Origin: Acidobacteriota bacterium
Lineage (GTDB): Bacteria > Acidobacteriota > Terriglobia > Bryobacterales > UBA6623
DNA: 64,000 bases
Direction of reading: 5' to 3'
Assembly: GCA_016125275.1 (NCBI GenBank)
Contig: WGMB01000003.1
Location: 930,001 to 994,000 of the forward strand
In this document: positions 1-64,000 of the stretch, piece by piece
Layout: each line of letters starts with the position of its first letter
How positions within the stretch are numbered: position 1 is the first letter of the stretch
Notes under the pieces: generated by a model
The model's database searches: none
Seen by the model: only the letters and a program-made list of their open reading frames with translations
What the model was told of the DNA's origin: nothing
Position numbers and translations under genes: made by a program

Positions 1-1
1 C

Positions 2-3260
<3,259 letters not shown>

Positions 3261-3306
3261 ACGGGCGCAAGCGGGCCTGACCGGGCGCCCTCGTCCGCAC
3301 CGATCG

Positions 3307-3312
3307 TATACT
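3307..3312 (+). promoter_or_regulatory. Possible -10 box upstream of adk
   Basis: TATACT matches the sigma70 -10 consensus at five of six positions and lies 25 nt before the adk ATG. No -35 hexamer is visible at a suitable distance and no extended -10 TG precedes it. It is only a candidate. Confidence 0.25.
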
Positions 3313-3337
3313 AGGCGTTTCGTCGAATTTTCAGCGT

Positions 3338-3976
3338 ATGCATAAGTACATCATTTGTGGGCCGCAAGGCTCCGGCAAGGGCACCCAAAGCCGCTTGCTC
3401 TGCCACGCTCACGATTTCGTCCACATCTCGATCGGCGACATCTTCCGCTGGCACATGGCCCACCACACCAAGCTGGCGGCGCGCATCACGCGCATCATGA
3501 ACGAGGGCCGGCTGGTGCCGGACGACATCGTCGAAAACGTCGTTCGGGAACGCTTGGAGATTCACGATTTCAACTACGGCTTCGTGCTCGACGGCTTTCC
3601 TCGGACGCGTCCGCAGGCCGAGTACCTGTTCGAGAACTGGAACGTCAGCCGGGTCATCTACCTGGACGTGCCCGACGAGGTCGTCTTCGACCGCGTGATG
3701 GAGCGCGCCAAGGCCGGCTTCGGCTCCGGCTTCACCAAGCGCGCCGACGACAACCCCGACGCTCTGCGGGTGCGGCTGGAGGAGTACTACCAGAAGACCA
3801 AGCCGCTGCTGGAGCTCTACCGCGAGAAGAATCTGCTCCTGACCGTGGACGGCACCCAGCCGATCTCCGAGGTCTACAGCCAGATCTCGCGCTCGCTGGG
3901 GCTGTATCCGACGCATCCCACCGAGCAGGCTCTCGAAGACATCAAGAAGCCGTCCAAGCACGGCGCGGTCGGCTAA
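3338..3976 (+). CDS. adk: Adenylate kinase family nucleoside monophosphate kinase
   Basis: 212 aa, normal size for adenylate kinase (ATP + AMP to 2 ADP, cytosolic). The P-loop is GPQGSGKGTQ near the N-terminus, the NMP-binding motif is LDGFPRTRPQAE, and the adenine/phosphate-contacting stretch is KRADDNPDALRVRL. The LID between the DEVVFDRVMER and RADDNP motifs is very short and has no Cys4 zinc site, so it is a short-LID type. It starts at ATG 3338 and stands alone, 77 nt after the response regulator gene. Some short-LID paralogues use other NMPs, so the substrate is family-level inference. Confidence 0.88.
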   Translation: MHKYIICGPQGSGKGTQSRLLCHAHDFVHISIGDIFRWHMAHHTKLAARITRIMNEGRLVPDDIVENVVRERLEIHDFNYGFVLDGFPRTRPQAEYLFENWNVSRVIYLDVPDEVVFDRVMERAKAGFGSGFTKRADDNPDALRVRLEEYYQKTKPLLELYREKNLLLTVDGTQPISEVYSQISRSLGLYPTHPTEQALEDIKKPSKHGAVG

Positions 3977-4190
3977 CTCCCGCCCCCTCCCGCCATCTCC
4001 GAACGCGTCCCCGGCCGGCGAACGTGACCTTCCGTTCGCCCGGCGGGCGGGGCGCGTGACTTTTCGCTTTTCAATCCCGCCTTTCGGCAGTATCTTGGAG
4101 CCGCGGAACATCCCCTCCGCCGCGATTCCTCGTGTCATCGCCCATCGTGCAGCGCCCTGTTCTTCCCCCTACTCGACAGGAGTTCCCCGC

Positions 4191-6365
4191 ATGGCTACGA
4201 TTTCGAAGCTCCAGGACCTGGTCCCCCACCTCGGCTCGGTCGTCACGGCTGACGACCCGATCGCCGCACTCGAGCAAGCCGGCCTGAAGCTGAGCCCCGA
4301 TCTCAAGACTCAGCTCCAAGCTCGCAAGAAGCCCACCGCCGCCCAGCGCAAGGCCTGGAACAAGGCCGCCGCCGAAGCCGGCAACGTGCGCTTTACCGTC
4401 GGGGCGGACCCCGTGATCGCGCCGCGGGCGCTCGGGCCCGGCGAGTTCGAGTTCAGCGCCGGCCTGCGCTTCAGCCTCGCCAACGAGATCCTGGGCGGAG
4501 CGCACGCGAGCGGCGTGATCCCCAACACGCTCTTTCTCGATCAACTGCTGCCGGCCGGAGAGCGCTCCGTGCTGCAGGCCGCGTTCGTGGTCGGGCAGGA
4601 CACGCCGGGAGGCCAGGTCGGCCGGATGCAGATCACCTCGCCTCCGACGATCGAGGCGATCCGGGAAGGCTTCAACCGCGTCTTCGTCTCGATCCCGTTC
4701 CGGCTCAACTTCGAGCGGATTCTGAGCATCGCCACCGGCTCGTTCCGCACCGTGGTGACGTTCGCCACCGGGCGGCTGCGGCTCAGCGTCGGCCTCGTCA
4801 CCGAATCGACGCCGGTGACGGCCACGGCGCGCAATCTGCAGATCCAGATCGACCTCTCCGACAGCATCGACGCCCGCATGGAGATCGATGCGAGCTCGCC
4901 CGCGCAAAGGATCACCACGCCGGCGCCGGGCCAAGTCGACGGCTTGGCGGTCCTGCTCCAGAACGCCCTGCAGCTCGAGCTCAAGGACTTTCTGCGGTTC
5001 GCGATCAGCGCCGCCATCCCCCTGCCCATCGGCCGCCTGGAGATTCACGAGACGGCCATCATCACCCGCGGCGACGCCTTGCTGGTGGGCGTGAAGGTGC
5101 AGGGGACGCCCGGCACGGGCGACCCGAACACGCTGAGGGCGCTGTTCCCCGACGCCGACACGAACTTCTTCACGCGGGTCCACGAACAGGTTCTGCGCTT
5201 GCTGGTGCAGGCCGCCGCGCGCAGCGGCCAGCTCACGCGGATCGCCAAGGACACGCATCCGGACGCCGTAATCGACAGCGCCGACGTGGCCTTCGGCAAA
5301 GACACGATCAAGATCATCGGCAAGGGGAAAATCGTTGACCTGTGTCCCCTGAACGTGGATCTGACCTTCACGGCGACCGTCACCATCACGATCACGCTCG
5401 ACACCAACAGGATCATCATCCACCAGGACAAGTCCAGGAACCTCGGCAACGGCTCCGCTGCGCTGTGCGTGCTCACGACGCTCGGCCTGGCGCTGATCGT
5501 GGCGATCGGCTCGCTCATCTTGAACGGGATCGGCATCGCCTCCGGACTGACGGCCGTGGCGGCGCTGGGCGTGATCGGCGTGCTGACCACGATCCTGGAG
5601 TTCGACGCGCCGGACTTCGAGCTGGCCTTCGGAGGAGGCGGCGACAGCGGGCCGACGATCGTCGACCTGGACTTCCCCTACCCCGGCACGGATCTGCTGC
5701 CGACGGCCACCGGCAACTTCATTCGGCTCGACGAGAGCACGATGCTGCTGGCGGCGCACCTGGGGACCCGGCCGGACACCTTGAACACCTATCTCTACGT
5801 GCGCTTTGTGGAGGCCGACGCGGTCGGCGTGGCCCGCGCGATGAGCGGGGTTTCGGTAAAGCTGATGGATCGCGACGCAGTGTCGCCGGCCGGCGACGAC
5901 GTGACCCTGCCGCCGCCTTCGACCTCCACCAGCGGCCAGCACACGCCCTCCGCACAGTTCGCCATCGTCAAGAAGACGCACTTCGAGCGTACGGCCGATG
6001 AGACGTTCGGGGAGTTCACCACCGACTTCGCCGGCCGCATCCGCGTTTACATTCCGAGCGACAAGCTAGTCAGCCGTGGCGGCAACAAGGTGGTCGAGAC
6101 CACGCGCATCAACCTGGAGACCGGCGACGAGACCACGACCACGCGGCGCACGCCGTTCCCGGAGGCCAACCCGGACTTCTACTTCCGCGTCAAGCGCGCC
6201 AACGGCACGGTGGTCGACACGCTCAGTCTGCCGGCGGGCTTCTTCGTCAACTTCCGTTCCCATCGCGTGGGAACCTTCAACAATCCGCTGACGATCAGCT
6301 TCGGCGGCGGAGTCTTGGGCGGGACGCACGGCGGCGTTCTCGTCCTGACGCCGACTCTGCTGTAA
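4191..6365 (+). CDS. Unrecognised 724-residue protein with central hydrophobic hairpin
   Basis: I do not recognise a family. The ATG at 4191 is preceded by AGGAG eight to ten bases upstream; the frame is open further 5' to 4056 but without an RBS. There is no signal peptide. Residues 1-70 are charged and helical with a Lys/Arg/Ala-rich tract (QARKKPTAAQRKAW). Residues about 75-400 alternate in short strands with repeated valine/isoleucine patterns, as in large beta folds. Residues about 425-468 are strongly hydrophobic, enough for two membrane passes (ALIVAIGSLIL, GVIGVLTTIL). The C-terminal 200 residues are beta-rich again. It stands alone between adk and a convergent gene, with a terminator after it. 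A lipid-binding or membrane-inserting role would be a guess. Confidence 0.8.
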   Translation: MATISKLQDLVPHLGSVVTADDPIAALEQAGLKLSPDLKTQLQARKKPTAAQRKAWNKAAAEAGNVRFTVGADPVIAPRALGPGEFEFSAGLRFSLANEILGGAHASGVIPNTLFLDQLLPAGERSVLQAAFVVGQDTPGGQVGRMQITSPPTIEAIREGFNRVFVSIPFRLNFERILSIATGSFRTVVTFATGRLRLSVGLVTESTPVTATARNLQIQIDLSDSIDARMEIDASSPAQRITTPAPGQVDGLAVLLQNALQLELKDFLRFAISAAIPLPIGRLEIHETAIITRGDALLVGVKVQGTPGTGDPNTLRALFPDADTNFFTRVHEQVLRLLVQAAARSGQLTRIAKDTHPDAVIDSADVAFGKDTIKIIGKGKIVDLCPLNVDLTFTATVTITITLDTNRIIIHQDKSRNLGNGSAALCVLTTLGLALIVAIGSLILNGIGIASGLTAVAALGVIGVLTTILEFDAPDFELAFGGGGDSGPTIVDLDFPYPGTDLLPTATGNFIRLDESTMLLAAHLGTRPDTLNTYLYVRFVEADAVGVARAMSGVSVKLMDRDAVSPAGDDVTLPPPSTSTSGQHTPSAQFAIVKKTHFERTADETFGEFTTDFAGRIRVYIPSDKLVSRGGNKVVETTRINLETGDETTTTRRTPFPEANPDFYFRVKRANGTVVDTLSLPAGFFVNFRSHRVGTFNNPLTISFGGGVLGGTHGGVLVLTPTLL

Positions 6366-6383
6366 ACCTCCCCGGAAAAGGAA

Positions 6384-6418
6384 GCAGGCCCGGCCTCGGG
6401 TTTCGAGGACGGGCCTGC
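6384..6418. terminator. Strong hairpin between convergent genes
   Basis: GCAGGCCCG (6384-6392) pairs exactly with CGGGCCTGC (6410-6418). The stem continues after one G/A mismatch as CCTCG/CGAGG around a GGTTT loop. On the minus strand the stem is followed by TTCCTTTTCC, so it fits an intrinsic terminator for the Dabb gene. It probably also stops the plus-strand gene that ends at 6365. Confidence 0.75.
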
Positions 6419-6441
6419 GAGCCGGGCGGGAGCCGCCTGGC

Positions 6442-6849
6442 TTAGTTGGTGATGTCGCTGGTGACCGACTCTTCGCGGATCGGCAGGTAGAGCTTGTACC
6501 ACTCCTTCTGGGCGTCCGAGTCAGCGTAGTCTTCCAGAGCCTTCTTGCTCTCGAACTCCATCACGAAGGCGGCGTCCTTGGTCTGGGACTTGAAGGACTT
6601 GAGCCAAACCCGCTTGATGCCGGGATAGTTCATCTTGCCGACGGCGTCGAGCGCCGCCTGGATCTGCTGCGGGCTGGCGTCGTTCTTCCAGCTCACCGTC
6701 ACCACGTGCATCACGGTCGAGGGCTTCTCGATCGTGTGCGCGCCGACCAGCAGCCCGGCGCCGAACAGGGCGCAACCGAGGATGCCGAGGGCGAAGCTCT
6801 TCAGGGACGGCCTGGCGGAAACGATCCGGGACATGATTCGTTGTTTCAA
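6442..6849 (-). CDS. Membrane-anchored Dabb (stress-responsive A/B barrel) protein
   Basis: 135 aa. An N-terminal hydrophobic stretch (LKSFALGILGCALFGAGLLV, about residues 16-35) acts as an anchor or signal. A single ferredoxin-like Dabb domain follows: it begins MHVVTVSWK, continues through the helix QQIQAALDAVGKM, and ends at LEDYADSDAQKEWYKLYLPI, a typical Dabb closing motif. Dabb domains dimerise, and several are enzymes or stress proteins, but none of their functions can be assigned here. A second ATG five codons in (MSRIV) is an equal start candidate. It is transcribed divergently from the aminotransferase gene, with 73 nt between them. Confidence 0.82.
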   Translation of the reverse strand: MKQRIMSRIVSARPSLKSFALGILGCALFGAGLLVGAHTIEKPSTVMHVVTVSWKNDASPQQIQAALDAVGKMNYPGIKRVWLKSFKSQTKDAAFVMEFESKKALEDYADSDAQKEWYKLYLPIREESVTSDITN

Positions 6850-6922
6850 CCCCTACTCCAGGGCGCGGGCTGCGCGCCTCCCGCCTATCCTACCGCGTCC
6901 GGCGGCCTGCCATGATGAAGAC

Positions 6923-8086
6923 GTGTTCAACCCGCGCACCGCTTGGCCCACGGCCCCCACGCGCCTCGCCGCCCGTCTCCAGCAGCTCCGCCGGCAGGAA
7001 ACCGTTCTCTACGATCTGACCGAATCCAACCCCACCCGCTGCGGCTTCGTCTATGACGACGCAGCCATCCAAGACGCCCTCTCCGGCCCCGGCGTGATGC
7101 GCTACGACCCGGCGCCCAAAGGCATCCGCTCGGCGCGGCAGGCGGTGGCGAACTACTACGAGGAGCGCGGGATGCCCATCCCGACCGACCGCGTCATCCT
7201 CACCAGCGGCTCGAGCGAAGCCTACCTGCACTGCTTCCGGCTGCTCTGCGAGCCGGGAGACCAGATCCTGGCGCCCAAGCCCAGCTATCCCCTGTTCGAC
7301 TTTCTGGCCGACATGGCCGGCATCGAGCTGGTGCACTACCCGCTGGTCTACGACCACGGCTGGGAGATCGACCTGCAGGCCCTGAAGGCGGCCATCACGC
7401 CCAAGACCAAGGCGATTCTGGTGGTGAGCCCGAACAACCCCACCGGGCAGCTCCTTTCGACCAAGGAGCGCGACATGCTCACGCGCTACGCCATCATGAA
7501 CGACCTGGCGCTGATCGTCGACGAGGTCTTCTTCGACTACACCTGGGAGGAGAGCTCCCGGATGGCTTCGTTCGACAGCCGCTGCCTGGCGCTGACGCTG
7601 ACGATCTCCGGGCTGTCGAAGATCTCCGCGCTGCCGCAGATGAAGCTCGGCTGGATCACCGTGCGCGGCCCCGTCGGCCCGGACGCCGACGCCACGGCCC
7701 GCCTGGAAGTGATGGCGGACACGCTGCTGTCAGTCTCCACGCCCACCCAGCTCGCCGCCGGCGCCCTGCTGGCGCAGCGCAAGCTCATCCAGCCGCAGAT
7801 CAAGGAGCGGCTGCTGCAGAACCTGGAGTTTCTGGACGCCAAGCTCAGCGGCAACACCCCGGTGAGCCGCCTGAAATCGGAAGCCGGCTGGTACGCCATC
7901 CTGCGCGTCCCCAACTCCCTCACCGATGAGGAGTGGGCGGTTTATCTGCTGGAGACGGCCAGCGTCTACACCCACCCGGGGCACCTGTTCGGGTTCGACC
8001 GCGAAGGGTACTTGGTCATCAGCCTGCTGCCGGAGCACCAGGATTTTCGGGAAGCCGTGGGGCGGTTGGTGGAGTCGATCGACTGA
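6923..8086 (+). CDS. PLP-dependent class I/II aminotransferase
   Basis: 387 aa from GTG 6923. The longer open frame upstream covers the divergent Dabb gene and is not credible. This start gives the usual N-terminal pattern of the family (F-N-P-R-T-A-W, then YDLTESNPTRCGF). Fold type I signatures are present: SSGSSEAYLH-like cofactor-phosphate loop (LTSGSSEAYLHC), VSPNNPTGQL, the DEVFFDY motif, and the Schiff-base Lys233 in SGLSKISALPQMKLGW. Substrates in this family are amino acids such as aspartate, tyrosine or alanine; the exact one is not readable here. It is monocistronic, and a palindromic repeat follows its stop. Confidence 0.9.
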   Translation: MFNPRTAWPTAPTRLAARLQQLRRQETVLYDLTESNPTRCGFVYDDAAIQDALSGPGVMRYDPAPKGIRSARQAVANYYEERGMPIPTDRVILTSGSSEAYLHCFRLLCEPGDQILAPKPSYPLFDFLADMAGIELVHYPLVYDHGWEIDLQALKAAITPKTKAILVVSPNNPTGQLLSTKERDMLTRYAIMNDLALIVDEVFFDYTWEESSRMASFDSRCLALTLTISGLSKISALPQMKLGWITVRGPVGPDADATARLEVMADTLLSVSTPTQLAAGALLAQRKLIQPQIKERLLQNLEFLDAKLSGNTPVSRLKSEAGWYAILRVPNSLTDEEWAVYLLETASVYTHPGHLFGFDREGYLVISLLPEHQDFREAVGRLVESID

Positions 8087-8096
8087 GCCGCAGGTC

Positions 8097-8116
8097 GCCG
8101 GACAGGAATGTCCGGC
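8097..8116. repeat. GCCGGACA palindromic repeat, copy 1 (probable terminator)
   Basis: GCCGGACA-GGAA-TGTCCGGC forms an 8-bp perfect stem with a GGAA loop, 11 nt after the aminotransferase stop and 18 nt before the prfB stop on the other strand. The same element, with its flank CCAC-Y-GAG, recurs at 48196-48217, also between convergent genes. Confidence 0.7.
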
Positions 8117-8133
8117 TCCACCGAGAGAGCCGG

Positions 8134-9262
8134 CTACTCCAACTCCCGATCCTCGCCCGCCAGCCGGCCCGTCTTACGCCAGACCAGGAAGGCGTGCATG
8201 AAGGGCTCGAGGTCGCCGTCGAGCACGCGGTCCACGTCGCCGGCTTCGAGCTTGCTGCGCAGGTCCTTCACCAGCCGGTAGGGCGCCAGCACGTAGTTGC
8301 GGATCTGACTGCCGAAGTTGATGTCGGACTTCGAGGCCTCCAGCTTGTCCGACTCCGCCTGCTTCTTGCGCATCTCGTAGTCGTAGAGGCGCGACTGCAG
8401 CATCTTCATCGCCGTGGCTTTGTTCTTGTGCTGCGAGCGCTCGTTCTGGCACTGCACCACGATGTTGGTGGGCAGGTGCGTGATGCGCACGGCCGAGTCG
8501 GTCATGTTGACGTGCTGGCCGCCGGCGCCGCCCGCCCGGTAGGTGTCGATGCGCAGGTCGTCGGGTTTGATGTCGATCTTGATCTCGTCGTCGATCTCCG
8601 GGTAGACGAACACGGAGGCGAACGAGGTGTGGCGCCGCGCGGCGGAGTCGAACGGCGAGATGCGCACCAGCCGGTGCACGCCGACCTCGCTCTGCAACAG
8701 GCCGTAGGCGTACTCGCCGGTGATCTCGATGGTGGCGGACTTGATGCCGGCCTCGGCGCCCTCCAGCCGGTCGGTGACCACGGCCTTGAAGCGTTCGCGC
8801 TCGGCCCAGCGCAGGTACATGCGCAGCAGCATCTCGGCCCAGTCCTGGGCTTCGGCGCCGCCCGCGCCGGGGTGGATCACGATCAGTGCGTTGCGGTGAT
8901 CGTTCTCGCCCGACAGCAGCGCCTGGGTCTCGATCTCATCCACGCGCTGGGAGAGCGTCCGCAGCTCCTGGGCGATGTCGCTCTCAACGTCCTCGCCCTC
9001 CTCGGCCAGCTCGAAAAAGGCTTCCAGATCGCCGACGCGCCGCTTGAGCTCCTGGTCGTTCTCGATGACCTGGGTCAGGCGCTTGCGCTCGCGCATCACC
9101 CTCTGGCTGGTGGCGGAGTCGTTCCAAAAATTTGGGTCGCTGATCAGCTCTTCGGACTCTTCGAGCTGCTTGCGGTGGGCGGGGGCGTCAAAGATACCCC
9201 CTGGCGCTTTGCACCCTCTCCTGGAGGGCGGAGTACTCACGTTGCAACTCGTCGAGGGGCAT
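8134..9262 (-). CDS. prfB: Peptide chain release factor 2 (programmed +1 frameshift)
   Basis: RF2 ends translation at UGA and UAA. The gene has two parts. A 24-codon frame starts at ATG 9262 (begins [11 protein letters not shown], ends ARGYL) and stops at an in-frame TGA at 9190-9188. The main frame lies in +1 and continues [11 protein letters not shown] to a TAG at 8134. After the shift the product is 375 aa, normal for RF2. The main frame has the catalytic GGQ loop ([15 protein letters not shown], about nt 8512-8530) and the C-terminal KNKATAM motif. It is flanked by convergent and divergent single genes. A start in the main frame alone would lose the conserved N-terminal helix and the shift signal. 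Confidence 0.97.
9187..9202 (-). other. prfB: RF2 programmed +1 frameshift site
   Basis: On the minus strand the bases read AGGGGGTATCTTTGAC: a Shine-Dalgarno-like AGGGGG, three bases, then the slippery CTT before TGA-C. This is the classic autoregulatory site. When RF2 is scarce the ribosome pauses at UGA, slips from CUU to UUU and continues in +1. Confidence 0.97.
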
Positions 9263-9376
9263 ACTGGGTGACAGCTCTCATGTTCGCATGATCACCGCAC
9301 CGCAAAAAACCGCCGCGAACCGCACGGCGCCGACATCGTTCGGCTCCGCGCGGGCATCGAAGAAGTGGAGGCCCCG

Positions 9377-9805
9377 ATGACACGTCTTCCTCTCCTGGCT
9401 CTGCTGCTGGCGACTGCGCTGTCGGCCACGCTGACCGAGCCACAGCAAGCCCGTTTCGACGAGCTCGCCGACGGTTTCGTCGCGCCGTGTTGCGGGCAGG
9501 AAGCGCTCTCGGCGCATCGCTCGCCCGCGGCCGAACAAGCGCGGGCGGAGCTGACCGCCATGATCGAAGCCGGCCGCTCCGATGCCGAGATCCGGGAAGC
9601 GTTCGTCGAACAGTACGGCAAGCGCGTGCTGATCGTCCCCGAAGGCGGGCAGGCGGACCTCCTGTTCTGGACGCCTTGGATCGCTCTGGCCCTCGGCGGC
9701 GCCTGGGCGGCGTGGTTCCTGCTGCGCCTGCGCCGACGCGCCGCGGTGCGTCCGGCGGCGGACGGCCCGCTTGCCGAGATCGACGAATCGGAGATCGACT
9801 GGTGA
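9377..9805 (+). CDS. CcmH/CycL-like cytochrome c maturation protein
   Basis: 142 aa from ATG 9377, with GGAG 7-10 nt upstream; an in-frame GTG at 9365 has no RBS. It has an N-terminal signal peptide (PLLALLLATALSA) and the CcmH/NrfF helical domain: FVAPCCGQEALSAHRSPAA, then RAELTAMIEAGRSDAEIREAFVEQYG. A C-terminal membrane helix (WIALALGGAWAAWFLL) is followed by a short acidic tail. CcmH holds the apocytochrome thiols during haem c attachment in the periplasm. The redox motif here is a vicinal CC rather than the canonical CxxC. No other ccm genes are in the window, although the nearby PQQ dehydrogenase needs haem c. Confidence 0.82.
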   Translation: MTRLPLLALLLATALSATLTEPQQARFDELADGFVAPCCGQEALSAHRSPAAEQARAELTAMIEAGRSDAEIREAFVEQYGKRVLIVPEGGQADLLFWTPWIALALGGAWAAWFLLRLRRRAAVRPAADGPLAEIDESEIDW

Positions 9806-9811
9806 CCTCGA

Positions 9812-9831
9812 CCTGGGACTTACGTCCCAGG
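9812..9831 (+). terminator. Palindromic terminator after ccmH-like gene
   Basis: CCTGGGAC-TTAC-GTCCCAGG makes an 8-bp perfect stem seven bases after the stop. It is followed by CTCTGTTTCTCC, a moderately T-rich tail. It lies between convergent genes, like the hairpins at 6384, 8097 and 48196. Confidence 0.7.
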
Positions 9832-9871
9832 CTCTGTTTCTCCTGGTCACGGCAGCCTCTGAAGCGAAACG

Positions 9872-11131
9872 TTAGCGGTTGACGATCTTCACCCGGAAGT
9901 AGGGCTTCTCCTTCTCCAGCGGGTCCATCTCGTAGATCTGCTCGGTCTTCGAGGGATCGTAGTCCCGCCACAGCCAGGTCATCGCCTCAGGCAGCTCGGA
10001 CGCCCCTTGCTGGGTGCTGTGCTGCGAGTTGCCGAAACGGAAGTGGAAATCGTACTCCTGCATCTTCAGCGAGTTCGCCATCTGGATGTTCTGCAGCGGC
10101 CACGATCCGTGGTTGTTCTCCAAATCGTAGTTGCCGTCCGAAAGCCACACACGGATGTTCTTGCGGTCCCGCTTGCGGAGGAGAAAGGGGTACAAATTGC
10201 CGCCGTCCAGAAAGCCCGCCGGGTCCTCATACCCAAAGAACTTCGTGGGATTGTCCTGCCCGTAGCGCCACTGGATGGACGTGAAGGTGCCGATCCGCGA
10301 GATCACGCGGCTGACACGGTCCGGCCGAAACCAAGCTTGGTTGAAGGCGCAGATGCCGCCGGAGGATTGGCCGCATGTGCCGGTCGAGTAGCCGTCGGTG
10401 CGCAGCTTGTACATCGTCTGGGCCTTCGGATAGATCTCGCCGAAAACCATCTTGTTGTAGTGGTCGTTGACTGAGTCATAGAGCAAGCTGCGCAGCGAGC
10501 GCTGCTCGGGCGCAGGCGCTCCGGGCTCGCCATTCACGGTCGGCGATAGCAGGATGTGCACCATCGGCGGGATCTTCTTCTGGTGCACCAGATTCTCGGT
10601 CACCACCGGCAGCCTGTCACCCGCCTCGCGGCGCGTGAAGCCCTGCCCGTCATGCCAAATCATCGACGGCGCGGGCGTGGCCGGATCGACGCCGGGCGAG
10701 GCATAGATCCACCAGGAGATTTTGTAGCCGGGATAGATGGCCGACTCGTGGATCATCATCTCGCTCAGCTTGCCTTGGGGCACGCCGGGCTGCTCGTAGG
10801 AGTCCTCGTTCAGCGCCGCATTGTCAAAACGCTTGTCGCCCAACACCTTGCCGTCGATGCGGTAGAAGTGCGCGTGGGAGTAGCCCTGCTGGACCTTGGC
10901 GGTGTGGAACCAGAGGCCGTCGGCGGCCTTGTTCATCTTGTGGACCGGCTCGTCGTCGACGTAGAGGTACGGCTCGGAGGCCGAGGCGATCGCCCACAGG
11001 AAATCCCCGCGATCGGTCAGAACGGCGGAACCGTCCTGGAGCTTGTCCGCCGGAAAGGCCTTGCGAAGGTCCGCCGCCAACTGGGGCGCGTCGGGCTGCT
11101 TCTTGGCGAGGGTGATGAGTGCGTTGGCCAC
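9872..11131 (-). CDS. Enterochelin-esterase-like alpha/beta hydrolase
   Basis: 419 aa from GTG 11131, chosen because GGAGGA sits just upstream. An in-frame ATG at 11191 would add a poor signal-like leader ([14 protein letters not shown]). The N-terminal third is beta-sandwich-like ([22 protein letters not shown] region through HAHFYRIDG). The rest is an esterase D/Fes-type hydrolase: the nucleophile elbow is GQSSGG, preceded by MIWHDGQGF, which resembles the oxyanion region of these enzymes. A late acidic region [13 protein letters not shown] and the closing H of [11 protein letters not shown] are candidates for the rest of the triad. The substrate is unknown; siderophore esters or acylated sugars are typical for the family. 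It is divergent from the glycosylase gene, 58 nt apart. Confidence 0.85.
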
Positions 11132-11189
11132 TGAGATTCCTCCGACAAGGCAGCATAGCGCAATCGGATTTTCGAGCCTACAATCGAGC

Positions 11190-12092
11190 ATGCCGGAGCT
11201 GCCGGACGTCACGGTTTACATCGAGGCGCTCGAAAAGCGCGTGCTCGGGGAGCGGCTCGAGGCGATCCGGTTGGCGAGCCCGTTTCTGCTACGCACCGCC
11301 GCGCCCGCGCTGAGCGAATTCGAGGGCCGGCGCGTTCTGGAGCTGCGGCGCATCGGCAAGCGCATCGCCTTCGGCTTCGACGGCGAGTTGTGGCTCGTAT
11401 TGCACCTGATGATCGCCGGCCGGCTGCACTGGAAGCCCGCCGGGGCGGCCACTCCCGGCGGACGGCGCGGGCTGGCCGCCTTCGACTTCAGCAGCGGGAC
11501 GCTGATCCTCACCGAGGCCGGCACGAAGAAGCGGGCGGCGCTGCATGCGGTGCGGGGGAACGAGGCGCTGGCCGAGATCGACCCCGGCGGCCTGGAGGTT
11601 CTGGAGGCCGACCTGCCGGCCTTCCAGGCCCGGCTGACGAGTGCGAATCACACACTGAAGCGGGCGCTCACGGACCCTCGGCTGTTCAGCGGCATCGGCA
11701 ACGCCTACTCCGACGAGATCCTGCACGCCGCACAGCTCTCCCCGGTAGCCCTGACGCAGAAGCTTCCCGACGAGCAGATCGCGCGGCTGTTCGAAGCGGT
11801 GCGGGAGACGTTGCGGAGTTGGACGGACCGGCTGCGCGAGGAAGCGGGCGGCGGGTTCCCCGAAAAGGTCACCGCATTCCGCGACGGCATGGCGGTCCAC
11901 GGGCGCTATGGGCAGCCCTGCCCGCGCTGCGGCGGCCCGGTCCAGCGCATCCGCTACGCGGACAACGAGACGAACTACTGCCCAACCTGCCAGACCGGCG
12001 GCAAGCTGCTGGCGGACCGCTCGCTGTCGCGCTTGATGAAGAAGGACTGGCCGCGGACGCTGGAGGAGCTGGAGCTTCGCAAACGGGCCTAA
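11190..12092 (+). CDS. mutM: Fpg/Nei family DNA glycosylase-AP lyase
   Basis: 300 aa. It starts MPELPDV, so after Met removal Pro is the N-terminal Schiff-base nucleophile and Glu is the catalytic acid. The beta-sandwich domain holds RRIGKRIAF with the conserved lysine. The H2TH helix region ([16 protein letters not shown]) is clear. The C-terminal zinc finger is CPRCGG...CPTCQ, with the recognition arginine apparently replaced in the tail [11 protein letters not shown] beyond it. Such enzymes excise oxidised bases, for example 8-oxoguanine. The start sequence differs slightly from canonical MPELPEVE, so assignment to MutM rather than another Fpg-like paralogue is moderate. The open frame upstream to 11043 is only antisense to the esterase gene. 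Confidence 0.88.
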
Positions 12093-12107
12093 GCCGGGAA
12101 TACAGTG

Positions 12108-12332
12108 ATGAGGAACATCATGTTCCGTGCAGACGAAGGGCTGATCGAAGCCGCCCGTCGACGAGCGCTTGCAGAGTAGACCACTCTCAACGCAGAGTTC
12201 CGTCGGTGGTTGGAGGAGTACTCCAGGAGTAGTGACCGCGCCGCCGCCTATGACGCCCTCATGGCGGACCTCGAGTAGCTCGTGAAGACCGGCGGGGGCC
12301 GGTTTACGCGGGACCAGATGAATGAGCGCTGA
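12108..12332 (+). pseudogene. Decayed VapB-type antitoxin with two amber codons
   Basis: The frame from ATG 12108 translates to a typical small RHH antitoxin (MRNIMFRADEGLIEAARRRA, then TTLNAEFRRWLEEYS, ending GGGRFTRDQMNER). It is broken by TAG at 12177-12179 (codon 24) and TAG at 12276-12278 (codon 57). Apart from these two stops all 74 codons are in one frame, so the damage is by substitution. Its end overlaps the toxin remnant by ATGAGCGCTGA, the usual vapBC arrangement. C-to-T changes of CAG codons would explain both ambers, but that is inference. Confidence 0.75.
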
Positions 12333-12426
12333 CTCTCCCTTGGATTCGAGCAACCTGTGGAGCGAAGATCTGCAGCACGAGCAGCGGATCGAACGTTTGA
12401 CGATCGCAAACCCATTCCTGCCTTGA
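12322..12426 (+). pseudogene. VapC (PIN) toxin remnant with central deletion
   Basis: A 34-codon ORF starts at ATG 12322 inside the end of the vapB remnant. It begins MSADSPLDSSN, matching the usual VapC start with its first acidic residue. It then jumps directly to LWSEDLQHEQRIERLTIANP, which matches the usual PIN C-terminus (SEDLQHGQRI...NPF). About 90 middle residues are missing, including the other metal-binding acids, yet the frame stays open. It cannot be an active RNase. The bases from 12427 to 12541 hold nothing I recognise. Confidence 0.7.
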
Positions 12427-12541
12427 GCACTAGGATGCGGGGCGGCGATCGGTTGGCCCGCAATTCCGTGTCGCGTTCCGCGCTCCGGCCGCGCATCAAC
12501 TGGACGACGACGACGCATCGAGGCGTCTGACGGTCCACCCT

Positions 12542-13603
12542 ATGCGCATCCTTGGTAACATTCTCATCGCCCTGGCCGGGCTCCTCTACTTGGTTCCGCT
12601 GCAGCTCATGCTGAGCGACGCGGGCCGCAGGCGCGGTGACGGCGGGGCGGTGTGGGGCTCGATCTTCGTGCTCACGCCGCTATGGCTGCTGCTGACGGCC
12701 GCGCTGTTGGTGGCCGCCGGCCGCGGCGGATTCGACTGGCTGCCCGTGAAGCGAGGATCGCAGTATGCGCTGGTCTTGGTTTCCGGCATCGCGCTGCTGG
12801 TTGTTACGTTCTTCAGCTTCATGAGCAAGGCGGAGCACATCAGCCAACTGCCATGGGTCGTGCGCCTCTTTACGAGCTGGGCCGTCGTCTTGTTTCCGCT
12901 GGTGACGATGGCCTTCCTGGCGTTCGCGCTGAACCCCTCGCTCGGCCCCGGCCTGAAGCCGCCGACGCTGGGGCTGCCCTTTGTCGCCGTCGCCGGTTTC
13001 AGCCTGCTCGCTTGCGGCGGGATGCTGATCGAAGCCATGATCCACGCCCAACAGCAACAACAGGCGCGCGTGGAAGAGGCCGTGGAGGCGGACAATCAGC
13101 GCGACCGAGACATCATGGCCCGGGTCCAGTCCCTCCAGGCCGCCAACGATTTGCCCGAGTTGCTCGGGTTCACGAACCGCTTCGAGAAGCCCGAGATTCG
13201 CCAAGCCGCGATCGCCAAGGTCGAGGCCGATCCGCAGCTCATCGCCCGGCTTGCAGAAACGCTGCAAAGCGGCTGGGCCGAGAAGGGATTGGTGTACCTG
13301 GACGCCTGTGAGGTTTCCGCCGAGGACCGCAAAATTCTGGCCGCGCCGGTGCGGACGGCGATCGAGACGCTGACCGCGGAGGCGAAGGATTCAGTGGAGA
13401 GGACCCACACCTTCTATGCCGAGCAGTTCGACTGGAACACGCGGATCATCCTGTCGGTGGCGGACAAATTTGAAGGAGAGGGATTGGACTATGGGCCCGC
13501 CATCCGGGAGTTTCGGAGAGCCCTGGACTCCGAGCGTACGCGCGACGTACGGCTCAATGCCCGGCAAACCCTGGACCGCTGGCTTGCGAAGCATCCGCAG
13601 TAA
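12542..13603 (+). CDS. Polytopic membrane protein with cytosolic helical tail
   Basis: 353 aa, no family recognised. Five hydrophobic segments occupy roughly residues 3-22, 40-60, 76-94, 107-128 and 142-164. A poly-Gln stretch (AQQQQQARVEEAVE) then begins a long charged helical tail of about 185 residues, which reads like HEAT/helical repeats or coiled coil. The ATG at 12542 has no clear RBS. It is a single gene; a hairpin 20 nt past its stop (13622-13636) may end its transcript. Confidence 0.8.
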   Translation: MRILGNILIALAGLLYLVPLQLMLSDAGRRRGDGGAVWGSIFVLTPLWLLLTAALLVAAGRGGFDWLPVKRGSQYALVLVSGIALLVVTFFSFMSKAEHISQLPWVVRLFTSWAVVLFPLVTMAFLAFALNPSLGPGLKPPTLGLPFVAVAGFSLLACGGMLIEAMIHAQQQQQARVEEAVEADNQRDRDIMARVQSLQAANDLPELLGFTNRFEKPEIRQAAIAKVEADPQLIARLAETLQSGWAEKGLVYLDACEVSAEDRKILAAPVRTAIETLTAEAKDSVERTHTFYAEQFDWNTRIILSVADKFEGEGLDYGPAIREFRRALDSERTRDVRLNARQTLDRWLAKHPQ

Positions 13604-13902
13604 GGGGCGTTGGACGCCGAGCGCCTCGTCGAGGCGGGTCAGTTGGCAAAGAACGGGGGAGAAAATAGGGTGGGCCCCTACGAAGCCGGGACCCTTCTCC
13701 GAAATGCAGCCGGCTGGTTCTATGAGGTACGGTCCGAGGACCGAGGCTAGGGTTTCGATTGGGTGGGCCTCAAACCCATGAAAAGGCCGCGACGGCTCGA
13801 CTTGTCCCACGACGGGGAAACCTGCAGGTGAGACGCCGGGCGGTGGCCGCTGTGCCCGACGCTCTTACTTTTAGGCTATACCCGCCTGTCAAGCGTGCTC
13901 GC
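13604..13902. other. Intergenic stretch with one hairpin
   Basis: 299 nt without a gene. CGCCTCG-T-CGAGGCG at 13622-13636 is a perfect palindrome and could form a small stem after the membrane-protein gene, but no T-run follows. I see no other promoter, repeat or RNA here, and reading frames in it look like chance. Confidence 0.5.
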
Positions 13903-16812
13903 TCAGTCGGCTCGCGGCCCGAAGGTGATCCAGAAGTAGCTCTGCCCGGTGAACTCCACCTTCAGCAGACCGTCTTGCTCTTGGCCGTCGCGGATGTAGT
14001 GGGCCTGCACCTCGTGGATGTGGCTCGCCGTCGCTTCCCCGCGAATCTCGAAGTTGACGCCGTCGAACAGCAGCAGCGGAACGAGAGGGACGTCTCGGAA
14101 GCGATAACCCGCGCTGGAGCCGATGCCGGTCTGCTCGGAGACCTTCCGGTGCCAGACGGAACCGCTGATGGTCTGCGTCGCGGCGTCATAGGTCCCTTCC
14201 ACCCTCTCGGCGTAGAGCCAGCGGTCGCCGCTCGGCGTGGGGGCGCTCGCCCAGGACCCTTCCATGGAGAATGAGCTGCCGTTCCACGCCACGTCCGCGT
14301 ACTTCTCGCCCAGGTCGGACCAGTTGGTGTAGACGACGTTGGGGCAAGCCAGCTCGTCGCCGGAGCTGGGGTCCGTGCAGCGCACCGTGGCCCGCAGGTT
14401 GGCGCGAAGCTCGGGTTGGGTCTGCAACTTAGAGAGGATCTCGTCGGACGCCTCAGCCCTCACGGCGAACAGCAGCTCCACCTCCGAGGCGCCGCTGTAG
14501 GGTGCGACGGCTCGGTGGTTGGCTAACAGGACCCAGATCCGAACGCCGTTTTCCAGAACGATCTCGTTCGGGCTCAGCCGCAACACGGATGCGCCGGACA
14601 CCTCGCCGAGATATCTAAGCGTTTCCGGACCGAAGCCTTCATAGAGCAGCGCCGTGGCATGGTCGGCCCCTTGGGTCAGGCTGACCTCGATGGCCTTGCC
14701 GGCCGGAGTGTCGGCGACCAACTGGACGTAGCCGAACAGCGCGCTCAAGTCGGGCGCGGACGGCCAGGGAAACCTGACGGCCTCGTCCGGCAGGGTCGGA
14801 TCGAGCCCCCTGCGCCACTGGACGCCGTCCTGGAGGAGGACTTCCCCGGAGCTTTCGGGGAACAGACCAGATTCAAAGGAGACGAAGCTCTCCAGGAAGG
14901 CGCCGCCGAAGTCGGGCCACGCGCTCGAGAACTGTAGGCCGGCTTGCTTCAGCGCGTCGACCGGGGTGTTCGACGGAGTCCAGCGCTGGGTGACTCCCGC
15001 GATCCAACCGGCGTCGGCCGGGTCTTCATTGAGGAAGTAGACGAACGAGGCCGCGCCCGCGCCGTGATCCCAAGCGGAGTAGCCCCCGGCGCCACCGCCG
15101 TATTGGAGCGGCCTGTTCAAGAAGAACAGCGAGCTCGCATAGGTTTCCTCGGTGTGGAAGACGAACGTCTGGTCGCTCGGGTCCTGCAATTGCGTTTCGT
15201 CGTACCAGGCGGCGACCGCCTCGTGGAACCAGGTCCAGGGGGTGGCGGGCGCGCCGTGGCGGAACTCGGTCATGCGGTCAGACTGCGCCTGCAGGTAGTG
15301 GCACAGGGTGTGGCCGAGGTTGAGGGACGTCCATTCCGGATCGATCTCCACGGCGATCGCGTTCCGGCGATCGAAGCTCGAGTAGCGAACCGTTCCCGCT
15401 CCGATGGGGGCGGACACGAACGACAAGGGAACGGGCGCGGAGAGGCCGATATCCGTAGTCCGGAAGCCGAGACCGGCGAGCCGCTCCAGATGGCGCCGGA
15501 TCGACGAGTCCAAGCCCTGCACGAGCTCCGTCGGCATGGACCGGTCGTGGCAGGCGTGGAACCTTCCGTCAACCAGGTCTTCGCAGACGATGCCGTAGCT
15601 GATGTAGAGCAGTTGGCGACGCGCCCGGGCCGTGGAGACAGCCTTCGGGGCGGCGTCAGTGGACGTGCGTTGCGGTTCGGCGGCCGCCGCACGCGTCGGC
15701 ACGGCGGCGGAGGCGCGCCCGGCGGAGACCACAGCCTCCAGCAACGTCGCCGCGCCGGTTCCGCCCTCTTCCTCGATCACCAGATACGCCGGCCCGGAGC
15801 CGGTCCCGGCGACGGGCAGGGAGACGGCGATCGGTCCGGCCGTCGAGTCCGGCAGCCCTTCCAGCACGAACAGGGCGGAGTCGGCCGGATAGCTCCCCGA
15901 CCCCTTGGCGGCGTAGAGCGCGATCTGCTCCGTCGCGGCGAAGGCTCCGGCGGGGACGGTGACAGCGGCGTCGCCGACGGCCAAGGCTCCCCCGGCGGAG
16001 GACACGGCGGCCGAGCCCAGGGGCGTGAGGGCGAGGTCGCAATCCAGCGTGACGTTTCGCTGAGAGGAACTGCCGCCGGCGGTCACCGAAATCGCGGCGC
16101 GTCCGGCGGTAGCCGTTTCGGGAATCTGGAAGTTCACCTGGTAGAGCCCCGCAAAGCCCGGCGCCAGTCCGGCGAAGTAGACGCTCGCCGGGGCCCGGTT
16201 GACGGTCACGGCGACGGGTGTGGTCACCCAGCTCAGCGGGTCGCCGCGCCCGGCCTCGCCCGCTGCGACCGGCGGGTCGACGGCGCCCAGGCCGGTTAGG
16301 TAGAGAACCACCCACTCGCCGGCCTGGGCGGGCGCCTGTTCGGACACCAGGGAGCCGTCGACGTGGGCCAGGATCGCCTCGCCCCGTCCGTCCTGCGTCT
16401 TGGTGAATAGGCGGGGCTCCGTAGCCGCCGTTTGCGTGGTGATCGTGTTGCTCGCGCCCTGGGCCGTGAGGACGCGAACCTGGATGGAGGCCGATGCCAA
16501 GTCGAACGGAAGTTGGGCGTTGATCTGGCCGGCGGACACGAAGAACAGCGGCGCTCGCTGGGTCCACAAGCCGTCGTTGATCTCAACGCTCACCCCGAGC
16601 AGCTCCTCGGGCAAGGGGATGCTGCGCGCTGCGTCGACGCCGGGAGCGAGATCCTCCCCGAAGATCGAGAGGATCATGCCCGGGGCGACGGCCGCCGAGT
16701 AGTCGGCGCTGTTGACCACCCCGCCGTCGAAGAGGACCGGGGCCGCGGCGCCAAGGGTCGAGCCGACAACCCAGAGCAGAACGGGCGAGAGAGCGCGAGC
16801 CCAGCGGGTCAC
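13903..16812 (-). CDS. Large exported protein: Solibacter-type domain plus degenerate gluzincin-like region
   Basis: 969 aa from GTG 16812, preceded by GGGAGG (an upstream GTG at 16818 is too close to it). It has a signal peptide (ALSPVLLWVVGSTLGAAA). Residues about 25-255 match the Solibacter C-terminal domain family (TIGR03437-like): GGVVNSADYSAAVAPGMILS, IFGEDLAPG, VSAGQINAQLPF, LTGLGAVDPP, YQVNFQIP. Unusually, it lies at the N-terminus here. A ZU5-like stretch (AVTVPAGAFAATEQIALYA) follows. Residues about 495-600 resemble a gluzincin metallopeptidase with His501, His505 and Glu531 placed like zinc ligands, but the motif is HTLCH, so the catalytic glutamate is a threonine. The C-terminus is beta-rich. 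It is probably a cell-surface or secreted protein, with peptidase activity doubtful. Confidence 0.85.
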   Translation of the reverse strand: MTRWARALSPVLLWVVGSTLGAAAPVLFDGGVVNSADYSAAVAPGMILSIFGEDLAPGVDAARSIPLPEELLGVSVEINDGLWTQRAPLFFVSAGQINAQLPFDLASASIQVRVLTAQGASNTITTQTAATEPRLFTKTQDGRGEAILAHVDGSLVSEQAPAQAGEWVVLYLTGLGAVDPPVAAGEAGRGDPLSWVTTPVAVTVNRAPASVYFAGLAPGFAGLYQVNFQIPETATAGRAAISVTAGGSSSQRNVTLDCDLALTPLGSAAVSSAGGALAVGDAAVTVPAGAFAATEQIALYAAKGSGSYPADSALFVLEGLPDSTAGPIAVSLPVAGTGSGPAYLVIEEEGGTGAATLLEAVVSAGRASAAVPTRAAAAEPQRTSTDAAPKAVSTARARRQLLYISYGIVCEDLVDGRFHACHDRSMPTELVQGLDSSIRRHLERLAGLGFRTTDIGLSAPVPLSFVSAPIGAGTVRYSSFDRRNAIAVEIDPEWTSLNLGHTLCHYLQAQSDRMTEFRHGAPATPWTWFHEAVAAWYDETQLQDPSDQTFVFHTEETYASSLFFLNRPLQYGGGAGGYSAWDHGAGAASFVYFLNEDPADAGWIAGVTQRWTPSNTPVDALKQAGLQFSSAWPDFGGAFLESFVSFESGLFPESSGEVLLQDGVQWRRGLDPTLPDEAVRFPWPSAPDLSALFGYVQLVADTPAGKAIEVSLTQGADHATALLYEGFGPETLRYLGEVSGASVLRLSPNEIVLENGVRIWVLLANHRAVAPYSGASEVELLFAVRAEASDEILSKLQTQPELRANLRATVRCTDPSSGDELACPNVVYTNWSDLGEKYADVAWNGSSFSMEGSWASAPTPSGDRWLYAERVEGTYDAATQTISGSVWHRKVSEQTGIGSSAGYRFRDVPLVPLLLFDGVNFEIRGEATASHIHEVQAHYIRDGQEQDGLLKVEFTGQSYFWITFGPRAD

Positions 16813-16962
16813 AAGCACCTCCCGATCAGGCCAAGGCGGAGCCGATCAGAAAGCTGTGTATTGCACGCCGGCTTCCCTTTCGAGCCCCCAAGCCCCTTGG
16901 CCGAGATTCGGAAACAATGGGCGCCTCGACCCCGAGCGAAACCGGCTACGATGTGACCGGCT

Positions 16963-19098
16963 ATGCGATGGAAGATTGGCGCCGCTGTCGTCTGCGCCGC
17001 CGTGCTGCTGGGCGCGGCGGCCAAGGAGGGCCCTTACTTCGAGGTGGAGAGCGCCGAGGAGCGGGCGAAGCTGCCGGAGTACGAGACGATTCCGGCGGCG
17101 GCGACCTCCGAGCTGACGCCGGCCGCTCGGGAGTATGCCCCGGCGGACTATCGGCGCTGGGAGCGCTCGCACGGCGACCGCGCCTCCAGCCGCTTCTCTT
17201 CGCTCACTCAAATCAACAGGGACAACGTTCGCAACCTGGAGGTCGCCTGGACTTACAATTCCGGCGACGGCAAGGGCCACCTGGAGGCCAACCCGATCGT
17301 GGTGGACGGGGTGCTGTTCGCGCCGACGCCGGGCGATCACATCGTGGCGCTCGACGCCGCCTCCGGCAAGGAGCTGTGGCGCTTCCACGCCGGGGACCGA
17401 CCGGCCTTCCGCGGCCTGACCTACTGGCGCGGCGACGACGGCCTCGGGGCGCGGTTGGCGTTCACGACCCGCAAGAAGCTGTTTGCAATCGACGCCAAGA
17501 CCGGCCGGCCGGTCCCGGGCTTCGGCGACGAGGGCTCGGTTCCGGCCGACGGAACGGTGGCGCCGGCGATCTACGGACACATTCTGGTGGCGCCGCTGTG
17601 GAACGTGGTGAAGGGCTACGACATCCGCGACGGCCGGCAGTTGTGGGAGTTCCACCTGATTCCGCGCGAGGGCGAGCTGGGATACGACACCTGGGACCGT
17701 CCCGACGACGGCGCCAACAACTGGGGCGGCATGGCGCTCGACGCCGAACGCGGCATCGCCTACGTGGCGACGGGGTCGCCGCACCCCAACATCATCGGGC
17801 CGCGCCACCGCGGCCGAAACCTCTTTGCCAACTGCGTGGTGGCGCTCGACGCCAAGACCGGAAAACGGCTGTGGCACTTCCAGGAGATCCGCCACGACAT
17901 TTGGGACCTCGACATCCCCTCGCCGCCCAATCTGGTGACGGTGCGCCGGGACGGCAAGCTGTACGACGCCGTCGCCGCCGTCACCAAGATCGGCAACACG
18001 CTGTTGCTCGACCGGCTAACCGGCAAGCCGCTGTACGACTTCCGCCTGCGCCGGGCGCCGACGTCGAAGCTGCCCGGCGAGCTGACCTGGCCGTATCAAC
18101 CGTTCCTGGAGCTGCCGCAGCCGTTCGCGCCGCAGGAGTTCAACCAAGACGAGGCGACGAACGTGACGCCGTCAGCGCGCGAGGCCGTGCTGGCTCAGCT
18201 CGAAGGGGCCACGATGGGCTGGTTCAAGCCCGTGGAGCTGGGTAAGCCGCACGTCGTCTACGGCATCCACGGCGGCGCGCAGTGGACGGGCGCGGCCTTC
18301 GACCCGCGCAACCAGCGGCTGTACGTGAACTCCAACAATGTGCCGTGGCTGATCAAGGTGGCCGAGGAGGACGGCTCGGCGGCGCCGGACTTCGCCGCCG
18401 ACACGCCGGGCGCCGAGGCCTACCGCAAGCACTGCGCGGTATGCCACGGCGAGAGCATGGAGGGCAAGGGCCACGCGCCGGAGCTGCGCAACGTGCGCCG
18501 GCGGCATCGCGAGGACCAGCTCATCCCGATGATTCGCAACGGCTACGAGGCGATGCCGCCGGTGGCCGGCCTGACGGCGCTGGAGCAGAGCGCGCTGATG
18601 GACTTCTTCTACGGCCGCGAGGCGCCGTCGCGCGGCGGGCCCACGATGGACGACCGGCCGAACTACTACTTCTACGGCTTCAAGAAGCTGCTCGACGACC
18701 AGGGCCGCCCCGGCGGCAAGCCGCCTTGGGGCACGCTGAACGCGATCGACCTCAACACCGGCCGGATCGCCTGGGCGGTTCCGCTGGGCGAGTACCCGGA
18801 GCTGGTCGAAAAGGGTCTGCCGCCGACCGGCACGGAGAATTTCGGCGGGGCCACCGTGACGGCCGGCGGGTTGGTGTTCGTGGCGGGAACCCGCGACAAG
18901 CTGATCCGGGCGTTCGACGCCGACAACGGCCGGGAGCTGTGGCGCCACGCGCTGCCGTTCGGAGGGTTCGCGCCGCCGGCGGTGTACGAGGTCGGCGGCC
19001 GGGAGATGGTGGTGATCGCGGCGACCGGCGGCGGCAAGCTCGGCCATGAGCTCGGCGATGCCTATGTGGCCTTCGCCCTGCCGAAGGCGGCCGAGTAG
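16963..19098 (+). CDS. PQQ-dependent dehydrogenase with haem c domain
   Basis: 711 aa. It has a signal peptide (AAVVCAAVLLGAAA), then an eight-bladed quinoprotein propeller with tryptophan-docking repeats (LDAASGKELWRF, LDAKTGKRLWHF, IDLNTGRIAWAVPLG, FDADNGRELWRHALP). A cytochrome c domain is inserted before the last blades: KHCAVCHGES has CxxCH, and the axial Met is likely in GYEAMPPV. This is the layout of periplasmic glucose/alcohol quinoproteins, which pass electrons from PQQ through haem to the respiratory chain. No PQQ-synthesis genes are in the window. The ATG at 16963 follows a short gap after the divergent exported-protein gene. The exact sugar or alcohol substrate is unknown. Confidence 0.92.
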   Translation: MRWKIGAAVVCAAVLLGAAAKEGPYFEVESAEERAKLPEYETIPAAATSELTPAAREYAPADYRRWERSHGDRASSRFSSLTQINRDNVRNLEVAWTYNSGDGKGHLEANPIVVDGVLFAPTPGDHIVALDAASGKELWRFHAGDRPAFRGLTYWRGDDGLGARLAFTTRKKLFAIDAKTGRPVPGFGDEGSVPADGTVAPAIYGHILVAPLWNVVKGYDIRDGRQLWEFHLIPREGELGYDTWDRPDDGANNWGGMALDAERGIAYVATGSPHPNIIGPRHRGRNLFANCVVALDAKTGKRLWHFQEIRHDIWDLDIPSPPNLVTVRRDGKLYDAVAAVTKIGNTLLLDRLTGKPLYDFRLRRAPTSKLPGELTWPYQPFLELPQPFAPQEFNQDEATNVTPSAREAVLAQLEGATMGWFKPVELGKPHVVYGIHGGAQWTGAAFDPRNQRLYVNSNNVPWLIKVAEEDGSAAPDFAADTPGAEAYRKHCAVCHGESMEGKGHAPELRNVRRRHREDQLIPMIRNGYEAMPPVAGLTALEQSALMDFFYGREAPSRGGPTMDDRPNYYFYGFKKLLDDQGRPGGKPPWGTLNAIDLNTGRIAWAVPLGEYPELVEKGLPPTGTENFGGATVTAGGLVFVAGTRDKLIRAFDADNGRELWRHALPFGGFAPPAVYEVGGREMVVIAATGGGKLGHELGDAYVAFALPKAAE

Positions 19099-19106
19099 GC
19101 TATAGG

Positions 19107-19772
19107 CTAGTCCAGCCAATCGGTTTCGAACTCGCGCTTGTGCTCGGAGCGCCGTCCGGCGAACACCAGGCCCACGCGGTGCCCTTCCTGGATCAGCCGG
19201 GTGTGGCGGACGACGCAGGAGTACGACATCGTCTCGCCGCGCAGCAGCGCCAGCGACCCCACCGGCGGCTCGATCTCGGCGATGACGCCGGCGCCGATCT
19301 CGGAGACGTCGCAGACCTTCACGGTGGTCGACTTGCGCGAGCCGGTGGTGGGGCAGGTCCAGCTCAGGAACGCCGCGCCCTGCACCTTGTCTCGTTCGCG
19401 GCGGCGTTGTTCCCGCTGCACCAAGTAGAGGCCGCTGCGCCACTCGAGCCCGCGCAGGTGGCGGCTGTAGCGCACGGCGGCCCGCTGCATCTCGCCCTGG
19501 TCGCACTGCAGCCAGACCAGCTCGCCGATCGGCAGCTTGTAGTCGGTCAAGACGCCGTAGCCGCCCTCGGAGATGTCGCGCAGTTGCACGATGCTGGTGC
19601 GAATCTGGTCGTCCTCGCCCACTGACAGCAGCTTGGCGACGCCGGGCTCGGGCCGCCGCGGGCTCGTGCGGCGCTCCGGGCGAACCACTCCTCGGGCGAC
19701 GATGGACACAACAGAAACGGGCCGCAGGAGCGGCCGTGTGGAAGAGGATACCACCGCTCGCCGCACGGACAT
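19107..19772 (-). CDS. Tandem PilZ-domain protein
   Basis: 221 aa with two PilZ-like domains. Each has the (D/N)xSxxG element: DISEGGYGV and DVSEIGAGV. Arginine-rich RxxxR candidates precede each: RRTSPRRPEP before the first and QRRRERDKVQGA before the second. PilZ domains bind cyclic di-GMP and control motility, polysaccharide or other surface functions. There is no membrane segment, so it is cytosolic. The N-terminal 25 residues are low complexity, and a later start is possible. It is convergent with the PQQ dehydrogenase, 8 nt apart. Confidence 0.82.
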   Translation of the reverse strand: MSVRRAVVSSSTRPLLRPVSVVSIVARGVVRPERRTSPRRPEPGVAKLLSVGEDDQIRTSIVQLRDISEGGYGVLTDYKLPIGELVWLQCDQGEMQRAAVRYSRHLRGLEWRSGLYLVQREQRRRERDKVQGAAFLSWTCPTTGSRKSTTVKVCDVSEIGAGVIAEIEPPVGSLALLRGETMSYSCVVRHTRLIQEGHRVGLVFAGRRSEHKREFETDWLD

Positions 19773-19802
19773 AGCGGCGCGGGCTCCCGAACAAACCTCG
19801 AA

Positions 19803-20294
19803 TCAGGGCTTGGGACGCAGCTCGGCCATCATGCGGTCGGCGATGGCCTGCATCTGCGCCTGAATGGCCTTGAGATGGGCCTTGCCGACCTCGGCGGTCT
19901 GCTGCGACAGCAGGGGCATTTGCTCCAGAGCCTTCTGGCCGACGGGCGAGCGGTAGAAGGCCGTCAGGGTGCGGGCTTCTTCTTCGGTAAAGGCCTTGGC
20001 ATAGATGTCCACGACCTCGGGCTTCATCTTGGGCCAGGTGAGCTCGGTGCGCAGCAAGGCGTCGGCTTCGGACCAGTACTTGTCGAACACGGCGGACTGT
20101 GCGGCCGTGCCGCCGCCCTTCTGGAAGCCCTGGGCGAAGCTGGCCTTCAGGATCTGTAAATAGTTTTCGGGCACGCGATCGGCTTTGACGGAGAGCAGGA
20201 GATCCTCCACGGCCGCCCGGTGAGAGGCCTGGTCCGCCATCGCGGGCAGCGCGCCGACAACGAAGAAGAGAGAGAAGGCCGCAAAAGTGCGCAT
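19803..20294 (-). CDS. Exported DUF2059 protein
   Basis: 163 aa. It has a clear signal peptide with cleavage after ALPAMA. The C-terminal half carries the DUF2059 signature: YAKAFTEEEARTLTAFYRSP followed by VGQKALEQMPLL. The domain is a small helical periplasmic unit of unknown function. It is monocistronic on the minus strand, 30 nt upstream of the PilZ gene, and might be co-transcribed with it. Confidence 0.88.
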   Translation of the reverse strand: MRTFAAFSLFFVVGALPAMADQASHRAAVEDLLLSVKADRVPENYLQILKASFAQGFQKGGGTAAQSAVFDKYWSEADALLRTELTWPKMKPEVVDIYAKAFTEEEARTLTAFYRSPVGQKALEQMPLLSQQTAEVGKAHLKAIQAQMQAIADRMMAELRPKP

Positions 20295-20350
20295 GTACGG
20301 ATTCTAGCGGTCCGGCGAGCGGGCCGCCCGCGGAGAGGCCGTAACAACGG

Positions 20351-21019
20351 TCACAGGATGCGGACGCCGAGCAGCAACGCGAGCTCCAGAGCCTGGCCGG
20401 CGTCAACGATCACGCCGCGCAGATCGGACGGCAGAACCCGTAGGCCCTCGATCTTGGAGCCCCGCAGGTCCGCGCCCTCGAGCTTGGCGGCCGTCAGCTC
20501 GGCGTTGCGGAGATTGCAGCCCCGCAGGCGGCAGCCGCGCAGGTCGGCGCCATAGAGGTCGGAGTCTTCCAGGTTGCAGCCGTCGAGCTCGCAGGCGCGG
20601 AACGAGGCCTCGCCGAGCTGTGCGTATTGCAGGGCGCAGCCGCGGAAGACGACGCTCTCCCACTCGGTTTGCCGCGCGCGGAGGCCGGCCATGCGACAGT
20701 CGATCAGCTCCACTCGCACCGCGCTGAGCCGGCGCAGCTCCAAGTTGGAGAGGTCGCACTTGGAGAAGCGCGCGTCGAGCCAATGGGCGTTCTCCAGCAG
20801 TCCGCCGGCGAGCTGCGAGCGCTCGACCAGGCAGCCCTCCAGCCGCAGCCGCTCCAGCGCGCGGGCGCTCCAGTCCAGCGCCTCCAGGTGGCGCTCGGAG
20901 AGGTCGATGCGATCGCCCGCCAGCAGCGCCGACGAGCCGTCGAGGGGATCGAGAGGGTCCGGCAGCTCCGGCGGCCGGGCCAGAGGCTTCTGCGGGGAGG
21001 CTGTGTCCTTGCGCGGCAG
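20351..21019 (-). CDS. Pentapeptide-repeat protein in frame with the upstream permease
   Basis: About 222 aa if started at CTG 21019, which has CGGAG eight bases upstream. The open frame begins right after the permease TAG (21040-21038) and contains no ATG or GTG; the only other conventional start is TTG 20743. Because the repeats extend upstream of 20743 (GCLVERSQLAGG, ARFSKCDLSNLELRRL), the longer product is more likely. The region CNLEDSDLYGADLRGCRLRG is the clearest run of A(D/N)LxG-type pentapeptides, forming a right-handed beta-helix. The N-terminal 40 residues are Pro-rich. It follows an ABC exporter in the same operon and might be made by reinitiation, a CTG start or amber readthrough. 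Pentapeptide proteins have varied roles, and none is indicated. Confidence 0.6.
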   Translation of the reverse strand: MPRKDTASPQKPLARPPELPDPLDPLDGSSALLAGDRIDLSERHLEALDWSARALERLRLEGCLVERSQLAGGLLENAHWLDARFSKCDLSNLELRRLSAVRVELIDCRMAGLRARQTEWESVVFRGCALQYAQLGEASFRACELDGCNLEDSDLYGADLRGCRLRGCNLRNAELTAAKLEGADLRGSKIEGLRVLPSDLRGVIVDAGQALELALLLGVRIL

Positions 21020-21037
21020 GGCTGTTGCTCCGCGAAG

Positions 21038-22687
21038 CTACTCGGCCGCCAGCGGCCCCTCGCCGGTGCTGAGGAAGCCGATCAGGGTTTCCCGCCGACG
21101 CTGTCCGTAGCCTGCGGCGTTGAGGAAGGCCGCCGTGTAGAGCATCACGCCGAGCACGCCCGCCGCCAGCATCATCCAGAAAAAGCCATGGGGGCTCTCG
21201 CCCACGTAACGCCAGCCGAAGGCCAACAGGATGGGCGACAGCGACAGCGGAAACAGCAGAAACTGGACGGCGGCCCGCAGCCCGTGGCTGGCCCCGGCTC
21301 GCGACACACGGTCGGGATTGCTGGGGATCGGGAAGCGTACGCTCATGTGGTTGCCCACCGTCATCAAGTAGAACAGAGCGACCGTGGTGACCACCACGGC
21401 TTCCACGATCTGGCGCCAGCCGACCGGCAAGCCGATGACCCAGCAAACCGTCGCCACCAGGGACATCTCGAAGTAGCCGTAGACCGCCGTCGCCAGATTC
21501 TTGGCCAGCAGCAGCTCCTCGAAGCGCAGAGGCATCCAGAAGTAGAACCGCGTGGCGCCGCGGTCAAACCCAAAACGGTTGAGGAACAGCACCGGCCCCA
21601 GCAGCAGCAGGGCGTAGAGCGTGATGAACGTCGCCGCGCTCTGCTGCATCCATTCGCCCACCGGGCCCTTCATCCGCAGCATGATGGGCACCCAGGCGAT
21701 GACGCCGAAGGTGAAGCCCATGAAGAAGGGCAGCCGGAAGCGAGGGCTGCGCCACAGGTACTTGATCTCCTTCTCCATCAGCACGCCCAAGGGGTCGGGG
21801 AAGGCTCGCGAGGGCAACCGCGCCAGCCACTGCATGAGCGTCAGGCTCTTGCGCGCGCCGCGCATCGGCGGGGCCTGCTCGCCGGCCGTCGAAGCCGAAG
21901 TCAGCCGGCAGGAACTGCGGAAGAACCCGTAGCCGAACACCGCCGAGGCGGCCAGCATCGCCAGCAACAGCGCCCAATCGCCGACCGAGCTTTGGCTGAC
22001 GGCGATCCGCGCGGCCAAGCCGGAGGGGAAGAGCCAGTAGGGCACGTCCACTTCGTTCTTGACCGCCGAAGACGCCAGGTCCCGGGCCTTCTCGGAGAAC
22101 GCCAGCATCTGCGGCAGCACCGTCAGCGAGACCATCAGGATGAGCACGATCTCGCGCAGCACGCGCTTCTGGAAGACCCTCTCGATGAGGTTGCGCATGC
22201 CGGCCGAGAACAGCACGTTGAACGCCACGAACAGCGCAAAGGCCAGCGTCAGCCGCCAGGGTTGCGCCGTGCCGGCCGTCACCAGCCCCAGCCAGAGGCC
22301 GGCCAGGATCAGGATCATCTCGAAGCCGCTCCAGATCCGTAGGAGGCATTCCACGACGAACAACGTCGGCACGCTGGTGGGGTAGAGCGCCAGTTTGCGC
22401 ATGTCCAGCGAAATGCCGAGCGACAGGGTGACCAGCGGCGAGAGCTGCCAGTAGCCCATGATGAACAGCAGCACGCCGGGCAAGGCGGTCTCGACGTCTT
22501 CGACGCCGATCATATTCGGCGTCATGGCGGCGATGGCGGCGGCGCCGCCCCAAAGCCCGTACCAGAGGATGCTGAGGGCGATCGAAGCCCACAGCCCGTG
22601 CCGCTCGGAATGCTGCCGAAAGGCGTTGGCGACCGTCTGCTTTTGCAGGCGGAGCAGAGCGGCGATCTGGGAGAAGTCGACCACCAA
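21038..22687 (-). CDS. ABC transporter permease (large ABC-2-like)
   Basis: 549 aa with about twelve hydrophobic segments (for example AIALSILWYGLWGGAAAIAAM, ALLLAMLAASAVFGYGFF, MLAAGVLGVMLYTAAFL). The extended polytopic pattern matches exporter permeases of the ABC-2 type. It lies 13 nt downstream of an ATP-binding gene, so the two form one exporter. The start is TTG 22687 or GTG 22684; neither has a strong RBS. The cargo is unknown. Its TAG stop is followed in the same frame by the pentapeptide ORF. Confidence 0.87.
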   Translation of the reverse strand: MVVDFSQIAALLRLQKQTVANAFRQHSERHGLWASIALSILWYGLWGGAAAIAAMTPNMIGVEDVETALPGVLLFIMGYWQLSPLVTLSLGISLDMRKLALYPTSVPTLFVVECLLRIWSGFEMILILAGLWLGLVTAGTAQPWRLTLAFALFVAFNVLFSAGMRNLIERVFQKRVLREIVLILMVSLTVLPQMLAFSEKARDLASSAVKNEVDVPYWLFPSGLAARIAVSQSSVGDWALLLAMLAASAVFGYGFFRSSCRLTSASTAGEQAPPMRGARKSLTLMQWLARLPSRAFPDPLGVLMEKEIKYLWRSPRFRLPFFMGFTFGVIAWVPIMLRMKGPVGEWMQQSAATFITLYALLLLGPVLFLNRFGFDRGATRFYFWMPLRFEELLLAKNLATAVYGYFEMSLVATVCWVIGLPVGWRQIVEAVVVTTVALFYLMTVGNHMSVRFPIPSNPDRVSRAGASHGLRAAVQFLLFPLSLSPILLAFGWRYVGESPHGFFWMMLAAGVLGVMLYTAAFLNAAGYGQRRRETLIGFLSTGEGPLAAE

Positions 22688-22700
22688 GGAATCTCGCGGA

Positions 22701-23450
22701 CTACAACCAGGCCAGGGGCTGCATGGAGCGCTCGCCGCCGACCACGCGGAGGAAGATGTCCTCCAGAGTCTCTTCGGCCGCGCGCAGCTCGTCCACCGCG
22801 CCCTCGGCCACCACGCGGCCTTCGGCGATGATCGCCACCCGGTCGCAGAGCCGCTCCACCACCTCGAGCACGTGCGAGGTCAGGAACACCGTGGCGCCTT
22901 GAGCCACCTGTTGCAGCAGGATCTCTTTCATCAACCGGGCGCCGACCGGATCGACGCCTTCGAACGGCTCGTCGAGCAGGAACAGTTGCGGCCGGTGGAT
23001 CAGCGCGGCCCCCAGGGCGACGCGCTTCTTCATGCCCTTGGAGTAGCCGGCGATCAGCGTGTCAGCCCGCAGGTCGAGCTCGAACAGCGCCATGAGCTCC
23101 TTGGCGCGCTCGGCGGCCACGGCGCGCTCGAGGCCGTACATACGGCCGGCAAACTCCAGGAACTCGTAGCCGGTGAGGCGGTCGAACAGGACGTTCTCGT
23201 CCGGCACCACGCCGATCAACTGCTTGACGCTGTGGATCTGCTCGGGGACGTTCATCCCCAGCACTTCCACCTCGCCGGCGGTGGCCGTGATGACGCCGGT
23301 GAGGATGTGAATGGTGGTCGTCTTCCCCGCCCCGTTGGGGCCGAGAAAGCCAAAGAACTCCCCGCGACGGACTTCGAGCTCCAGACCGCGCACGGCGGGC
23401 TTACCGTTGTAGCTCTTTTGCAATCCGCGGGTGCGAATCGCAGGCGACAT
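22701..23450 (-). CDS. ABC transporter ATP-binding protein
   Basis: 249 aa. Walker A is GPNGAGKTTT, the signature region is AGYSKGMKKRVALGAALIH (YSKGMKKR in place of LSGGQ), Walker B is LFLLDEPFEGVDP, and the switch His lies in LTSHVLE. This arrangement is typical of ABC-2 exporters of the drug/CcmA/Nat type. It is the first gene of the minus-strand operon with the permease and the pentapeptide ORF. The ATG at 23450 faces the tsaD leader across about 135 bp in which I see nothing on this strand. Confidence 0.95.
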   Translation of the reverse strand: MSPAIRTRGLQKSYNGKPAVRGLELEVRRGEFFGFLGPNGAGKTTTIHILTGVITATAGEVEVLGMNVPEQIHSVKQLIGVVPDENVLFDRLTGYEFLEFAGRMYGLERAVAAERAKELMALFELDLRADTLIAGYSKGMKKRVALGAALIHRPQLFLLDEPFEGVDPVGARLMKEILLQQVAQGATVFLTSHVLEVVERLCDRVAIIAEGRVVAEGAVDELRAAEETLEDIFLRVVGGERSMQPLAWL

Positions 23451-23586
23451 GAGCTTACTCTAGCGCGCGGTTCGCGGAGGCTCCACTAAGGCCCTTCTCG
23501 CAATTCCCTCGACAAAGAAGCCTGGGCGGCGTGGGCTGTCGCACACATCAGCGGAACAAGAGCCCGTTAAATTGTTCCAGCCGCCA

Positions 23587-23616
23587 TTGACGATCTCAAA
23601 GGGAAAGTTCTAGCAT
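23587..23616 (+). promoter_or_regulatory. Promoter of the tsaD leader / small RNA
   Basis: TTGACG (23587-23592) and TAGCAT (23611-23616) are separated by 18 bp. They match the sigma70 -35 at five of six positions and the -10 at four of six. Transcription would begin near 23623, just before the structured region. Confidence 0.6.
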
Positions 23617-23654
23617 GAGGGCGCCATCTTGGCACAAGGAGGTGATCCAGCAAA

Positions 23655-23711
23655 ATGCAAGAGAGTAGTCCTAGTATTGAGCGTCTGGTGAGTGAGGTGA
23701 TCGTCAGCTGA
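23655..23711 (+). CDS. 18-codon leader peptide ORF rich in ANN codons
   Basis: ATG 23655 is preceded at seven bases by AAGGAGGTGATC, an unusually complete Shine-Dalgarno. The peptide reads MQESSPSIERLVSEVIVS and stops at TGA 23709-23711, inside stem P4. All five serines are AGT (four) or AGC (one) and both isoleucines are ATT/ATC. Thus seven of 17 codons after the start are ANN codons, decoded by tRNAs that carry t6A37. AGT should be rare in so GC-rich a genome. The ORF lies within the folded leader, so ribosome position would change P2-P4. The peptide itself is neither hydrophobic nor toxin-like. Translation is inferred. Confidence 0.55.
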   Translation: MQESSPSIERLVSEVIVS

Positions 23712-23797
23712 GCAATCAGCGGGCCGTGATCGACCCGCTCGTTAGACGTTCCTACTCTGAGTGTTAAGAGCCGCTGGATCACCCTAGCGGCCGCCGT

Positions 23798-23867
23798 CGC
23801 CTCCGCCGGCTTGTTCCCCGGCGGAGGCGGCTGAGCCCGATCGGTTCCTCCGATCGGGTTGTTGTTT
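23798..23867 (+). terminator. Double hairpin intrinsic terminator before tsaD
   Basis: The first hairpin is CGCCTCCGCCGG/CCGGCGGAGGCG (23798-23829). The second is CCCGATCGG-TTCCT-CCGATCGGG (23836-23858), followed by TTGTTGTTT. The second with its T-rich tail is a good Rho-independent terminator. It sits only 50 nt before the likely tsaD start, so readthrough would set tsaD expression from the upstream promoter. Confidence 0.85.
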
Positions 23868-23916
23868 GTAGGGCGGCCCGTTGCCAGGGCTGCCTGCTTC
23901 TTTCGAGTCAACCGTT

Positions 23917-25002
23917 TTGCGCATTCTAGGGATCGAGAGCTCGTGCGACGAGACCGCCGCGGCGGTGGTCGTATCGGGCGAGCGGGTGCTGTCGAGCGTG
24001 GTCGCCTCCCAGCTCGACGTGCACGCGCGCTACGGCGGAGTGGTGCCGGAGCTGGCTTCGCGCGAGCACCTGCGGGCCGTGACGCCGATCGTGCGGGAAG
24101 CGGTGGAGCGCGCCGGCCTGCGCTACGGCGAGCTCGACGCGATTGCGGTGACCAGCGGCCCCGGCTTGGCCGGCGCGCTGCTGGTGGGACTCACCTACGC
24201 CAAGGGCCTGGCGTTTGCGCTCGGCAAGCCGCTGCTGGGCGTCAACCACCTGGAAGGTCACATCCACGCCGTGGCGCTCGAAGCGGCGCAGCAGGGCGGC
24301 CGGCTGGTCTTCCCCGCCCTGGCGCTGGTGGTCAGCGGCGGACACACTCACATGTTCCGGGTGGAGCGGGACGCGACGGCCGGGTACTCCTACCGGCTGC
24401 TGGGCCGCACCCGCGACGACGCCGCCGGCGAGGCCTTCGACAAGGTGGCCAAGCTGGTCGGGCTGGGCTATCCCGGCGGACCGTGGGTCGACCGCCTGAG
24501 CCCCTTCGGCGACGCCTCGAAAGTGGACCTGCCGGGAACCCGCATGAAGGGCAATCCGCTCGACTGGAGCTTTTCAGGCTTGAAGACGGCCGTGCTGCGC
24601 TGGGTGCGGGCCGGCGCCATGGACGCCGAGATCGCCGCCCGCCGGCGCCTGTTCGAGCCGGGCGAGCGGCCCACGCTCGACGCCGTGCTGGCGGCTACGC
24701 CCCAGCCGACCCGGGATCTGCTGGCTTCATTCCAACAGCGCGTGATCGAGGAGCTGCTGGCGCGCGCCGAGCAGGCCGCCGAGCAGGAGCAGGTGGAGTC
24801 GATCCTGGTCTCCGGCGGCGTGGCTGCCAACCGCGGGCTGCGCGAACGCTTCGAGAAGCTCTCGCTGCCGGTCTGGTTCCCGTCGCTGGCGCTCTCCACC
24901 GACAACGCCGCGATGATCGCCGCCGCGGCTTGGCCCCGGCTGGCGCGGGGGGAGCGCTCGGACTGGTCGCTGCGCGCCTACCCCAATTTGCGGCTCGCCT
25001 GA
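23917..25002 (+). CDS. tsaD: tRNA N6-adenosine threonylcarbamoyltransferase
   Basis: 361 aa from TTG 23917, which gives the family start [20 protein letters not shown] at 23881 would add 12 residues and is the alternative. ASKHA-fold motifs are intact: [22 protein letters not shown], the metal-binding [17 protein letters not shown], and [12 protein letters not shown]. TsaD, with TsaB and TsaE, moves the threonylcarbamoyl group from TC-AMP to A37 of tRNAs that read ANN codons. A terminator and leader RNA lie just upstream. tmk and holB follow in the same direction at 29 and 13 nt, so a short operon is likely. Confidence 0.95.
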
Positions 25003-25031
25003 GGCGCGGCCTATCCTGAAGCGGACGGATC

Positions 25032-25694
25032 GTGCCGGGCTTCTTTCTGACATTCGAGGGCGTCGACGGCGTCGGCAAGACGACCCAGATGGAGCGTCTG
25101 ACCGCTCGGCTGCGCGCCGCGGGCTGCGAGCCCGTGCTGGCGCAGGAGCCCGGCGGCACGCGCATCGGCGCGGAGATCCGGCGGCTGCTGCTCGACGCCC
25201 GCAACGCGGACTTGCGGCCGATTCCCGAGCTGCTGCTCTACTTCGCCTCCCGCGCCCAGAACATCGCCGAGGTGATTCGGCCGGCTCTGGAGCGTGGACG
25301 CGTGGTGCTGTGCGACCGCTTTACCGACGCCACCGTGGCCTACCAGGGCTACGGCCGCGAGCTGGGAGCTGAAACCGTGCGTCAGATCGAGAAAGTCGCC
25401 TGCGGCGGGCTGGCGCCGGACCTGACGCTGTGGCTCGATCTCGACCCGACGCTCGGCGTCGAGCGCGCCCTGGAGCGGCACGCCGAACGGCCCCTGGACG
25501 AAGACGAGACCCGCATGGAGCGCGAAGGCCGAGCCTTCTACGCCCGCGTGCTCGAAGGCTACCGAGCCATTCAGCGCGGCGAGCCCGAGCGGGTGCGCCG
25601 CATCCGGGCGGCGGGCTCGATCGACGACGTGGAAGCGGAGATCCTGGCCGCGGTCGGGCCCTTGCTCACCGAGCGCCTGGGCGTCCATCTTTGA
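25032..25694 (+). CDS. tmk: Thymidylate kinase
   Basis: 220 aa from GTG 25032. It has the P-loop EGVDGVGKTTQ, the DR(F/Y) motif in LCDRFTDATVAYQGYGR, the dTMP-binding QEPGGTRIG, and the LID region HAERPLDEDETRME. It makes dTDP from dTMP in the cytosol. It lies 29 nt after tsaD and 13 nt before holB, the usual tmk-holB neighbourhood. Confidence 0.95.
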   Translation: MPGFFLTFEGVDGVGKTTQMERLTARLRAAGCEPVLAQEPGGTRIGAEIRRLLLDARNADLRPIPELLLYFASRAQNIAEVIRPALERGRVVLCDRFTDATVAYQGYGRELGAETVRQIEKVACGGLAPDLTLWLDLDPTLGVERALERHAERPLDEDETRMEREGRAFYARVLEGYRAIQRGEPERVRRIRAAGSIDDVEAEILAAVGPLLTERLGVHL

Positions 25695-25707
25695 GAGAGA
25701 AGCGCTG

Positions 25708-26793
25708 ATGCCTTTCTCGGACTATTTGGGCAACGCCCCCGTCGTCTCCGCCCTGCGCGGCATGCTGGCGCAAGACCGCCTGCCGCAGACGCTGCTGTTC
25801 TCCGGCCCGAGGGGCATCGGCAAGGCCACGCTGGCGCGCTACCTGACGGCGGCGATCCAGTGCCGCGAGGCCGCGGCGGATGAATTTTGCGGCTCCTGCC
25901 ACGCCTGCACGCGCATCCTGGCAGCCGACCTCTCGCTGCCGGAGTTCGTGAAGGAGACCGAGGAGCGCGAGAAGCTGCCGGCGGCGAAGCGCACAGACAA
26001 CCCTCTGGTCTTTTCGACGCACCCGGACTTTCTGATCTTTCCGCCCGACGGCCCCTTGCGGATGGTGGGCATCGAGCAAGCGCGCAAGCTGCGCAACGCG
26101 GCGCAGTTCAGCCCGTCGGAGGGCAAACGCCGCGTCTTCGTGCTCGACGGCGCCGACCGCGCGAACGACGAGGCCGCCAACTCGCTGCTCAAGACCCTGG
26201 AAGAGCCCGCCGCGGCGCTGACGATCATCCTGATCGCCGAGAACCCCTACGACCTGCTGCCGACGATCCGCTCGCGGTCCGTACCGTTCTATCTCTCGCG
26301 GCTGACGGCGGAAGAGATGCAGCAGTTCTTCGAGCGGCGCCGGGAGCTTTCCGACAAGGAGCGCCGGCGGCTGGCCGCCTGGGCCCAGGGCAGCCCGGGC
26401 GCGGCCCTGGCGATCGACGTGGAAGAGTACCTGGCGCGGCGCGAAGCCATGCTGGCGGTCTTGCGGGCGGCGCTGGGGGGCGGCTTCGCGGACCTGATCG
26501 GCCGGACCGAATCGATCGCCCGCAAGACCCGCGAGAAGCTGGAAGCTCTGATCGAGATGCTCTTTGGCCTGCTCAGCGATCTGCTGCACCTGCGCTACGG
26601 CTCCGGACGGCTGATCAACCAGGACATCCGCGAGGATTTGCGCGAGCTGGCCGAGCGAGTGCGCTTCGATTGGCTCGAGGAAGCCAAGAAAGGTCTCGAC
26701 GAGCTCGACGAGCTGCGTAGGCGGAACATTCAGAAACAGATCGCGCTGGAAGGCTTCGCCGCCCGGCTGTCCTCTCTGCCACACGGCGGGTAG
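25708..26793 (+). CDS. holB: DNA polymerase III delta prime subunit
   Basis: 361 aa clamp-loader subunit. Walker A is GPRGIGKATLAR, the zinc module is CGSCHACTRIL with an upstream Cys (IQCREA), and the sensor-like stretch LKTLEEPAAALTIILI with TIRSRS is typical of delta prime. It is paired with tmk as in many bacteria. A weak hairpin CAGCGC/GCGCTG (26804-26821) follows the stop. Confidence 0.93.
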   Translation: MPFSDYLGNAPVVSALRGMLAQDRLPQTLLFSGPRGIGKATLARYLTAAIQCREAAADEFCGSCHACTRILAADLSLPEFVKETEEREKLPAAKRTDNPLVFSTHPDFLIFPPDGPLRMVGIEQARKLRNAAQFSPSEGKRRVFVLDGADRANDEAANSLLKTLEEPAAALTIILIAENPYDLLPTIRSRSVPFYLSRLTAEEMQQFFERRRELSDKERRRLAAWAQGSPGAALAIDVEEYLARREAMLAVLRAALGGGFADLIGRTESIARKTREKLEALIEMLFGLLSDLLHLRYGSGRLINQDIREDLRELAERVRFDWLEEAKKGLDELDELRRRNIQKQIALEGFAARLSSLPHGG

Positions 26794-26903
26794 GATCGGT
26801 TTGCAGCGCTCTCCCGCGCTGTGCTATTCGTGAACCCAATACGCGGCCAAAGCGCTCCGATAGAGGGCGCAGGTCCGCCACCTCCCTTGGCCGATTTCAC
26901 GCG

Positions 26904-27221
26904 GTGAATCAAAACCCCATGCCAACGCCACAGAACAAGCCGGCGCGGAAACGCCCGGCCCCGCCGGATCAGACCCACGCGGAAGCCTACTATTACGTCA
27001 AACAGATGCAGAATCGCACGCCGATGACGGTCGTGCTCAAGGACGGCGAGTCCCTGCACGGCGTGATCGAGTGGTATGACCGCACCTGCATCAAGATCAA
27101 TCGGAGCGAAGGCCCGAACCTGCTGATCTACAAGGACAGCATCAAGTACATCTACAAGGCCGGCGAGGCGCGACGGACGGGCGCCGAGGCGGCGGGCGAC
27201 GAAGCCGACGAAGAGTCCTAG
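26904..27221 (+). CDS. hfq: Hfq-like RNA chaperone
   Basis: 105 aa from GTG 26904; ATG 26919 is an equally possible start and neither has a clear RBS. The Sm fold is clear: Sm1 MTVVLKDGESLHGVIEWYDRTCIKI and Sm2 NLLIYKDSIKYIYK. The canonical proximal-site YKHAIS of Proteobacteria is YKDSIK here, so the histidine is missing. The Gln near the N-terminal helix is recognisable in YYYVKQMQNRTP. The N-terminal 25 residues are basic and Pro-rich, and the C-terminal tail is acidic. Hfq hexamers pair small RNAs with mRNAs. It stands alone, 110 nt after holB. Confidence 0.85.
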   Translation: MNQNPMPTPQNKPARKRPAPPDQTHAEAYYYVKQMQNRTPMTVVLKDGESLHGVIEWYDRTCIKINRSEGPNLLIYKDSIKYIYKAGEARRTGAEAAGDEADEES

Positions 27222-27363
27222 GCCGTTTCGCCGTCCTGTTCGCGCAGCAAGACCTCCAAGAAGCTTCCAGGCCGCAGGGAGGGCGCTGAGTCACGTCCGG
27301 CGTCGGGCGAAGCAGCGGGCTGGGCTTTCGCGGTTGGCAGCCGGGTTGCCTACGATGAGGGCC

Positions 27364-30030
27364 ATGCGGATCGCCTCTCTGCTCCTGCTTGCCGCCGGTC
27401 TGCTGCCCGGGGCCGTGCTGGAGACGCTGCCGCAGCCGTCGTTCTTCTTCTATGAGGAGAACGTGGGCCAGGCGTCTGACCCGGAGGCGATTCTACTGGT
27501 GCGCGGCGGGCCGCCGCAGTCCTATCTGAGCGCCCGCGAGCTGCACTTGTTCACCCCGTACAGCAGCCGGGTCGGCTCGGAGATCCGGGTGCGTTTCGCA
27601 GCAGCGGAGTCCTCGCCGGAGATGCGTCCGCTGGAGACTTGGCCCGGCCGAGCGCACCGCTTCGTGGGACCGGAGGCGCAGTGGCAGCGGAACCTCGCCG
27701 CACACCGCCGGGTGGAGCTCGCCGAAGTTTATCCCGGCGTGGACCTGATCCTCAGCGGCCAGGGCGCGCGGATCGTGATGACCTACGTGGTGCGGCCGGG
27801 CGCGGACCCCGGCGCCGTCCTGCTGGAGTCGAACCTGACGGCCCAGCTCGCCGACGGAGCTTGGCGCGTGGACGGCTTTCCCTTCCTGAGGGGGTCGGCG
27901 ACCTTCGCCACACCCGCGGGTTACCAGGGAACGGACGACAGCCGAGTGGCGGTGGACGCCTCGTACGAGGTTCGCGGCGCGATGCAGGCCGGGTTGCGGG
28001 TGGGCTCGTATGACGCGCAGCAGCCCCTGTATCTGGAGATTGCGGTGGACGCCGGCGGAGGGTTCGCGCTGACGCCCTCGGCGGTCGACGATGCGGGGAA
28101 TGTCTATCTGACCGGCTCGGCGCCTTCGGCCGTCCTGTGCGGCGTGACGACGGGAGGCACGGAGGAGGCTTGCCCGGACGCTTTTGTCGCCGCCTACGAC
28201 GCGCGGGGCGAGCCGCTGTTCTACACGGTGCTGGCGGGAGCGGCGGAAGACGCGGCGGCGTTCGCGGGCTTGGACGGGGCGGGCGGACTGAGCGTGGCCG
28301 GGACGACCGCTTCGGAGGACTTTCCCGTCACCGCTGACGCCTTCCAGCCGGCCAACGCCGGGCCGATCGGGCCCAGGCCCTTGGGGGTCGCCGCGACCTT
28401 CGGCGACCTGTTTCTGGCGCGGCTCGACGCCGTAACGGGCGAGATGCTGTATTCCACGTTCTTCGGCGGACCCGGCGGAGAGAGCAGCCGCTCGATCGCG
28501 GTGGCCGACGGGCTCTTGACCGCGCTGGCTCACACTGAGAGCGCCGATTTTCCGACCACTCCCGGCGCCTGGATCCCAACCGCGGAGCCGCGCTGCGACG
28601 GGTGCGGCGTCGACGCGCTCGTCCAGTTCGACCTGCGGGCGGGCCGCCCGCGATTCTCCACGTTCCTCCCCCCGGTCGAACCCGGCGGCGGAGCGATCGC
28701 GGCGCGCCCTGACGGGAGCGTGTATTATGCAGGCGCGGCGGACCAGCCGGTTCCGGTCACCGGCGGCGCGGCGCAAACGGAGCTGCGAGGGGCGTCGGAC
28801 GCCTATGTCTTCCGGCTGGCCCCGGACGGCTCGCAGCCCGTATGGGCGACGTACTACGGCGGACCCGGAAGCGACCGCGCGAGCGGCGTAGCCCTCGGCG
28901 GGGACGGACAAGTCTGGATCACCGGGTATTCGGATTCGCTGGGTTTGAACTTGGGCCAGGAGCCGAGCTCGTTCTTGGCGCGGTTCGCCGCCGATGGGTC
29001 TGAGGTCGCGGCTTCGGCGTTCCCCACGGACCTGGGCGGGACGCTGCTGCCTGACGGGAGCGGCGGCATTCTGCACTATATGGCCGCCGCGACGCCTTCG
29101 CTGCCGGTGACCGGCGACGCCCTGCTGCCGAGCGGCTGCGGCAACAACGACGGCCACGGCTACCTGCGCCGGTTCACTGCCGCTGGGGCTCTCGAGCAGG
29201 CGAGCTATTTGCCGGGCCCCGGGAGTTCGCCGAAACAGGCGCTGGCGGACCCGGCCGGCGTCTTCCACCGGGTCCGCAACGGCCGGCTGGAGCGCCTGCT
29301 GCTCGACGAGCCCGCGCCGTTCGCGATCGGCTGCGTGAGCCACGCCGCGAGCCGCTGGAACTTCGAGCGCGTCTCCACCGGCGGCATCGTGACGCTGGTC
29401 GGAACCAAGATGGGACCGGAGGAAGGCGTTTCGGGCGCGCCGGTCGACGGCCGCTTCCCGACCGAGCTCGGCGGCGTGCGGGTGTTGATGGACGGCATTC
29501 CGGCGCCGCTGCTGTATGCGCAGGCGGGCCAGATCAACGCCGTCACGCCGTACGCCGTCACCGGGAGAGAACCGATCGACGTGGTCGTCGAATACGACGG
29601 GCGGACGACCGAGCCGTTGCAGGTGGACGTGTTTCCTTACGACTTTGCGCTGTTCAGCCTGGACGGCTCGGGAATGGGGCAGGCTGCGGCGCTGAATCAG
29701 GACGGGACGCTGAACACGCCGGAGAATCCCGCCGACCCGGGCTCGATCATCGTGCTCTACGGCGCCGGAGCGGGCGCCACGGTTCCGCCCTCATTGGACG
29801 GCGAGCTCGCCCCGCTGACGGACCTCCCGGCGTTCCAAACGACCATCAAGATTCTCCACAACCGGCAGTACGTCGAGCCCCTCTACGCCGGGCCGGCGCC
29901 GGGATTGGTCAACGGCGCCGTGCAGATCAACCTGCGCCTGCCGGACGATATGCCGTCGGGGCCAAACCGGATCAACGTGGTGGTGGGCGGCAGCCAGTAC
30001 GTTTCACCGGCCACGATCTCGGTGCGCTGA
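27364..30030 (+). CDS. Surface beta-propeller protein with Solibacter-type C-terminal domain (paralogue A)
   Basis: 888 aa from ATG 27364 (ATG 27355 also possible); GAGGG lies just upstream. It has a signal peptide (ASLLLLAAGLLPGAV). The N-terminal domain begins FFFYEENVGQASDPEAILL, the DUF7948-like start seen before SBBP repeats. The middle has SBBP-type propeller repeats (DLFLARLDAVTGEMLYSTFF, SEDFPVTADAFQ, DFPTTPGAW, WATYYGGPG). The last 230 residues form the TIGR03437-like domain (LLYAQAGQINAVTPYAVTG, IVLYGAGAG, YAGPAPGLVNGAVQINLRLP). It is probably secreted or cell-surface; a binding or adhesive role is inference. A close paralogue follows 41 nt downstream. Confidence 0.87.
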   Translation: MRIASLLLLAAGLLPGAVLETLPQPSFFFYEENVGQASDPEAILLVRGGPPQSYLSARELHLFTPYSSRVGSEIRVRFAAAESSPEMRPLETWPGRAHRFVGPEAQWQRNLAAHRRVELAEVYPGVDLILSGQGARIVMTYVVRPGADPGAVLLESNLTAQLADGAWRVDGFPFLRGSATFATPAGYQGTDDSRVAVDASYEVRGAMQAGLRVGSYDAQQPLYLEIAVDAGGGFALTPSAVDDAGNVYLTGSAPSAVLCGVTTGGTEEACPDAFVAAYDARGEPLFYTVLAGAAEDAAAFAGLDGAGGLSVAGTTASEDFPVTADAFQPANAGPIGPRPLGVAATFGDLFLARLDAVTGEMLYSTFFGGPGGESSRSIAVADGLLTALAHTESADFPTTPGAWIPTAEPRCDGCGVDALVQFDLRAGRPRFSTFLPPVEPGGGAIAARPDGSVYYAGAADQPVPVTGGAAQTELRGASDAYVFRLAPDGSQPVWATYYGGPGSDRASGVALGGDGQVWITGYSDSLGLNLGQEPSSFLARFAADGSEVAASAFPTDLGGTLLPDGSGGILHYMAAATPSLPVTGDALLPSGCGNNDGHGYLRRFTAAGALEQASYLPGPGSSPKQALADPAGVFHRVRNGRLERLLLDEPAPFAIGCVSHAASRWNFERVSTGGIVTLVGTKMGPEEGVSGAPVDGRFPTELGGVRVLMDGIPAPLLYAQAGQINAVTPYAVTGREPIDVVVEYDGRTTEPLQVDVFPYDFALFSLDGSGMGQAAALNQDGTLNTPENPADPGSIIVLYGAGAGATVPPSLDGELAPLTDLPAFQTTIKILHNRQYVEPLYAGPAPGLVNGAVQINLRLPDDMPSGPNRINVVVGGSQYVSPATISVR

Positions 30031-30071
30031 GAGCGGTACAGCGAGGCGGCGCTCCAGTCGATGACAGGACA

Positions 30072-32732
30072 ATGCCCCGCTTGCATCCGCTGCTGCGATT
30101 CGCCCACTGGGCCGCAACCGGGCCGGCCTGGCCCTGGCTGGCGCTCATTCTGCTGGGAGCGGGGCTAGCGCGGGCCGCGACCGTTGAACGCGTCACTCTG
30201 TCGACGCCATTCTTCTTCTACGAACAGAACATCGGCCAAGAGGTCGATCCTGAAGTCCTCGTGGTGGTCCACGGCGACCCCATCTACGCCGCGATCACCA
30301 GGCGGGAGTTTCGGTTGTTCACCAAACAAGGCCATCTGGCGATCCGGAGGTTCGCCGCGGACGACGCCGAGCCGACGGTGCAGCCCATGGATCGGTGGCC
30401 GGGGCGCGTAAACCGCTTCCAAGGGCCTCCAAGCGCTTGGCTGCGGGACATCCCGGCTTACCGTCAGGTCGAGATTCAGGGCATCGCAACCGGCGTCGAT
30501 CTGGTCTTGGGAGAGAGGGACTCCGCCATCTTGCTCACATTCGTGGTCCACCCGGGCGGCGACCCGAAGATGGTCCGTCTTCGACCTGTGGCCACGGGCT
30601 CCCCCTATTCGGCCGCGGCGCCGGTCTCGACCGTGGCGGCCTATCAATGGATCGACGGCGTCCAGACGACCGTGGACGTGGACTTCGTTCACCCTTGGAC
30701 CGGAGAGTTCGACGTAGCCCTGGGCTCGTACGACCCAAGCGCATCGGTGTTCGTGGAGATGACGACCAAATCCGAATCGCGCTCGTTCCAGCCGGCGTAC
30801 ACGGCCGCAGACGCATCCGGCCATCTGTATTCCGCTCGGCCGTTCTCGTCGCCCGTGGTCTGTGGCGAGATATCGGACGACGTGCTGGACTTCTGCTCGG
30901 ACGTACACGTGGCCGGCGCCGACGCCGAAGGAAATCCGCTGTTCTCGACGGTGCTCGGAGGGGCCTTTCGAGATCGCGCCGCCGTCGTTCATCCCGATGC
31001 CAATGGCGGTCTGGCCGTAGTGGGAACCACGAGCTCCGAGGACTTCCCCGTAACGCCCCACGCTTGGCAGTCCACCAATGCCGGCCCGATTGGCGACGGC
31101 CCCCCCCACGCGCCCAAGTTCGGCGACCTGTTCCTCGCCCGGCTCGACGCGACCACGGGAGACTTACTGTACTCCACCTTCTATGGGGGCCCTGCGGATG
31201 AGCGCGAGGGGAGGACTTCTTGGCGAGACGAGGCCGGGATGTTTGTCCTTGTGGTGGTTGAAGATGGTTTTCCGACGACGCAGGGGGCCTGGCTGAATCC
31301 GCAGGCGTGCCCGGACTGTTCGGCAATTCTACGCTTCGATCTCGTTGGCGGCAGCCCGGTTTATTCGACCATGGTTCCGGGCTCGCTGAGAACGCTGAGC
31401 GCCCACAGCGACGGAAGTGTGTACGCGGGCGGCTCCGCCAGCTCGGACGTCCCCGTCACGCCGGGCGCAATCCGAAGTGAGCGAGGCCAACGCGCCGCCT
31501 ATCTGTTCCGGCTGGGTCCGGATGGCTCCGGTCCCATCTGGGCAACGTATTACGGCGGGCCGGGGCCAACCGGCAACGAAGTCAGCGACATCGTTGCTAA
31601 CGCCGAAGGGGGAGCCTGGGTCCACGGACTCTGGGACCTCGGACCGTCGCTGACTGGGGAGGCGAGATTCTTCCGCTACCTGTCTCGGTTCACGGCCCAG
31701 GGATCTGAGATCACCCGAACCGACGTGCCGGCCGAAGGAAATCATTCCCTGTTGAAGGGTCCTGGTGACGGGGTGTGGCTCCATTTGTTCACTGGAAGCT
31801 CTAGATGGCCCACAACACCGGACGCCTTGGCGCCTTTGGGTTGTGGCCCGTGGACCTCTCATCTCTACCTGATGCGCTTTCAGCCCAACGGCGCGCTTAC
31901 CTTCGCGAGCTATCTGCACCCTCTATCCTCGTCGACACAATATCGGCCCTTCGTCGATACGCGTGGCGGGTTTCATCGGGCGGTGGAAGGCGTCGTGGAG
32001 CGGCTGGGGACTGAGGAACCCACGGTCGCGAACTTGGCTTGCGCCGCGCACGCGGCCAGCCGTTCCAACAACATGCGACTCTCGCCGGGAGGCCTGATCA
32101 TGCTGGTGGGAACACAGATGGGACCCGCCGTCGGGGTCAGCGCCGCTGTGACGAACAACCGCTATCCCACCGAGCTGGCCGGCGTTCGGGTGCGCATCGG
32201 CGGACAATTTGCGCCGCTGCTCTACGCGCAAGCGGGTCAGATCAACGCCGTCGCGCCGTACTCGCTGACGCCTGGTCAGTCGGCGGACGTGGAAGTCGAG
32301 TATCTGGGAACCCGTCTGCCGCCCTTGACCCTCCCGGTGGTCAAGTACGACTTCGCTCTGTTCAGTCAAGACCCGGAGGGAAAGGGATCGGCGGTGGCAT
32401 TCCACGGCGACGGCTCGCTGAACAGCCCGGACCACCCGGCCGGCCCGGGCTCCATCGTGGTCCTCTACGGCGCCGGGGCGGGCGTCACATCGCGCCCTTC
32501 GGGCGACGGGGAGATCGCAAACGGCGCGGCCGAGTTGGCGGCCCAAGTGCGGGTAAGCTACTCGCCGGACCCGATCAAAGTCCTCCACGCCGGCCCGGCC
32601 CCGGGGCTGGTGAACGCGGTCACCCAAATCATCGTTCGCTTGCCGCTCCGCATCGACCGGCCTGGCATCGTCAATCGGTTTGAATTCGATCGCGACACGT
32701 TTATTTCTCCGGCCGGAATCTCGGTGCGCTGA
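30072..32732 (+). CDS. Surface beta-propeller protein, tandem paralogue B
   Basis: 886 aa from ATG 30072, with AGGA upstream. It has the same plan as the preceding gene: signal peptide (WLALILLGAGLARA), FFFYEQNIGQEVDPEVLVV start, SBBP repeats (DLFLARLDATTGDLLYSTFY, SEDFPVTPHAWQ, WATYYGGPGP), and the TIGR03437-like C-terminus ([43 protein letters not shown]). The two align over their full length but are clearly diverged, most in the middle. It is probably co-transcribed with paralogue A. Its codons and local GC look slightly less biased than paralogue A, which may mean weaker expression or different age. Confidence 0.87.
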   Translation: MPRLHPLLRFAHWAATGPAWPWLALILLGAGLARAATVERVTLSTPFFFYEQNIGQEVDPEVLVVVHGDPIYAAITRREFRLFTKQGHLAIRRFAADDAEPTVQPMDRWPGRVNRFQGPPSAWLRDIPAYRQVEIQGIATGVDLVLGERDSAILLTFVVHPGGDPKMVRLRPVATGSPYSAAAPVSTVAAYQWIDGVQTTVDVDFVHPWTGEFDVALGSYDPSASVFVEMTTKSESRSFQPAYTAADASGHLYSARPFSSPVVCGEISDDVLDFCSDVHVAGADAEGNPLFSTVLGGAFRDRAAVVHPDANGGLAVVGTTSSEDFPVTPHAWQSTNAGPIGDGPPHAPKFGDLFLARLDATTGDLLYSTFYGGPADEREGRTSWRDEAGMFVLVVVEDGFPTTQGAWLNPQACPDCSAILRFDLVGGSPVYSTMVPGSLRTLSAHSDGSVYAGGSASSDVPVTPGAIRSERGQRAAYLFRLGPDGSGPIWATYYGGPGPTGNEVSDIVANAEGGAWVHGLWDLGPSLTGEARFFRYLSRFTAQGSEITRTDVPAEGNHSLLKGPGDGVWLHLFTGSSRWPTTPDALAPLGCGPWTSHLYLMRFQPNGALTFASYLHPLSSSTQYRPFVDTRGGFHRAVEGVVERLGTEEPTVANLACAAHAASRSNNMRLSPGGLIMLVGTQMGPAVGVSAAVTNNRYPTELAGVRVRIGGQFAPLLYAQAGQINAVAPYSLTPGQSADVEVEYLGTRLPPLTLPVVKYDFALFSQDPEGKGSAVAFHGDGSLNSPDHPAGPGSIVVLYGAGAGVTSRPSGDGEIANGAAELAAQVRVSYSPDPIKVLHAGPAPGLVNAVTQIIVRLPLRIDRPGIVNRFEFDRDTFISPAGISVR

Positions 32733-32802
32733 GGCCTGCGCGGGTTGGGTTCACCGGGGCTCGACGCTCCCACGCCGGATCTTCGACAATAGGAAGAACA
32801 AG

Positions 32803-34743
32803 ATGCTTCAGATCACTCTTCCCGACGGCAGCGTCAAGGAAGTCGAGAGCGGCGCGACCCCTCTCGACGTAGCGCAGTCCATTAGTGGCCGGCTCGCCCA
32901 GGCCGCCCTGGTCGCCGAGCTCGACGGCAAGCTCGTGGACCTGACGACGCCCCTGACGGCCGACGCCAAGCTGCGCCTTCTGACCGATCGCGACCCGGAG
33001 GCGCTGGAAGTCTACCGGCACTCGGCCGCCCACCTGCTGGCCGCCGCGACGCTGGAGCTCTATCCCGACGTGAAGCTGGGCGTGGGGCCGCCGATCGACA
33101 ACGGCTTCTACTACGACATGCAGCGCGAACAGCCGTTCACGCCGGAGGACCTCGAGAAGATCGAGGCCAAGATGCAGGAGATCGTCGACAACGATCTGCC
33201 CAACCGGCGCATCTGGATGGATCGCGACGAGGCCTTAAAGCTCTACCGCGAACAGGGCGAGCTGATGAAGTGCGAGCTGATCTCGGACAAGACCGAGCAG
33301 GACGCCGAGACGGTCTCGATCTACAAGACCGGCGACAAGTTCAACGATTTTTGCCGCGGGCCGCACATCCCGTCGATGGGCAAGATCCAGGCCTTCAAGC
33401 TGCTCAGCGTTTCGGGCTCGTACTGGAAGGGCGACGAGAAGAACCAGCGGCTGCAACGCATCTACGGCACGGCGTTCTTTTCGAAGAAGGACCTCAACAA
33501 GTACCTCACGCAGCTCGAGGAGGCCAAGAAGCGCGACCACCGCAAGCTGGGCAAGGAGCTGGACCTGTTCTCGATTCAGGACGCCGCCGGCGCGGGCCTG
33601 ATCTTCTGGCATCCCAAGGGCGGGCTGATTCGCAAGATCATCGAGGATTGGCTGCGCAACGAATACCTGAAGCGCGGCTATGGGCTGGTGTTCACGCCGC
33701 ACATCGCCAAGCTCGACCTGTGGAAGACCTCCGGCCACGCGGACTTCTACTCCGACGACATGTTCAAGCCCATGGAGGTGGACGGCGTCGAGTACCAGCT
33801 CAAGCCGATGAACTGTCCCTTCCACATCCTGATCTACAAGGAAGGGTTGCGCAGCTATCGCGAGCTGCCGGTGCGGCTGGGCGAGCTCGGCACGGTGTAC
33901 CGGTATGAGCGCTCGGGCGTGGTGCACGGGCTGCTGCGCGTGCGCGGCTTCACGCAGGACGACGCGCACATCTTCTGCACCCCGGAGCAGGTGACCCAGG
34001 AGGTGATCGGCTGCGTGGACTTTGCGCTGGATGTGCTCAAGACCTTCGGCTTCAACGAGTACGAGGTGGAGCTGTCGACCTGGGACGGCGGCGCGTCGGG
34101 CAAGTATGCGGGCGACCCGGAGGAGTGGGCGCTGGCGGAGAAGGGCTTGCAGGACGCTCTGGCCGAGCGTGGCATCCAGGCCAAGGTGATGCCGGACGAG
34201 GCCGCCTTCTACGGCCCGAAGATCGACGTGAAGATGGTGGATGCGATCGGCCGTTCGTGGCAGCTCTCGACGGTGCAGTTCGACTTCAACCTGCCGCGGC
34301 GATTCGAGCTGGAGTATGTGGCCGAGGACGGCGCCAAGCACCGTCCGTACATGGTGCACCGCGCGCTGCTGGGCTCGGTGGAGCGCTTCATGGGCGTGCT
34401 GATCGAGCACTACGCCGGGGCCTTCCCGGTGTGGCTGGCGCCGGTGCAGGTGAAGATCCTGCCGATTACCGACAACCAGATGGAGTACGCCCGCGGCGTG
34501 CTGAAGCGGCTGGAGCAAGCCGGCATTCGCGCGGAACTGGACGAGCGCAACGAGAAGATCGGCTTCAAGATCCGCGAGGCGCAGATGCAGAAGGTTCCCT
34601 ACATGCTGGTGATCGGCCAGAAGGAAGTGGAGGCCGGGCAGGTGGCGGTGCGGGATCGCAAGAAGGGCGATCAGGGCGCGACGGAGCTGGAGCCGTTCAT
34701 CGCGCAGGTGCGGCAGCAGATCGAGACGCGGGCGACGGAGTAG
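32803..34743 (+). CDS. thrS: Threonyl-tRNA synthetase
   Basis: 646 aa from ATG 32803, with AGGAAG upstream; the longer open frame overlaps the previous gene's end. The order is standard: TGS domain (ITLPDGSVKEVESG), editing domain with the HSAAHLLAAA zinc-like His pair and CRGPHIP, catalytic core (KPMNCPFHILIYK, motif 2 RYERSGVVHGLLRVRGFTQD, motif 3 HRALLGSVERFMGVLIEHY), and the anticodon-binding domain (VKILPITDNQMEYA). It charges tRNA-Thr and clears Ser-tRNA-Thr. I see no T-box or leader structure in the 70 nt upstream. Confidence 0.97.
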   Translation: MLQITLPDGSVKEVESGATPLDVAQSISGRLAQAALVAELDGKLVDLTTPLTADAKLRLLTDRDPEALEVYRHSAAHLLAAATLELYPDVKLGVGPPIDNGFYYDMQREQPFTPEDLEKIEAKMQEIVDNDLPNRRIWMDRDEALKLYREQGELMKCELISDKTEQDAETVSIYKTGDKFNDFCRGPHIPSMGKIQAFKLLSVSGSYWKGDEKNQRLQRIYGTAFFSKKDLNKYLTQLEEAKKRDHRKLGKELDLFSIQDAAGAGLIFWHPKGGLIRKIIEDWLRNEYLKRGYGLVFTPHIAKLDLWKTSGHADFYSDDMFKPMEVDGVEYQLKPMNCPFHILIYKEGLRSYRELPVRLGELGTVYRYERSGVVHGLLRVRGFTQDDAHIFCTPEQVTQEVIGCVDFALDVLKTFGFNEYEVELSTWDGGASGKYAGDPEEWALAEKGLQDALAERGIQAKVMPDEAAFYGPKIDVKMVDAIGRSWQLSTVQFDFNLPRRFELEYVAEDGAKHRPYMVHRALLGSVERFMGVLIEHYAGAFPVWLAPVQVKILPITDNQMEYARGVLKRLEQAGIRAELDERNEKIGFKIREAQMQKVPYMLVIGQKEVEAGQVAVRDRKKGDQGATELEPFIAQVRQQIETRATE

Positions 34744-34752
34744 GACAGCGGC

Positions 34753-35139
34753 TCAGGCGGCGGCCTGGAGGTCTTGCCAGGCCTTGTCGAGCTCGGGCCT
34801 CAATGCGTCGCTGAGGTGTTGGGGGTCGACATCCCCGTGGCGTAGGCGGCTGAGGTAGTAGACGCGGCGCTTGGGCTTTCCAGAGGGGAATCCAAAGCCC
34901 AGCAACTAGAGGCTCCAGCCTTCCTCGTCGCCGTCGGCTAGCAACAGGAGATGACGCCGATCGCCCTGTTCCAGTGCGGGATACCAACTCCATTCCCAGA
35001 TTCCGCCCCTCGTGCCGCCCTGCGTCGCCGGCAGTTGGGCGGTCTCAGCGGCAAGAACTACCCCTTCGTCGAGGGCTTTGAGCGATTCACGCATCTTCTG
35101 AATCGGGTCCTGTGCGGCGGCCGTTGCTGCTGAGTTCAT
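34753..35139 (-). pseudogene. Unrecognised small ORF interrupted by one amber codon
   Basis: The ATG at 35139 has GAGGA upstream. The frame runs 77 codons (MNSAATAAAQDPIQKMRESL..., DGDEEGWSL), meets TAG at 34908-34906, then continues 50 more codons in the same frame (LLGFGFPSGKPKRRVYYLSR, ending KAWQDLQAAA) to TGA at 34755-34753. The second part is charged, non-repetitive and protein-like, so the ORF probably once encoded about 128 residues. I do not recognise a family. A recent nonsense mutation is the simplest reading; readthrough is the alternative. Confidence 0.5.
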
Positions 35140-35199
35140 TCGACAGTCCTCGTTTGCGCCTTTATCTTGGCGCCCGATGGTCAAGCCGGCCGCAAGCGA

Positions 35200-35227
35200 T
35201 AGACGCGTGACGTCACTCGTCTATAAT
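35200..35227 (+). promoter_or_regulatory. higBA promoter with palindromic operator
   Basis: TATAAT at 35222-35227 is a perfect -10, and TAGACG at 35200-35205 is a four-of-six -35 with a 16-bp spacer. The spacer holds the perfect palindrome GTGACGTCAC (35207-35216), the natural place for the HigA antitoxin to bind and repress. Confidence 0.7.
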
Positions 35228-35249
35228 GGAATTGACTGTCCGACGCAGA

Positions 35250-35534
35250 ATGATCACGAGCTACCGCAACCGGGATGCCGAGCGATTCGCTTCGGGTTGG
35301 CCGGTTCGCCAATGGGAGCCTATCCGCCGGCAAGCGGAGAAAAGGCTTCGCATTCTCGACGCGGCAACCAGCCTTGGCGATCTTGCTGCGCTCAACTCCA
35401 ATCGGCTAGAGGCTCTGAAGGGAGACCGCAGGGGCCAGTACTCGATTCGCGTCAATGACCAATGGCGCATCTGTTTCGAGTGGCCAAGCGACGCGGCCGG
35501 ACCTCAGAACGTCGAGATTGTGGATTACCACTAA
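35250..35534 (+). CDS. higB: HigB-type toxin (RelE fold mRNA interferase)
   Basis: 94 aa from ATG 35250 (MITSYRNRDAERFA). The in-frame ATG at 35226 overlaps the -10 box and cannot be transcribed from that promoter. Family motifs are LRILDAATSLGDLAAL, LEALKGDRRGQYSIRVNDQW and RICFEW near the end, closing with VDYH. HigB cleaves mRNA on the ribosome. The toxin gene precedes the antitoxin, as usual for higBA. All expected motifs are intact, so it is likely active. Confidence 0.92.
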   Translation: MITSYRNRDAERFASGWPVRQWEPIRRQAEKRLRILDAATSLGDLAALNSNRLEALKGDRRGQYSIRVNDQWRICFEWPSDAAGPQNVEIVDYH

Positions 35535-35548
35535 TAAGGGAGACTGTC

Positions 35549-35827
35549 ATGGCGCGCACCCCCATTCACCCCGGAGAAATCCTCGCTGATGAGCTGGAGG
35601 AACGCGGCCTTTCGGCCAAGAGTCTGGCCGAGGTCATCGAGACGCCGCCCAACCGGCTCTACCAGATTCTGGCGGGCAGGCGGAGCATCACGGCGGACAC
35701 GGCCCTGCGATTGGGGCGATACTTCGGCAGCTCGCCGGAATTTTGGATGAACCTGCAGTCAGCCTACGAGCTGGACTTGGCCCGGGCGGCGGAAGCGGAA
35801 CGCGAGCGGTCCGCTTCCACGGCGTAG
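35549..35827 (+). CDS. higA: HigA-type antitoxin (XRE HTH)
   Basis: 92 aa from ATG 35549, with AAGGGAGA upstream and 14 nt after higB. It begins MARTPIHPGEILADELEE, the signature HigA start. The HTH is LSAKSLAEVIETPPNRLYQI, followed by LAGRRSITADTALRLGRYFG and SPEFWMNLQSAYELDLA. It neutralises HigB and likely represses the promoter at 35200-35227. Confidence 0.94.
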   Translation: MARTPIHPGEILADELEERGLSAKSLAEVIETPPNRLYQILAGRRSITADTALRLGRYFGSSPEFWMNLQSAYELDLARAAEAERERSASTA

Positions 35828-35836
35828 CCCGATCGA

Positions 35837-36904
35837 CTAGCGCTGGGTTTCCGCGCCGGTGGCCGAGGTGTCGTAGCCGCCCAGGGCGTCGAGCTCGCGG
35901 CGGAAGGCGCTGCGCTGCAGGGCGTCGAGCAGGGCTTGCATGGCCGGCAGGGTCAGCCACTGTTCGGGCACAACGAAGTCGTAGCGCTCCGACGCCAAGG
36001 GCGTAAACGAAAGGCCGAACACCCGAGCGGCCACGCGCGGCGCCACGCAGCAGTCCGCTTCGCCGCGCCGGACGGCCCAGGCGGCGGCCAGGTGGCCGGG
36101 CGCGATGCGATCGTAGCCGTCGATGGTCGAGGCGGCGACGCCGGCTTGCTCCAGCCCGGCGTCCAGCAAGGAGCGGGCTCCGGCGCCCAGCTCGCGGTTG
36201 ATGATCCGGCGGCCGGCCAGATCCGCGAACGACCGCAGGTTCTTCGGGTTGCCCGGCGCCGTCACCAAGCCCTCCTCCCACTCGGCGAAGGTGAAGACGC
36301 GGCAGCCCGCCGGAATCCGGGCCGCCCCTTTGCGCAAGTGCGTGCCAGCCACATGCACCAGCCCCGCCTCCAGCCACTCGAGCGCCTTGCGGCTGGAGCT
36401 GGGCGCGGCGATGAGCTCCACGCCGGCGGCCCGCCGCAGATGTTCCGCCAGCAGCGACGAGGCCGGATCGCAGCCGGCCAACAGTAAGCGGTCGCCGCCG
36501 TCGGGCGCCGGTCCGTGCAGGGACGCCTGCACCGAGCCGCTCGCGGCGTCCTCCAAGGAGGCTGCGTCGGCCAGCGGCAAGGCGAAGACCTCCGGCGACC
36601 ACGGCGCCGCGACCATGCGCTCGCCCACGCGACCCAGCCGCAGGGGAGCGCCGGCGTAGGCGGGGCCGCCCACCAGGGCCGCTTCCACCCGCTGTGGCGC
36701 GGCGGCGCCTTCGAGATGGAACAGGTCTTCCACGCCCACGCCCAACTCCCGCGCCAGCTTGAGGGCCACGGCCGTGTTGGGCGCATAGGCGCCGCTCTCA
36801 ATGGCGTGGACCGTCTGACGGCTCACGCCGATGCGGTCGGCCAGATCGGCGGCGGACAGACCCCTGCGGGTCCGGGTCTCGCGCACCTGGTTCGTCACTT
36901 CCAT
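35837..36904 (-). CDS. XRE regulator with periplasmic-binding-like effector domain
   Basis: 355 aa from ATG 36904. Residues 1-65 form an XRE HTH (VRETRTRRGLSAADLADRIG, VSRQTVHAIESGAYAP, LARELGVGVEDLF). Residues about 125-345 resemble the molybdate/substrate-binding-like domain fused to HTHs (COG1910 type): LLLAGCDPASSLLAEHLRR, GLVHVAGTHLR, RRIINRELGAGARSLLD, GEADCCVAPRVAARVFGL. It should sense a small oxyanion or other ligand and control transcription. Its divergent neighbour is a TonB-dependent receptor, and an inverted repeat overlaps the receptor promoter, so that gene is the likely target. Confidence 0.85.
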   Translation of the reverse strand: MEVTNQVRETRTRRGLSAADLADRIGVSRQTVHAIESGAYAPNTAVALKLARELGVGVEDLFHLEGAAAPQRVEAALVGGPAYAGAPLRLGRVGERMVAAPWSPEVFALPLADAASLEDAASGSVQASLHGPAPDGGDRLLLAGCDPASSLLAEHLRRAAGVELIAAPSSSRKALEWLEAGLVHVAGTHLRKGAARIPAGCRVFTFAEWEEGLVTAPGNPKNLRSFADLAGRRIINRELGAGARSLLDAGLEQAGVAASTIDGYDRIAPGHLAAAWAVRRGEADCCVAPRVAARVFGLSFTPLASERYDFVVPEQWLTLPAMQALLDALQRSAFRRELDALGGYDTSATGAETQR

Positions 36905-36910
36905 CAGACA

Positions 36911-36939
36911 TTGACAAGGATACCAGACGACTGTATCCT
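36911..36939 (+). promoter_or_regulatory. Promoter of the TonB receptor gene with inverted-repeat operator
   Basis: TTGACA (36911-36916), a perfect -35, is 17 bp from TATCCT (36934-36939). The inverted repeat AGGATAC-N9-GTATCCT (36917-36923 and 36933-36939) fills the spacer and covers the -10. It also lies in front of the divergent XRE regulator gene, so one site could govern both. Confidence 0.7.
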
Positions 36940-36965
36940 GGGCGATTTGTCCTGTTTTTAAGACG

Positions 36966-39900
36966 ATGACCAGATTGAGAGACATCTATCTGCTCGCACT
37001 GCTGAGCTTGGTCGCCGCGCCTTCGCTTTTGGCGCAGAGCGGACAGGCGGAGCTGGAGGTGGTGGTGCGAGATCCTGCGGGGCTGGCGGTTTCCGGCGCG
37101 ACGGCCGTGCTGGAGGACCTCGGCCGGGGGCGTGAGCTGACGGGCGTGAGCGGTGCGGACGGCTCGGTGCGCTGGCTGGGGCTGCTGCCGGCGGACTACC
37201 GGCTGCGGGTGGCGAGCGAGGGTTTCCAGGCGACGGAGCGGGACGCCATCCGGCTACAGACGGGCGAGCGGGTGGCGCTGGAAATCCGGCTGCCTTTGGA
37301 AGGCCGCAGTGAGGCGCTGGAGGTTCGCGCCTCCACGCCGGTGCTGCAAACCGGCCGCGGCGGCGTGGCGACGGTGGTCGACAGCAAGCTCGTGCTCAAC
37401 GCCCCGCTCGACGGCCGCAACTTCGTGCCGCTCGTCGCCACCCTGCCCGGCGTGGCCCTGCCACGGGGCTCGGCATTTCCGCGCCTCAACGGCAGCCGCC
37501 CGCGCACCAACGAATACATCTATGACGGCCTCAGCGTGCTGCAGCCCGAGCCGGGGCAGGTCGCCTACTATCCGATTCTCGACGCCATCGAGGAGTTTCG
37601 GGTCGATCTCAACAGCTACTCCGCCGAGTACGGCCGCTCGAACGGCGGCGTCATCCAGGTGCGGCACAAGTCGGGCTCGAACGACTTCCATGGAACCCTG
37701 TTCGAGTTCCTGCGGCATGAGAAGCTCAACGCCCGCAACGTGTTCGCCGCCGGCGGCGCCAAGCCCAGCTTTCGGCGCAACCAGTTCGGCTACGTGCTGG
37801 GCGGCCCCATCCGGCGCAACCGCACCTTCTTCTTCACCGAATACCAGGGCTCGCGGCTACGCACCGGACGCACGCTGATCAGCGCTGTGCCGACCGCGCT
37901 CGAGCGCCAGGGAGACTTTTCCGCCTCCTCGGCGGCCGTCTACGACCCGGCCACGACGCGCAACGGTCCGGGCGGCGTGGAGCGCGACCTGTTTGCCAAC
38001 GCGACGGTTCCACTGGCGCGCATCGACCCGGTGGCGGCGGCGGTGCTGGCGCGCTACCCCGCCCCCAACCGCCCCGGGGCCAACAACTACCTGCGACAGG
38101 CGTCCGAAGCCCAGGATCAGGACCAGCTCGGCCTGCGCATCGACCACGACGTGAGCTCGCGGCACAGGGTCCATGGCCGCTGGGCGCACTTCTGGGACAC
38201 GACCTCGCCGGTGGCCCCCTTGCCCGACGGCAGCGGCCGTATCGCCTCCGGCACGCTGGGCGATTCGCACACGCGCTCGAACGTTCTGGCGGCCGAGCAC
38301 TCCTGGACGATCGGGCCGCGCGCGCTCAACCAGTTGCGGGTGGGCCACACGACGCGGGACTTCGACAGCTCGATGCTGCGGACCGGCCGCTCCCCGCTGG
38401 AGGCCTTGGGGCTGCCGGGCGTGCCGACCAGCGCGTTCGACGACGTACTACCGACGTTCGCCCCGGACGGCTACCAGCAGATCGGACCGTCGGCCAGCAG
38501 CAACGTCGATTTCTCCACCTCCGTCACGCAGATCCTCGAGACGCTGTCGCTAATTCGCGGCTCGCATAGCGTGAAGCTCGGCGCGGACATCCGGCTGCAG
38601 CGGCTGAACATGGTGCAGCCGGCCAACCCGACGGGCAGCTTCCGCTTCACGGCGCCGCAGACGGGCCTGCCGTCGGCGCCCGGCTCGGGGAGCTCGGTGG
38701 CGTCGCTGCTGCTGGGCCAGACGCAGTCGTTCCAGATCGATTGGCAGGAGCGCTCGCTGCAACCCAGGGCGCAGAACGCCGAGCTGTTCGTGCAGGACGA
38801 CTGGAAGGCCGCCCAGCGGCTGACGCTCAACTTCGGGCTGCGCTACACGATGAACGCGCCGTCGACGGAGAAGCGCGATCAGGCGGCGCTGTTCGACCTG
38901 GACTCACAGCAGCTCGTCTTCCTGGGTCGCGACGGCGAGTCGCGGAGCGCCCGGCGGATGCATTGGGGCAATTTTGGGCCGCGCTTCGGGCTGGCCTGGC
39001 GCGCACAGGACCGGCTGGTGGTGCGCGCCGGCTATGGGCTGGCCTGGTTCGAGATGGCCGGCATCACCACGCCGTTCACCACGCCGTTTTTCCCCTTCAT
39101 CCAGACGCTGGGCGAGTCGTCGCTGGACAATCTGTCGCCGGCCTTCCGGCTGGCCGACGGCCCTTCGGTGGTCCCCGCGCCGATCGGGCCGGACGCGGGC
39201 CTGGGGCAAGGCGTCTTCGGCGTGGACCGCAACCACGGCTCGGGCTACTCGCAACAGTGGAACTTCACCTTGCAGCGCAGCTTCGGCTCGGCCACGAGCT
39301 GGCAGATCGGTTACATCGGCTCCAAGGTCACCAGCTTGGGCGTTCCGGACGGCAACCTCAACCAGTTGACGGCGGACCAGCTCAGCCTGGGCGCGGCGCT
39401 GCTGGAGAACGTGGCGAATCCCTTTCTGGGGGAGATTCCGGCGTCCTCCTCCCTGGGGCGGGAGACGCTGACCCGGGCCCAGTTGCTCAAGCCCTGGCCG
39501 CGCTTCACCACGGTCAGCCTGTACCGCAACAACATCGGACACTCGGTCTACCACGGCTTGCAGACGTCGCTCGAAAGGCGCTTTGAGGCCGGGCTGACGT
39601 TCCGCGTCTCCTACACGTTTTCCAAACTGATCGACGACGCCTCGTCGGTGTTCTCGGCCTCGGCGCTGACCGGCCCCGTGGCGAACTTCTCCATTGCGGA
39701 CAGCCGCAATCGCACGCTCGAACGGGACGTCTCGCGCGGAGACATTCCACAGGTCTTGGCGGCCTCTTGGGTGTGGGAGCCCAAGGCCGCGGACCGGCTG
39801 CGCGGCTGGAAGCGGTCGTTGCTGCGCAACTGGAAGCTGGGCGGCATCGCCCGCTTGCAGTCGGGCATCCCCGTGCCGGTGGAGCAGCAGCCGAACTACA

Positions 39901-40268
39901 ACGCCTTTGCCGGCTTCGGCTCGCAACGGCCAAACCGGCTGCGCGACCCAAACCTGCCGCGGGACGAGCAGACGACGGCGCGGTACTTCGACACCTCCGC
40001 CTTTGCGCTGGCGCCGCAGTTCACGCTCGGCAACAGCTCCCGGCATCCGGTGCGCGGGCCGGGATGGCGGACGCTCGATTTGATGCTCGGCCGCACGTTC
40101 GCGCTCACCGAAAGAGTCGGGCTCGAGATGCGCGTGCAAAGCTTCAACGTCACCAACACGCCGTCGTGGGGAGACCCCAACGGTTCGTTCGGCGCCAAGA
40201 CGTTCGGCTCGATCACCTCGGCCGGCGATCCGAGGGTTTTCGAGGTCGCCGCCAAAGTGCGTTTCTGA
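36966..40268 (+). CDS. TonB-dependent receptor with N-terminal CarboxypepD_reg-like domain
   Basis: 1100 aa. It has a signal peptide (LLALLSLVAAPSLLAQ), a carboxypeptidase-regulatory-like beta domain (residues about 28-115; VVVRDPAGLAVSGATAVLED), a plug (DGRNFVPLVATLPGVALP, LNGSRPRTNEYIYDGLSV, YSAEYGRSNGGVIQVRHKSG) and a long barrel ending in Phe (VAAKVRF), as outer-membrane proteins do. This is the Oar-like family abundant in Acidobacteriota, thought to import large or scarce substrates. The promoter and operator upstream point to control by the neighbouring XRE regulator. Its last 50 nt belong to a 119-bp direct repeat. Confidence 0.93.
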   Translation: MTRLRDIYLLALLSLVAAPSLLAQSGQAELEVVVRDPAGLAVSGATAVLEDLGRGRELTGVSGADGSVRWLGLLPADYRLRVASEGFQATERDAIRLQTGERVALEIRLPLEGRSEALEVRASTPVLQTGRGGVATVVDSKLVLNAPLDGRNFVPLVATLPGVALPRGSAFPRLNGSRPRTNEYIYDGLSVLQPEPGQVAYYPILDAIEEFRVDLNSYSAEYGRSNGGVIQVRHKSGSNDFHGTLFEFLRHEKLNARNVFAAGGAKPSFRRNQFGYVLGGPIRRNRTFFFTEYQGSRLRTGRTLISAVPTALERQGDFSASSAAVYDPATTRNGPGGVERDLFANATVPLARIDPVAAAVLARYPAPNRPGANNYLRQASEAQDQDQLGLRIDHDVSSRHRVHGRWAHFWDTTSPVAPLPDGSGRIASGTLGDSHTRSNVLAAEHSWTIGPRALNQLRVGHTTRDFDSSMLRTGRSPLEALGLPGVPTSAFDDVLPTFAPDGYQQIGPSASSNVDFSTSVTQILETLSLIRGSHSVKLGADIRLQRLNMVQPANPTGSFRFTAPQTGLPSAPGSGSSVASLLLGQTQSFQIDWQERSLQPRAQNAELFVQDDWKAAQRLTLNFGLRYTMNAPSTEKRDQAALFDLDSQQLVFLGRDGESRSARRMHWGNFGPRFGLAWRAQDRLVVRAGYGLAWFEMAGITTPFTTPFFPFIQTLGESSLDNLSPAFRLADGPSVVPAPIGPDAGLGQGVFGVDRNHGSGYSQQWNFTLQRSFGSATSWQIGYIGSKVTSLGVPDGNLNQLTADQLSLGAALLENVANPFLGEIPASSSLGRETLTRAQLLKPWPRFTTVSLYRNNIGHSVYHGLQTSLERRFEAGLTFRVSYTFSKLIDDASSVFSASALTGPVANFSIADSRNRTLERDVSRGDIPQVLAASWVWEPKAADRLRGWKRSLLRNWKLGGIARLQSGIPVPVEQQPNYNAFAGFGSQRPNRLRDPNLPRDEQTTARYFDTSAFALAPQFTLGNSSRHPVRGPGWRTLDLMLGRTFALTERVGLEMRVQSFNVTNTPSWGDPNGSFGAKTFGSITSAGDPRVFEVAAKVRF

Positions 40269-40337
40269 AGCCGTGCACAGGGGAGCAGAATCCGTCTATC
40301 CTGAACGCCATGTCCTTGGCAGCCGGAGTGGATTTCG
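40219..40337 (+). repeat. 119-bp direct repeat, left copy
   Basis: It runs from the end of the TonB receptor gene through a short intergenic stretch into what resembles the first codons of the FGGY kinase (ATGTCCTTGGCAGCC). It matches 41337-41455 at 117 of 119 positions; both differences are T here and C in the right copy. Confidence 0.95.
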
Positions 40338-41336
40338 CCTCACGAAGCTACCCGGGACTACCGTCACGGAACTACCTCTTGAATGGCGTTCAGGAACGGA
40401 GCCTGAGTAGGGCGTGGGGTGTGCGATGCTTCGCCAAGCGCGGGCGGTGGCGGTCGACGTGCGGGCTGGTACTGGAAAGGTAGGAAAAGGTAAGTGACAG
40501 GCAGCCAATTTCTTGAATACGTATGCTGTCTAGGGCCGATCGCCCTTCAAACCGCATCCCCGAACTGCCATGGTGAATCGCCCTCGAATATCGCCCGTTG
40601 TTTTGTTCGTCAGTATGGCGGGGTTCTGGTCCTGCATGAATACAGAGTCCCAGGCCTGTCATTCAGTTGAGGACAGACTACGTTCGAGATCTATCATTGG
40701 GCGCGTGACGACGGAGCGATTCTTTTTCGGAGAGGTGTTTGGATTCGTCAGTGAGGGGCTGCCGGGCATTACTATCAGAGCTCTTGGACGTACTGAGACA
40801 GCCGCAACGGACCAAGATGGCTGTTTTGTTTTTCCGATCGGTGATCCCGGTTCTGTGTCCCTTGAGTTCACAACGCCGGGTGGTAAATTCCTTGGAGCTA
40901 CTGCGGCGTCTTTAAGTGTTGATCTGAAGAATAGGATCGTTCAGTATCCAGATTTTGTCCATCTCAATCTGCCCGCCTATTCTTCTATGTCACTCATTCT
41001 GAGACCCGGAGTGGATCCGGCGGACGATGTAGTTCTTGTTCAAGTCTTCGGCGATCGACAAGAGCCGATCCCCTACCGTTCGCTTGTGACCGGTGAGAGT
41101 CAGTTTACTGTGACGGGTCTTGGCCCGGGATTCTATCTGGTAGGAGTGAGGCGCGAGGATGCCAGCATCCTCTATTACCCTGGTACAGTAGACTCGGGTT
41201 CGGCGACGGTCTTTGAACTCGGGCACGAACATTTGCTCTTGGAGTGGAATTGGGCAGAGTGATGCCCCGGTTCGGCGCACCTGAGTTCGGGCTCCCCGAT
41301 CTGCCGGGCTCCGTCCCCGGACTGTCCCGAACTGTC
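40338..41336. other. Inserted 1-kb lower-GC segment between 119-bp repeats
   Basis: This segment separates two copies of a junction that must once have been continuous (TonB receptor stop, 50 nt, kinase ATG). It carries one gene (40570-41262). Its base composition, especially in the gene, is near half A+T, unlike its neighbours. No transposase, integrase or terminal inverted repeat is visible. The non-coding 40338-40569 holds no other feature I can support. Confidence 0.8.
40570..41262 (+). CDS. Exported cargo protein of the insertion (beta-sandwich-like, lower GC)
   Basis: 230 aa. The N-terminus (SPVVLFVSMAGFWSCMNTES) looks like a signal sequence and may be a poor lipobox with the Cys as anchor. 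The middle reads like a carboxypeptidase-regulatory fold (VFGFVSEGLPGITIRALGR, TDQDGCFVFPIGDPG), repeated weakly later (VLVQVFGDRQEPIPYRSLVT, GLGPGFYLVGVRRED). No catalytic motif is seen. Codon choice is far less GC-biased than in every neighbour, with many AT-ending codons, consistent with recent transfer. Confidence 0.72.
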   Translation: MVNRPRISPVVLFVSMAGFWSCMNTESQACHSVEDRLRSRSIIGRVTTERFFFGEVFGFVSEGLPGITIRALGRTETAATDQDGCFVFPIGDPGSVSLEFTTPGGKFLGATAASLSVDLKNRIVQYPDFVHLNLPAYSSMSLILRPGVDPADDVVLVQVFGDRQEPIPYRSLVTGESQFTVTGLGPGFYLVGVRREDASILYYPGTVDSGSATVFELGHEHLLLEWNWAE

Positions 41337-41455
41337 CGGCCGGCGATCCGAGGGTTTTCGAGGTCGCCGCCAAAGTGCGCTTCTGAAGCCGCGCACAGGG
41401 GAGCAGAATCCGTCTATCCTGAACGCCATGTCCTTGGCAGCCGGAGTGGATTTCG
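41337..41455 (+). repeat. 119-bp direct repeat, right copy
   Basis: This is the right boundary of the insertion. It includes a copy of the TonB receptor's last codons and stop, then the true start of the FGGY kinase. It differs from the left copy at two positions. Confidence 0.95.
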
Positions 41456-43005
41456 GGACCCAGTCGGTCCGTGTAGCGATCGTTGACAGCGAGGCCGGGC
41501 CGCTCGGCTCCGGGACGGCGCCGATCCCGCTGGAGCGGCGCCGCGACGACCCGGACTTCGCCACCCAAAGCCACGCCGACCAGATGGAAGCGCTCGTGGG
41601 AGCGATGCGGGCGGCGCTTGCGGACGCCGGCGTGGAGGGCTCGGCCGTCGCCGCCCTCGCCCTGGATACGACGGCGTCGTCGGTCGTGCCGCTCGACGAG
41701 CGGCTGCGGCCGCTGGACGACTATATGCTGTGGTGCGACCATCGCGCCCACCGCGAGGCGGCCACGATCACCCGCTGCGCGCGGGACGCCGCCGCCGAAG
41801 CCATCCGCTGGTGCGGCGACGCCTACTCCTCCGAGTGGGGCTTCTCGAAGATGCTCTTCTGGCTGCGGACGCACCCCGACGGGCCCCGCCCCGCGACGTT
41901 CGCCGAGCACTGCGACGCCGTGGCGGCCACGCTCTGCGGCATCGAGTCCGTGGCGGAGATGCCGCGCAGCATCTGCGCCATGGGCCACAAGTGGATGTGG
42001 AACGCGGAGCTCGGCGGCCTGCCGTCCGAAGAGCTGCTCACGGCCATCGACCCGCTGCTGGCGGGCTGGCGCGAGAAGCTGGGCGGACGCTACGCCACCA
42101 GCGACGCCGTGGCCGGAACGCTGTGCTCGACCTGGGCGGCCCGGCTGGGCTTGCGGGAGGGCATTCCGATTCCGGTGGGCGGCATCGACGCGCACTGGGA
42201 CGCCATCGGCTCGGGCGTTCGCGAGGGCGATGTAGTCAACGTGGTCGGCACGTCCACGTGCATCATGGCGGTGGTGGCCGAGGCCGACCTGATTCCCGGC
42301 GTCTGCGGCATGGTGAGAGGTTCCATCCACCCGGCCAAGTACGGCATCGAGGCGGGGCTCTCCGCCACCGGCGACGCCTTCGAGGCCATCGCGCGCCGGG
42401 CGGGAGCCTCCGTGAGTGAGCTTTCGTCCCGGCTGGCGGGCTACCGCGCCGGGCAGACCGGCCTACTGCGGCTGGTGTGGGACAACGGCGACCGCAACGT
42501 GCTGATCAACCCCAACCTGGGCGGCGTGACGCTAGGTTGGAACCTGACCCACGGCGCCGAGGACGAGCTGTTTGCGGCCATCGAGGGTACGGCGCTGCAT
42601 ACGGGCGTGATCTTCGACCGGCTGCGGCAGTACGGCGTGAGCGTGGACCGGGTGATCAACGCCGGCGGCATTCCACAGAAGAACGACTTGCTGAACCAGG
42701 TGTACGCCAACGCCTTGGGGCTGCCGGTGGAGGTCCCGGCGCAGCCGGCCACCGGGCTGGGCGCGGCGATCTTCGCCCTGCTGGCCGCCGGAGCGTTCCC
42801 GAGCGTGGAGGCCGGCCAGCAGCAGCTCTGCCCGCCGTTCCGAACCGTAGAGCCGCAGGGCGGCGAGGCGGTGCGCTACGAAGAGCTCGACGAGCTGTTC
42901 CGCCGGGTCTATTACGGTCTGGGCGACCCGGCCGGACCGGCCGCGCCCCTGGGCGACGTGCTGCCTCGGCTGAGGGCGTTGGCGGAGATGGCTCGGCGCG
43001 GTTGA
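41428..43005 (+). CDS. Ribulokinase-like FGGY carbohydrate kinase
   Basis: 525 aa. FGGY motifs are clear: the phosphate-binding start AGVDFGTQSVRVAIVD, LDTTASSVVPLDE, MLWCDHRAHREA, the GGIDAHWDAIGSGV loop, VGTSTCIMAV, and the adenosine motif INAGGIPQKNDLLNQVYANAL. Length and WCDHRA/GGIDAH motifs fit L-ribulokinase (araB-like) rather than glycerol or xylulose kinases. It phosphorylates a pentulose for entry into the pentose phosphate pathway. No isomerase or epimerase is adjacent. A conflict-like operon begins 77 nt downstream. Confidence 0.88.
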   Translation: MSLAAGVDFGTQSVRVAIVDSEAGPLGSGTAPIPLERRRDDPDFATQSHADQMEALVGAMRAALADAGVEGSAVAALALDTTASSVVPLDERLRPLDDYMLWCDHRAHREAATITRCARDAAAEAIRWCGDAYSSEWGFSKMLFWLRTHPDGPRPATFAEHCDAVAATLCGIESVAEMPRSICAMGHKWMWNAELGGLPSEELLTAIDPLLAGWREKLGGRYATSDAVAGTLCSTWAARLGLREGIPIPVGGIDAHWDAIGSGVREGDVVNVVGTSTCIMAVVAEADLIPGVCGMVRGSIHPAKYGIEAGLSATGDAFEAIARRAGASVSELSSRLAGYRAGQTGLLRLVWDNGDRNVLINPNLGGVTLGWNLTHGAEDELFAAIEGTALHTGVIFDRLRQYGVSVDRVINAGGIPQKNDLLNQVYANALGLPVEVPAQPATGLGAAIFALLAAGAFPSVEAGQQQLCPPFRTVEPQGGEAVRYEELDELFRRVYYGLGDPAGPAAPLGDVLPRLRALAEMARRG

Positions 43006-43082
43006 ACGGCTGGCGGGCCGTCCTTCCGCGGGGCGACTTTGGTACTGTTTGAATGCGAAGCTCGGGCGGAGAGCGGCACGCA

Positions 43083-45965
43083 GTGGCTCCCAGCGATTCG
43101 GCCTACATCTCGATCAGCGCTTCGTCGGACGCCCGGGCCGACTTGGCCGCGGCGGCGTTGCCCGCCTGGGGATTGAGCCCGGCGGCCCGCGCACGCGTGG
43201 GGGCTCTGCTGGCGGTGGACGTGGCGCCGGAGTCTCTGGCGAGCTTCCCCTCGCCGCCACGCCTGTGGTGGAGCTTTCAGGAAGAGGGCAGGTCGTTCGT
43301 GGCGCGCGGCGCGGTCGAGGCTGACGGGTCGCTGTTCGTCCACGTGCGGATGGGCCCGGGCGGCGCCGAGGACCTGGGAGCGCTGCTGGGTGCGGACGCG
43401 GCGTTCCGGAGCGCTCCGCCGGCGCAGGGAGAGGGCGAGAGCCTGTTCGGCGAGCCCGCGCCGGTGTTCCTCCAGGCGGTCGAGAGCCATCCCCAACGAG
43501 CGGCGGAGTTGCTGGCGAGCCTGTATGCGGTGAGCCTGCTGGATTCCGCCGTGGTGATCGCGCTGGAGGGCGCCGCGCCGGACGAGGTGCGCGACGTGGT
43601 GCGGCTGACGGCCTTTGCCAGGGCCGCCCTGCCGGCGCCGCTGCGGGCCCGTTGCACGGCGGCGCTGCCGCTGGGTTCGCCGTCCAAGCTGGTGGGGGAG
43701 CTCGGAGCGCGGGTCGTGGCCTTCCACGAGAGAGACCCGCGGTTGGGAGAGGCGTACGACTTGGCGCGGGAGCGCGGCGGCGGCGTGCTGTTTTCGCTCG
43801 GGCGCGGTGTGAGCGCGGGGCCCGAGCAGGAGCTGGCGGCCTGCCGGCGCTACGCCGAGGCCGCCGTGGAGGTCGCCCGCCGCGGCTCGCAAGCCGTGCT
43901 GCGGTTCTCCCACAAGGCGGGGCTGCTCGACGATCCGACGCTGTCCGAGCCCGACGCGCTGCCCTTGCCGACGCTGCTGAGCCTGACACTGAGCGCCGAA
44001 GAACCGTCCGCGGCGGACGAACTGATCGGGAGCTGGGCGGCTTCCCCCGAACCGGACCGGTTGCAGGCGCTGCTCGAGCCCAAAGACTGGGCGGGGGCGT
44101 CGGACGCCGTGGTCGTACGGGTCGCGGCGACGAGCGGACAGCCCCTGGCCGGAAGCCGTTTGCAGGCGGCCGCGCTGCGGGAGCTGGCGCGACGGCCCGG
44201 CGCCGCCGCCGGCTTGAGCGAGCGGTTGCGGGCGGCTTCGCCGGCCGATCCGGCCGCCGTGGCGCACGCCGCGCGACTGGCGCAGGCCGGGCTGCTGCCC
44301 CCGGACCTGCCCGACGGCTGGACCGAGCCGGTGGCGGGGGCGCTCAGCGACGAAGCGTTGGCGGAGGCGCTGCGCCACTCGCTGGCGAAGGGCCCCGGAG
44401 CGAAGGTCTTCACGCTGGCTCTGCTCGGCAGCGCCCGGCGCAGAACCGGCTTGAACCCGGCGCTGTCGGCGATTCTGCAGGAGTCCGCCGCCGCGGGCCG
44501 CCTGCGCGACCTGGACCTGGCTCTGGCCGCCGAGCAGGCGCATGAGTCGGCCGCTCGGGCGTCGCTGGGAGCCGTCCACGGGCTGCTGGAGGCGGCCGGT
44601 TCGGAGCTCGACGCGGCGCAGAAGGTGCAGGTGGCGCGGGCAGCGCTGTCGTCGCAGTTTCCGGCAGTCGGCCCGTCGCTGCTGTTCGACGAGACCGGCC
44701 GGTTGCGGCGCGGCCGGCAGTGGCCGGAAGAGATCGCGAGGGCCTATGCGGATTTGCCGGCCGGCGAGCGGGCGGAGCTCAACAGTGAGGAGTGGGCTTC
44801 GCTATGGGCGACTGCGCTCGAGCGGCCCGCGGCGGCGGACGCCCTGATCGGTCCGCTGGACGGGCAGATGGGCCGTTCGCCGGAGAAGCTCACCCAGGCG
44901 CTGGTGCGCGAGCAGGCTTGGTTCGGCTGGCGGGAGCGCAGCGAGGCGCCCAAGCACGTCCGCGCAGCGGCGGCGCTGGCCTGGCTTGCTGCGCGAGGGC
45001 CCCGCAAGCCCTATTTGGAAGAGTGGAAGGCCGCCGTCGAGGACCTGCCCGAGCTGGGCGCGGCGGACTTGGAGAAGCTGGCGGCCAAGAGCGCCTCGCG
45101 CGGGCTGTTTGACGCCATTCCGTACTTCGAATCCGAGCAGACCGAAGACCTGATCCGCAAAGCGCCGGACCAACGTACGCTCGACCTGTGGACGGCTCTG
45201 CTCTCGCGGCTCCCGGCGATCGATCCCTACCGCCCCTCCGACAAGAAGGCCGAGGACTACGTGGTGGACCGAGGGGCCGACGCCGCAGCGCGCCGCGCCG
45301 CCGCCAGGGAGAGCCAAGCCGCGGCCTCGACGCAGCGCAAGCAGGCCCTGCGGGCGCTGGGGCGCGGCGACGCCGCCGAGGCCGAAGCGCTGTGGCCGAA
45401 GCTGCATGAGCTGAACCCGACCGAGCGGCTGGCCGCCGAGGCGCTGGGGGCTCTGCTGGAGAACCGGCTGGACGCCGCCTGCTGGAAGCAGCTCGCGGAG
45501 CTGCCCTCCACGCATCCGCTGACCCCGCTGCTGGAGCTGATCCGGAAGCGCCTGGAGCTGGAAGACCTGGGCGGGCTGAGCGCGCCGCTGCTGGAGCTGC
45601 TGCGGCAGCGCAGCGACTGGCTCGAGCTCAGCGCGGGCAAGCTGCCCGCCTTGGAGCTGCTGGCCGTGCTGACCTCACGCTCGGTGATCCTGCTGCAGGC
45701 CATGCAGGTCGCGCGCATCGGCGCCGAGCGCGGCTACGCGGAACGCTCGGACTGGTGGGCGGCGTTCGTGAATCAGGCGCGCGAGTGTCCGCGCTTCGAC
45801 GGGCGGCCGCATCCGACAGAGAACTGGGCGCACGTACACGCCAGTCTCTACTTTCACGCCAAGGGCTTCGCTGGGGAGGCCGGCGTGCGTTTTCGGCGGG
45901 CTTTGGAGGAGAGGGAACCCGGGCGGACGCGACAGGAGACGTTGCCCGAACCCACGCTGCGATAG
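43083..45965 (+). CDS. Large GAP1-like protein, first gene of a putative conflict operon
   Basis: 961 aa from GTG 43083, which has GGAGAG about nine bases upstream; ATG 43053 is in frame but has no RBS. No enzyme motif, signal peptide or membrane segment. The block from about residue 125 to 215 (VFLQAVESHPQRAAELLASL, DSAVVIALEGAAPDEVRDVV, FARAALPAPLRARCTAALPL) closely follows the pattern of GTPase-associated protein 1 (GAP1) middle domains, where helices lead to LPxxLRxxLTFSTY. The rest is Ala/Leu-rich helical repeats, ending with a TPR-like stretch (AKGFAGEAGVRFRRALEERE). GAP1 proteins are scaffold parts of predicted NTP-dependent conflict systems. This link is by eye and not proven. Two genes follow at 15 and 21 nt. 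Confidence 0.75.
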   Translation: MAPSDSAYISISASSDARADLAAAALPAWGLSPAARARVGALLAVDVAPESLASFPSPPRLWWSFQEEGRSFVARGAVEADGSLFVHVRMGPGGAEDLGALLGADAAFRSAPPAQGEGESLFGEPAPVFLQAVESHPQRAAELLASLYAVSLLDSAVVIALEGAAPDEVRDVVRLTAFARAALPAPLRARCTAALPLGSPSKLVGELGARVVAFHERDPRLGEAYDLARERGGGVLFSLGRGVSAGPEQELAACRRYAEAAVEVARRGSQAVLRFSHKAGLLDDPTLSEPDALPLPTLLSLTLSAEEPSAADELIGSWAASPEPDRLQALLEPKDWAGASDAVVVRVAATSGQPLAGSRLQAAALRELARRPGAAAGLSERLRAASPADPAAVAHAARLAQAGLLPPDLPDGWTEPVAGALSDEALAEALRHSLAKGPGAKVFTLALLGSARRRTGLNPALSAILQESAAAGRLRDLDLALAAEQAHESAARASLGAVHGLLEAAGSELDAAQKVQVARAALSSQFPAVGPSLLFDETGRLRRGRQWPEEIARAYADLPAGERAELNSEEWASLWATALERPAAADALIGPLDGQMGRSPEKLTQALVREQAWFGWRERSEAPKHVRAAAALAWLAARGPRKPYLEEWKAAVEDLPELGAADLEKLAAKSASRGLFDAIPYFESEQTEDLIRKAPDQRTLDLWTALLSRLPAIDPYRPSDKKAEDYVVDRGADAAARRAAARESQAAASTQRKQALRALGRGDAAEAEALWPKLHELNPTERLAAEALGALLENRLDAACWKQLAELPSTHPLTPLLELIRKRLELEDLGGLSAPLLELLRQRSDWLELSAGKLPALELLAVLTSRSVILLQAMQVARIGAERGYAERSDWWAAFVNQARECPRFDGRPHPTENWAHVHASLYFHAKGFAGEAGVRFRRALEEREPGRTRQETLPEPTLR

Positions 45966-45980
45966 AGGGGGAGAGTTTCC

Positions 45981-47069
45981 ATGGTGGATCGCATCACTCT
46001 GTTTGGCGCCCGCTCGGACAAGCTCCAGAGCGTACGACGCGGCGACCAGTGGATCGCCCTGAGCGGGGATCGAATCGAAACCGACGACGCGCAACGAGCA
46101 GCCGACGCGGTGCGGCGCTCCGGCGGCGTGTTTGCACAAGCGCAGGCGGCGAACGGGGCGACCCAGGTGAGCGTGTTGGCGGCAGGAGTCACGGGGTACG
46201 AGCCGCCGCAGAGAATGCTGGCGATCAGCGACGCCGGCCCGCGCTGGATCCCGATCGGCAAGGGCGTGGAGCTCTCCGCGGGCGAGTGCCTGGTGATCCC
46301 CTCGGACTTGGGCTCCGAGGAGTCGGTGGAGAAGCTGCGGACGCTGCTGGCGGAGCTGCCCGAGGATCGCGAGAACTTGGTGTGGCAGGCGATTTCGCGG
46401 CCGGAGCAGCGCTATCGGCTGGACCGTCTGGAGGAGCAGGTGCGAGAGCTGCGCTCGACCGGCTCGGCTCCAGCGCCGCCGCCTCCTGAGCCCGAGGCCA
46501 AGACGAACTGGGCGATGACGGCGGGCGCGCTGGTCGCCGGCGTGCTGCTGGGCCTGGGGGCCGCGCTGGCTCCCGCTTGGCTCGACGGCGGGACGACTCC
46601 GGCGCCATCTACCAAGAAAGAAGCCCAGGCTCCGGAGAGCGCCGCCGCGAACCTACCGCTGCTGACGCCCGTGGACCTGGAGAGGCTGGACGAGGCCGTG
46701 GCGGCTTCGCCGCAGAAAGAGGCGATCGGCAAGCTGCTGGGCCCGGGCGCGAAAACGGCCTCCCGAGACTATGCCGGCTTCATGGCGATGGCCAAGCTCG
46801 AGCTGCGTCGCCAGGGGCTGATCCCGGATGTGGGCGCGCTGAAGCCTGAGGACATCCTGGCGAAGCTCGAGAATCTGGAGCCCATGCACCGCGGCTTGCT
46901 CATCCAGTACATCTGCGACGGCCCCGGCGCCGGGCGGCCCAACTTTCAAGAGGCCGGCGGCTCGAAGGTGCAACTGCCGGCCGACTTTGGGGCGTGCGCC
47001 CAGGACGCCGACTCGGCCGACAAGGTGCGGCTGGCCCTCTACAACCTGATCGACTCCCTGCGAAAGTAG
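45981..47069 (+). CDS. Single-pass membrane protein of the GAP1-like operon
   Basis: 362 aa from ATG 45981, with a strong GGGGGAGAG upstream. The N-terminal 150 residues are cytosolic with a beta-rich start (MVDRITLFGARSDKLQSVRR), then a coiled-coil-like EQRYRLDRLEEQVRELRS and a Pro linker. One membrane helix is at about 178-198 (TAGALVAGVLLGLGAALAPA). A second globular part of about 150 residues lies beyond, probably periplasmic or cytosolic depending on topology (KLLGPGAKTASRDYAGFMAM, ILAKLENLEPMHRGLLIQYI). No family recognised. It could tether the flanking proteins to the membrane. Confidence 0.75.
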   Translation: MVDRITLFGARSDKLQSVRRGDQWIALSGDRIETDDAQRAADAVRRSGGVFAQAQAANGATQVSVLAAGVTGYEPPQRMLAISDAGPRWIPIGKGVELSAGECLVIPSDLGSEESVEKLRTLLAELPEDRENLVWQAISRPEQRYRLDRLEEQVRELRSTGSAPAPPPPEPEAKTNWAMTAGALVAGVLLGLGAALAPAWLDGGTTPAPSTKKEAQAPESAAANLPLLTPVDLERLDEAVAASPQKEAIGKLLGPGAKTASRDYAGFMAMAKLELRRQGLIPDVGALKPEDILAKLENLEPMHRGLLIQYICDGPGAGRPNFQEAGGSKVQLPADFGACAQDADSADKVRLALYNLIDSLRK

Positions 47070-47090
47070 GCGGGGAGTCTTCTAGCGCCC

Positions 47091-48191
47091 ATGGCTTTGA
47101 CGATCGAATGCATAGCAGACCCGGCCGCCGGCCGCGTCGTGGACCATCCGCTGCCGCTCGAGGACGGGGCCCAAGAGTGCGACCTGTGGCTGGATTGCCT
47201 GCCCGGCGCCCAGGCCGTGGAGGCGGCGATCAAGCAAGACGGCGCGCTGGTGGCGCTGGCGGAGGTCGCCACGCGTCCCGAGGAGCCCGTGCACCTGCAC
47301 CTGCGGCGGCTGCCCGACGCCCGCTGGCAGATCCGGTCCGAGCGAGTCGTCCACACCCTGCCGCTCGAAGCGCGCGACGGGCGGCGGCTGCTACGACGCC
47401 ATGACGGCGAGCCGCTGCAAATCTTCTTTCTGGTGGACGCCACCGCCCGGCGGGTTTCCGCCGAGGGCGACGGCTTCGAGGTGGAGCCGTTGCTGTCGCC
47501 GGCGCATTCGGCGCCCTGGGATGACTGCGTCGCGGCGCTGGTCTCGTTCGCGGCGGGCCTGGTCGCCAAGCATCCCTCTTGGCGCATGGCGGCGTTAGCC
47601 TACGGCGACACCAGCGATGATCTGGAGGACGTGACCCGCGAGCTGCGGCCGCGCTGGGCGGTCTACCCCGAACGCCCCGACGATCGGCGTCCGCAACGCG
47701 GCGACCTCGACCTGCTGCACCGCAGCCTGGCGGCCATCCCGCCCACGCCCGGCGGAGACTTTGTGGACGCCCTGGCCGAAGGCATGCAAGCCTGCGCCGA
47801 CGCGGCGATGAACGAGCCGGGGCGCAAGGTGCTGGTGATCTTCGGCGATTCGCCGGGCCACGAGATCAGCCACGACGTGCCGCCGTTCGCCGACGCCCAG
47901 TTGCGCTCATGCGATGTGGACGAGCAGGCGGCGCGCCTGTTCGAGCTGGGCTTCGAGGTCGTGACGGTCTACAACGACCGCGGCGACGTAGACCCCCAAG
48001 GGCTGGCCTTCAAGACGACGGAGTGGAACCGCTACCTGGACTTCGCCCGGCGCCAGTACGCCCGGCTGGCGAGCATCCCGGGATGGGCCTTTCAGCGCAG
48101 CAGGTTCGACCCGGCCGAGGCCGCCCGGCGGTTGCTGGAGAGGCCGGTGGTGATCGGGCGGGGGGCTTGCCCGGGGATTTTGCGGCCGTGA
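47091..48191 (+). CDS. vWA-like protein of the GAP1-like operon
   Basis: 366 aa. From about residue 105 it has a von Willebrand A/Rossmann pattern: IFFLVDATARRVS at the MIDAS position, AALVSFAAGLVAKHPSWRMAAL, then GGDFVDALAEGMQACADAA and KVLVIFGDSPGHEISHD. The first MIDAS motif reads DATAR rather than DxSxS, so metal binding may be altered. The N-terminal 100 residues are beta-rich. vWA proteins often act as assembly or regulatory partners of AAA+ or GTPase conflict systems; here the GAP1-like gene is the partner. It is the last gene, and a palindrome follows. Confidence 0.78.
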   Translation: MALTIECIADPAAGRVVDHPLPLEDGAQECDLWLDCLPGAQAVEAAIKQDGALVALAEVATRPEEPVHLHLRRLPDARWQIRSERVVHTLPLEARDGRRLLRRHDGEPLQIFFLVDATARRVSAEGDGFEVEPLLSPAHSAPWDDCVAALVSFAAGLVAKHPSWRMAALAYGDTSDDLEDVTRELRPRWAVYPERPDDRRPQRGDLDLLHRSLAAIPPTPGGDFVDALAEGMQACADAAMNEPGRKVLVIFGDSPGHEISHDVPPFADAQLRSCDVDEQAARLFELGFEVVTVYNDRGDVDPQGLAFKTTEWNRYLDFARRQYARLASIPGWAFQRSRFDPAEAARRLLERPVVIGRGACPGILRP

Positions 48192-48195
48192 GGTA

Positions 48196-48217
48196 GGCCG
48201 GACAAGAATGTCCGGCC
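48196..48217. repeat. GCCGGACA palindromic repeat, copy 2 (probable terminator)
   Basis: GGCCGGACA-AGAA-TGTCCGGCC forms a 9-bp perfect stem five bases after the vWA gene stop, facing the convergent sulfatase gene. It shares core and flank (CCACTGAG) with copy 1 at 8097-8116. Confidence 0.75.
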
Positions 48218-48251
48218 CCACTGAGGCTGCTCTGTCCATCGGCGTCCTAGG

Positions 48252-49907
48252 CTAGGCTTTCTTCCAGCTCTGCCAGGGGACCACGCCCACGCGGTCCGCC
48301 CAGGTTTGCCACAGGGCGCTCATCTGCTCGACCTTGTCCGGCATCTCCGCCGCCAGATCGTGCATCTCGGTGCGGTCGGCGTCGATGTCATAGAGCTCCC
48401 AGCGGCCGTTCTCCGGCGCCTTGTACTTGGAGACGAGCTTCCATTTGCCTTGCCGGATGGCGCGGTTGCCTTCGTGCTCCCAGTACAGGGCCTCGCGATC
48501 GGCCGGGGCCTCGCCCCGCAGGATCGGCGCCAGGCTGCGGCCTTCATACGGCTGGATCGCCTGCCCGTGGAGCTCGGCGGGGTAGTCGCCGCCGCTGAGA
48601 TCCACGCAGGTGGCCATGATGTCGATCAGGTGGCCGGGCTCGTCGGACCAGGTTCCGGGCGACTTCACGCCGGCGGGCCAGTGCGCGATCAGCGGCGTGG
48701 AGATGCCGCCCTCGTGCGTCCAGTGCTTGTAGAGCCGGAAAGGGGTGTTGGAGGCGTTCGCCCAAGGCGGCCCGTAGCTCTGGTAGGTGTTTTCGGGGCC
48801 CGGCATGACGGCCGGGTCGTTGCCCTTCTGCACCGTCTCGCCGGCGCGGGTCTTGTCGGTGAACCAGATCGGGTCGCGTCCCGGCGCGGACAGCGTTTCG
48901 GCGCAGCCGCCGTTGTCGGCCAAGAACAGGATGAGCGTGTTGTCGAACCGGTTGTCTTGCCGGAGCTGGTCGACCACGCGGCCGATGTTGCGATCGAGAA
49001 TCTCGACCATGGCCGCGAAGACTTCCATGCGCCGGGACTGCCATGCCTTGTCCTCGGCGTCTTCCCAGGCCGGGACCTCGGAGTCTCGGGGTGTGAGCTC
49101 CCAGTCGGCCTTGGTCACGCCCTTTTCGATTTGGCGTTGGCGGCGGGCTTCGCGAAGGGCGTCCCAGCCCATGTCGTACTTGCCCTTCTGGCGGGCCACG
49201 TCGGCTTCGGGCGCTTGCATCGGCCAGTGCGGCGCAGTGAAGGCCATGTAGAGGAAGAACGGCTTCTCCGTGGGCGCTTCCGCGATGAACTGGACGGCGT
49301 GGTCGCCGATGGCGTTGGTGTAGTAGAACTCCGGGTCGGCGGTGGAGGCGGGCTCGTTGTCGAGCTGGAGCGTGGCGGGGTTGTAGAAGTTGCCCGCCCC
49401 GGTGATGGTGCCGAAGAAGTGGTCGTAGCCGCGCTGCCGCGGCCAGTTGTCGCGGACCTCCGGCGGCGTCACGTGCCACTTGCCGGACATCAGCGTGGTG
49501 TAGCCGGCCGGCCGGAGGGCTTCCGCGATGGTGACGCAGCGGTCGTTGATGCTGCCGCGGTAGGCGGGCAGGCCGTAGTCCTCCATCATGTGCCCGACGC
49601 CGGCTTGGTGCGGATAGAGGCCCGTCATCAGCGAGGCGCGGGTGGGGCAGCAGCGGGCGGCGTTGTAGAACTGCCGAAAGCAGACGCCGTTGGCGGCGAG
49701 CTGGTCGAGGTTGGGCGTGGAGATTTCGCCGCCGTAGGGGCCGATGTCGGAGAAGCCCATGTCGTCGGCCATGATGAGGACGATATTGGGGCGGCCGGGG
49801 GCGGCGGCGGATTCGGCTTCCGGCTGGGGGGAAGCGCAGCCGTATGGCAGGGACGCGGCGGCGGCTCCGGCGGCCACACGGAGGAAATCACGGCGATCGA
49901 GCGACAT
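48252..49907 (-). CDS. Tat-exported formylglycine sulfatase (arylsulfatase-like)
   Basis: 551 aa from ATG 49907. It has a twin-arginine signal: MSLDRRDFLRVAAGAAAASL, followed by a possible lipobox-like PYGCAS. Sulfatase motifs are intact: PNIVLIMADDMGFSD (metal aspartates), the activation motif CCPTR with Cys86 as the formylglycine precursor, ASLMTGLYPHQAG, MSGKWHV, FLYMAFTAPHWP, and ADNGGCAET. It hydrolyses sulfate esters in the periplasm or outside and needs a formylglycine-generating enzyme, which is not in the window. Its substrate (a sulfated glycan) is inference. Confidence 0.93.
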   Translation of the reverse strand: MSLDRRDFLRVAAGAAAASLPYGCASPQPEAESAAAPGRPNIVLIMADDMGFSDIGPYGGEISTPNLDQLAANGVCFRQFYNAARCCPTRASLMTGLYPHQAGVGHMMEDYGLPAYRGSINDRCVTIAEALRPAGYTTLMSGKWHVTPPEVRDNWPRQRGYDHFFGTITGAGNFYNPATLQLDNEPASTADPEFYYTNAIGDHAVQFIAEAPTEKPFFLYMAFTAPHWPMQAPEADVARQKGKYDMGWDALREARRQRQIEKGVTKADWELTPRDSEVPAWEDAEDKAWQSRRMEVFAAMVEILDRNIGRVVDQLRQDNRFDNTLILFLADNGGCAETLSAPGRDPIWFTDKTRAGETVQKGNDPAVMPGPENTYQSYGPPWANASNTPFRLYKHWTHEGGISTPLIAHWPAGVKSPGTWSDEPGHLIDIMATCVDLSGGDYPAELHGQAIQPYEGRSLAPILRGEAPADREALYWEHEGNRAIRQGKWKLVSKYKAPENGRWELYDIDADRTEMHDLAAEMPDKVEQMSALWQTWADRVGVVPWQSWKKA

Positions 49908-49923
49908 AGCGCCGCCGATTGTA

Positions 49924-50109
49924 TCAGGCGGGGGAACGCGTCGGGATTCCGAGCTGATAGGCGGCGGAGAGAAGCCGCACGTCATAGGCGAACAGTTCCA
50001 CGTTCGCACTAATGAGGGAGAGAGCAGAGGCTAGATGAACCGCGTTTGACTCCGGTTCGGAAACGGCAAACTTGACGATAGCGGAGGAGTCGCAGAATGC
50101 GACGCTCAA
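49924..50109 (-). pseudogene. VapC (PIN) toxin with in-frame central deletion
   Basis: A 61-codon ORF starts at TTG 50109, overlapping the antitoxin stop. The start MSVAFCDSSAIVKFAVSEPE is an intact PIN N-terminus. It jumps to NAVHLASALSLISANVELFA and YDVRLLSAAYQLGIPT, the normal PIN C-terminus. About 70 residues between them are missing, with the central acidic residues. It should be inactive, although the frame remains open. Confidence 0.72.
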
Positions 50110-50396
50110 AGCCGTTCCCCACGCAATTGCTCCAAAAGAGCGGACGCCGGGCGACTTTGGTCGGCCGGCATAGAGGCTGACTCTAGCGGTAAGCCAGGCT
50201 CTTCCGCAGGGATCACGACGCCTCGCTCAACGAGCTCACGCCAAGCCGCTTGCTCTTCGACGGGCGGACCGAGCACGGCCAGCGTACGCTCCTGGTCGAC
50301 GATTTCGAACGAAGCGCCGTCGGCGGCTTTCCTCAAATAGGACTGCAACTTGTCGCCGAGCTCTTCCACAGCGATCCGTTCCATGGCCGTCATCAT
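50106..50396 (-). CDS. VapB/Phd-type antitoxin
   Basis: 96 aa. It begins MMTAMERIAVEELGDKLQSY; ATG 50384 (MERIAV) is an alternative start. The pattern EELGDKLQSYLRKAADGASF-EIVDQERTLAVL matches Phd/YefM-like AbrB-type antitoxins. The acidic, flexible C-terminus would bind the toxin. It overlaps the truncated vapC by four bases. Its target toxin is defective, so it may now be solitary or may have retained only promoter binding. Confidence 0.82.
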   Translation of the reverse strand: MMTAMERIAVEELGDKLQSYLRKAADGASFEIVDQERTLAVLGPPVEEQAAWRELVERGVVIPAEEPGLPLESASMPADQSRPASALLEQLRGERL

Positions 50397-50448
50397 AGCC
50401 GCTCGCTTGGCCTCGCGCCCGCCGGCCCGTTAGAATCGCCGTCAGCCC

Positions 50449-51891
50449 ATGAAGCTCCTCCGCCTCGCCGCCTTCCTGCTGCTGGCCGTCAGCCTCAGCG
50501 CCGCCGACAAGACGAACGTCCTGTTCATCATGGCGGACGACCTGAACTGCGATCTCTCGATCTACGGCAACACCGTCATCCGTACTCCGAACTTCGAACG
50601 GCTCGCCCGGCGCGGCGTCGTCTTCGAGCGGGCTTACTGCCAGTACCCGGTCTGCAATCCGAGCCGCTCGTCGCTGATGACCGGGCTGTATCCCGACCAG
50701 ACCGGCGTAATCTCCAACGGCAGCAACTTCCGCAAGACGATCCCCGATGTGGTCACGATGCCGCAGATGTTCCGCAACAACGGTTACTTTGCGGCCCGCG
50801 TCGGCAAGATCTATCACTACGGCGTGCCGGGGCAGATCGGCACCAGCGGCGTGGACGACCCGGCGTCGTGGGAGCAGGTCGTCAACCCCAAGGGCCGCGA
50901 CAAGCTCGTGGAGCCGCTGATCTTCTCGATCGGCAAGCCCGGCGATTTCGGCGGCACGCTCAGCTGGCTGGCCGACGATGGGCTGGAGGAAGAGCAGACC
51001 GACGCGATCGGCGCGGCGGCGATGGTGGACCTGCTCGAAAGCCACAAAGACGAGCCGTTCTTCCTGGCGATGGGATTCTACCGCCCCCACACGCCCTACG
51101 TAGCGCCGCGGAAATACTTCGACCTGTACCCGATCATTTCGAAAATCCGCTTGCCCGATGAGCCCGCCGACGACCTGCTCGACGTGCCGGCGGCGGCCTG
51201 GGTCCAGCGCATCTATCAGGACCAGATCGGCGACCGCACGAAGATGGAAGCAATCCAGGCCTACTACGCGGCGATCAGCCTGATGGACGCCCAGCTCGGC
51301 AAGATTCTGGACACTCTGGACCGGCTGGAGCTGTGGGACGACACCGTTGTGGTGATGACCTCCGACCACGGCTACCACATGGGCGAGCATCAGTTGTGGC
51401 AGAAGACGACGCTGTTCGAGAACTCCGACCACGTGCCGCTGGTGATCGCGGCGCCGGGCTTCGAGCAGACCCGCGGGCGGCGTTCTGGGGCGGTGGCGGA
51501 GCTGGTGGACTTGTATCCCACGCTGGCGGATTTGGCCGGGCTCCAGGCGCCGCCGCACGTGATGGGGGTGAGCCTGCGAAAACAGCTCAACGACGTGAAC
51601 GCTCCGGGCAAGACGGCGGCGCTGACGGTGTTTGACAGCCAGGACCGGCTGCACCCGAGCGGCCCGCACCATCCCAAGGCGCACAGCTATTCCATTCGCA
51701 CCGAGCGGTGGCGCTACACCGAGTGGGGTCCGCGGGGGCGGCAAGGCGTGGAGCTGTACGACCACTTGGCCGATCCGCACGAGTTCACGAATCACGCCGA
51801 GGACCCGGATTATCTGGAGCAGGTGCGGATGCTGTCCGACCGGCTGGCGACCGAACGGGGGCGGGCGACGTCCAAGCCGAAGCTGCGGTGA
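50449..51891 (+). CDS. Exported formylglycine sulfatase (iduronate-2-sulfatase-like)
   Basis: 480 aa from ATG 50449. It has a Sec signal peptide (RLAAFLLLAVSLSAAD). Motifs are NVLFIMADDLNCDLSIYG, the activation sequence CNPSR with Cys69, SSLMTGLYPDQTG, AARVGKIYHYG, FFLAMGFYRPHTPYV, MTSDHGYHMGEHQLW. The spacing and the GFYRPHTP and HGYHMGEH motifs fit the iduronate-2-sulfatase-like subgroup. It should remove 2-O-sulfate or similar esters from glycans. It is divergent from the antitoxin gene, 52 nt apart. The two sulfatases with the TonB receptor downstream suggest use of sulfated polysaccharides. Confidence 0.93.
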   Translation: MKLLRLAAFLLLAVSLSAADKTNVLFIMADDLNCDLSIYGNTVIRTPNFERLARRGVVFERAYCQYPVCNPSRSSLMTGLYPDQTGVISNGSNFRKTIPDVVTMPQMFRNNGYFAARVGKIYHYGVPGQIGTSGVDDPASWEQVVNPKGRDKLVEPLIFSIGKPGDFGGTLSWLADDGLEEEQTDAIGAAAMVDLLESHKDEPFFLAMGFYRPHTPYVAPRKYFDLYPIISKIRLPDEPADDLLDVPAAAWVQRIYQDQIGDRTKMEAIQAYYAAISLMDAQLGKILDTLDRLELWDDTVVVMTSDHGYHMGEHQLWQKTTLFENSDHVPLVIAAPGFEQTRGRRSGAVAELVDLYPTLADLAGLQAPPHVMGVSLRKQLNDVNAPGKTAALTVFDSQDRLHPSGPHHPKAHSYSIRTERWRYTEWGPRGRQGVELYDHLADPHEFTNHAEDPDYLEQVRMLSDRLATERGRATSKPKLR

Positions 51892-51907
51892 GCGGGAGGT
51901 CTAGAGT

Positions 51908-52456
51908 ATGGCTGCAAGCGCCACCATCGAGCTTCCTGACGACGTATACCGCGAGGTAGAACTGTCGGCAGCCTCTGCGGGCGTTTCGATATCGGAGCTT
52001 GTCGTGGCCTATATTGAATCGGCTAGAGAAAGGGGCTCGGTGAAAGCTTGGGATGAGGCTCGTGCGGCCTTCACCACTGAGTTGCGCGCAATACGGCAGC
52101 AAGAGAAGGATCAGCCGCTTTCGGCAAAGTCGCTCGTGCGGAAAGCGCTCGCCCTCATCATGGCGGACGACTCCGACGCTGATGTCGAAATGGATGTGAT
52201 CGAGGACACTCTGAAATCGGCGATAGCGTTGGACGATACCTATGTGGAAGCCTACGTGGAGCTGGGTTGGTTCTACCACGCACTCCTGGATGATGCGGAG
52301 CGCGGTCGAGAGGTGCTCCTTCACGCGGCTCACCTTCTGCGTGGGCTCAACAAGGACGCGCTGGAAGGCCTCGTCGACACCGAATGCGAGCTCAATCCGG
52401 AAAGATCCGCCACAGAAGTAGAAGACAGCTTCCGGCGACTCTTGATTCCTGAGTGA
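51908..52456 (+). CDS. Small protein with RHH-like start and TPR-like end
   Basis: 182 aa from ATG 51908, 16 nt after the sulfatase. Residues 1-45 (ATIELPDDVYREVELSAASA, ISELVVAYIESARE) resemble a ribbon-helix-helix DNA-binding unit. Residues 85-175 form helical pairs of TPR type (LKSAIALDDTYVEAYVELGW, AERGREVLLHAAHLL). No exact family recognised. Its composition is less GC-rich than the sulfatase. It may be a small regulator co-transcribed with the sulfatase, or an unrelated insertion. Confidence 0.7.
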   Translation: MAASATIELPDDVYREVELSAASAGVSISELVVAYIESARERGSVKAWDEARAAFTTELRAIRQQEKDQPLSAKSLVRKALALIMADDSDADVEMDVIEDTLKSAIALDDTYVEAYVELGWFYHALLDDAERGREVLLHAAHLLRGLNKDALEGLVDTECELNPERSATEVEDSFRRLLIPE

Positions 52457-52629
52457 GCAGGTCCCGCGACCTACGATGCGACGCGGCGGGGCACAGTCCG
52501 GGGTTCCGGACGTACGAAGTCACTGCAAGCCGCGGATTTGGACCGGCCTCTCCTTCCCAACCGGGCTAGCCCGGCGCTATCAGATGGCGCCATCCGGTTG
52601 ACGTCAGCTTTTCCTACTGCTAATTTTTA

Positions 52630-55050
52630 GTGGTGCCTAATCTTCGAGGATTGCTTATCCTCATCGGATTGTTCGCTTGCACGTATTCCTGGCCTGCGCG
52701 GCTTGCCGGCCAGGCCACGGCCCAGCTCAGCGGAACTGTGGTCGACCCGAATGGCGGAGCCGTTCCGTCGGCCTCGGTCAGCCTGTCCAACCCGCTGACC
52801 GGATTCGAGCGCGCCACGCTGACCGGAAACGATGGAAGCTTCTCGATCCTCAACATCCCGTTCCAGAGCTATGAGGTTGCGATCGTGCGCGACGGCTTCG
52901 CACCGCACGTCGAGACCCTCTCGCTGCGCTCCAACGTGCCCGTGGCGCTCGCAGTCCAGCTCGCCCTCGAAGCCCAGCGCGAAGCCATCGACGTGGGCGT
53001 GACTGACCGCGCCCTGCTGATCGACACCGAGGCGACCGGCACACGCACCGAGCTGAACCGGTCGACCATCGAGCGCATGCCGGTGCAGGCCGGAGCGCGG
53101 GGACTGGAGTCGATCCTGCTCAACTTTCCGGGCTTTGCCGCCAATGCCAACGGCGCAATCCATCCGCGCGGCGCCCACAACCAGATGACGTACGTGATCG
53201 ACGGACTGCCGATCAGCGACCAGTTCACGGGCTCGTTCGCCACCTCGATCGACCCCTCGGTGGTGCAGTCGCTCGAGCTGTTCACCGGCGACATCCCGCC
53301 GGAGTACGGCAGCAAGGTCTCCGGCGTGGCGAACATCGTGACGCGCTCGGGCTTCGACGCCGGCAAGCCGTTCTTTGGGACGCTGGAGGTCGGCGGGGGC
53401 GGCTTTGACACCGGGACGTCCCTGCTGCAGCTCGGCGGCGCGCACGGCAAGCTGGGCTACTTTGCGGCGCTGTCGGGCGTGAAGAGTCACCGCTTTCTCG
53501 ACAGCCCCTCGCTGGACAACCTGCACAACGGCGGCAACGCCGAGCGGGCGACGATGCGGCTGGACTACCAGGCCGGCCCGCGCAACATCTTTCGGCTCAG
53601 CGGCATGACCGGCCGGTCGTCGTTTCAGTTGGCGAACCTGCGCTCGCAACACCTCAACGGCCAGGAGCAACGACGGCTGCTGTCGGACGCAGCCGTCTCC
53701 CTGGGCTGGGTCCGGATGCTCTCGCCCACCGCCACCTTCGACTCGACGACCTCGTACCGCACGACGATCGCGCGGCTGCTGCCGAGCCTGGGGGACACGC
53801 CCGTGACGGCCTCGCTGGCGCGGCATCTGTCGACGCTGTCCACCTTCAACCGCTTGAACTGGGACAAGGGAACGCACACGGTGCGGTTGGGGCTGGATTT
53901 TCAGCACTTTCCGGTCAGCGAGAATTTCTCGTTCGGGTTGACCAATCCTGCGTTCAACGACCCCGGGGCGGCGAGCTACAACCCGAACCTGACGCCGTAC
54001 GACCTCGCGCGCGGCGGCGACTGGTTCCGGTTCTCGCAGAAAGGCGCAGGCAGCCTCTACAGCGTCTTCCTGCAAGACCGCATCCACCTGGAGCGGTGGC
54101 GGCTCAACCTCGGCGGACGCTATGACAACTACCGCTTTTTGGTGGTGGGAGCGCAGTTCCAGCCGAGGGTCGGGCTGGCGTATCACCTGAAGGAGACCGG
54201 CACGGTGCTGCGGGCCTCCTACAACCGCAACTTCCAGACGCCGCCCAACGAGAACCTGCTGTTGGCCAACTCCGAGCAGGCCGGCGAGCTCGCGCCGCCG
54301 GACGTGCGGCGGGACCTGAACGGCGGCGTGATCCGCATCCGCCCCCAGCGCCAGAACGTCTACGAGGCCGGCGTGCAACAGAGCCTCGGCGATTGGGCCA
54401 GCCTCAACGCGGTGGTCTACCACAAGGACTCGCACGATCTGCAAGATAACGACAACTTCCTCAACACCGGCATCATCTTCCCGACCTCGCTGGCCCGCTC
54501 GAATGTGAACGGCTTCGAGACGCGGCTGACCGTGCCGGAGAGGAGCCACTGGAGCGGCTCGGTCAGCCTGACGCACTACCACGTGGTCGTGACCCCGCCC
54601 TTCACCGGCGGTCTGTTCCTAGGCAGCAGCGCGCTGGACGTGCTCAGCCAAGGGCCGTTCGTGATCGACCACGATCAGCCGCTGTCGGTCAGCAGTCTGG
54701 TGATGTACCGGCCGCGGCGGAGCTGGTGGACGAGCTGGCAGGCTCGCTACGACTCCGGGTTGGTGGCGAATCCGTCCGACCCGGCCGTGGTGGCGCAGGA
54801 CCCGGACTACTTCGATCAGCTCCCCTACGTCGACCTCGACTCCTACCCGGCCCGGGTGCGGCCCCGGACCATCGTCGACGCCGCGGTCGGCTATGAGCAC
54901 TACAGCGGCGACCACCGCGACTGGGAGCTGGTGCTGCAGGTCTCGAACCTGACCGACAGGACGGCGTTGTACAACTTCCAGTCGGTGTTCGTGGGGACCA
55001 GAGTGGTCCAGCCGCGCACGCTGAGCATGAAGTTCCGCTGGTATTGGTAG
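52630..55050 (+). CDS. TonB-dependent receptor with CarboxypepD_reg-like domain
   Basis: 806 aa from GTG 52630. It has a signal peptide (LLILIGLFACTYSWPARLAG), a regulatory-like domain (LSGTVVDPNGGAVPSASVSL), a plug (RGLESILLNFPGFAANANGA, MTYVIDGLPISDQFTGSFA, IPPEYGSKVSGVANIVTRSG) and a barrel ending in aromatic residues (MKFRWYW). It is shorter than the receptor at 36966 and of a different subfamily, with a plug region rich in ring-binding residues. It is preceded by about 170 bp of non-coding DNA and is likely single. The substrate is unknown; sulfated glycan fragments would fit the neighbours. Confidence 0.92.
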   Translation: MVPNLRGLLILIGLFACTYSWPARLAGQATAQLSGTVVDPNGGAVPSASVSLSNPLTGFERATLTGNDGSFSILNIPFQSYEVAIVRDGFAPHVETLSLRSNVPVALAVQLALEAQREAIDVGVTDRALLIDTEATGTRTELNRSTIERMPVQAGARGLESILLNFPGFAANANGAIHPRGAHNQMTYVIDGLPISDQFTGSFATSIDPSVVQSLELFTGDIPPEYGSKVSGVANIVTRSGFDAGKPFFGTLEVGGGGFDTGTSLLQLGGAHGKLGYFAALSGVKSHRFLDSPSLDNLHNGGNAERATMRLDYQAGPRNIFRLSGMTGRSSFQLANLRSQHLNGQEQRRLLSDAAVSLGWVRMLSPTATFDSTTSYRTTIARLLPSLGDTPVTASLARHLSTLSTFNRLNWDKGTHTVRLGLDFQHFPVSENFSFGLTNPAFNDPGAASYNPNLTPYDLARGGDWFRFSQKGAGSLYSVFLQDRIHLERWRLNLGGRYDNYRFLVVGAQFQPRVGLAYHLKETGTVLRASYNRNFQTPPNENLLLANSEQAGELAPPDVRRDLNGGVIRIRPQRQNVYEAGVQQSLGDWASLNAVVYHKDSHDLQDNDNFLNTGIIFPTSLARSNVNGFETRLTVPERSHWSGSVSLTHYHVVVTPPFTGGLFLGSSALDVLSQGPFVIDHDQPLSVSSLVMYRPRRSWWTSWQARYDSGLVANPSDPAVVAQDPDYFDQLPYVDLDSYPARVRPRTIVDAAVGYEHYSGDHRDWELVLQVSNLTDRTALYNFQSVFVGTRVVQPRTLSMKFRWYW

Positions 55051-55088
55051 CGCGCCCGACTTTCCCCGCGCAAAACGCCGTTCGATCG

Positions 55089-55314
55089 ACCACTTCCGTC
55101 CACCGGCGCGCTCACGACCGCCAATCCGGTCCCTTGCGGCTCGTTCTCAGCTCGTCCGAAGCTCGCCGCGGGGATCCTTCCGCGGTCTCCGGGCCGACGG
55201 GAACGGTCCACTTCGCTCCACGGGGGCCGTCCGCAACCCTCGCCCACCGAAAATCAGGTCCACCGGAGGCTCTCCGACGCCTCGAACCGGCTGTTTTCGT
55301 CCACTGCGGTCCAC
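55089..55314 (-). promoter_or_regulatory. Reverse-oriented MraZ-type box pairs upstream of mraZ
   Basis: Three pairs of TCCAC half-sites spaced exactly 10 bp occur: 55089-55103 (first half ACCAC), 55207-55221 and 55300-55314. A single TCCAC is at 55259-55263. On the minus strand each pair reads GTGGA-N5-GTGGA, the same 10-bp-period TGGA pattern as the boxes next to mraZ. The remaining bases of 55051-55410 contain no gene. Confidence 0.6.
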
Positions 55315-55417
55315 TGGCGATTCGGCGCGCCCAATGGGGCTCCCAGAGCCCAATACCACAACATATGGTGGGCTAGATCCGACCTCATAATTTTTCGAGC
55401 AAAGACCCCCTTTCTCC

Positions 55418-55446
55418 TTGACTCCATTGTGGTCTTGGGCAAGGAT
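55418..55446 (+). promoter_or_regulatory. Probable dcw operon promoter
   Basis: TTGACT (55418-55423) is a five-of-six -35. The best -10 at 17 bp is AAGGAT (55441-55446), a weak match. Transcription would start near 55453, just before the MraZ boxes. Confidence 0.45.
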
Positions 55447-55460
55447 AGGAGGGACCAAAG

Positions 55461-55490
55461 TGGTTCGGAATGGACTAAATTGGACTAGCT
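55461..55490 (+). promoter_or_regulatory. MraZ operator boxes
   Basis: TGG occurs at 55461, 55471 and 55481: TGGTTCGGAA, TGGACTAAAT, TGGACTAGCT. Three direct repeats with a 10-bp period match the known MraZ operator style (TGG-type 5-bp boxes with 5-bp spacers). They lie between the putative promoter and the mraZ ATG, so MraZ bound there would repress its own operon. Confidence 0.8.
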
Positions 55491-55522
55491 AGGGTCGACG
55501 TGGCGGAGAGACGCACCAGGCG

Positions 55523-55981
55523 ATGTTTCGGGGCTTGCAGACAGGCCGAGTGGACGACAAGAACCGGCTCAAAATGCCGGCTCTGGTCCGCAAGAATCTG
55601 CTCGAAAAGTACGGCAGTCCGGACGTGTTCATCACCAGCCTCGATGAGCGCGACGTCAAGATCTTTCCGATCGCCGAGTGGGAGGTTCTCGAGCGGCGAC
55701 TTTCGGAGAAGACAGCCGGCGCGGGCGACCTCGACGGAGAGCGGAAGAACAAGATTTTGTTTTTGGCCAACCACTACGGGGCCGAACAGTCCTTGGACGC
55801 CCAAGGTCGCATCCTCATCCCTGGAGCCTTGCGGGAGGGTCCGGGGATGAGGGGCGAGATCAGCTTACTTTGGCAGTCCAACCACATTCTCGCGCTGAGC
55901 GCAGAGCGGTACAAGGAAAAAACCGCCGAAGCGAAGATGACCGACGCCGACAAGGCGTTTGCTCAGAACCTGGGGTTCTGA
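55523..55981 (+). CDS. mraZ: Transcriptional regulator MraZ
   Basis: 152 aa. Two SpoVT-AbrB-type domains: FRGLQTGRVDDKNRLKMPAL and QSLDAQGRILIPGAL, each with the DxxxR motif (VDDKNR, LDAQGR). MraZ is the first dcw gene and a repressor of the cluster, and it also acts on rsmH levels. The ATG at 55523 follows GGAGAG at a longish distance. The operator boxes lie 32 nt upstream. Confidence 0.95.
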   Translation: MFRGLQTGRVDDKNRLKMPALVRKNLLEKYGSPDVFITSLDERDVKIFPIAEWEVLERRLSEKTAGAGDLDGERKNKILFLANHYGAEQSLDAQGRILIPGALREGPGMRGEISLLWQSNHILALSAERYKEKTAEAKMTDADKAFAQNLGF

Positions 55982-55997
55982 CCGGGACGAGTCGGCT

Positions 55998-56858
55998 TTG
56001 CGACACGATCCCGTTTGCTTGGAGGAGGTTACAGAGTATCTCGCGATCGACCCCGAGGGTGTGTACGTGGATTGCACCTTGGGCGCGGCGGGATACGCCG
56101 AGCGCATTTTGAGCCGCCTGCAAGGCGGCAGGCTCATTGCGATCGACCGTGACGAAACGGCGATCGACAGAGCGCGCGTCAGGCTGGCGGCATACGGAGG
56201 CAAAGTGGAATTCGTGCATGGGGGGTTTGCGGAGATCGCGGAGAAGGTCGAGCCCGGCGTGGCGGGCGTAGCGGCCGATCTGGGCTGGTCTCGCGACCAG
56301 GTGGAAGACCCCGAGCGCGGCTTCAGCTTCCAATACGACGGGCCTCTGGACGCCCGCTTCGACCGGCGACAGGACCTGACCGCCGGCGACATCGTGAATT
56401 TCTACGACGAAAGGGAGCTGGCCAACTTGTTCTACGAGTTGGGCGGCGAAAGGAGGAGCAGAGGAATCGCAAGAGCCATCGTTCGGGGGCGGCCGATTCG
56501 ATCGACCAGGCATCTGGCCGAAATCATCGAACGCGCCGTCCCTCGAGCTCGCGATCAAAAGCTCCACCCCGCGACCAAGTGCTTCGCCGCCTTGCGGATC
56601 GCGACCAATGACGAGATGGGGCAGCTGGACCGGCTGCTCGAGACGGCTCCGCCGCTGCTGCGCCCGGGCGGCCGGATGGTCGTCGTGAGTTTTCACAGTT
56701 TGGAGGATGGACGCGTGAAAAGGGCTTTTCGCCGCTGGGCCGCCGAAGGTCCTTACGAGGTATTGACCAAAAAGGTCGTCACGCCGAGCCAGGAAGAGGT
56801 GGATCGGAATCCGGCCAGCCGCAGCGCCAAGCTGCGCGCTCTGCGGAGGGTCGCATGA
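55998..56858 (+). CDS. rsmH: 16S rRNA (cytosine1402-N4)-methyltransferase
   Basis: 286 aa from TTG 55998, which gives the family start LRHDPVCLEEVTEYL; an upstream TTG at 55959 would overlap mraZ. Motifs: DCTLGAAGYAERIL, IAIDRDETAIDRA, ADLGWSRDQVEDPERGFSF (often DLGxSSxQ), KLHPATKCFAALRIATNDEM, VVSFHSLEDGRVKRAF. It methylates C1402 of 16S rRNA in the decoding centre. Its end overlaps the next start by ATGA. Confidence 0.94.
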   Translation: MRHDPVCLEEVTEYLAIDPEGVYVDCTLGAAGYAERILSRLQGGRLIAIDRDETAIDRARVRLAAYGGKVEFVHGGFAEIAEKVEPGVAGVAADLGWSRDQVEDPERGFSFQYDGPLDARFDRRQDLTAGDIVNFYDERELANLFYELGGERRSRGIARAIVRGRPIRSTRHLAEIIERAVPRARDQKLHPATKCFAALRIATNDEMGQLDRLLETAPPLLRPGGRMVVVSFHSLEDGRVKRAFRRWAAEGPYEVLTKKVVTPSQEEVDRNPASRSAKLRALRRVA

Positions 56859-57412
56859 GCGCCGCGGCTTCGATGTGGGGTTGGGACGGCGCGGACGAGG
56901 TTGAGCGTCCGGCGGCGTCCCGCTTCTGCTACGACGGCGCCGCGGCCGGCCGGGCCCGCAAGGCGGGCTTGTCACGGCGGCGCGCCGGCGGCCGGCCGCT
57001 GCCGATGGAGGAGGTCATCTTGTTCAGAAAGAGCTTCGACAACTCGCGCGTCCGGCGTCCTGTCGACCCGGCGGACAAGCGCTCCTGGCTACGGACTGTC
57101 GGCGTACTCGCCATGCTGTTGCTGCTGGCGATCGTGGCTTTGGGGCCGCGCGCCTGGCTGCGGCACTCCGGCTACCGGCAGGCGGAGCTGAGCGAGCGCC
57201 GCATGGAGCTGCAAGAGCTGGAGCGGCACCTGCAGGTGCGGCACGCGCAACTGACCGACCTGCGGCGGGTGGGCCGCGTGGCGGCGGCGATGGGGCTGGA
57301 AGCGCCTCCGCCCGAGCACTACGCTTGGCAGGACTTGACCGTCAACCCGACGACGAGCGAGCCGACCCTCGCGGAGACGTTTGCGGAACCGCACGTTGTG
57401 AAGTTGCCCTAG
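56855..57412 (+). CDS. ftsL: FtsL-like division protein
   Basis: 185 aa, overlapping rsmH by 4 nt. An N-terminal cytosolic tail of about 80 residues with basic patches (GRARKAGLSRRRAGGRPLP) is followed by one membrane helix at about 85-101 (VLAMLLLLAIVALGPRA). A coiled coil follows at 106-145 (ELSERRMELQELERHLQVRH, LTDLRRVGRVAAAMGL), ending in a typical FtsL tail. FtsL partners FtsB/FtsQ in the divisome. Sequence similarity in this family is low, so the call rests on position between rsmH and ftsI and on topology. Confidence 0.85.
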   Translation: MSAAASMWGWDGADEVERPAASRFCYDGAAAGRARKAGLSRRRAGGRPLPMEEVILFRKSFDNSRVRRPVDPADKRSWLRTVGVLAMLLLLAIVALGPRAWLRHSGYRQAELSERRMELQELERHLQVRHAQLTDLRRVGRVAAAMGLEAPPPEHYAWQDLTVNPTTSEPTLAETFAEPHVVKLP

Positions 57413-57421
57413 GAGGGCGCA

Positions 57422-59554
57422 ATGCAAAGGCGCGAGCCGGTCCCCGGTCTGGATAGCAAGGCGCGACGCAACGATTTGGTGCGGCTGGCGGCCTTTGGCC
57501 TGATTTGCTCGCTGTGGTTCGTGGCCGTCGCCTGGCGGCTGTTCGACCTGCAAGTTCGCAGCGCGGACCACTTCCTCGACCTGGCCGAGCGGCAGCACGT
57601 GAGCACGGTCGAGATCCGCGCCGAGCGCGGCAGCATCTACGACCGGCACGGCAACGACCTGGCGCTGAGCTCGCCGGTGGAGTCGGTGGCGGTCTTCCCG
57701 GAGAAGGTCAGCGACCCGGAGATGGTGACCAAGGTGCTGACCCAGGTGCTCGACGTGGATCGCGCCGAGGTACAGGGAAAGCTGCGCGCCAAGGGCTTCC
57801 AGTGGATTCAGAGGCAGATCGAGCCGGGCCAGTCGCAGCGGCTCAAGGGCTTCGTGCAGCAGCTCAATTTGCAGGGCGTGCACTTTGAGAAGGAGAGCCG
57901 ACGCTACTACCCGAAGCGCTCGGTGGCGGCCCACGTACTGGGCTACGTGAGCGTGGACCACGCCGGGCAAGGCGGTCTGGAGCTGACCTACGAGGACCTG
58001 CTGGCCGGCGAGCCCGGCCTGCGGCAGGTGCAGTACGACGCGCTGCGGCAGCGCTACGACAGCCGCGTGATCAAGGCCTCGCGGCCCGGCGGCGCCCTCT
58101 ACCTGACGCTCGACGAGCGCATCCAGACGCTGGCCGAAGAGGGCTTGGCCAAGGCGATCGACGACACCCGCGCCGCGGCCGGCAGCATCGTCGTGATGGA
58201 CCCCTCCAATGGCGACGTGCTGGCGATGGCGAGCTGGCCGACGTTCGACCCCAACGAGCGGCCCCACAGCAAGGACGACCTGGACCGCCGGGAGAACTAC
58301 GCCATCAGCCACCTCTACGAGCCGGGGTCGACCTTCAAGACGGTGACGGTCTCCGCGGCCCTCGACCTGGGGCTGACGAACCCCGACGAAGTGCTCGATT
58401 GCCAAAACGGCGTGATCTACGTGGGCCGGCGGCGGATTCGCGACCACAAGCGCTTCGGGCTGCTGTCCGTCTCGGAGGTCATCGCCAACTCCAGCAACGT
58501 GGGCGCCATCAAGATCGCCCAGCGGCTGGGAGCGCAGAGCTTCCATGAGTATGTGCGGCGGTTCGGATTCGGGCAGAAGACCGGAATCGAGCTGCCGGGC
58601 GAGATCAGCGGCTTGGTCCGCGACTGGAAGGTTTGGCGCGACGGCTCGGTGGCCTCGATCGCGATGGGGCATGAGATCGGCGTCACGCCGCTGCAGCTCG
58701 CCCAGGCGATCTCGGTGATCGCCAATGGCGGCAAGCGCGTGAAGGCCCGCATCGTGGATTCGGTGCGCGAGCCTTCGGGACACATTCAGCGGCTCCAGCC
58801 GGCCGAGCCCGAGCGGGTGATTCGGCCCGAGACCGCCGCCGCTCTGCGGGCGATGATGGAGCGCACCGTGCGCGAGGGTACGGCGCGGCTGGCGCAGACC
58901 TCGGGCTACCGCGTCGGCGGCAAGACGGGTACGGCGCAGTTGGTGGACGAGGACACCGGCCGCTACTCCACCGACAGCTACATCGCCAGCTTCGCCGGCA
59001 TCGCACCGATCAACGACCCCTCGCTGGTGACCGTGGTGGTGCTCGATTCGCCGGTCGGCCAGTATTACGGCGGACAGGTGGCGGCGCCGGTCTTCCCCGA
59101 CCTGGCGGCGCAGGCCCTGCGCTTTCGCGACGTGCCGCCGACCGAGCCGGTGGAGCCGCGTAAACAGAAGCCGCGGCCAGCCCCGGAAGCCTTGGCGGAC
59201 TTGGCCGACGCGCCTCCGCTGGACTTGAGCGCGAAGACGCCCTGGGCGGCGCGTGACGGCGTGATCCTGGTTTCGAGCGAAGCCGCGGCCGACGCGGAGG
59301 CCGGCGACGCGACCGCGGCCGGCTCGTCCGCTCCGGTGCGACTGCGGGTGACGGCGCTGGAAGCCCCGGACCTGCACGGCATGAGCGTGCGCGACGCCGC
59401 CGCCCGCTGCGCGGCGCTGGGGTTGCGCGTGGAGATGCGCGGCGTCGGCGTAGCCGTTCGCCAGACGCCGCCGGCGGGCTCGCCGCTGGAACCGGGCGAT
59501 CTGGTCCGCATCGAATTTGGGCGCGTGCTCGCCGAGGCGGGCCATCGGCGATGA
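57422..59554 (+). CDS. ftsI: Division transpeptidase (PBP3-like) with PASTA domain
   Basis: 710 aa with AGGAGG before the ATG. One N-terminal membrane helix (AAFGLICSLWFVAVAWRLF), then the dimerisation domain. Transpeptidase motifs: S303-T-F-K (EPGSTFKTV), S357-S-N and K501-T-G-T. A C-terminal PASTA-like domain (APDLHGMSVRDAAARCAALG) ends the protein. It cross-links septal peptidoglycan. A Pro/Ala linker lies before the PASTA domain. It overlaps murE by ATGA. Confidence 0.96.
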   Translation: MQRREPVPGLDSKARRNDLVRLAAFGLICSLWFVAVAWRLFDLQVRSADHFLDLAERQHVSTVEIRAERGSIYDRHGNDLALSSPVESVAVFPEKVSDPEMVTKVLTQVLDVDRAEVQGKLRAKGFQWIQRQIEPGQSQRLKGFVQQLNLQGVHFEKESRRYYPKRSVAAHVLGYVSVDHAGQGGLELTYEDLLAGEPGLRQVQYDALRQRYDSRVIKASRPGGALYLTLDERIQTLAEEGLAKAIDDTRAAAGSIVVMDPSNGDVLAMASWPTFDPNERPHSKDDLDRRENYAISHLYEPGSTFKTVTVSAALDLGLTNPDEVLDCQNGVIYVGRRRIRDHKRFGLLSVSEVIANSSNVGAIKIAQRLGAQSFHEYVRRFGFGQKTGIELPGEISGLVRDWKVWRDGSVASIAMGHEIGVTPLQLAQAISVIANGGKRVKARIVDSVREPSGHIQRLQPAEPERVIRPETAAALRAMMERTVREGTARLAQTSGYRVGGKTGTAQLVDEDTGRYSTDSYIASFAGIAPINDPSLVTVVVLDSPVGQYYGGQVAAPVFPDLAAQALRFRDVPPTEPVEPRKQKPRPAPEALADLADAPPLDLSAKTPWAARDGVILVSSEAAADAEAGDATAAGSSAPVRLRVTALEAPDLHGMSVRDAAARCAALGLRVEMRGVGVAVRQTPPAGSPLEPGDLVRIEFGRVLAEAGHRR

Positions 59555-61032
59555 ACCTGGCGGAGCTGCTCGAACGGGCGGAACCCCTGGCCCCGGCGCC
59601 GGCGGTTCCGCAAGTGCTCGGATTGGACTATGACTCCCGGCGCATCGAGCCGGGCTTCGTGTTCTTTGCCTTCCCGGGCGAGCGCGTGGACGGCCACGAC
59701 TTCATTCCCCAGGCGCTGCGGGCGGGCGCGGTGGCGGTGGTGAGCGAGAGGCCCGCGCCGGCGGGCGACCCCACGCCGTGGGTGCAGGTCCGCCACGGAC
59801 GGCGGGCGTTGGCCGAAGCCGCTCTGGCCTTCTACGACCGGCCCGACCGAGCCGTGCGGCTGCTGGGCGTGACCGGCACCAACGGCAAGACCACCACGGT
59901 CTACCTGATCGACTCGATCCTGCGGGCCGCGGGCCACGTCACCGCGCGGCTGGGCACCATCGGACACACCGTGGGCGACCAGGTGGTGGAAGCCGTCAAC
60001 ACCACGCCGGAGTCGCTGGACTTGGTTCGCCTGTTCGCCCGCACGCGCGAGATCGGCGGCTCGTTCGCCACACTGGAGGTCTCCTCGCACGGCCTGGAGC
60101 TGGGCCGCATCTACGGCTTCGAGTTCCTCGCGGGCGTCTTCACGAACCTCAGCCAGGATCATCTGGACTTTCACGGCACGATGGAAGCCTATGCTCGGGC
60201 CAAGCGGCGGCTGTTCGAAGGGGCCGGCGCCCGGCCGCCGCGCTACGGCGTGATCAACGCCGATGACGCGGTGGGGCGCGAGTTGCTGAAGCTCGACGGC
60301 TTCGAGCGGCTGAGCTACGCCATCGAGCGGCCCGCGGCGATCCGGTCGCGCCGCATCGACAGCAGCTTCGAGGGACTGCGGATGGAGGTGGACACGCCGG
60401 CGGGTGTCCTCCAGATCCGGTCGCACCTGCTCGGCGCCTTCAACGTGCAGAACATTCTGGCTGCCATCGGCGGAGGCATCGCCGCCGGCGTGGAGCCGCG
60501 CACGATCGAGGAAGGCGTGGCCGCGCTCGAAGCCGTGCCGGGGCGCTTCGAGACGGTCCGCGAGGGCCAGCCCTTCGTGGTGGCCGTGGACTATGCCCAC
60601 ACGCCCGACGCGCTCGACAACGTGCTGCGTACGGCGCGCGAGATCGTGGGCCGCAAGGGCCGCATCCTCACGGTCTTCGGCTGCGGCGGCGACCGCGACC
60701 GCACCAAGCGCCCGCTGATGGGCGAATCCGCCGGCCGTGGCAGCGACCGCGTCATTCTTACATCCGACAATCCTCGGACCGAGGATCCTTTGCGCATCCT
60801 CGCCGACGCCTCGATCGGGCTGGACCGGGTGGACGCGAACTACGTGCGCGAAGCCGATCGCCGCACGGCCATCGAGCGGGCGTTGCGGGAAGCCTGTCCG
60901 GGCGACCTGGTGATGATCGCGGGCAAGGGGCACGAGACGGTGCAGAAGGTGGCCGGACGGACGCTGCCGTTCGACGACCGCGAAGTGGCCCGCGAGATGC
61001 TGCAAGAGCTGCGGGGGGTCCGGCGCTCGTGA
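59551..61032 (+). CDS. murE: UDP-MurNAc-tripeptide synthetase, meso-DAP type
   Basis: 493 aa. ATP loop GVTGTNGKTTT (Lys113), carbamate-lysine region and the DAP-selecting motif DNPR at 406-409 (TSDNPRTEDP). The DNPR motif is known for meso-diaminopimelate adding enzymes, so the cell wall is likely A1-gamma type. It adds the third residue to UDP-MurNAc-L-Ala-D-Glu. Confidence 0.96.
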   Translation: MNLAELLERAEPLAPAPAVPQVLGLDYDSRRIEPGFVFFAFPGERVDGHDFIPQALRAGAVAVVSERPAPAGDPTPWVQVRHGRRALAEAALAFYDRPDRAVRLLGVTGTNGKTTTVYLIDSILRAAGHVTARLGTIGHTVGDQVVEAVNTTPESLDLVRLFARTREIGGSFATLEVSSHGLELGRIYGFEFLAGVFTNLSQDHLDFHGTMEAYARAKRRLFEGAGARPPRYGVINADDAVGRELLKLDGFERLSYAIERPAAIRSRRIDSSFEGLRMEVDTPAGVLQIRSHLLGAFNVQNILAAIGGGIAAGVEPRTIEEGVAALEAVPGRFETVREGQPFVVAVDYAHTPDALDNVLRTAREIVGRKGRILTVFGCGGDRDRTKRPLMGESAGRGSDRVILTSDNPRTEDPLRILADASIGLDRVDANYVREADRRTAIERALREACPGDLVMIAGKGHETVQKVAGRTLPFDDREVAREMLQELRGVRRS

Positions 61033-62417
61033 AATTTTCCTTGCAGCAGATCGCCGACATACTCGGCGTGGGCCGCGATGCGGATTCGCAGGTCGTGGCC
61101 GGAGGCTGGTCGATCGACACGCGAACGATCCAGCCCGGAGACGTCTTTTTTGCTCTTGCCGGTCCGCGCCATGACGGCCACGACTATGTCGCCGCGGCTT
61201 TCGCCGCCGGCGCCGTGGCCGCCGTCGTCGGACGTTCGTGGGATACGCCTGATGCGGGGCGGGCCGGCTTTTTGTATCGCGTGGACGACCCTTTGCGGGC
61301 GCTGACGCAGCTCGCCTACGAGGGACGTCGCCGCTGGGACGGAACGGTCGTGGCCTTGACGGGCTCCAACGGCAAGACGACCACCAAGGAGATCGTCGCG
61401 GCGCTGCTGGCGACGAAGATGCGGGTTTCGAAGACCGTCGGCAATCTCAACAACGAGATCGGCGTCCCGTTGACCATTTTGAGGATTGATGACGACGCTG
61501 ACGCGGCGGTGCTCGAGTTGGGGATGAACCACGCCGGGGAGATCGAGCGGCTGGCGCGGCTGGCGCGGCCCGACGTGGGTTTGGTGACCAACGTCAGCGC
61601 CGCCCATGTGGGCCACTTCCATTCCGTGGAAGGCGTGGCGGCGGCCAAGCGGGAGCTCATCGACGAGCTCTCCGACGACGCCGTCGCCGTACTCAACGCC
61701 GACGACGCGCGCGTGCGGGAGTTCGGCGAGGGCCGCCAAGGCCGCACGGTCACCTTCGGGATGGCCGAGCCGGCCGACTACCGCGCGGTGGACGTGGAGC
61801 TGGGGCCGGACGGCGCGCGCTTCGGCTTCAAGCGCAAGGATCGCAAGGGCCAGCCGCTGACCTTCGAGTCGCATCTGCCGGGAAGGCACAACGTTCTGAA
61901 CATGACGGCCGGGCTGGCCGTCGCCGTGGAGCTGGGCCTGGAGGCGCGCTGGCTGCGCAAGGCCGCCGCCGCGATTCGGCCGGCCTCGATGCGCGGCGAG
62001 ATCCGGCCGGTCGGCGACTGGCTGGTGGTGGACGACTGCTACAACTCGAACCCGGCCGCCGCCGAGGCCATGCTGGACGTGCTGGCGGAGCTGCCTGGCA
62101 AGCGCAAGGTAGCCGTGCTGGGCGAGATGCTGGAGCTGGGCGACAGCGCCGCGGCCCTGCACCGCCAAGTGGGCCGCAAGGCGGCCGGAGCGGCGGACCT
62201 GATCGTCGCCGTGCGCGGCGCGGCGCGAGAGATCGCCGAGGGAGCCGCCGAGAGCGGCGCAGCCGACGGCGCCGTGAAGTTCTTTGAAGACGCCGACCAA
62301 GCCGGAGCCGCCCTGCGCGGGCTGCTCCAGCCCGGCGACACGATCCTGTTCAAAGGTTCCCGGGGCGTGGGCCTGGAGCGCGCGCTGGCGGCGGCGAGCG
62401 CCGGGGGAGGGCGGTAG
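61029..62417 (+). CDS. murF: UDP-MurNAc-tripeptide-D-Ala-D-Ala ligase
   Basis: 462 aa from GTG 61029, overlapping murE by GTGA. ATP loop ALTGSNGKTTTKEIV (Lys116), family motif NLNNEIGVPLTIL, and the ELGMNHAGEI motif unique to MurF. It adds D-Ala-D-Ala to complete the pentapeptide. Confidence 0.96.
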   Translation: MKFSLQQIADILGVGRDADSQVVAGGWSIDTRTIQPGDVFFALAGPRHDGHDYVAAAFAAGAVAAVVGRSWDTPDAGRAGFLYRVDDPLRALTQLAYEGRRRWDGTVVALTGSNGKTTTKEIVAALLATKMRVSKTVGNLNNEIGVPLTILRIDDDADAAVLELGMNHAGEIERLARLARPDVGLVTNVSAAHVGHFHSVEGVAAAKRELIDELSDDAVAVLNADDARVREFGEGRQGRTVTFGMAEPADYRAVDVELGPDGARFGFKRKDRKGQPLTFESHLPGRHNVLNMTAGLAVAVELGLEARWLRKAAAAIRPASMRGEIRPVGDWLVVDDCYNSNPAAAEAMLDVLAELPGKRKVAVLGEMLELGDSAAALHRQVGRKAAGAADLIVAVRGAAREIAEGAAESGAADGAVKFFEDADQAGAALRGLLQPGDTILFKGSRGVGLERALAAASAGGGR

Positions 62418-62420
62418 CCG

Positions 62421-63554
62421 ATGCTGTACCACCTCCTCTATGAACAGCTCTATCCGCTGTTCAGCCCGTTCCGGGTGTTCCAATACATCACCACGCGGAC
62501 GGCGTTCGCGATGCTGACGGCGCTGGGGCTGGGCTTGATCCTGGGGCCCTGGTTCATCGGCCGCCTGCGCCAGTTCCAGATCGGCCAGCACATTCGCGCC
62601 GACGGTCCGCAGTCGCACCTGTCCAAGGCCGGCACGCCCACGATGGGCGGGCTGCTGATCAACATTTCCATCCTCGTGCCCACGCTGCTGTGGACGAACC
62701 TGCGCAACGCCTACGTCTGGATTGCGCTGTTCGCGCTAGTGGGCTTCGGCGCGATCGGCTTTGTCGACGACTACGCCAAGATCCGCAAGGCCCGCAACCT
62801 GGGGCTGACGGCGCGAGGAAAGTTCGGCCTGCAAGCGTTGATGACGCTGGCGATCGGGTCGGTTCTCGCCTGGCTCTCTCTCCGCGGGGAGTACCAGCCT
62901 GTGCTGGCGCTCCCCTTCTTCAAGCAGATCCGTCCGACGCTGGTGATCGAGCCGCTGCTGCACAACCCCTGGACGCTGCCGTTGGCCTTCTCCGGCTTTC
63001 TGGTGTTCCTGTTTCTGGTGCTGGTGGGCTCGTCCAACGCGGTCAACCTCACCGACGGGCTCGACGGGCTGGCGATCGGGCTGACGGTGGTATGCGCCGG
63101 GGCCTTGACGGCGCTGACGTACGTCGCCGGCCACCGCGAGATCGCCGCCTACCTCGACATTCCGCGCGTACCGCAGGCGGCCGAGCTGACGATCTTCGGC
63201 GGGGCCATGGTGGGCTCGAGCTTGGCCTTCCTCTGGTACAACTCGCACCCGGCGGAGATGTTCATGGGCGATGTGGGATCGCTCGGGCTGGGCGGCGCGA
63301 TGGGCATCATGTCGGTGCTGATCAAGCAGGAGGTCCTGCTGCTGTTCATCGGCGGGGTGTTCGTGGTGGAGACGCTGTCCGTGATTCTGCAGGTCGGCAG
63401 CTTCAAGCTGCGCGGCAAGCGAATCTTCAAGATGGCGCCGCTGCACCATCACTTCGAGCAACTCGGTTGGCCGGAATCGAAGGTGATCGTACGGTTTTGG
63501 ATCGCCGGCCTGGTGCTGGCGCTGTTTGCGCTGTCGACGTTGAAGCTGCGATGA
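62421..63554 (+). CDS. mraY: Phospho-MurNAc-pentapeptide translocase
   Basis: 377 aa with about ten membrane helices. Catalytic loops are FVDDYAKIRKARNLGL (paired aspartates), NLTDGLDGLAIGL, GDVGSLGLGGAMG and LHHHFEQLGWPE. It makes lipid I from UDP-MurNAc-pentapeptide and undecaprenyl phosphate. The reading frame ends at TGA 63552-63554, overlapping murD by ATGA. Confidence 0.96.
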   Translation: MLYHLLYEQLYPLFSPFRVFQYITTRTAFAMLTALGLGLILGPWFIGRLRQFQIGQHIRADGPQSHLSKAGTPTMGGLLINISILVPTLLWTNLRNAYVWIALFALVGFGAIGFVDDYAKIRKARNLGLTARGKFGLQALMTLAIGSVLAWLSLRGEYQPVLALPFFKQIRPTLVIEPLLHNPWTLPLAFSGFLVFLFLVLVGSSNAVNLTDGLDGLAIGLTVVCAGALTALTYVAGHREIAAYLDIPRVPQAAELTIFGGAMVGSSLAFLWYNSHPAEMFMGDVGSLGLGGAMGIMSVLIKQEVLLLFIGGVFVVETLSVILQVGSFKLRGKRIFKMAPLHHHFEQLGWPESKVIVRFWIAGLVLALFALSTLKLR

Positions 63555-64000
63555 GGTACGACGGACAGAAGGTGCTCGTGGTGGGCCTGGGAGCTTCCGG
63601 GCAGGCCGCCGTGCGCTTCTTTGCCCGCCGCGGCGCCCGGGTGGAGGCGACCGACAGCAGCAATCCCGAGAGGCTCGGCGCGATCATCGAGTCGTTGCGA
63701 CCGTACCTGGCGGAGATCCACCTGGGCGGGCACCCGGACAAGGTCTTTCTGGAGCAGGACCTGATCGTCCCCTCCCCGGGCGTGGACTGGCGGCTACCGC
63801 AACTGCGGGCGGCGCGGCACAACGGCGTGAGGGTGGCCGGCGAGCTCGACTTCGCCGCCGACGAGCTGCGCGGCCGAGTGATCGGCGTGACCGGGGCCAA
63901 CGGCAAGACGACGACGGTGTCGTTGATCGGCCACATCCTGCGCGAAGCCGGCTTGCGGACCGTGGTGGGCGGCAACATCGGGCGACCGTTGCTGGACATG
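63551..64000 (+). CDS. murD: UDP-MurNAc-L-alanine D-glutamate ligase (3'-truncated)
   Basis: 150 codons from ATG 63551 to the window edge. It begins MRYDGQKVLVVGLGASGQAA, the Rossmann-like N-domain of MurD, and reaches the ATP loop VTGANGKTTTVSLIGH. The frame is open to the end. It adds D-Glu to UDP-MurNAc-L-Ala and continues the tightly overlapped dcw operon. Confidence 0.93.
   Translation, partial: MRYDGQKVLVVGLGASGQAAVRFFARRGARVEATDSSNPERLGAIIESLRPYLAEIHLGGHPDKVFLEQDLIVPSPGVDWRLPQLRAARHNGVRVAGELDFAADELRGRVIGVTGANGKTTTVSLIGHILREAGLRTVVGGNIGRPLLDM

Follow-up and report, generated by a model that had tools for sequence, protein, structure and literature searches.

MraZ, a regulator of cell division genes, is widely conserved, and to our knowledge the regulatory role of its ring shape is not clear. 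As summarised in PMC8475190, MraZ represses the dcw cluster in E. coli and M. genitalium, and it is reported (Fisunov 2016, via PMC7761207) to form an octameric toroid. The MraZ boxes of E. coli and Mollicutes are described as direct repeats with a GTG core that lie before mraZ and serve dcw autoregulation (Eraso 2014 and Fisunov 2016, via PMC8475190 and PMC7761207), and the PmraBc promoter of Burkholderia cenocepacia is described in PMC7761207 as having, downstream of its -10, four 7-nt repeats with 3-nt spacers (a 10-bp period). The locus studied here has direct repeats before mraZ in common with E. coli and Mollicutes, and differs from them in three extra, reversed pairs that it carries 150-370 bp upstream. 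Its proximal layout matches that of PmraBc, for which the account in PMC7761207, as far as it goes, mentions no reversed distal pairs.

The window, by which we mean the whole 64,000-nucleotide stretch of DNA that was analysed, belongs to a genome of 7.55 Mb whose nearest mraZ relatives are Bryobacterales (Acidobacteriota). In it mraZ is the first gene of the dcw cluster, with mraW next, and is separated by a 472-bp gap from a co-directional TonB-receptor-like gene that ends at 55050. The features of the locus are these:

52630..55050, + strand: gene for a TonB-receptor-like outer membrane protein, the upstream neighbour of mraZ (Pfam matches)
55088..55103, - strand: pair A of reverse MraZ boxes, reading GTGGACGGAAGTGGTC on the - strand (third in the window by matrix, score 18.1)
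55206..55221, - strand: pair B of reverse MraZ boxes, reading GTGGAGCGAAGTGGAC (exact pattern match; fifth in the window by matrix, score 10.9)
55258..55263, - strand: single reverse box GTGGAC, GTCCAC on the + strand (sequence; single-box scan)
55299..55314, - strand: pair C of reverse MraZ boxes, reading GTGGACCGCAGTGGAC (exact pattern match; second in the window by matrix, score 20.9)
55418..55423, + strand: TTGACT, the -35-like hexamer in the dcw promoter (read from the sequence; same layout as TTGACA in relatives)
55441..55446, + strand: weak -10-like hexamer AAGGAT after a 17-bp spacer (read from the sequence; placed from box positions in relatives)
55451..55486, + strand: proximal MraZ operator with a 10-bp period (first and fourth in the window by matrix)
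55523..55981, + strand: mraZ, 152 aa (Pfam PF02381, E 8.3e-11)
55959..56858, + strand: mraW/rsmH, longest frame, whose start may lie further downstream (Pfam PF01795, E 2.1e-89)

An Rfam search of 54900-55700 returned no matches. We also considered whether the intergenic DNA was a dispersed repeat and rejected this, since a search against the genome found no second copy.

The genome holds one copy of mraZ. The protein scores 42.1 bits against the MraZ domain (PF02381, cut-off 23) and falls under the NCBIfam equivalog cut-off of TIGR00242 (57.3 bits against 98.35; E 1.6e-15, 142 residues); it is a divergent family member, and its assignment is based on Pfam, fold and context. Both DXXXR motifs (D11-R15 and D92-R96) are present and are invariant in the alignments. 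The predicted monomer (pLDDT 92.6) matches solved MraZ structures from M. pneumoniae and M. genitalium with Z about 16 (16.4 to 1n0e), including entries titled as complexes with promoter and with 4-box promoter; against M. genitalium MraZ on the 4-box promoter the match has Z 16.1 and an rmsd of 2.9 over 138 residues.

The first-pass annotation of this DNA had placed forward TGG boxes at 55461, 55471 and 55481, and all three are there, reading TGGTT, TGGAC and TGGAC. Upstream of them a degenerate fourth, GGGAC at 55451, stands in register and 4 bp past the plausible -10, from which we read the proximal operator as four boxes in a row, the first of them weak. This placement of the operator after the likely -10 is the layout seen in relatives as well.

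The three reverse pairs lie 150-370 bp upstream, begin 37 bp past the stop codon of the TonB-receptor-like gene and have the same 10-bp box spacing as the forward operator. They had been described as three copies of GTGGA-N5-GTGGA; a pattern search finds this exactly in pairs B (55207-55221) and C (55300-55314), while pair A (55089-55103) departs from it in its second box, as GTGGA-N5-GTGGT. The single reverse half-site reported alongside them is likewise present at 55258-55263, with no partner at 10 bp and a single-box score of only 5.0. Centre-to-centre distances are 118, 93 and 165 bp, and clear helical phasing was not seen among them. The typical MraZ operator is direct and promoter-adjacent, whereas these pairs are distal and in the opposite orientation; the claimed departure from the usual single forward run is supported.

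To score such sites we used an operator matrix of 24 columns, built from 80 proximal operator pairs of other genomes with this genome excluded; the training sites were picked as TGG[AT]-N6-TGG[AT], and the matrix therefore carries that assumption. Its top five among about 128,000 positions on the two strands of the window are 55461(+), 55300(-), 55089(-), 55471(+) and 55207(-). None of 3,000 dinucleotide shuffles of 55051-55440 gave two or more matches scoring at least 10; the observed number is three, all reverse. A second sequence model, R1, was built from 47 of the proximal operator sequences and run on the whole genome; among the 150 of 420 candidates scored, only pairs A (best) and C (second) reached E <=10, with E-values of 0.8 and 2.7 that are not significant alone. 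The best R1 match is the proximal operator in most genomes of the family and the reverse pairs in this one. The complete count of the pattern GTCCACTNNNNTCCAC supports the same conclusion: it occurs exactly twice in the 7.55-Mb genome, both times in this gap, and with at most one mismatch at 13 places genome-wide, three of them in this gap. Given these results from both models, the reverse pairs are very likely genuine MraZ operators, and the earlier description of them as MraZ-type boxes agrees with an operator model drawn from other genomes.

Only pairs, not single boxes, were used for inference. Single reverse boxes appear enriched in the family, a signal confounded by TGTGG motifs that include DnaA-like boxes, and across the order they are not enriched relative to dinucleotide shuffles.

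Among 83 mraZ loci, the 130 bp before mraZ hold 74 forward TGG[AT] pairs at exactly 10 bp (other spacings, 0-8), spread over 51 of the 83 loci, and no reverse TGG[AT] pair. The reverse pairs are not a general feature of the relatives, nearly all of which have the forward operator only. Reverse pairs scoring at least 10 and lying 150-500 bp upstream number three here, one in L041, two in L042 and one, weak, in L062. L041 and L042 are two close species of a sister genus, g6, with strong reverse pairs at -253 and -187 together with a strong forward operator; the third g6 species, L040, has no reverse pair. Five of 60 further loci from the order carry a reverse pair scoring at least 10, two of them strong and in other genera (L154 at -228, score 25.1; L174 at -315, score 19.4). 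Control DNA from farther upstream, about 172 kb in all, gave two reverse matches of at least 10, the higher at 13.2, and none reaching 13.5. A check of conservation in relatives, as the first-pass annotation had proposed, thus came out divided: most of the family lacks the reverse pairs, yet they are seen again in g6 and in two genera that are more distant. Since few relatives but several lineages carry them, we regard the arrangement as uncommon yet recurrent.

Several further observations concern the upstream regions of relatives. In the 60 further order loci (L149-L208), the 700 bp upstream of mraZ hold 20 forward TGG[AT] pairs at 11 bp and 27 at 10 bp, and the 11-bp spacing contrasts with the strict 10 bp of the first 83 loci. 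Four Vicinamibacteria-type loci (L072, L079, L085 and L094) carry a tandem of two MraZ-like frames ahead of mraW. Each frame has a forward box array to itself, of which the upstream array is GTGTGGAAAAGTGGAAGAAAGTGTGGAA; the same far-upstream forward matches occur in L074, L075, L080 and L093 (-610 to -730 from mraZ). We rejected these far-upstream matches in Vicinamibacteria-type genomes as distal operators, as they are the operator of the second, tandem mraZ. A CCACAA-N-ATATAG-like or palindromic element at 55354-55372 of the window is also present in L040 to L043 and in L013; it is conserved in the family some 150-210 bp upstream of mraZ and is possibly the site of another regulator. In the Terriglobia loci L059, L060, L076, L078 and L109 the exact sequence TTTTCCACA lies ahead of the first MraZ box at a nearly constant distance of 79-82 bp.

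We consider the best explanation to be that the reverse pairs serve the cell's own MraZ as auxiliary operators, bridged by the ring to the 4-box forward operator by the -10, which would be the main site, so that repression of dcw is tightened or tuned; we give this a probability of roughly 0.4. An MraZ ring has more binding faces than a 4-box operator uses, which makes bridging to distant pairs a natural reading. With its leftover subunits, a ring that occupies the proximal boxes could hold one distant two-box pair, the intervening 150-370 bp would loop out, and the loop would raise the local MraZ concentration and so repress the dcw promoter more tightly or in a more tuned manner. Two-box pairs may be weak sites alone. 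The steps that we infer are occupancy of the pairs by MraZ, formation of the loop and stronger repression as its effect, and looping at this locus is accordingly a tentative proposal. It is made plausible by the place of the pairs among the top five matrix matches and the top two of R1, by their 10-bp spacing, by their recurrence in g6, L154 and L174, and by a single mraZ whose product folds like solved MraZ, including the 4-box promoter entry 9sz7. Against it stand the absence of reverse pairs from most of the family and from about 55 of the 60 further order loci, single reverse boxes that are not enriched across the order, and distances without clear helical phasing. That MraZ of some Bryobacterales acts as a looping repressor of dcw, one ring binding forward boxes and a reversed distant pair at once, seems to us less likely than not. 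A version in which the pairs compensate for a weak proximal operator was dropped, g6 having a strong forward operator as well as reverse pairs. Our literature search found no paper that joins MraZ, dcw and looping.

Alternatively, the pairs might be remnants of earlier operators or spurious gains that leave dcw expression unchanged, or their only role might be to titrate MraZ. The patchy distribution among relatives, and the difference between the two close g6 species in the weaker pair (-187), would fit such an origin; however, both their recurrence in separate lineages and the presence within 226 bp of three correctly spaced pairs, the genome's best matches, speak against decay, and we hold this reading to be unlikely.

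It is also conceivable, if improbable, that MraZ bound to the reverse pairs acts as a roadblock or insulator against read-through from the TonB-receptor-like gene into the dcw operon. A terminator scan found no intrinsic terminator between 55050 and mraZ, the upstream gene is co-directional in g6 and in L209/L154 as well, and the L154 pair sits about 40 bp past the stop codon of its upstream gene. Termination could, however, be Rho-dependent, and L174/L210 has a strong reverse pair even though its nearest long frame upstream is divergent.

The first-pass annotation had further suggested control of a second, antisense or distal promoter; to control of an antisense or divergent promoter through the reverse boxes we assign a small chance. 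The reverse boxes do face the - strand, and some f1 relatives have in common a reverse CTATATNTTGTGG that looks like a -10 plus box; but neither a -35 nor a sigma-70-like promoter was found on either strand, the DNA around pairs A, B and C is G+C-rich and lacks a -10, the neighbouring gene is co-directional both here and in g6, and family loci with a long divergent upstream frame have no reverse pairs. The null of the sigma-70 consensus scan is weak evidence, since the scan also misses the TTGACT -35 and with it the forward dcw promoter. Sites of another regulator with a similar box, for instance DnaA, are very improbable: a DnaA-box-like reverse TGTGGA, TTTTCCACA, does occur in some Terriglobia, about 80 bp upstream of the operator, but the reverse pairs here read CCACT, CCACG or CCACC, never the CCACA of the DnaA box TTWTNCACA, and have the 10-bp pairing and flanks of MraZ sites.

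A natural promoter that combines a forward operator with reversed distant pairs lets one ask directly whether a single ring is able to hold two DNA segments, and this study also yields a clean model of the MraZ box for Acidobacteriota. Among solved structures, those of M. genitalium MraZ in complex with its 4-box promoter (PDB 9sz7 and 9r4j, going by the titles of the entries) resemble the predicted protein in fold. The arrangement is a variation on known MraZ regulation, not a new kind of system. A repressor with auxiliary operators is LacI, whose main operator and distant secondary ones are bridged by one oligomer; LacI is an unrelated protein, and we draw the comparison only in how the two would work, with the looping by MraZ being our own proposal.
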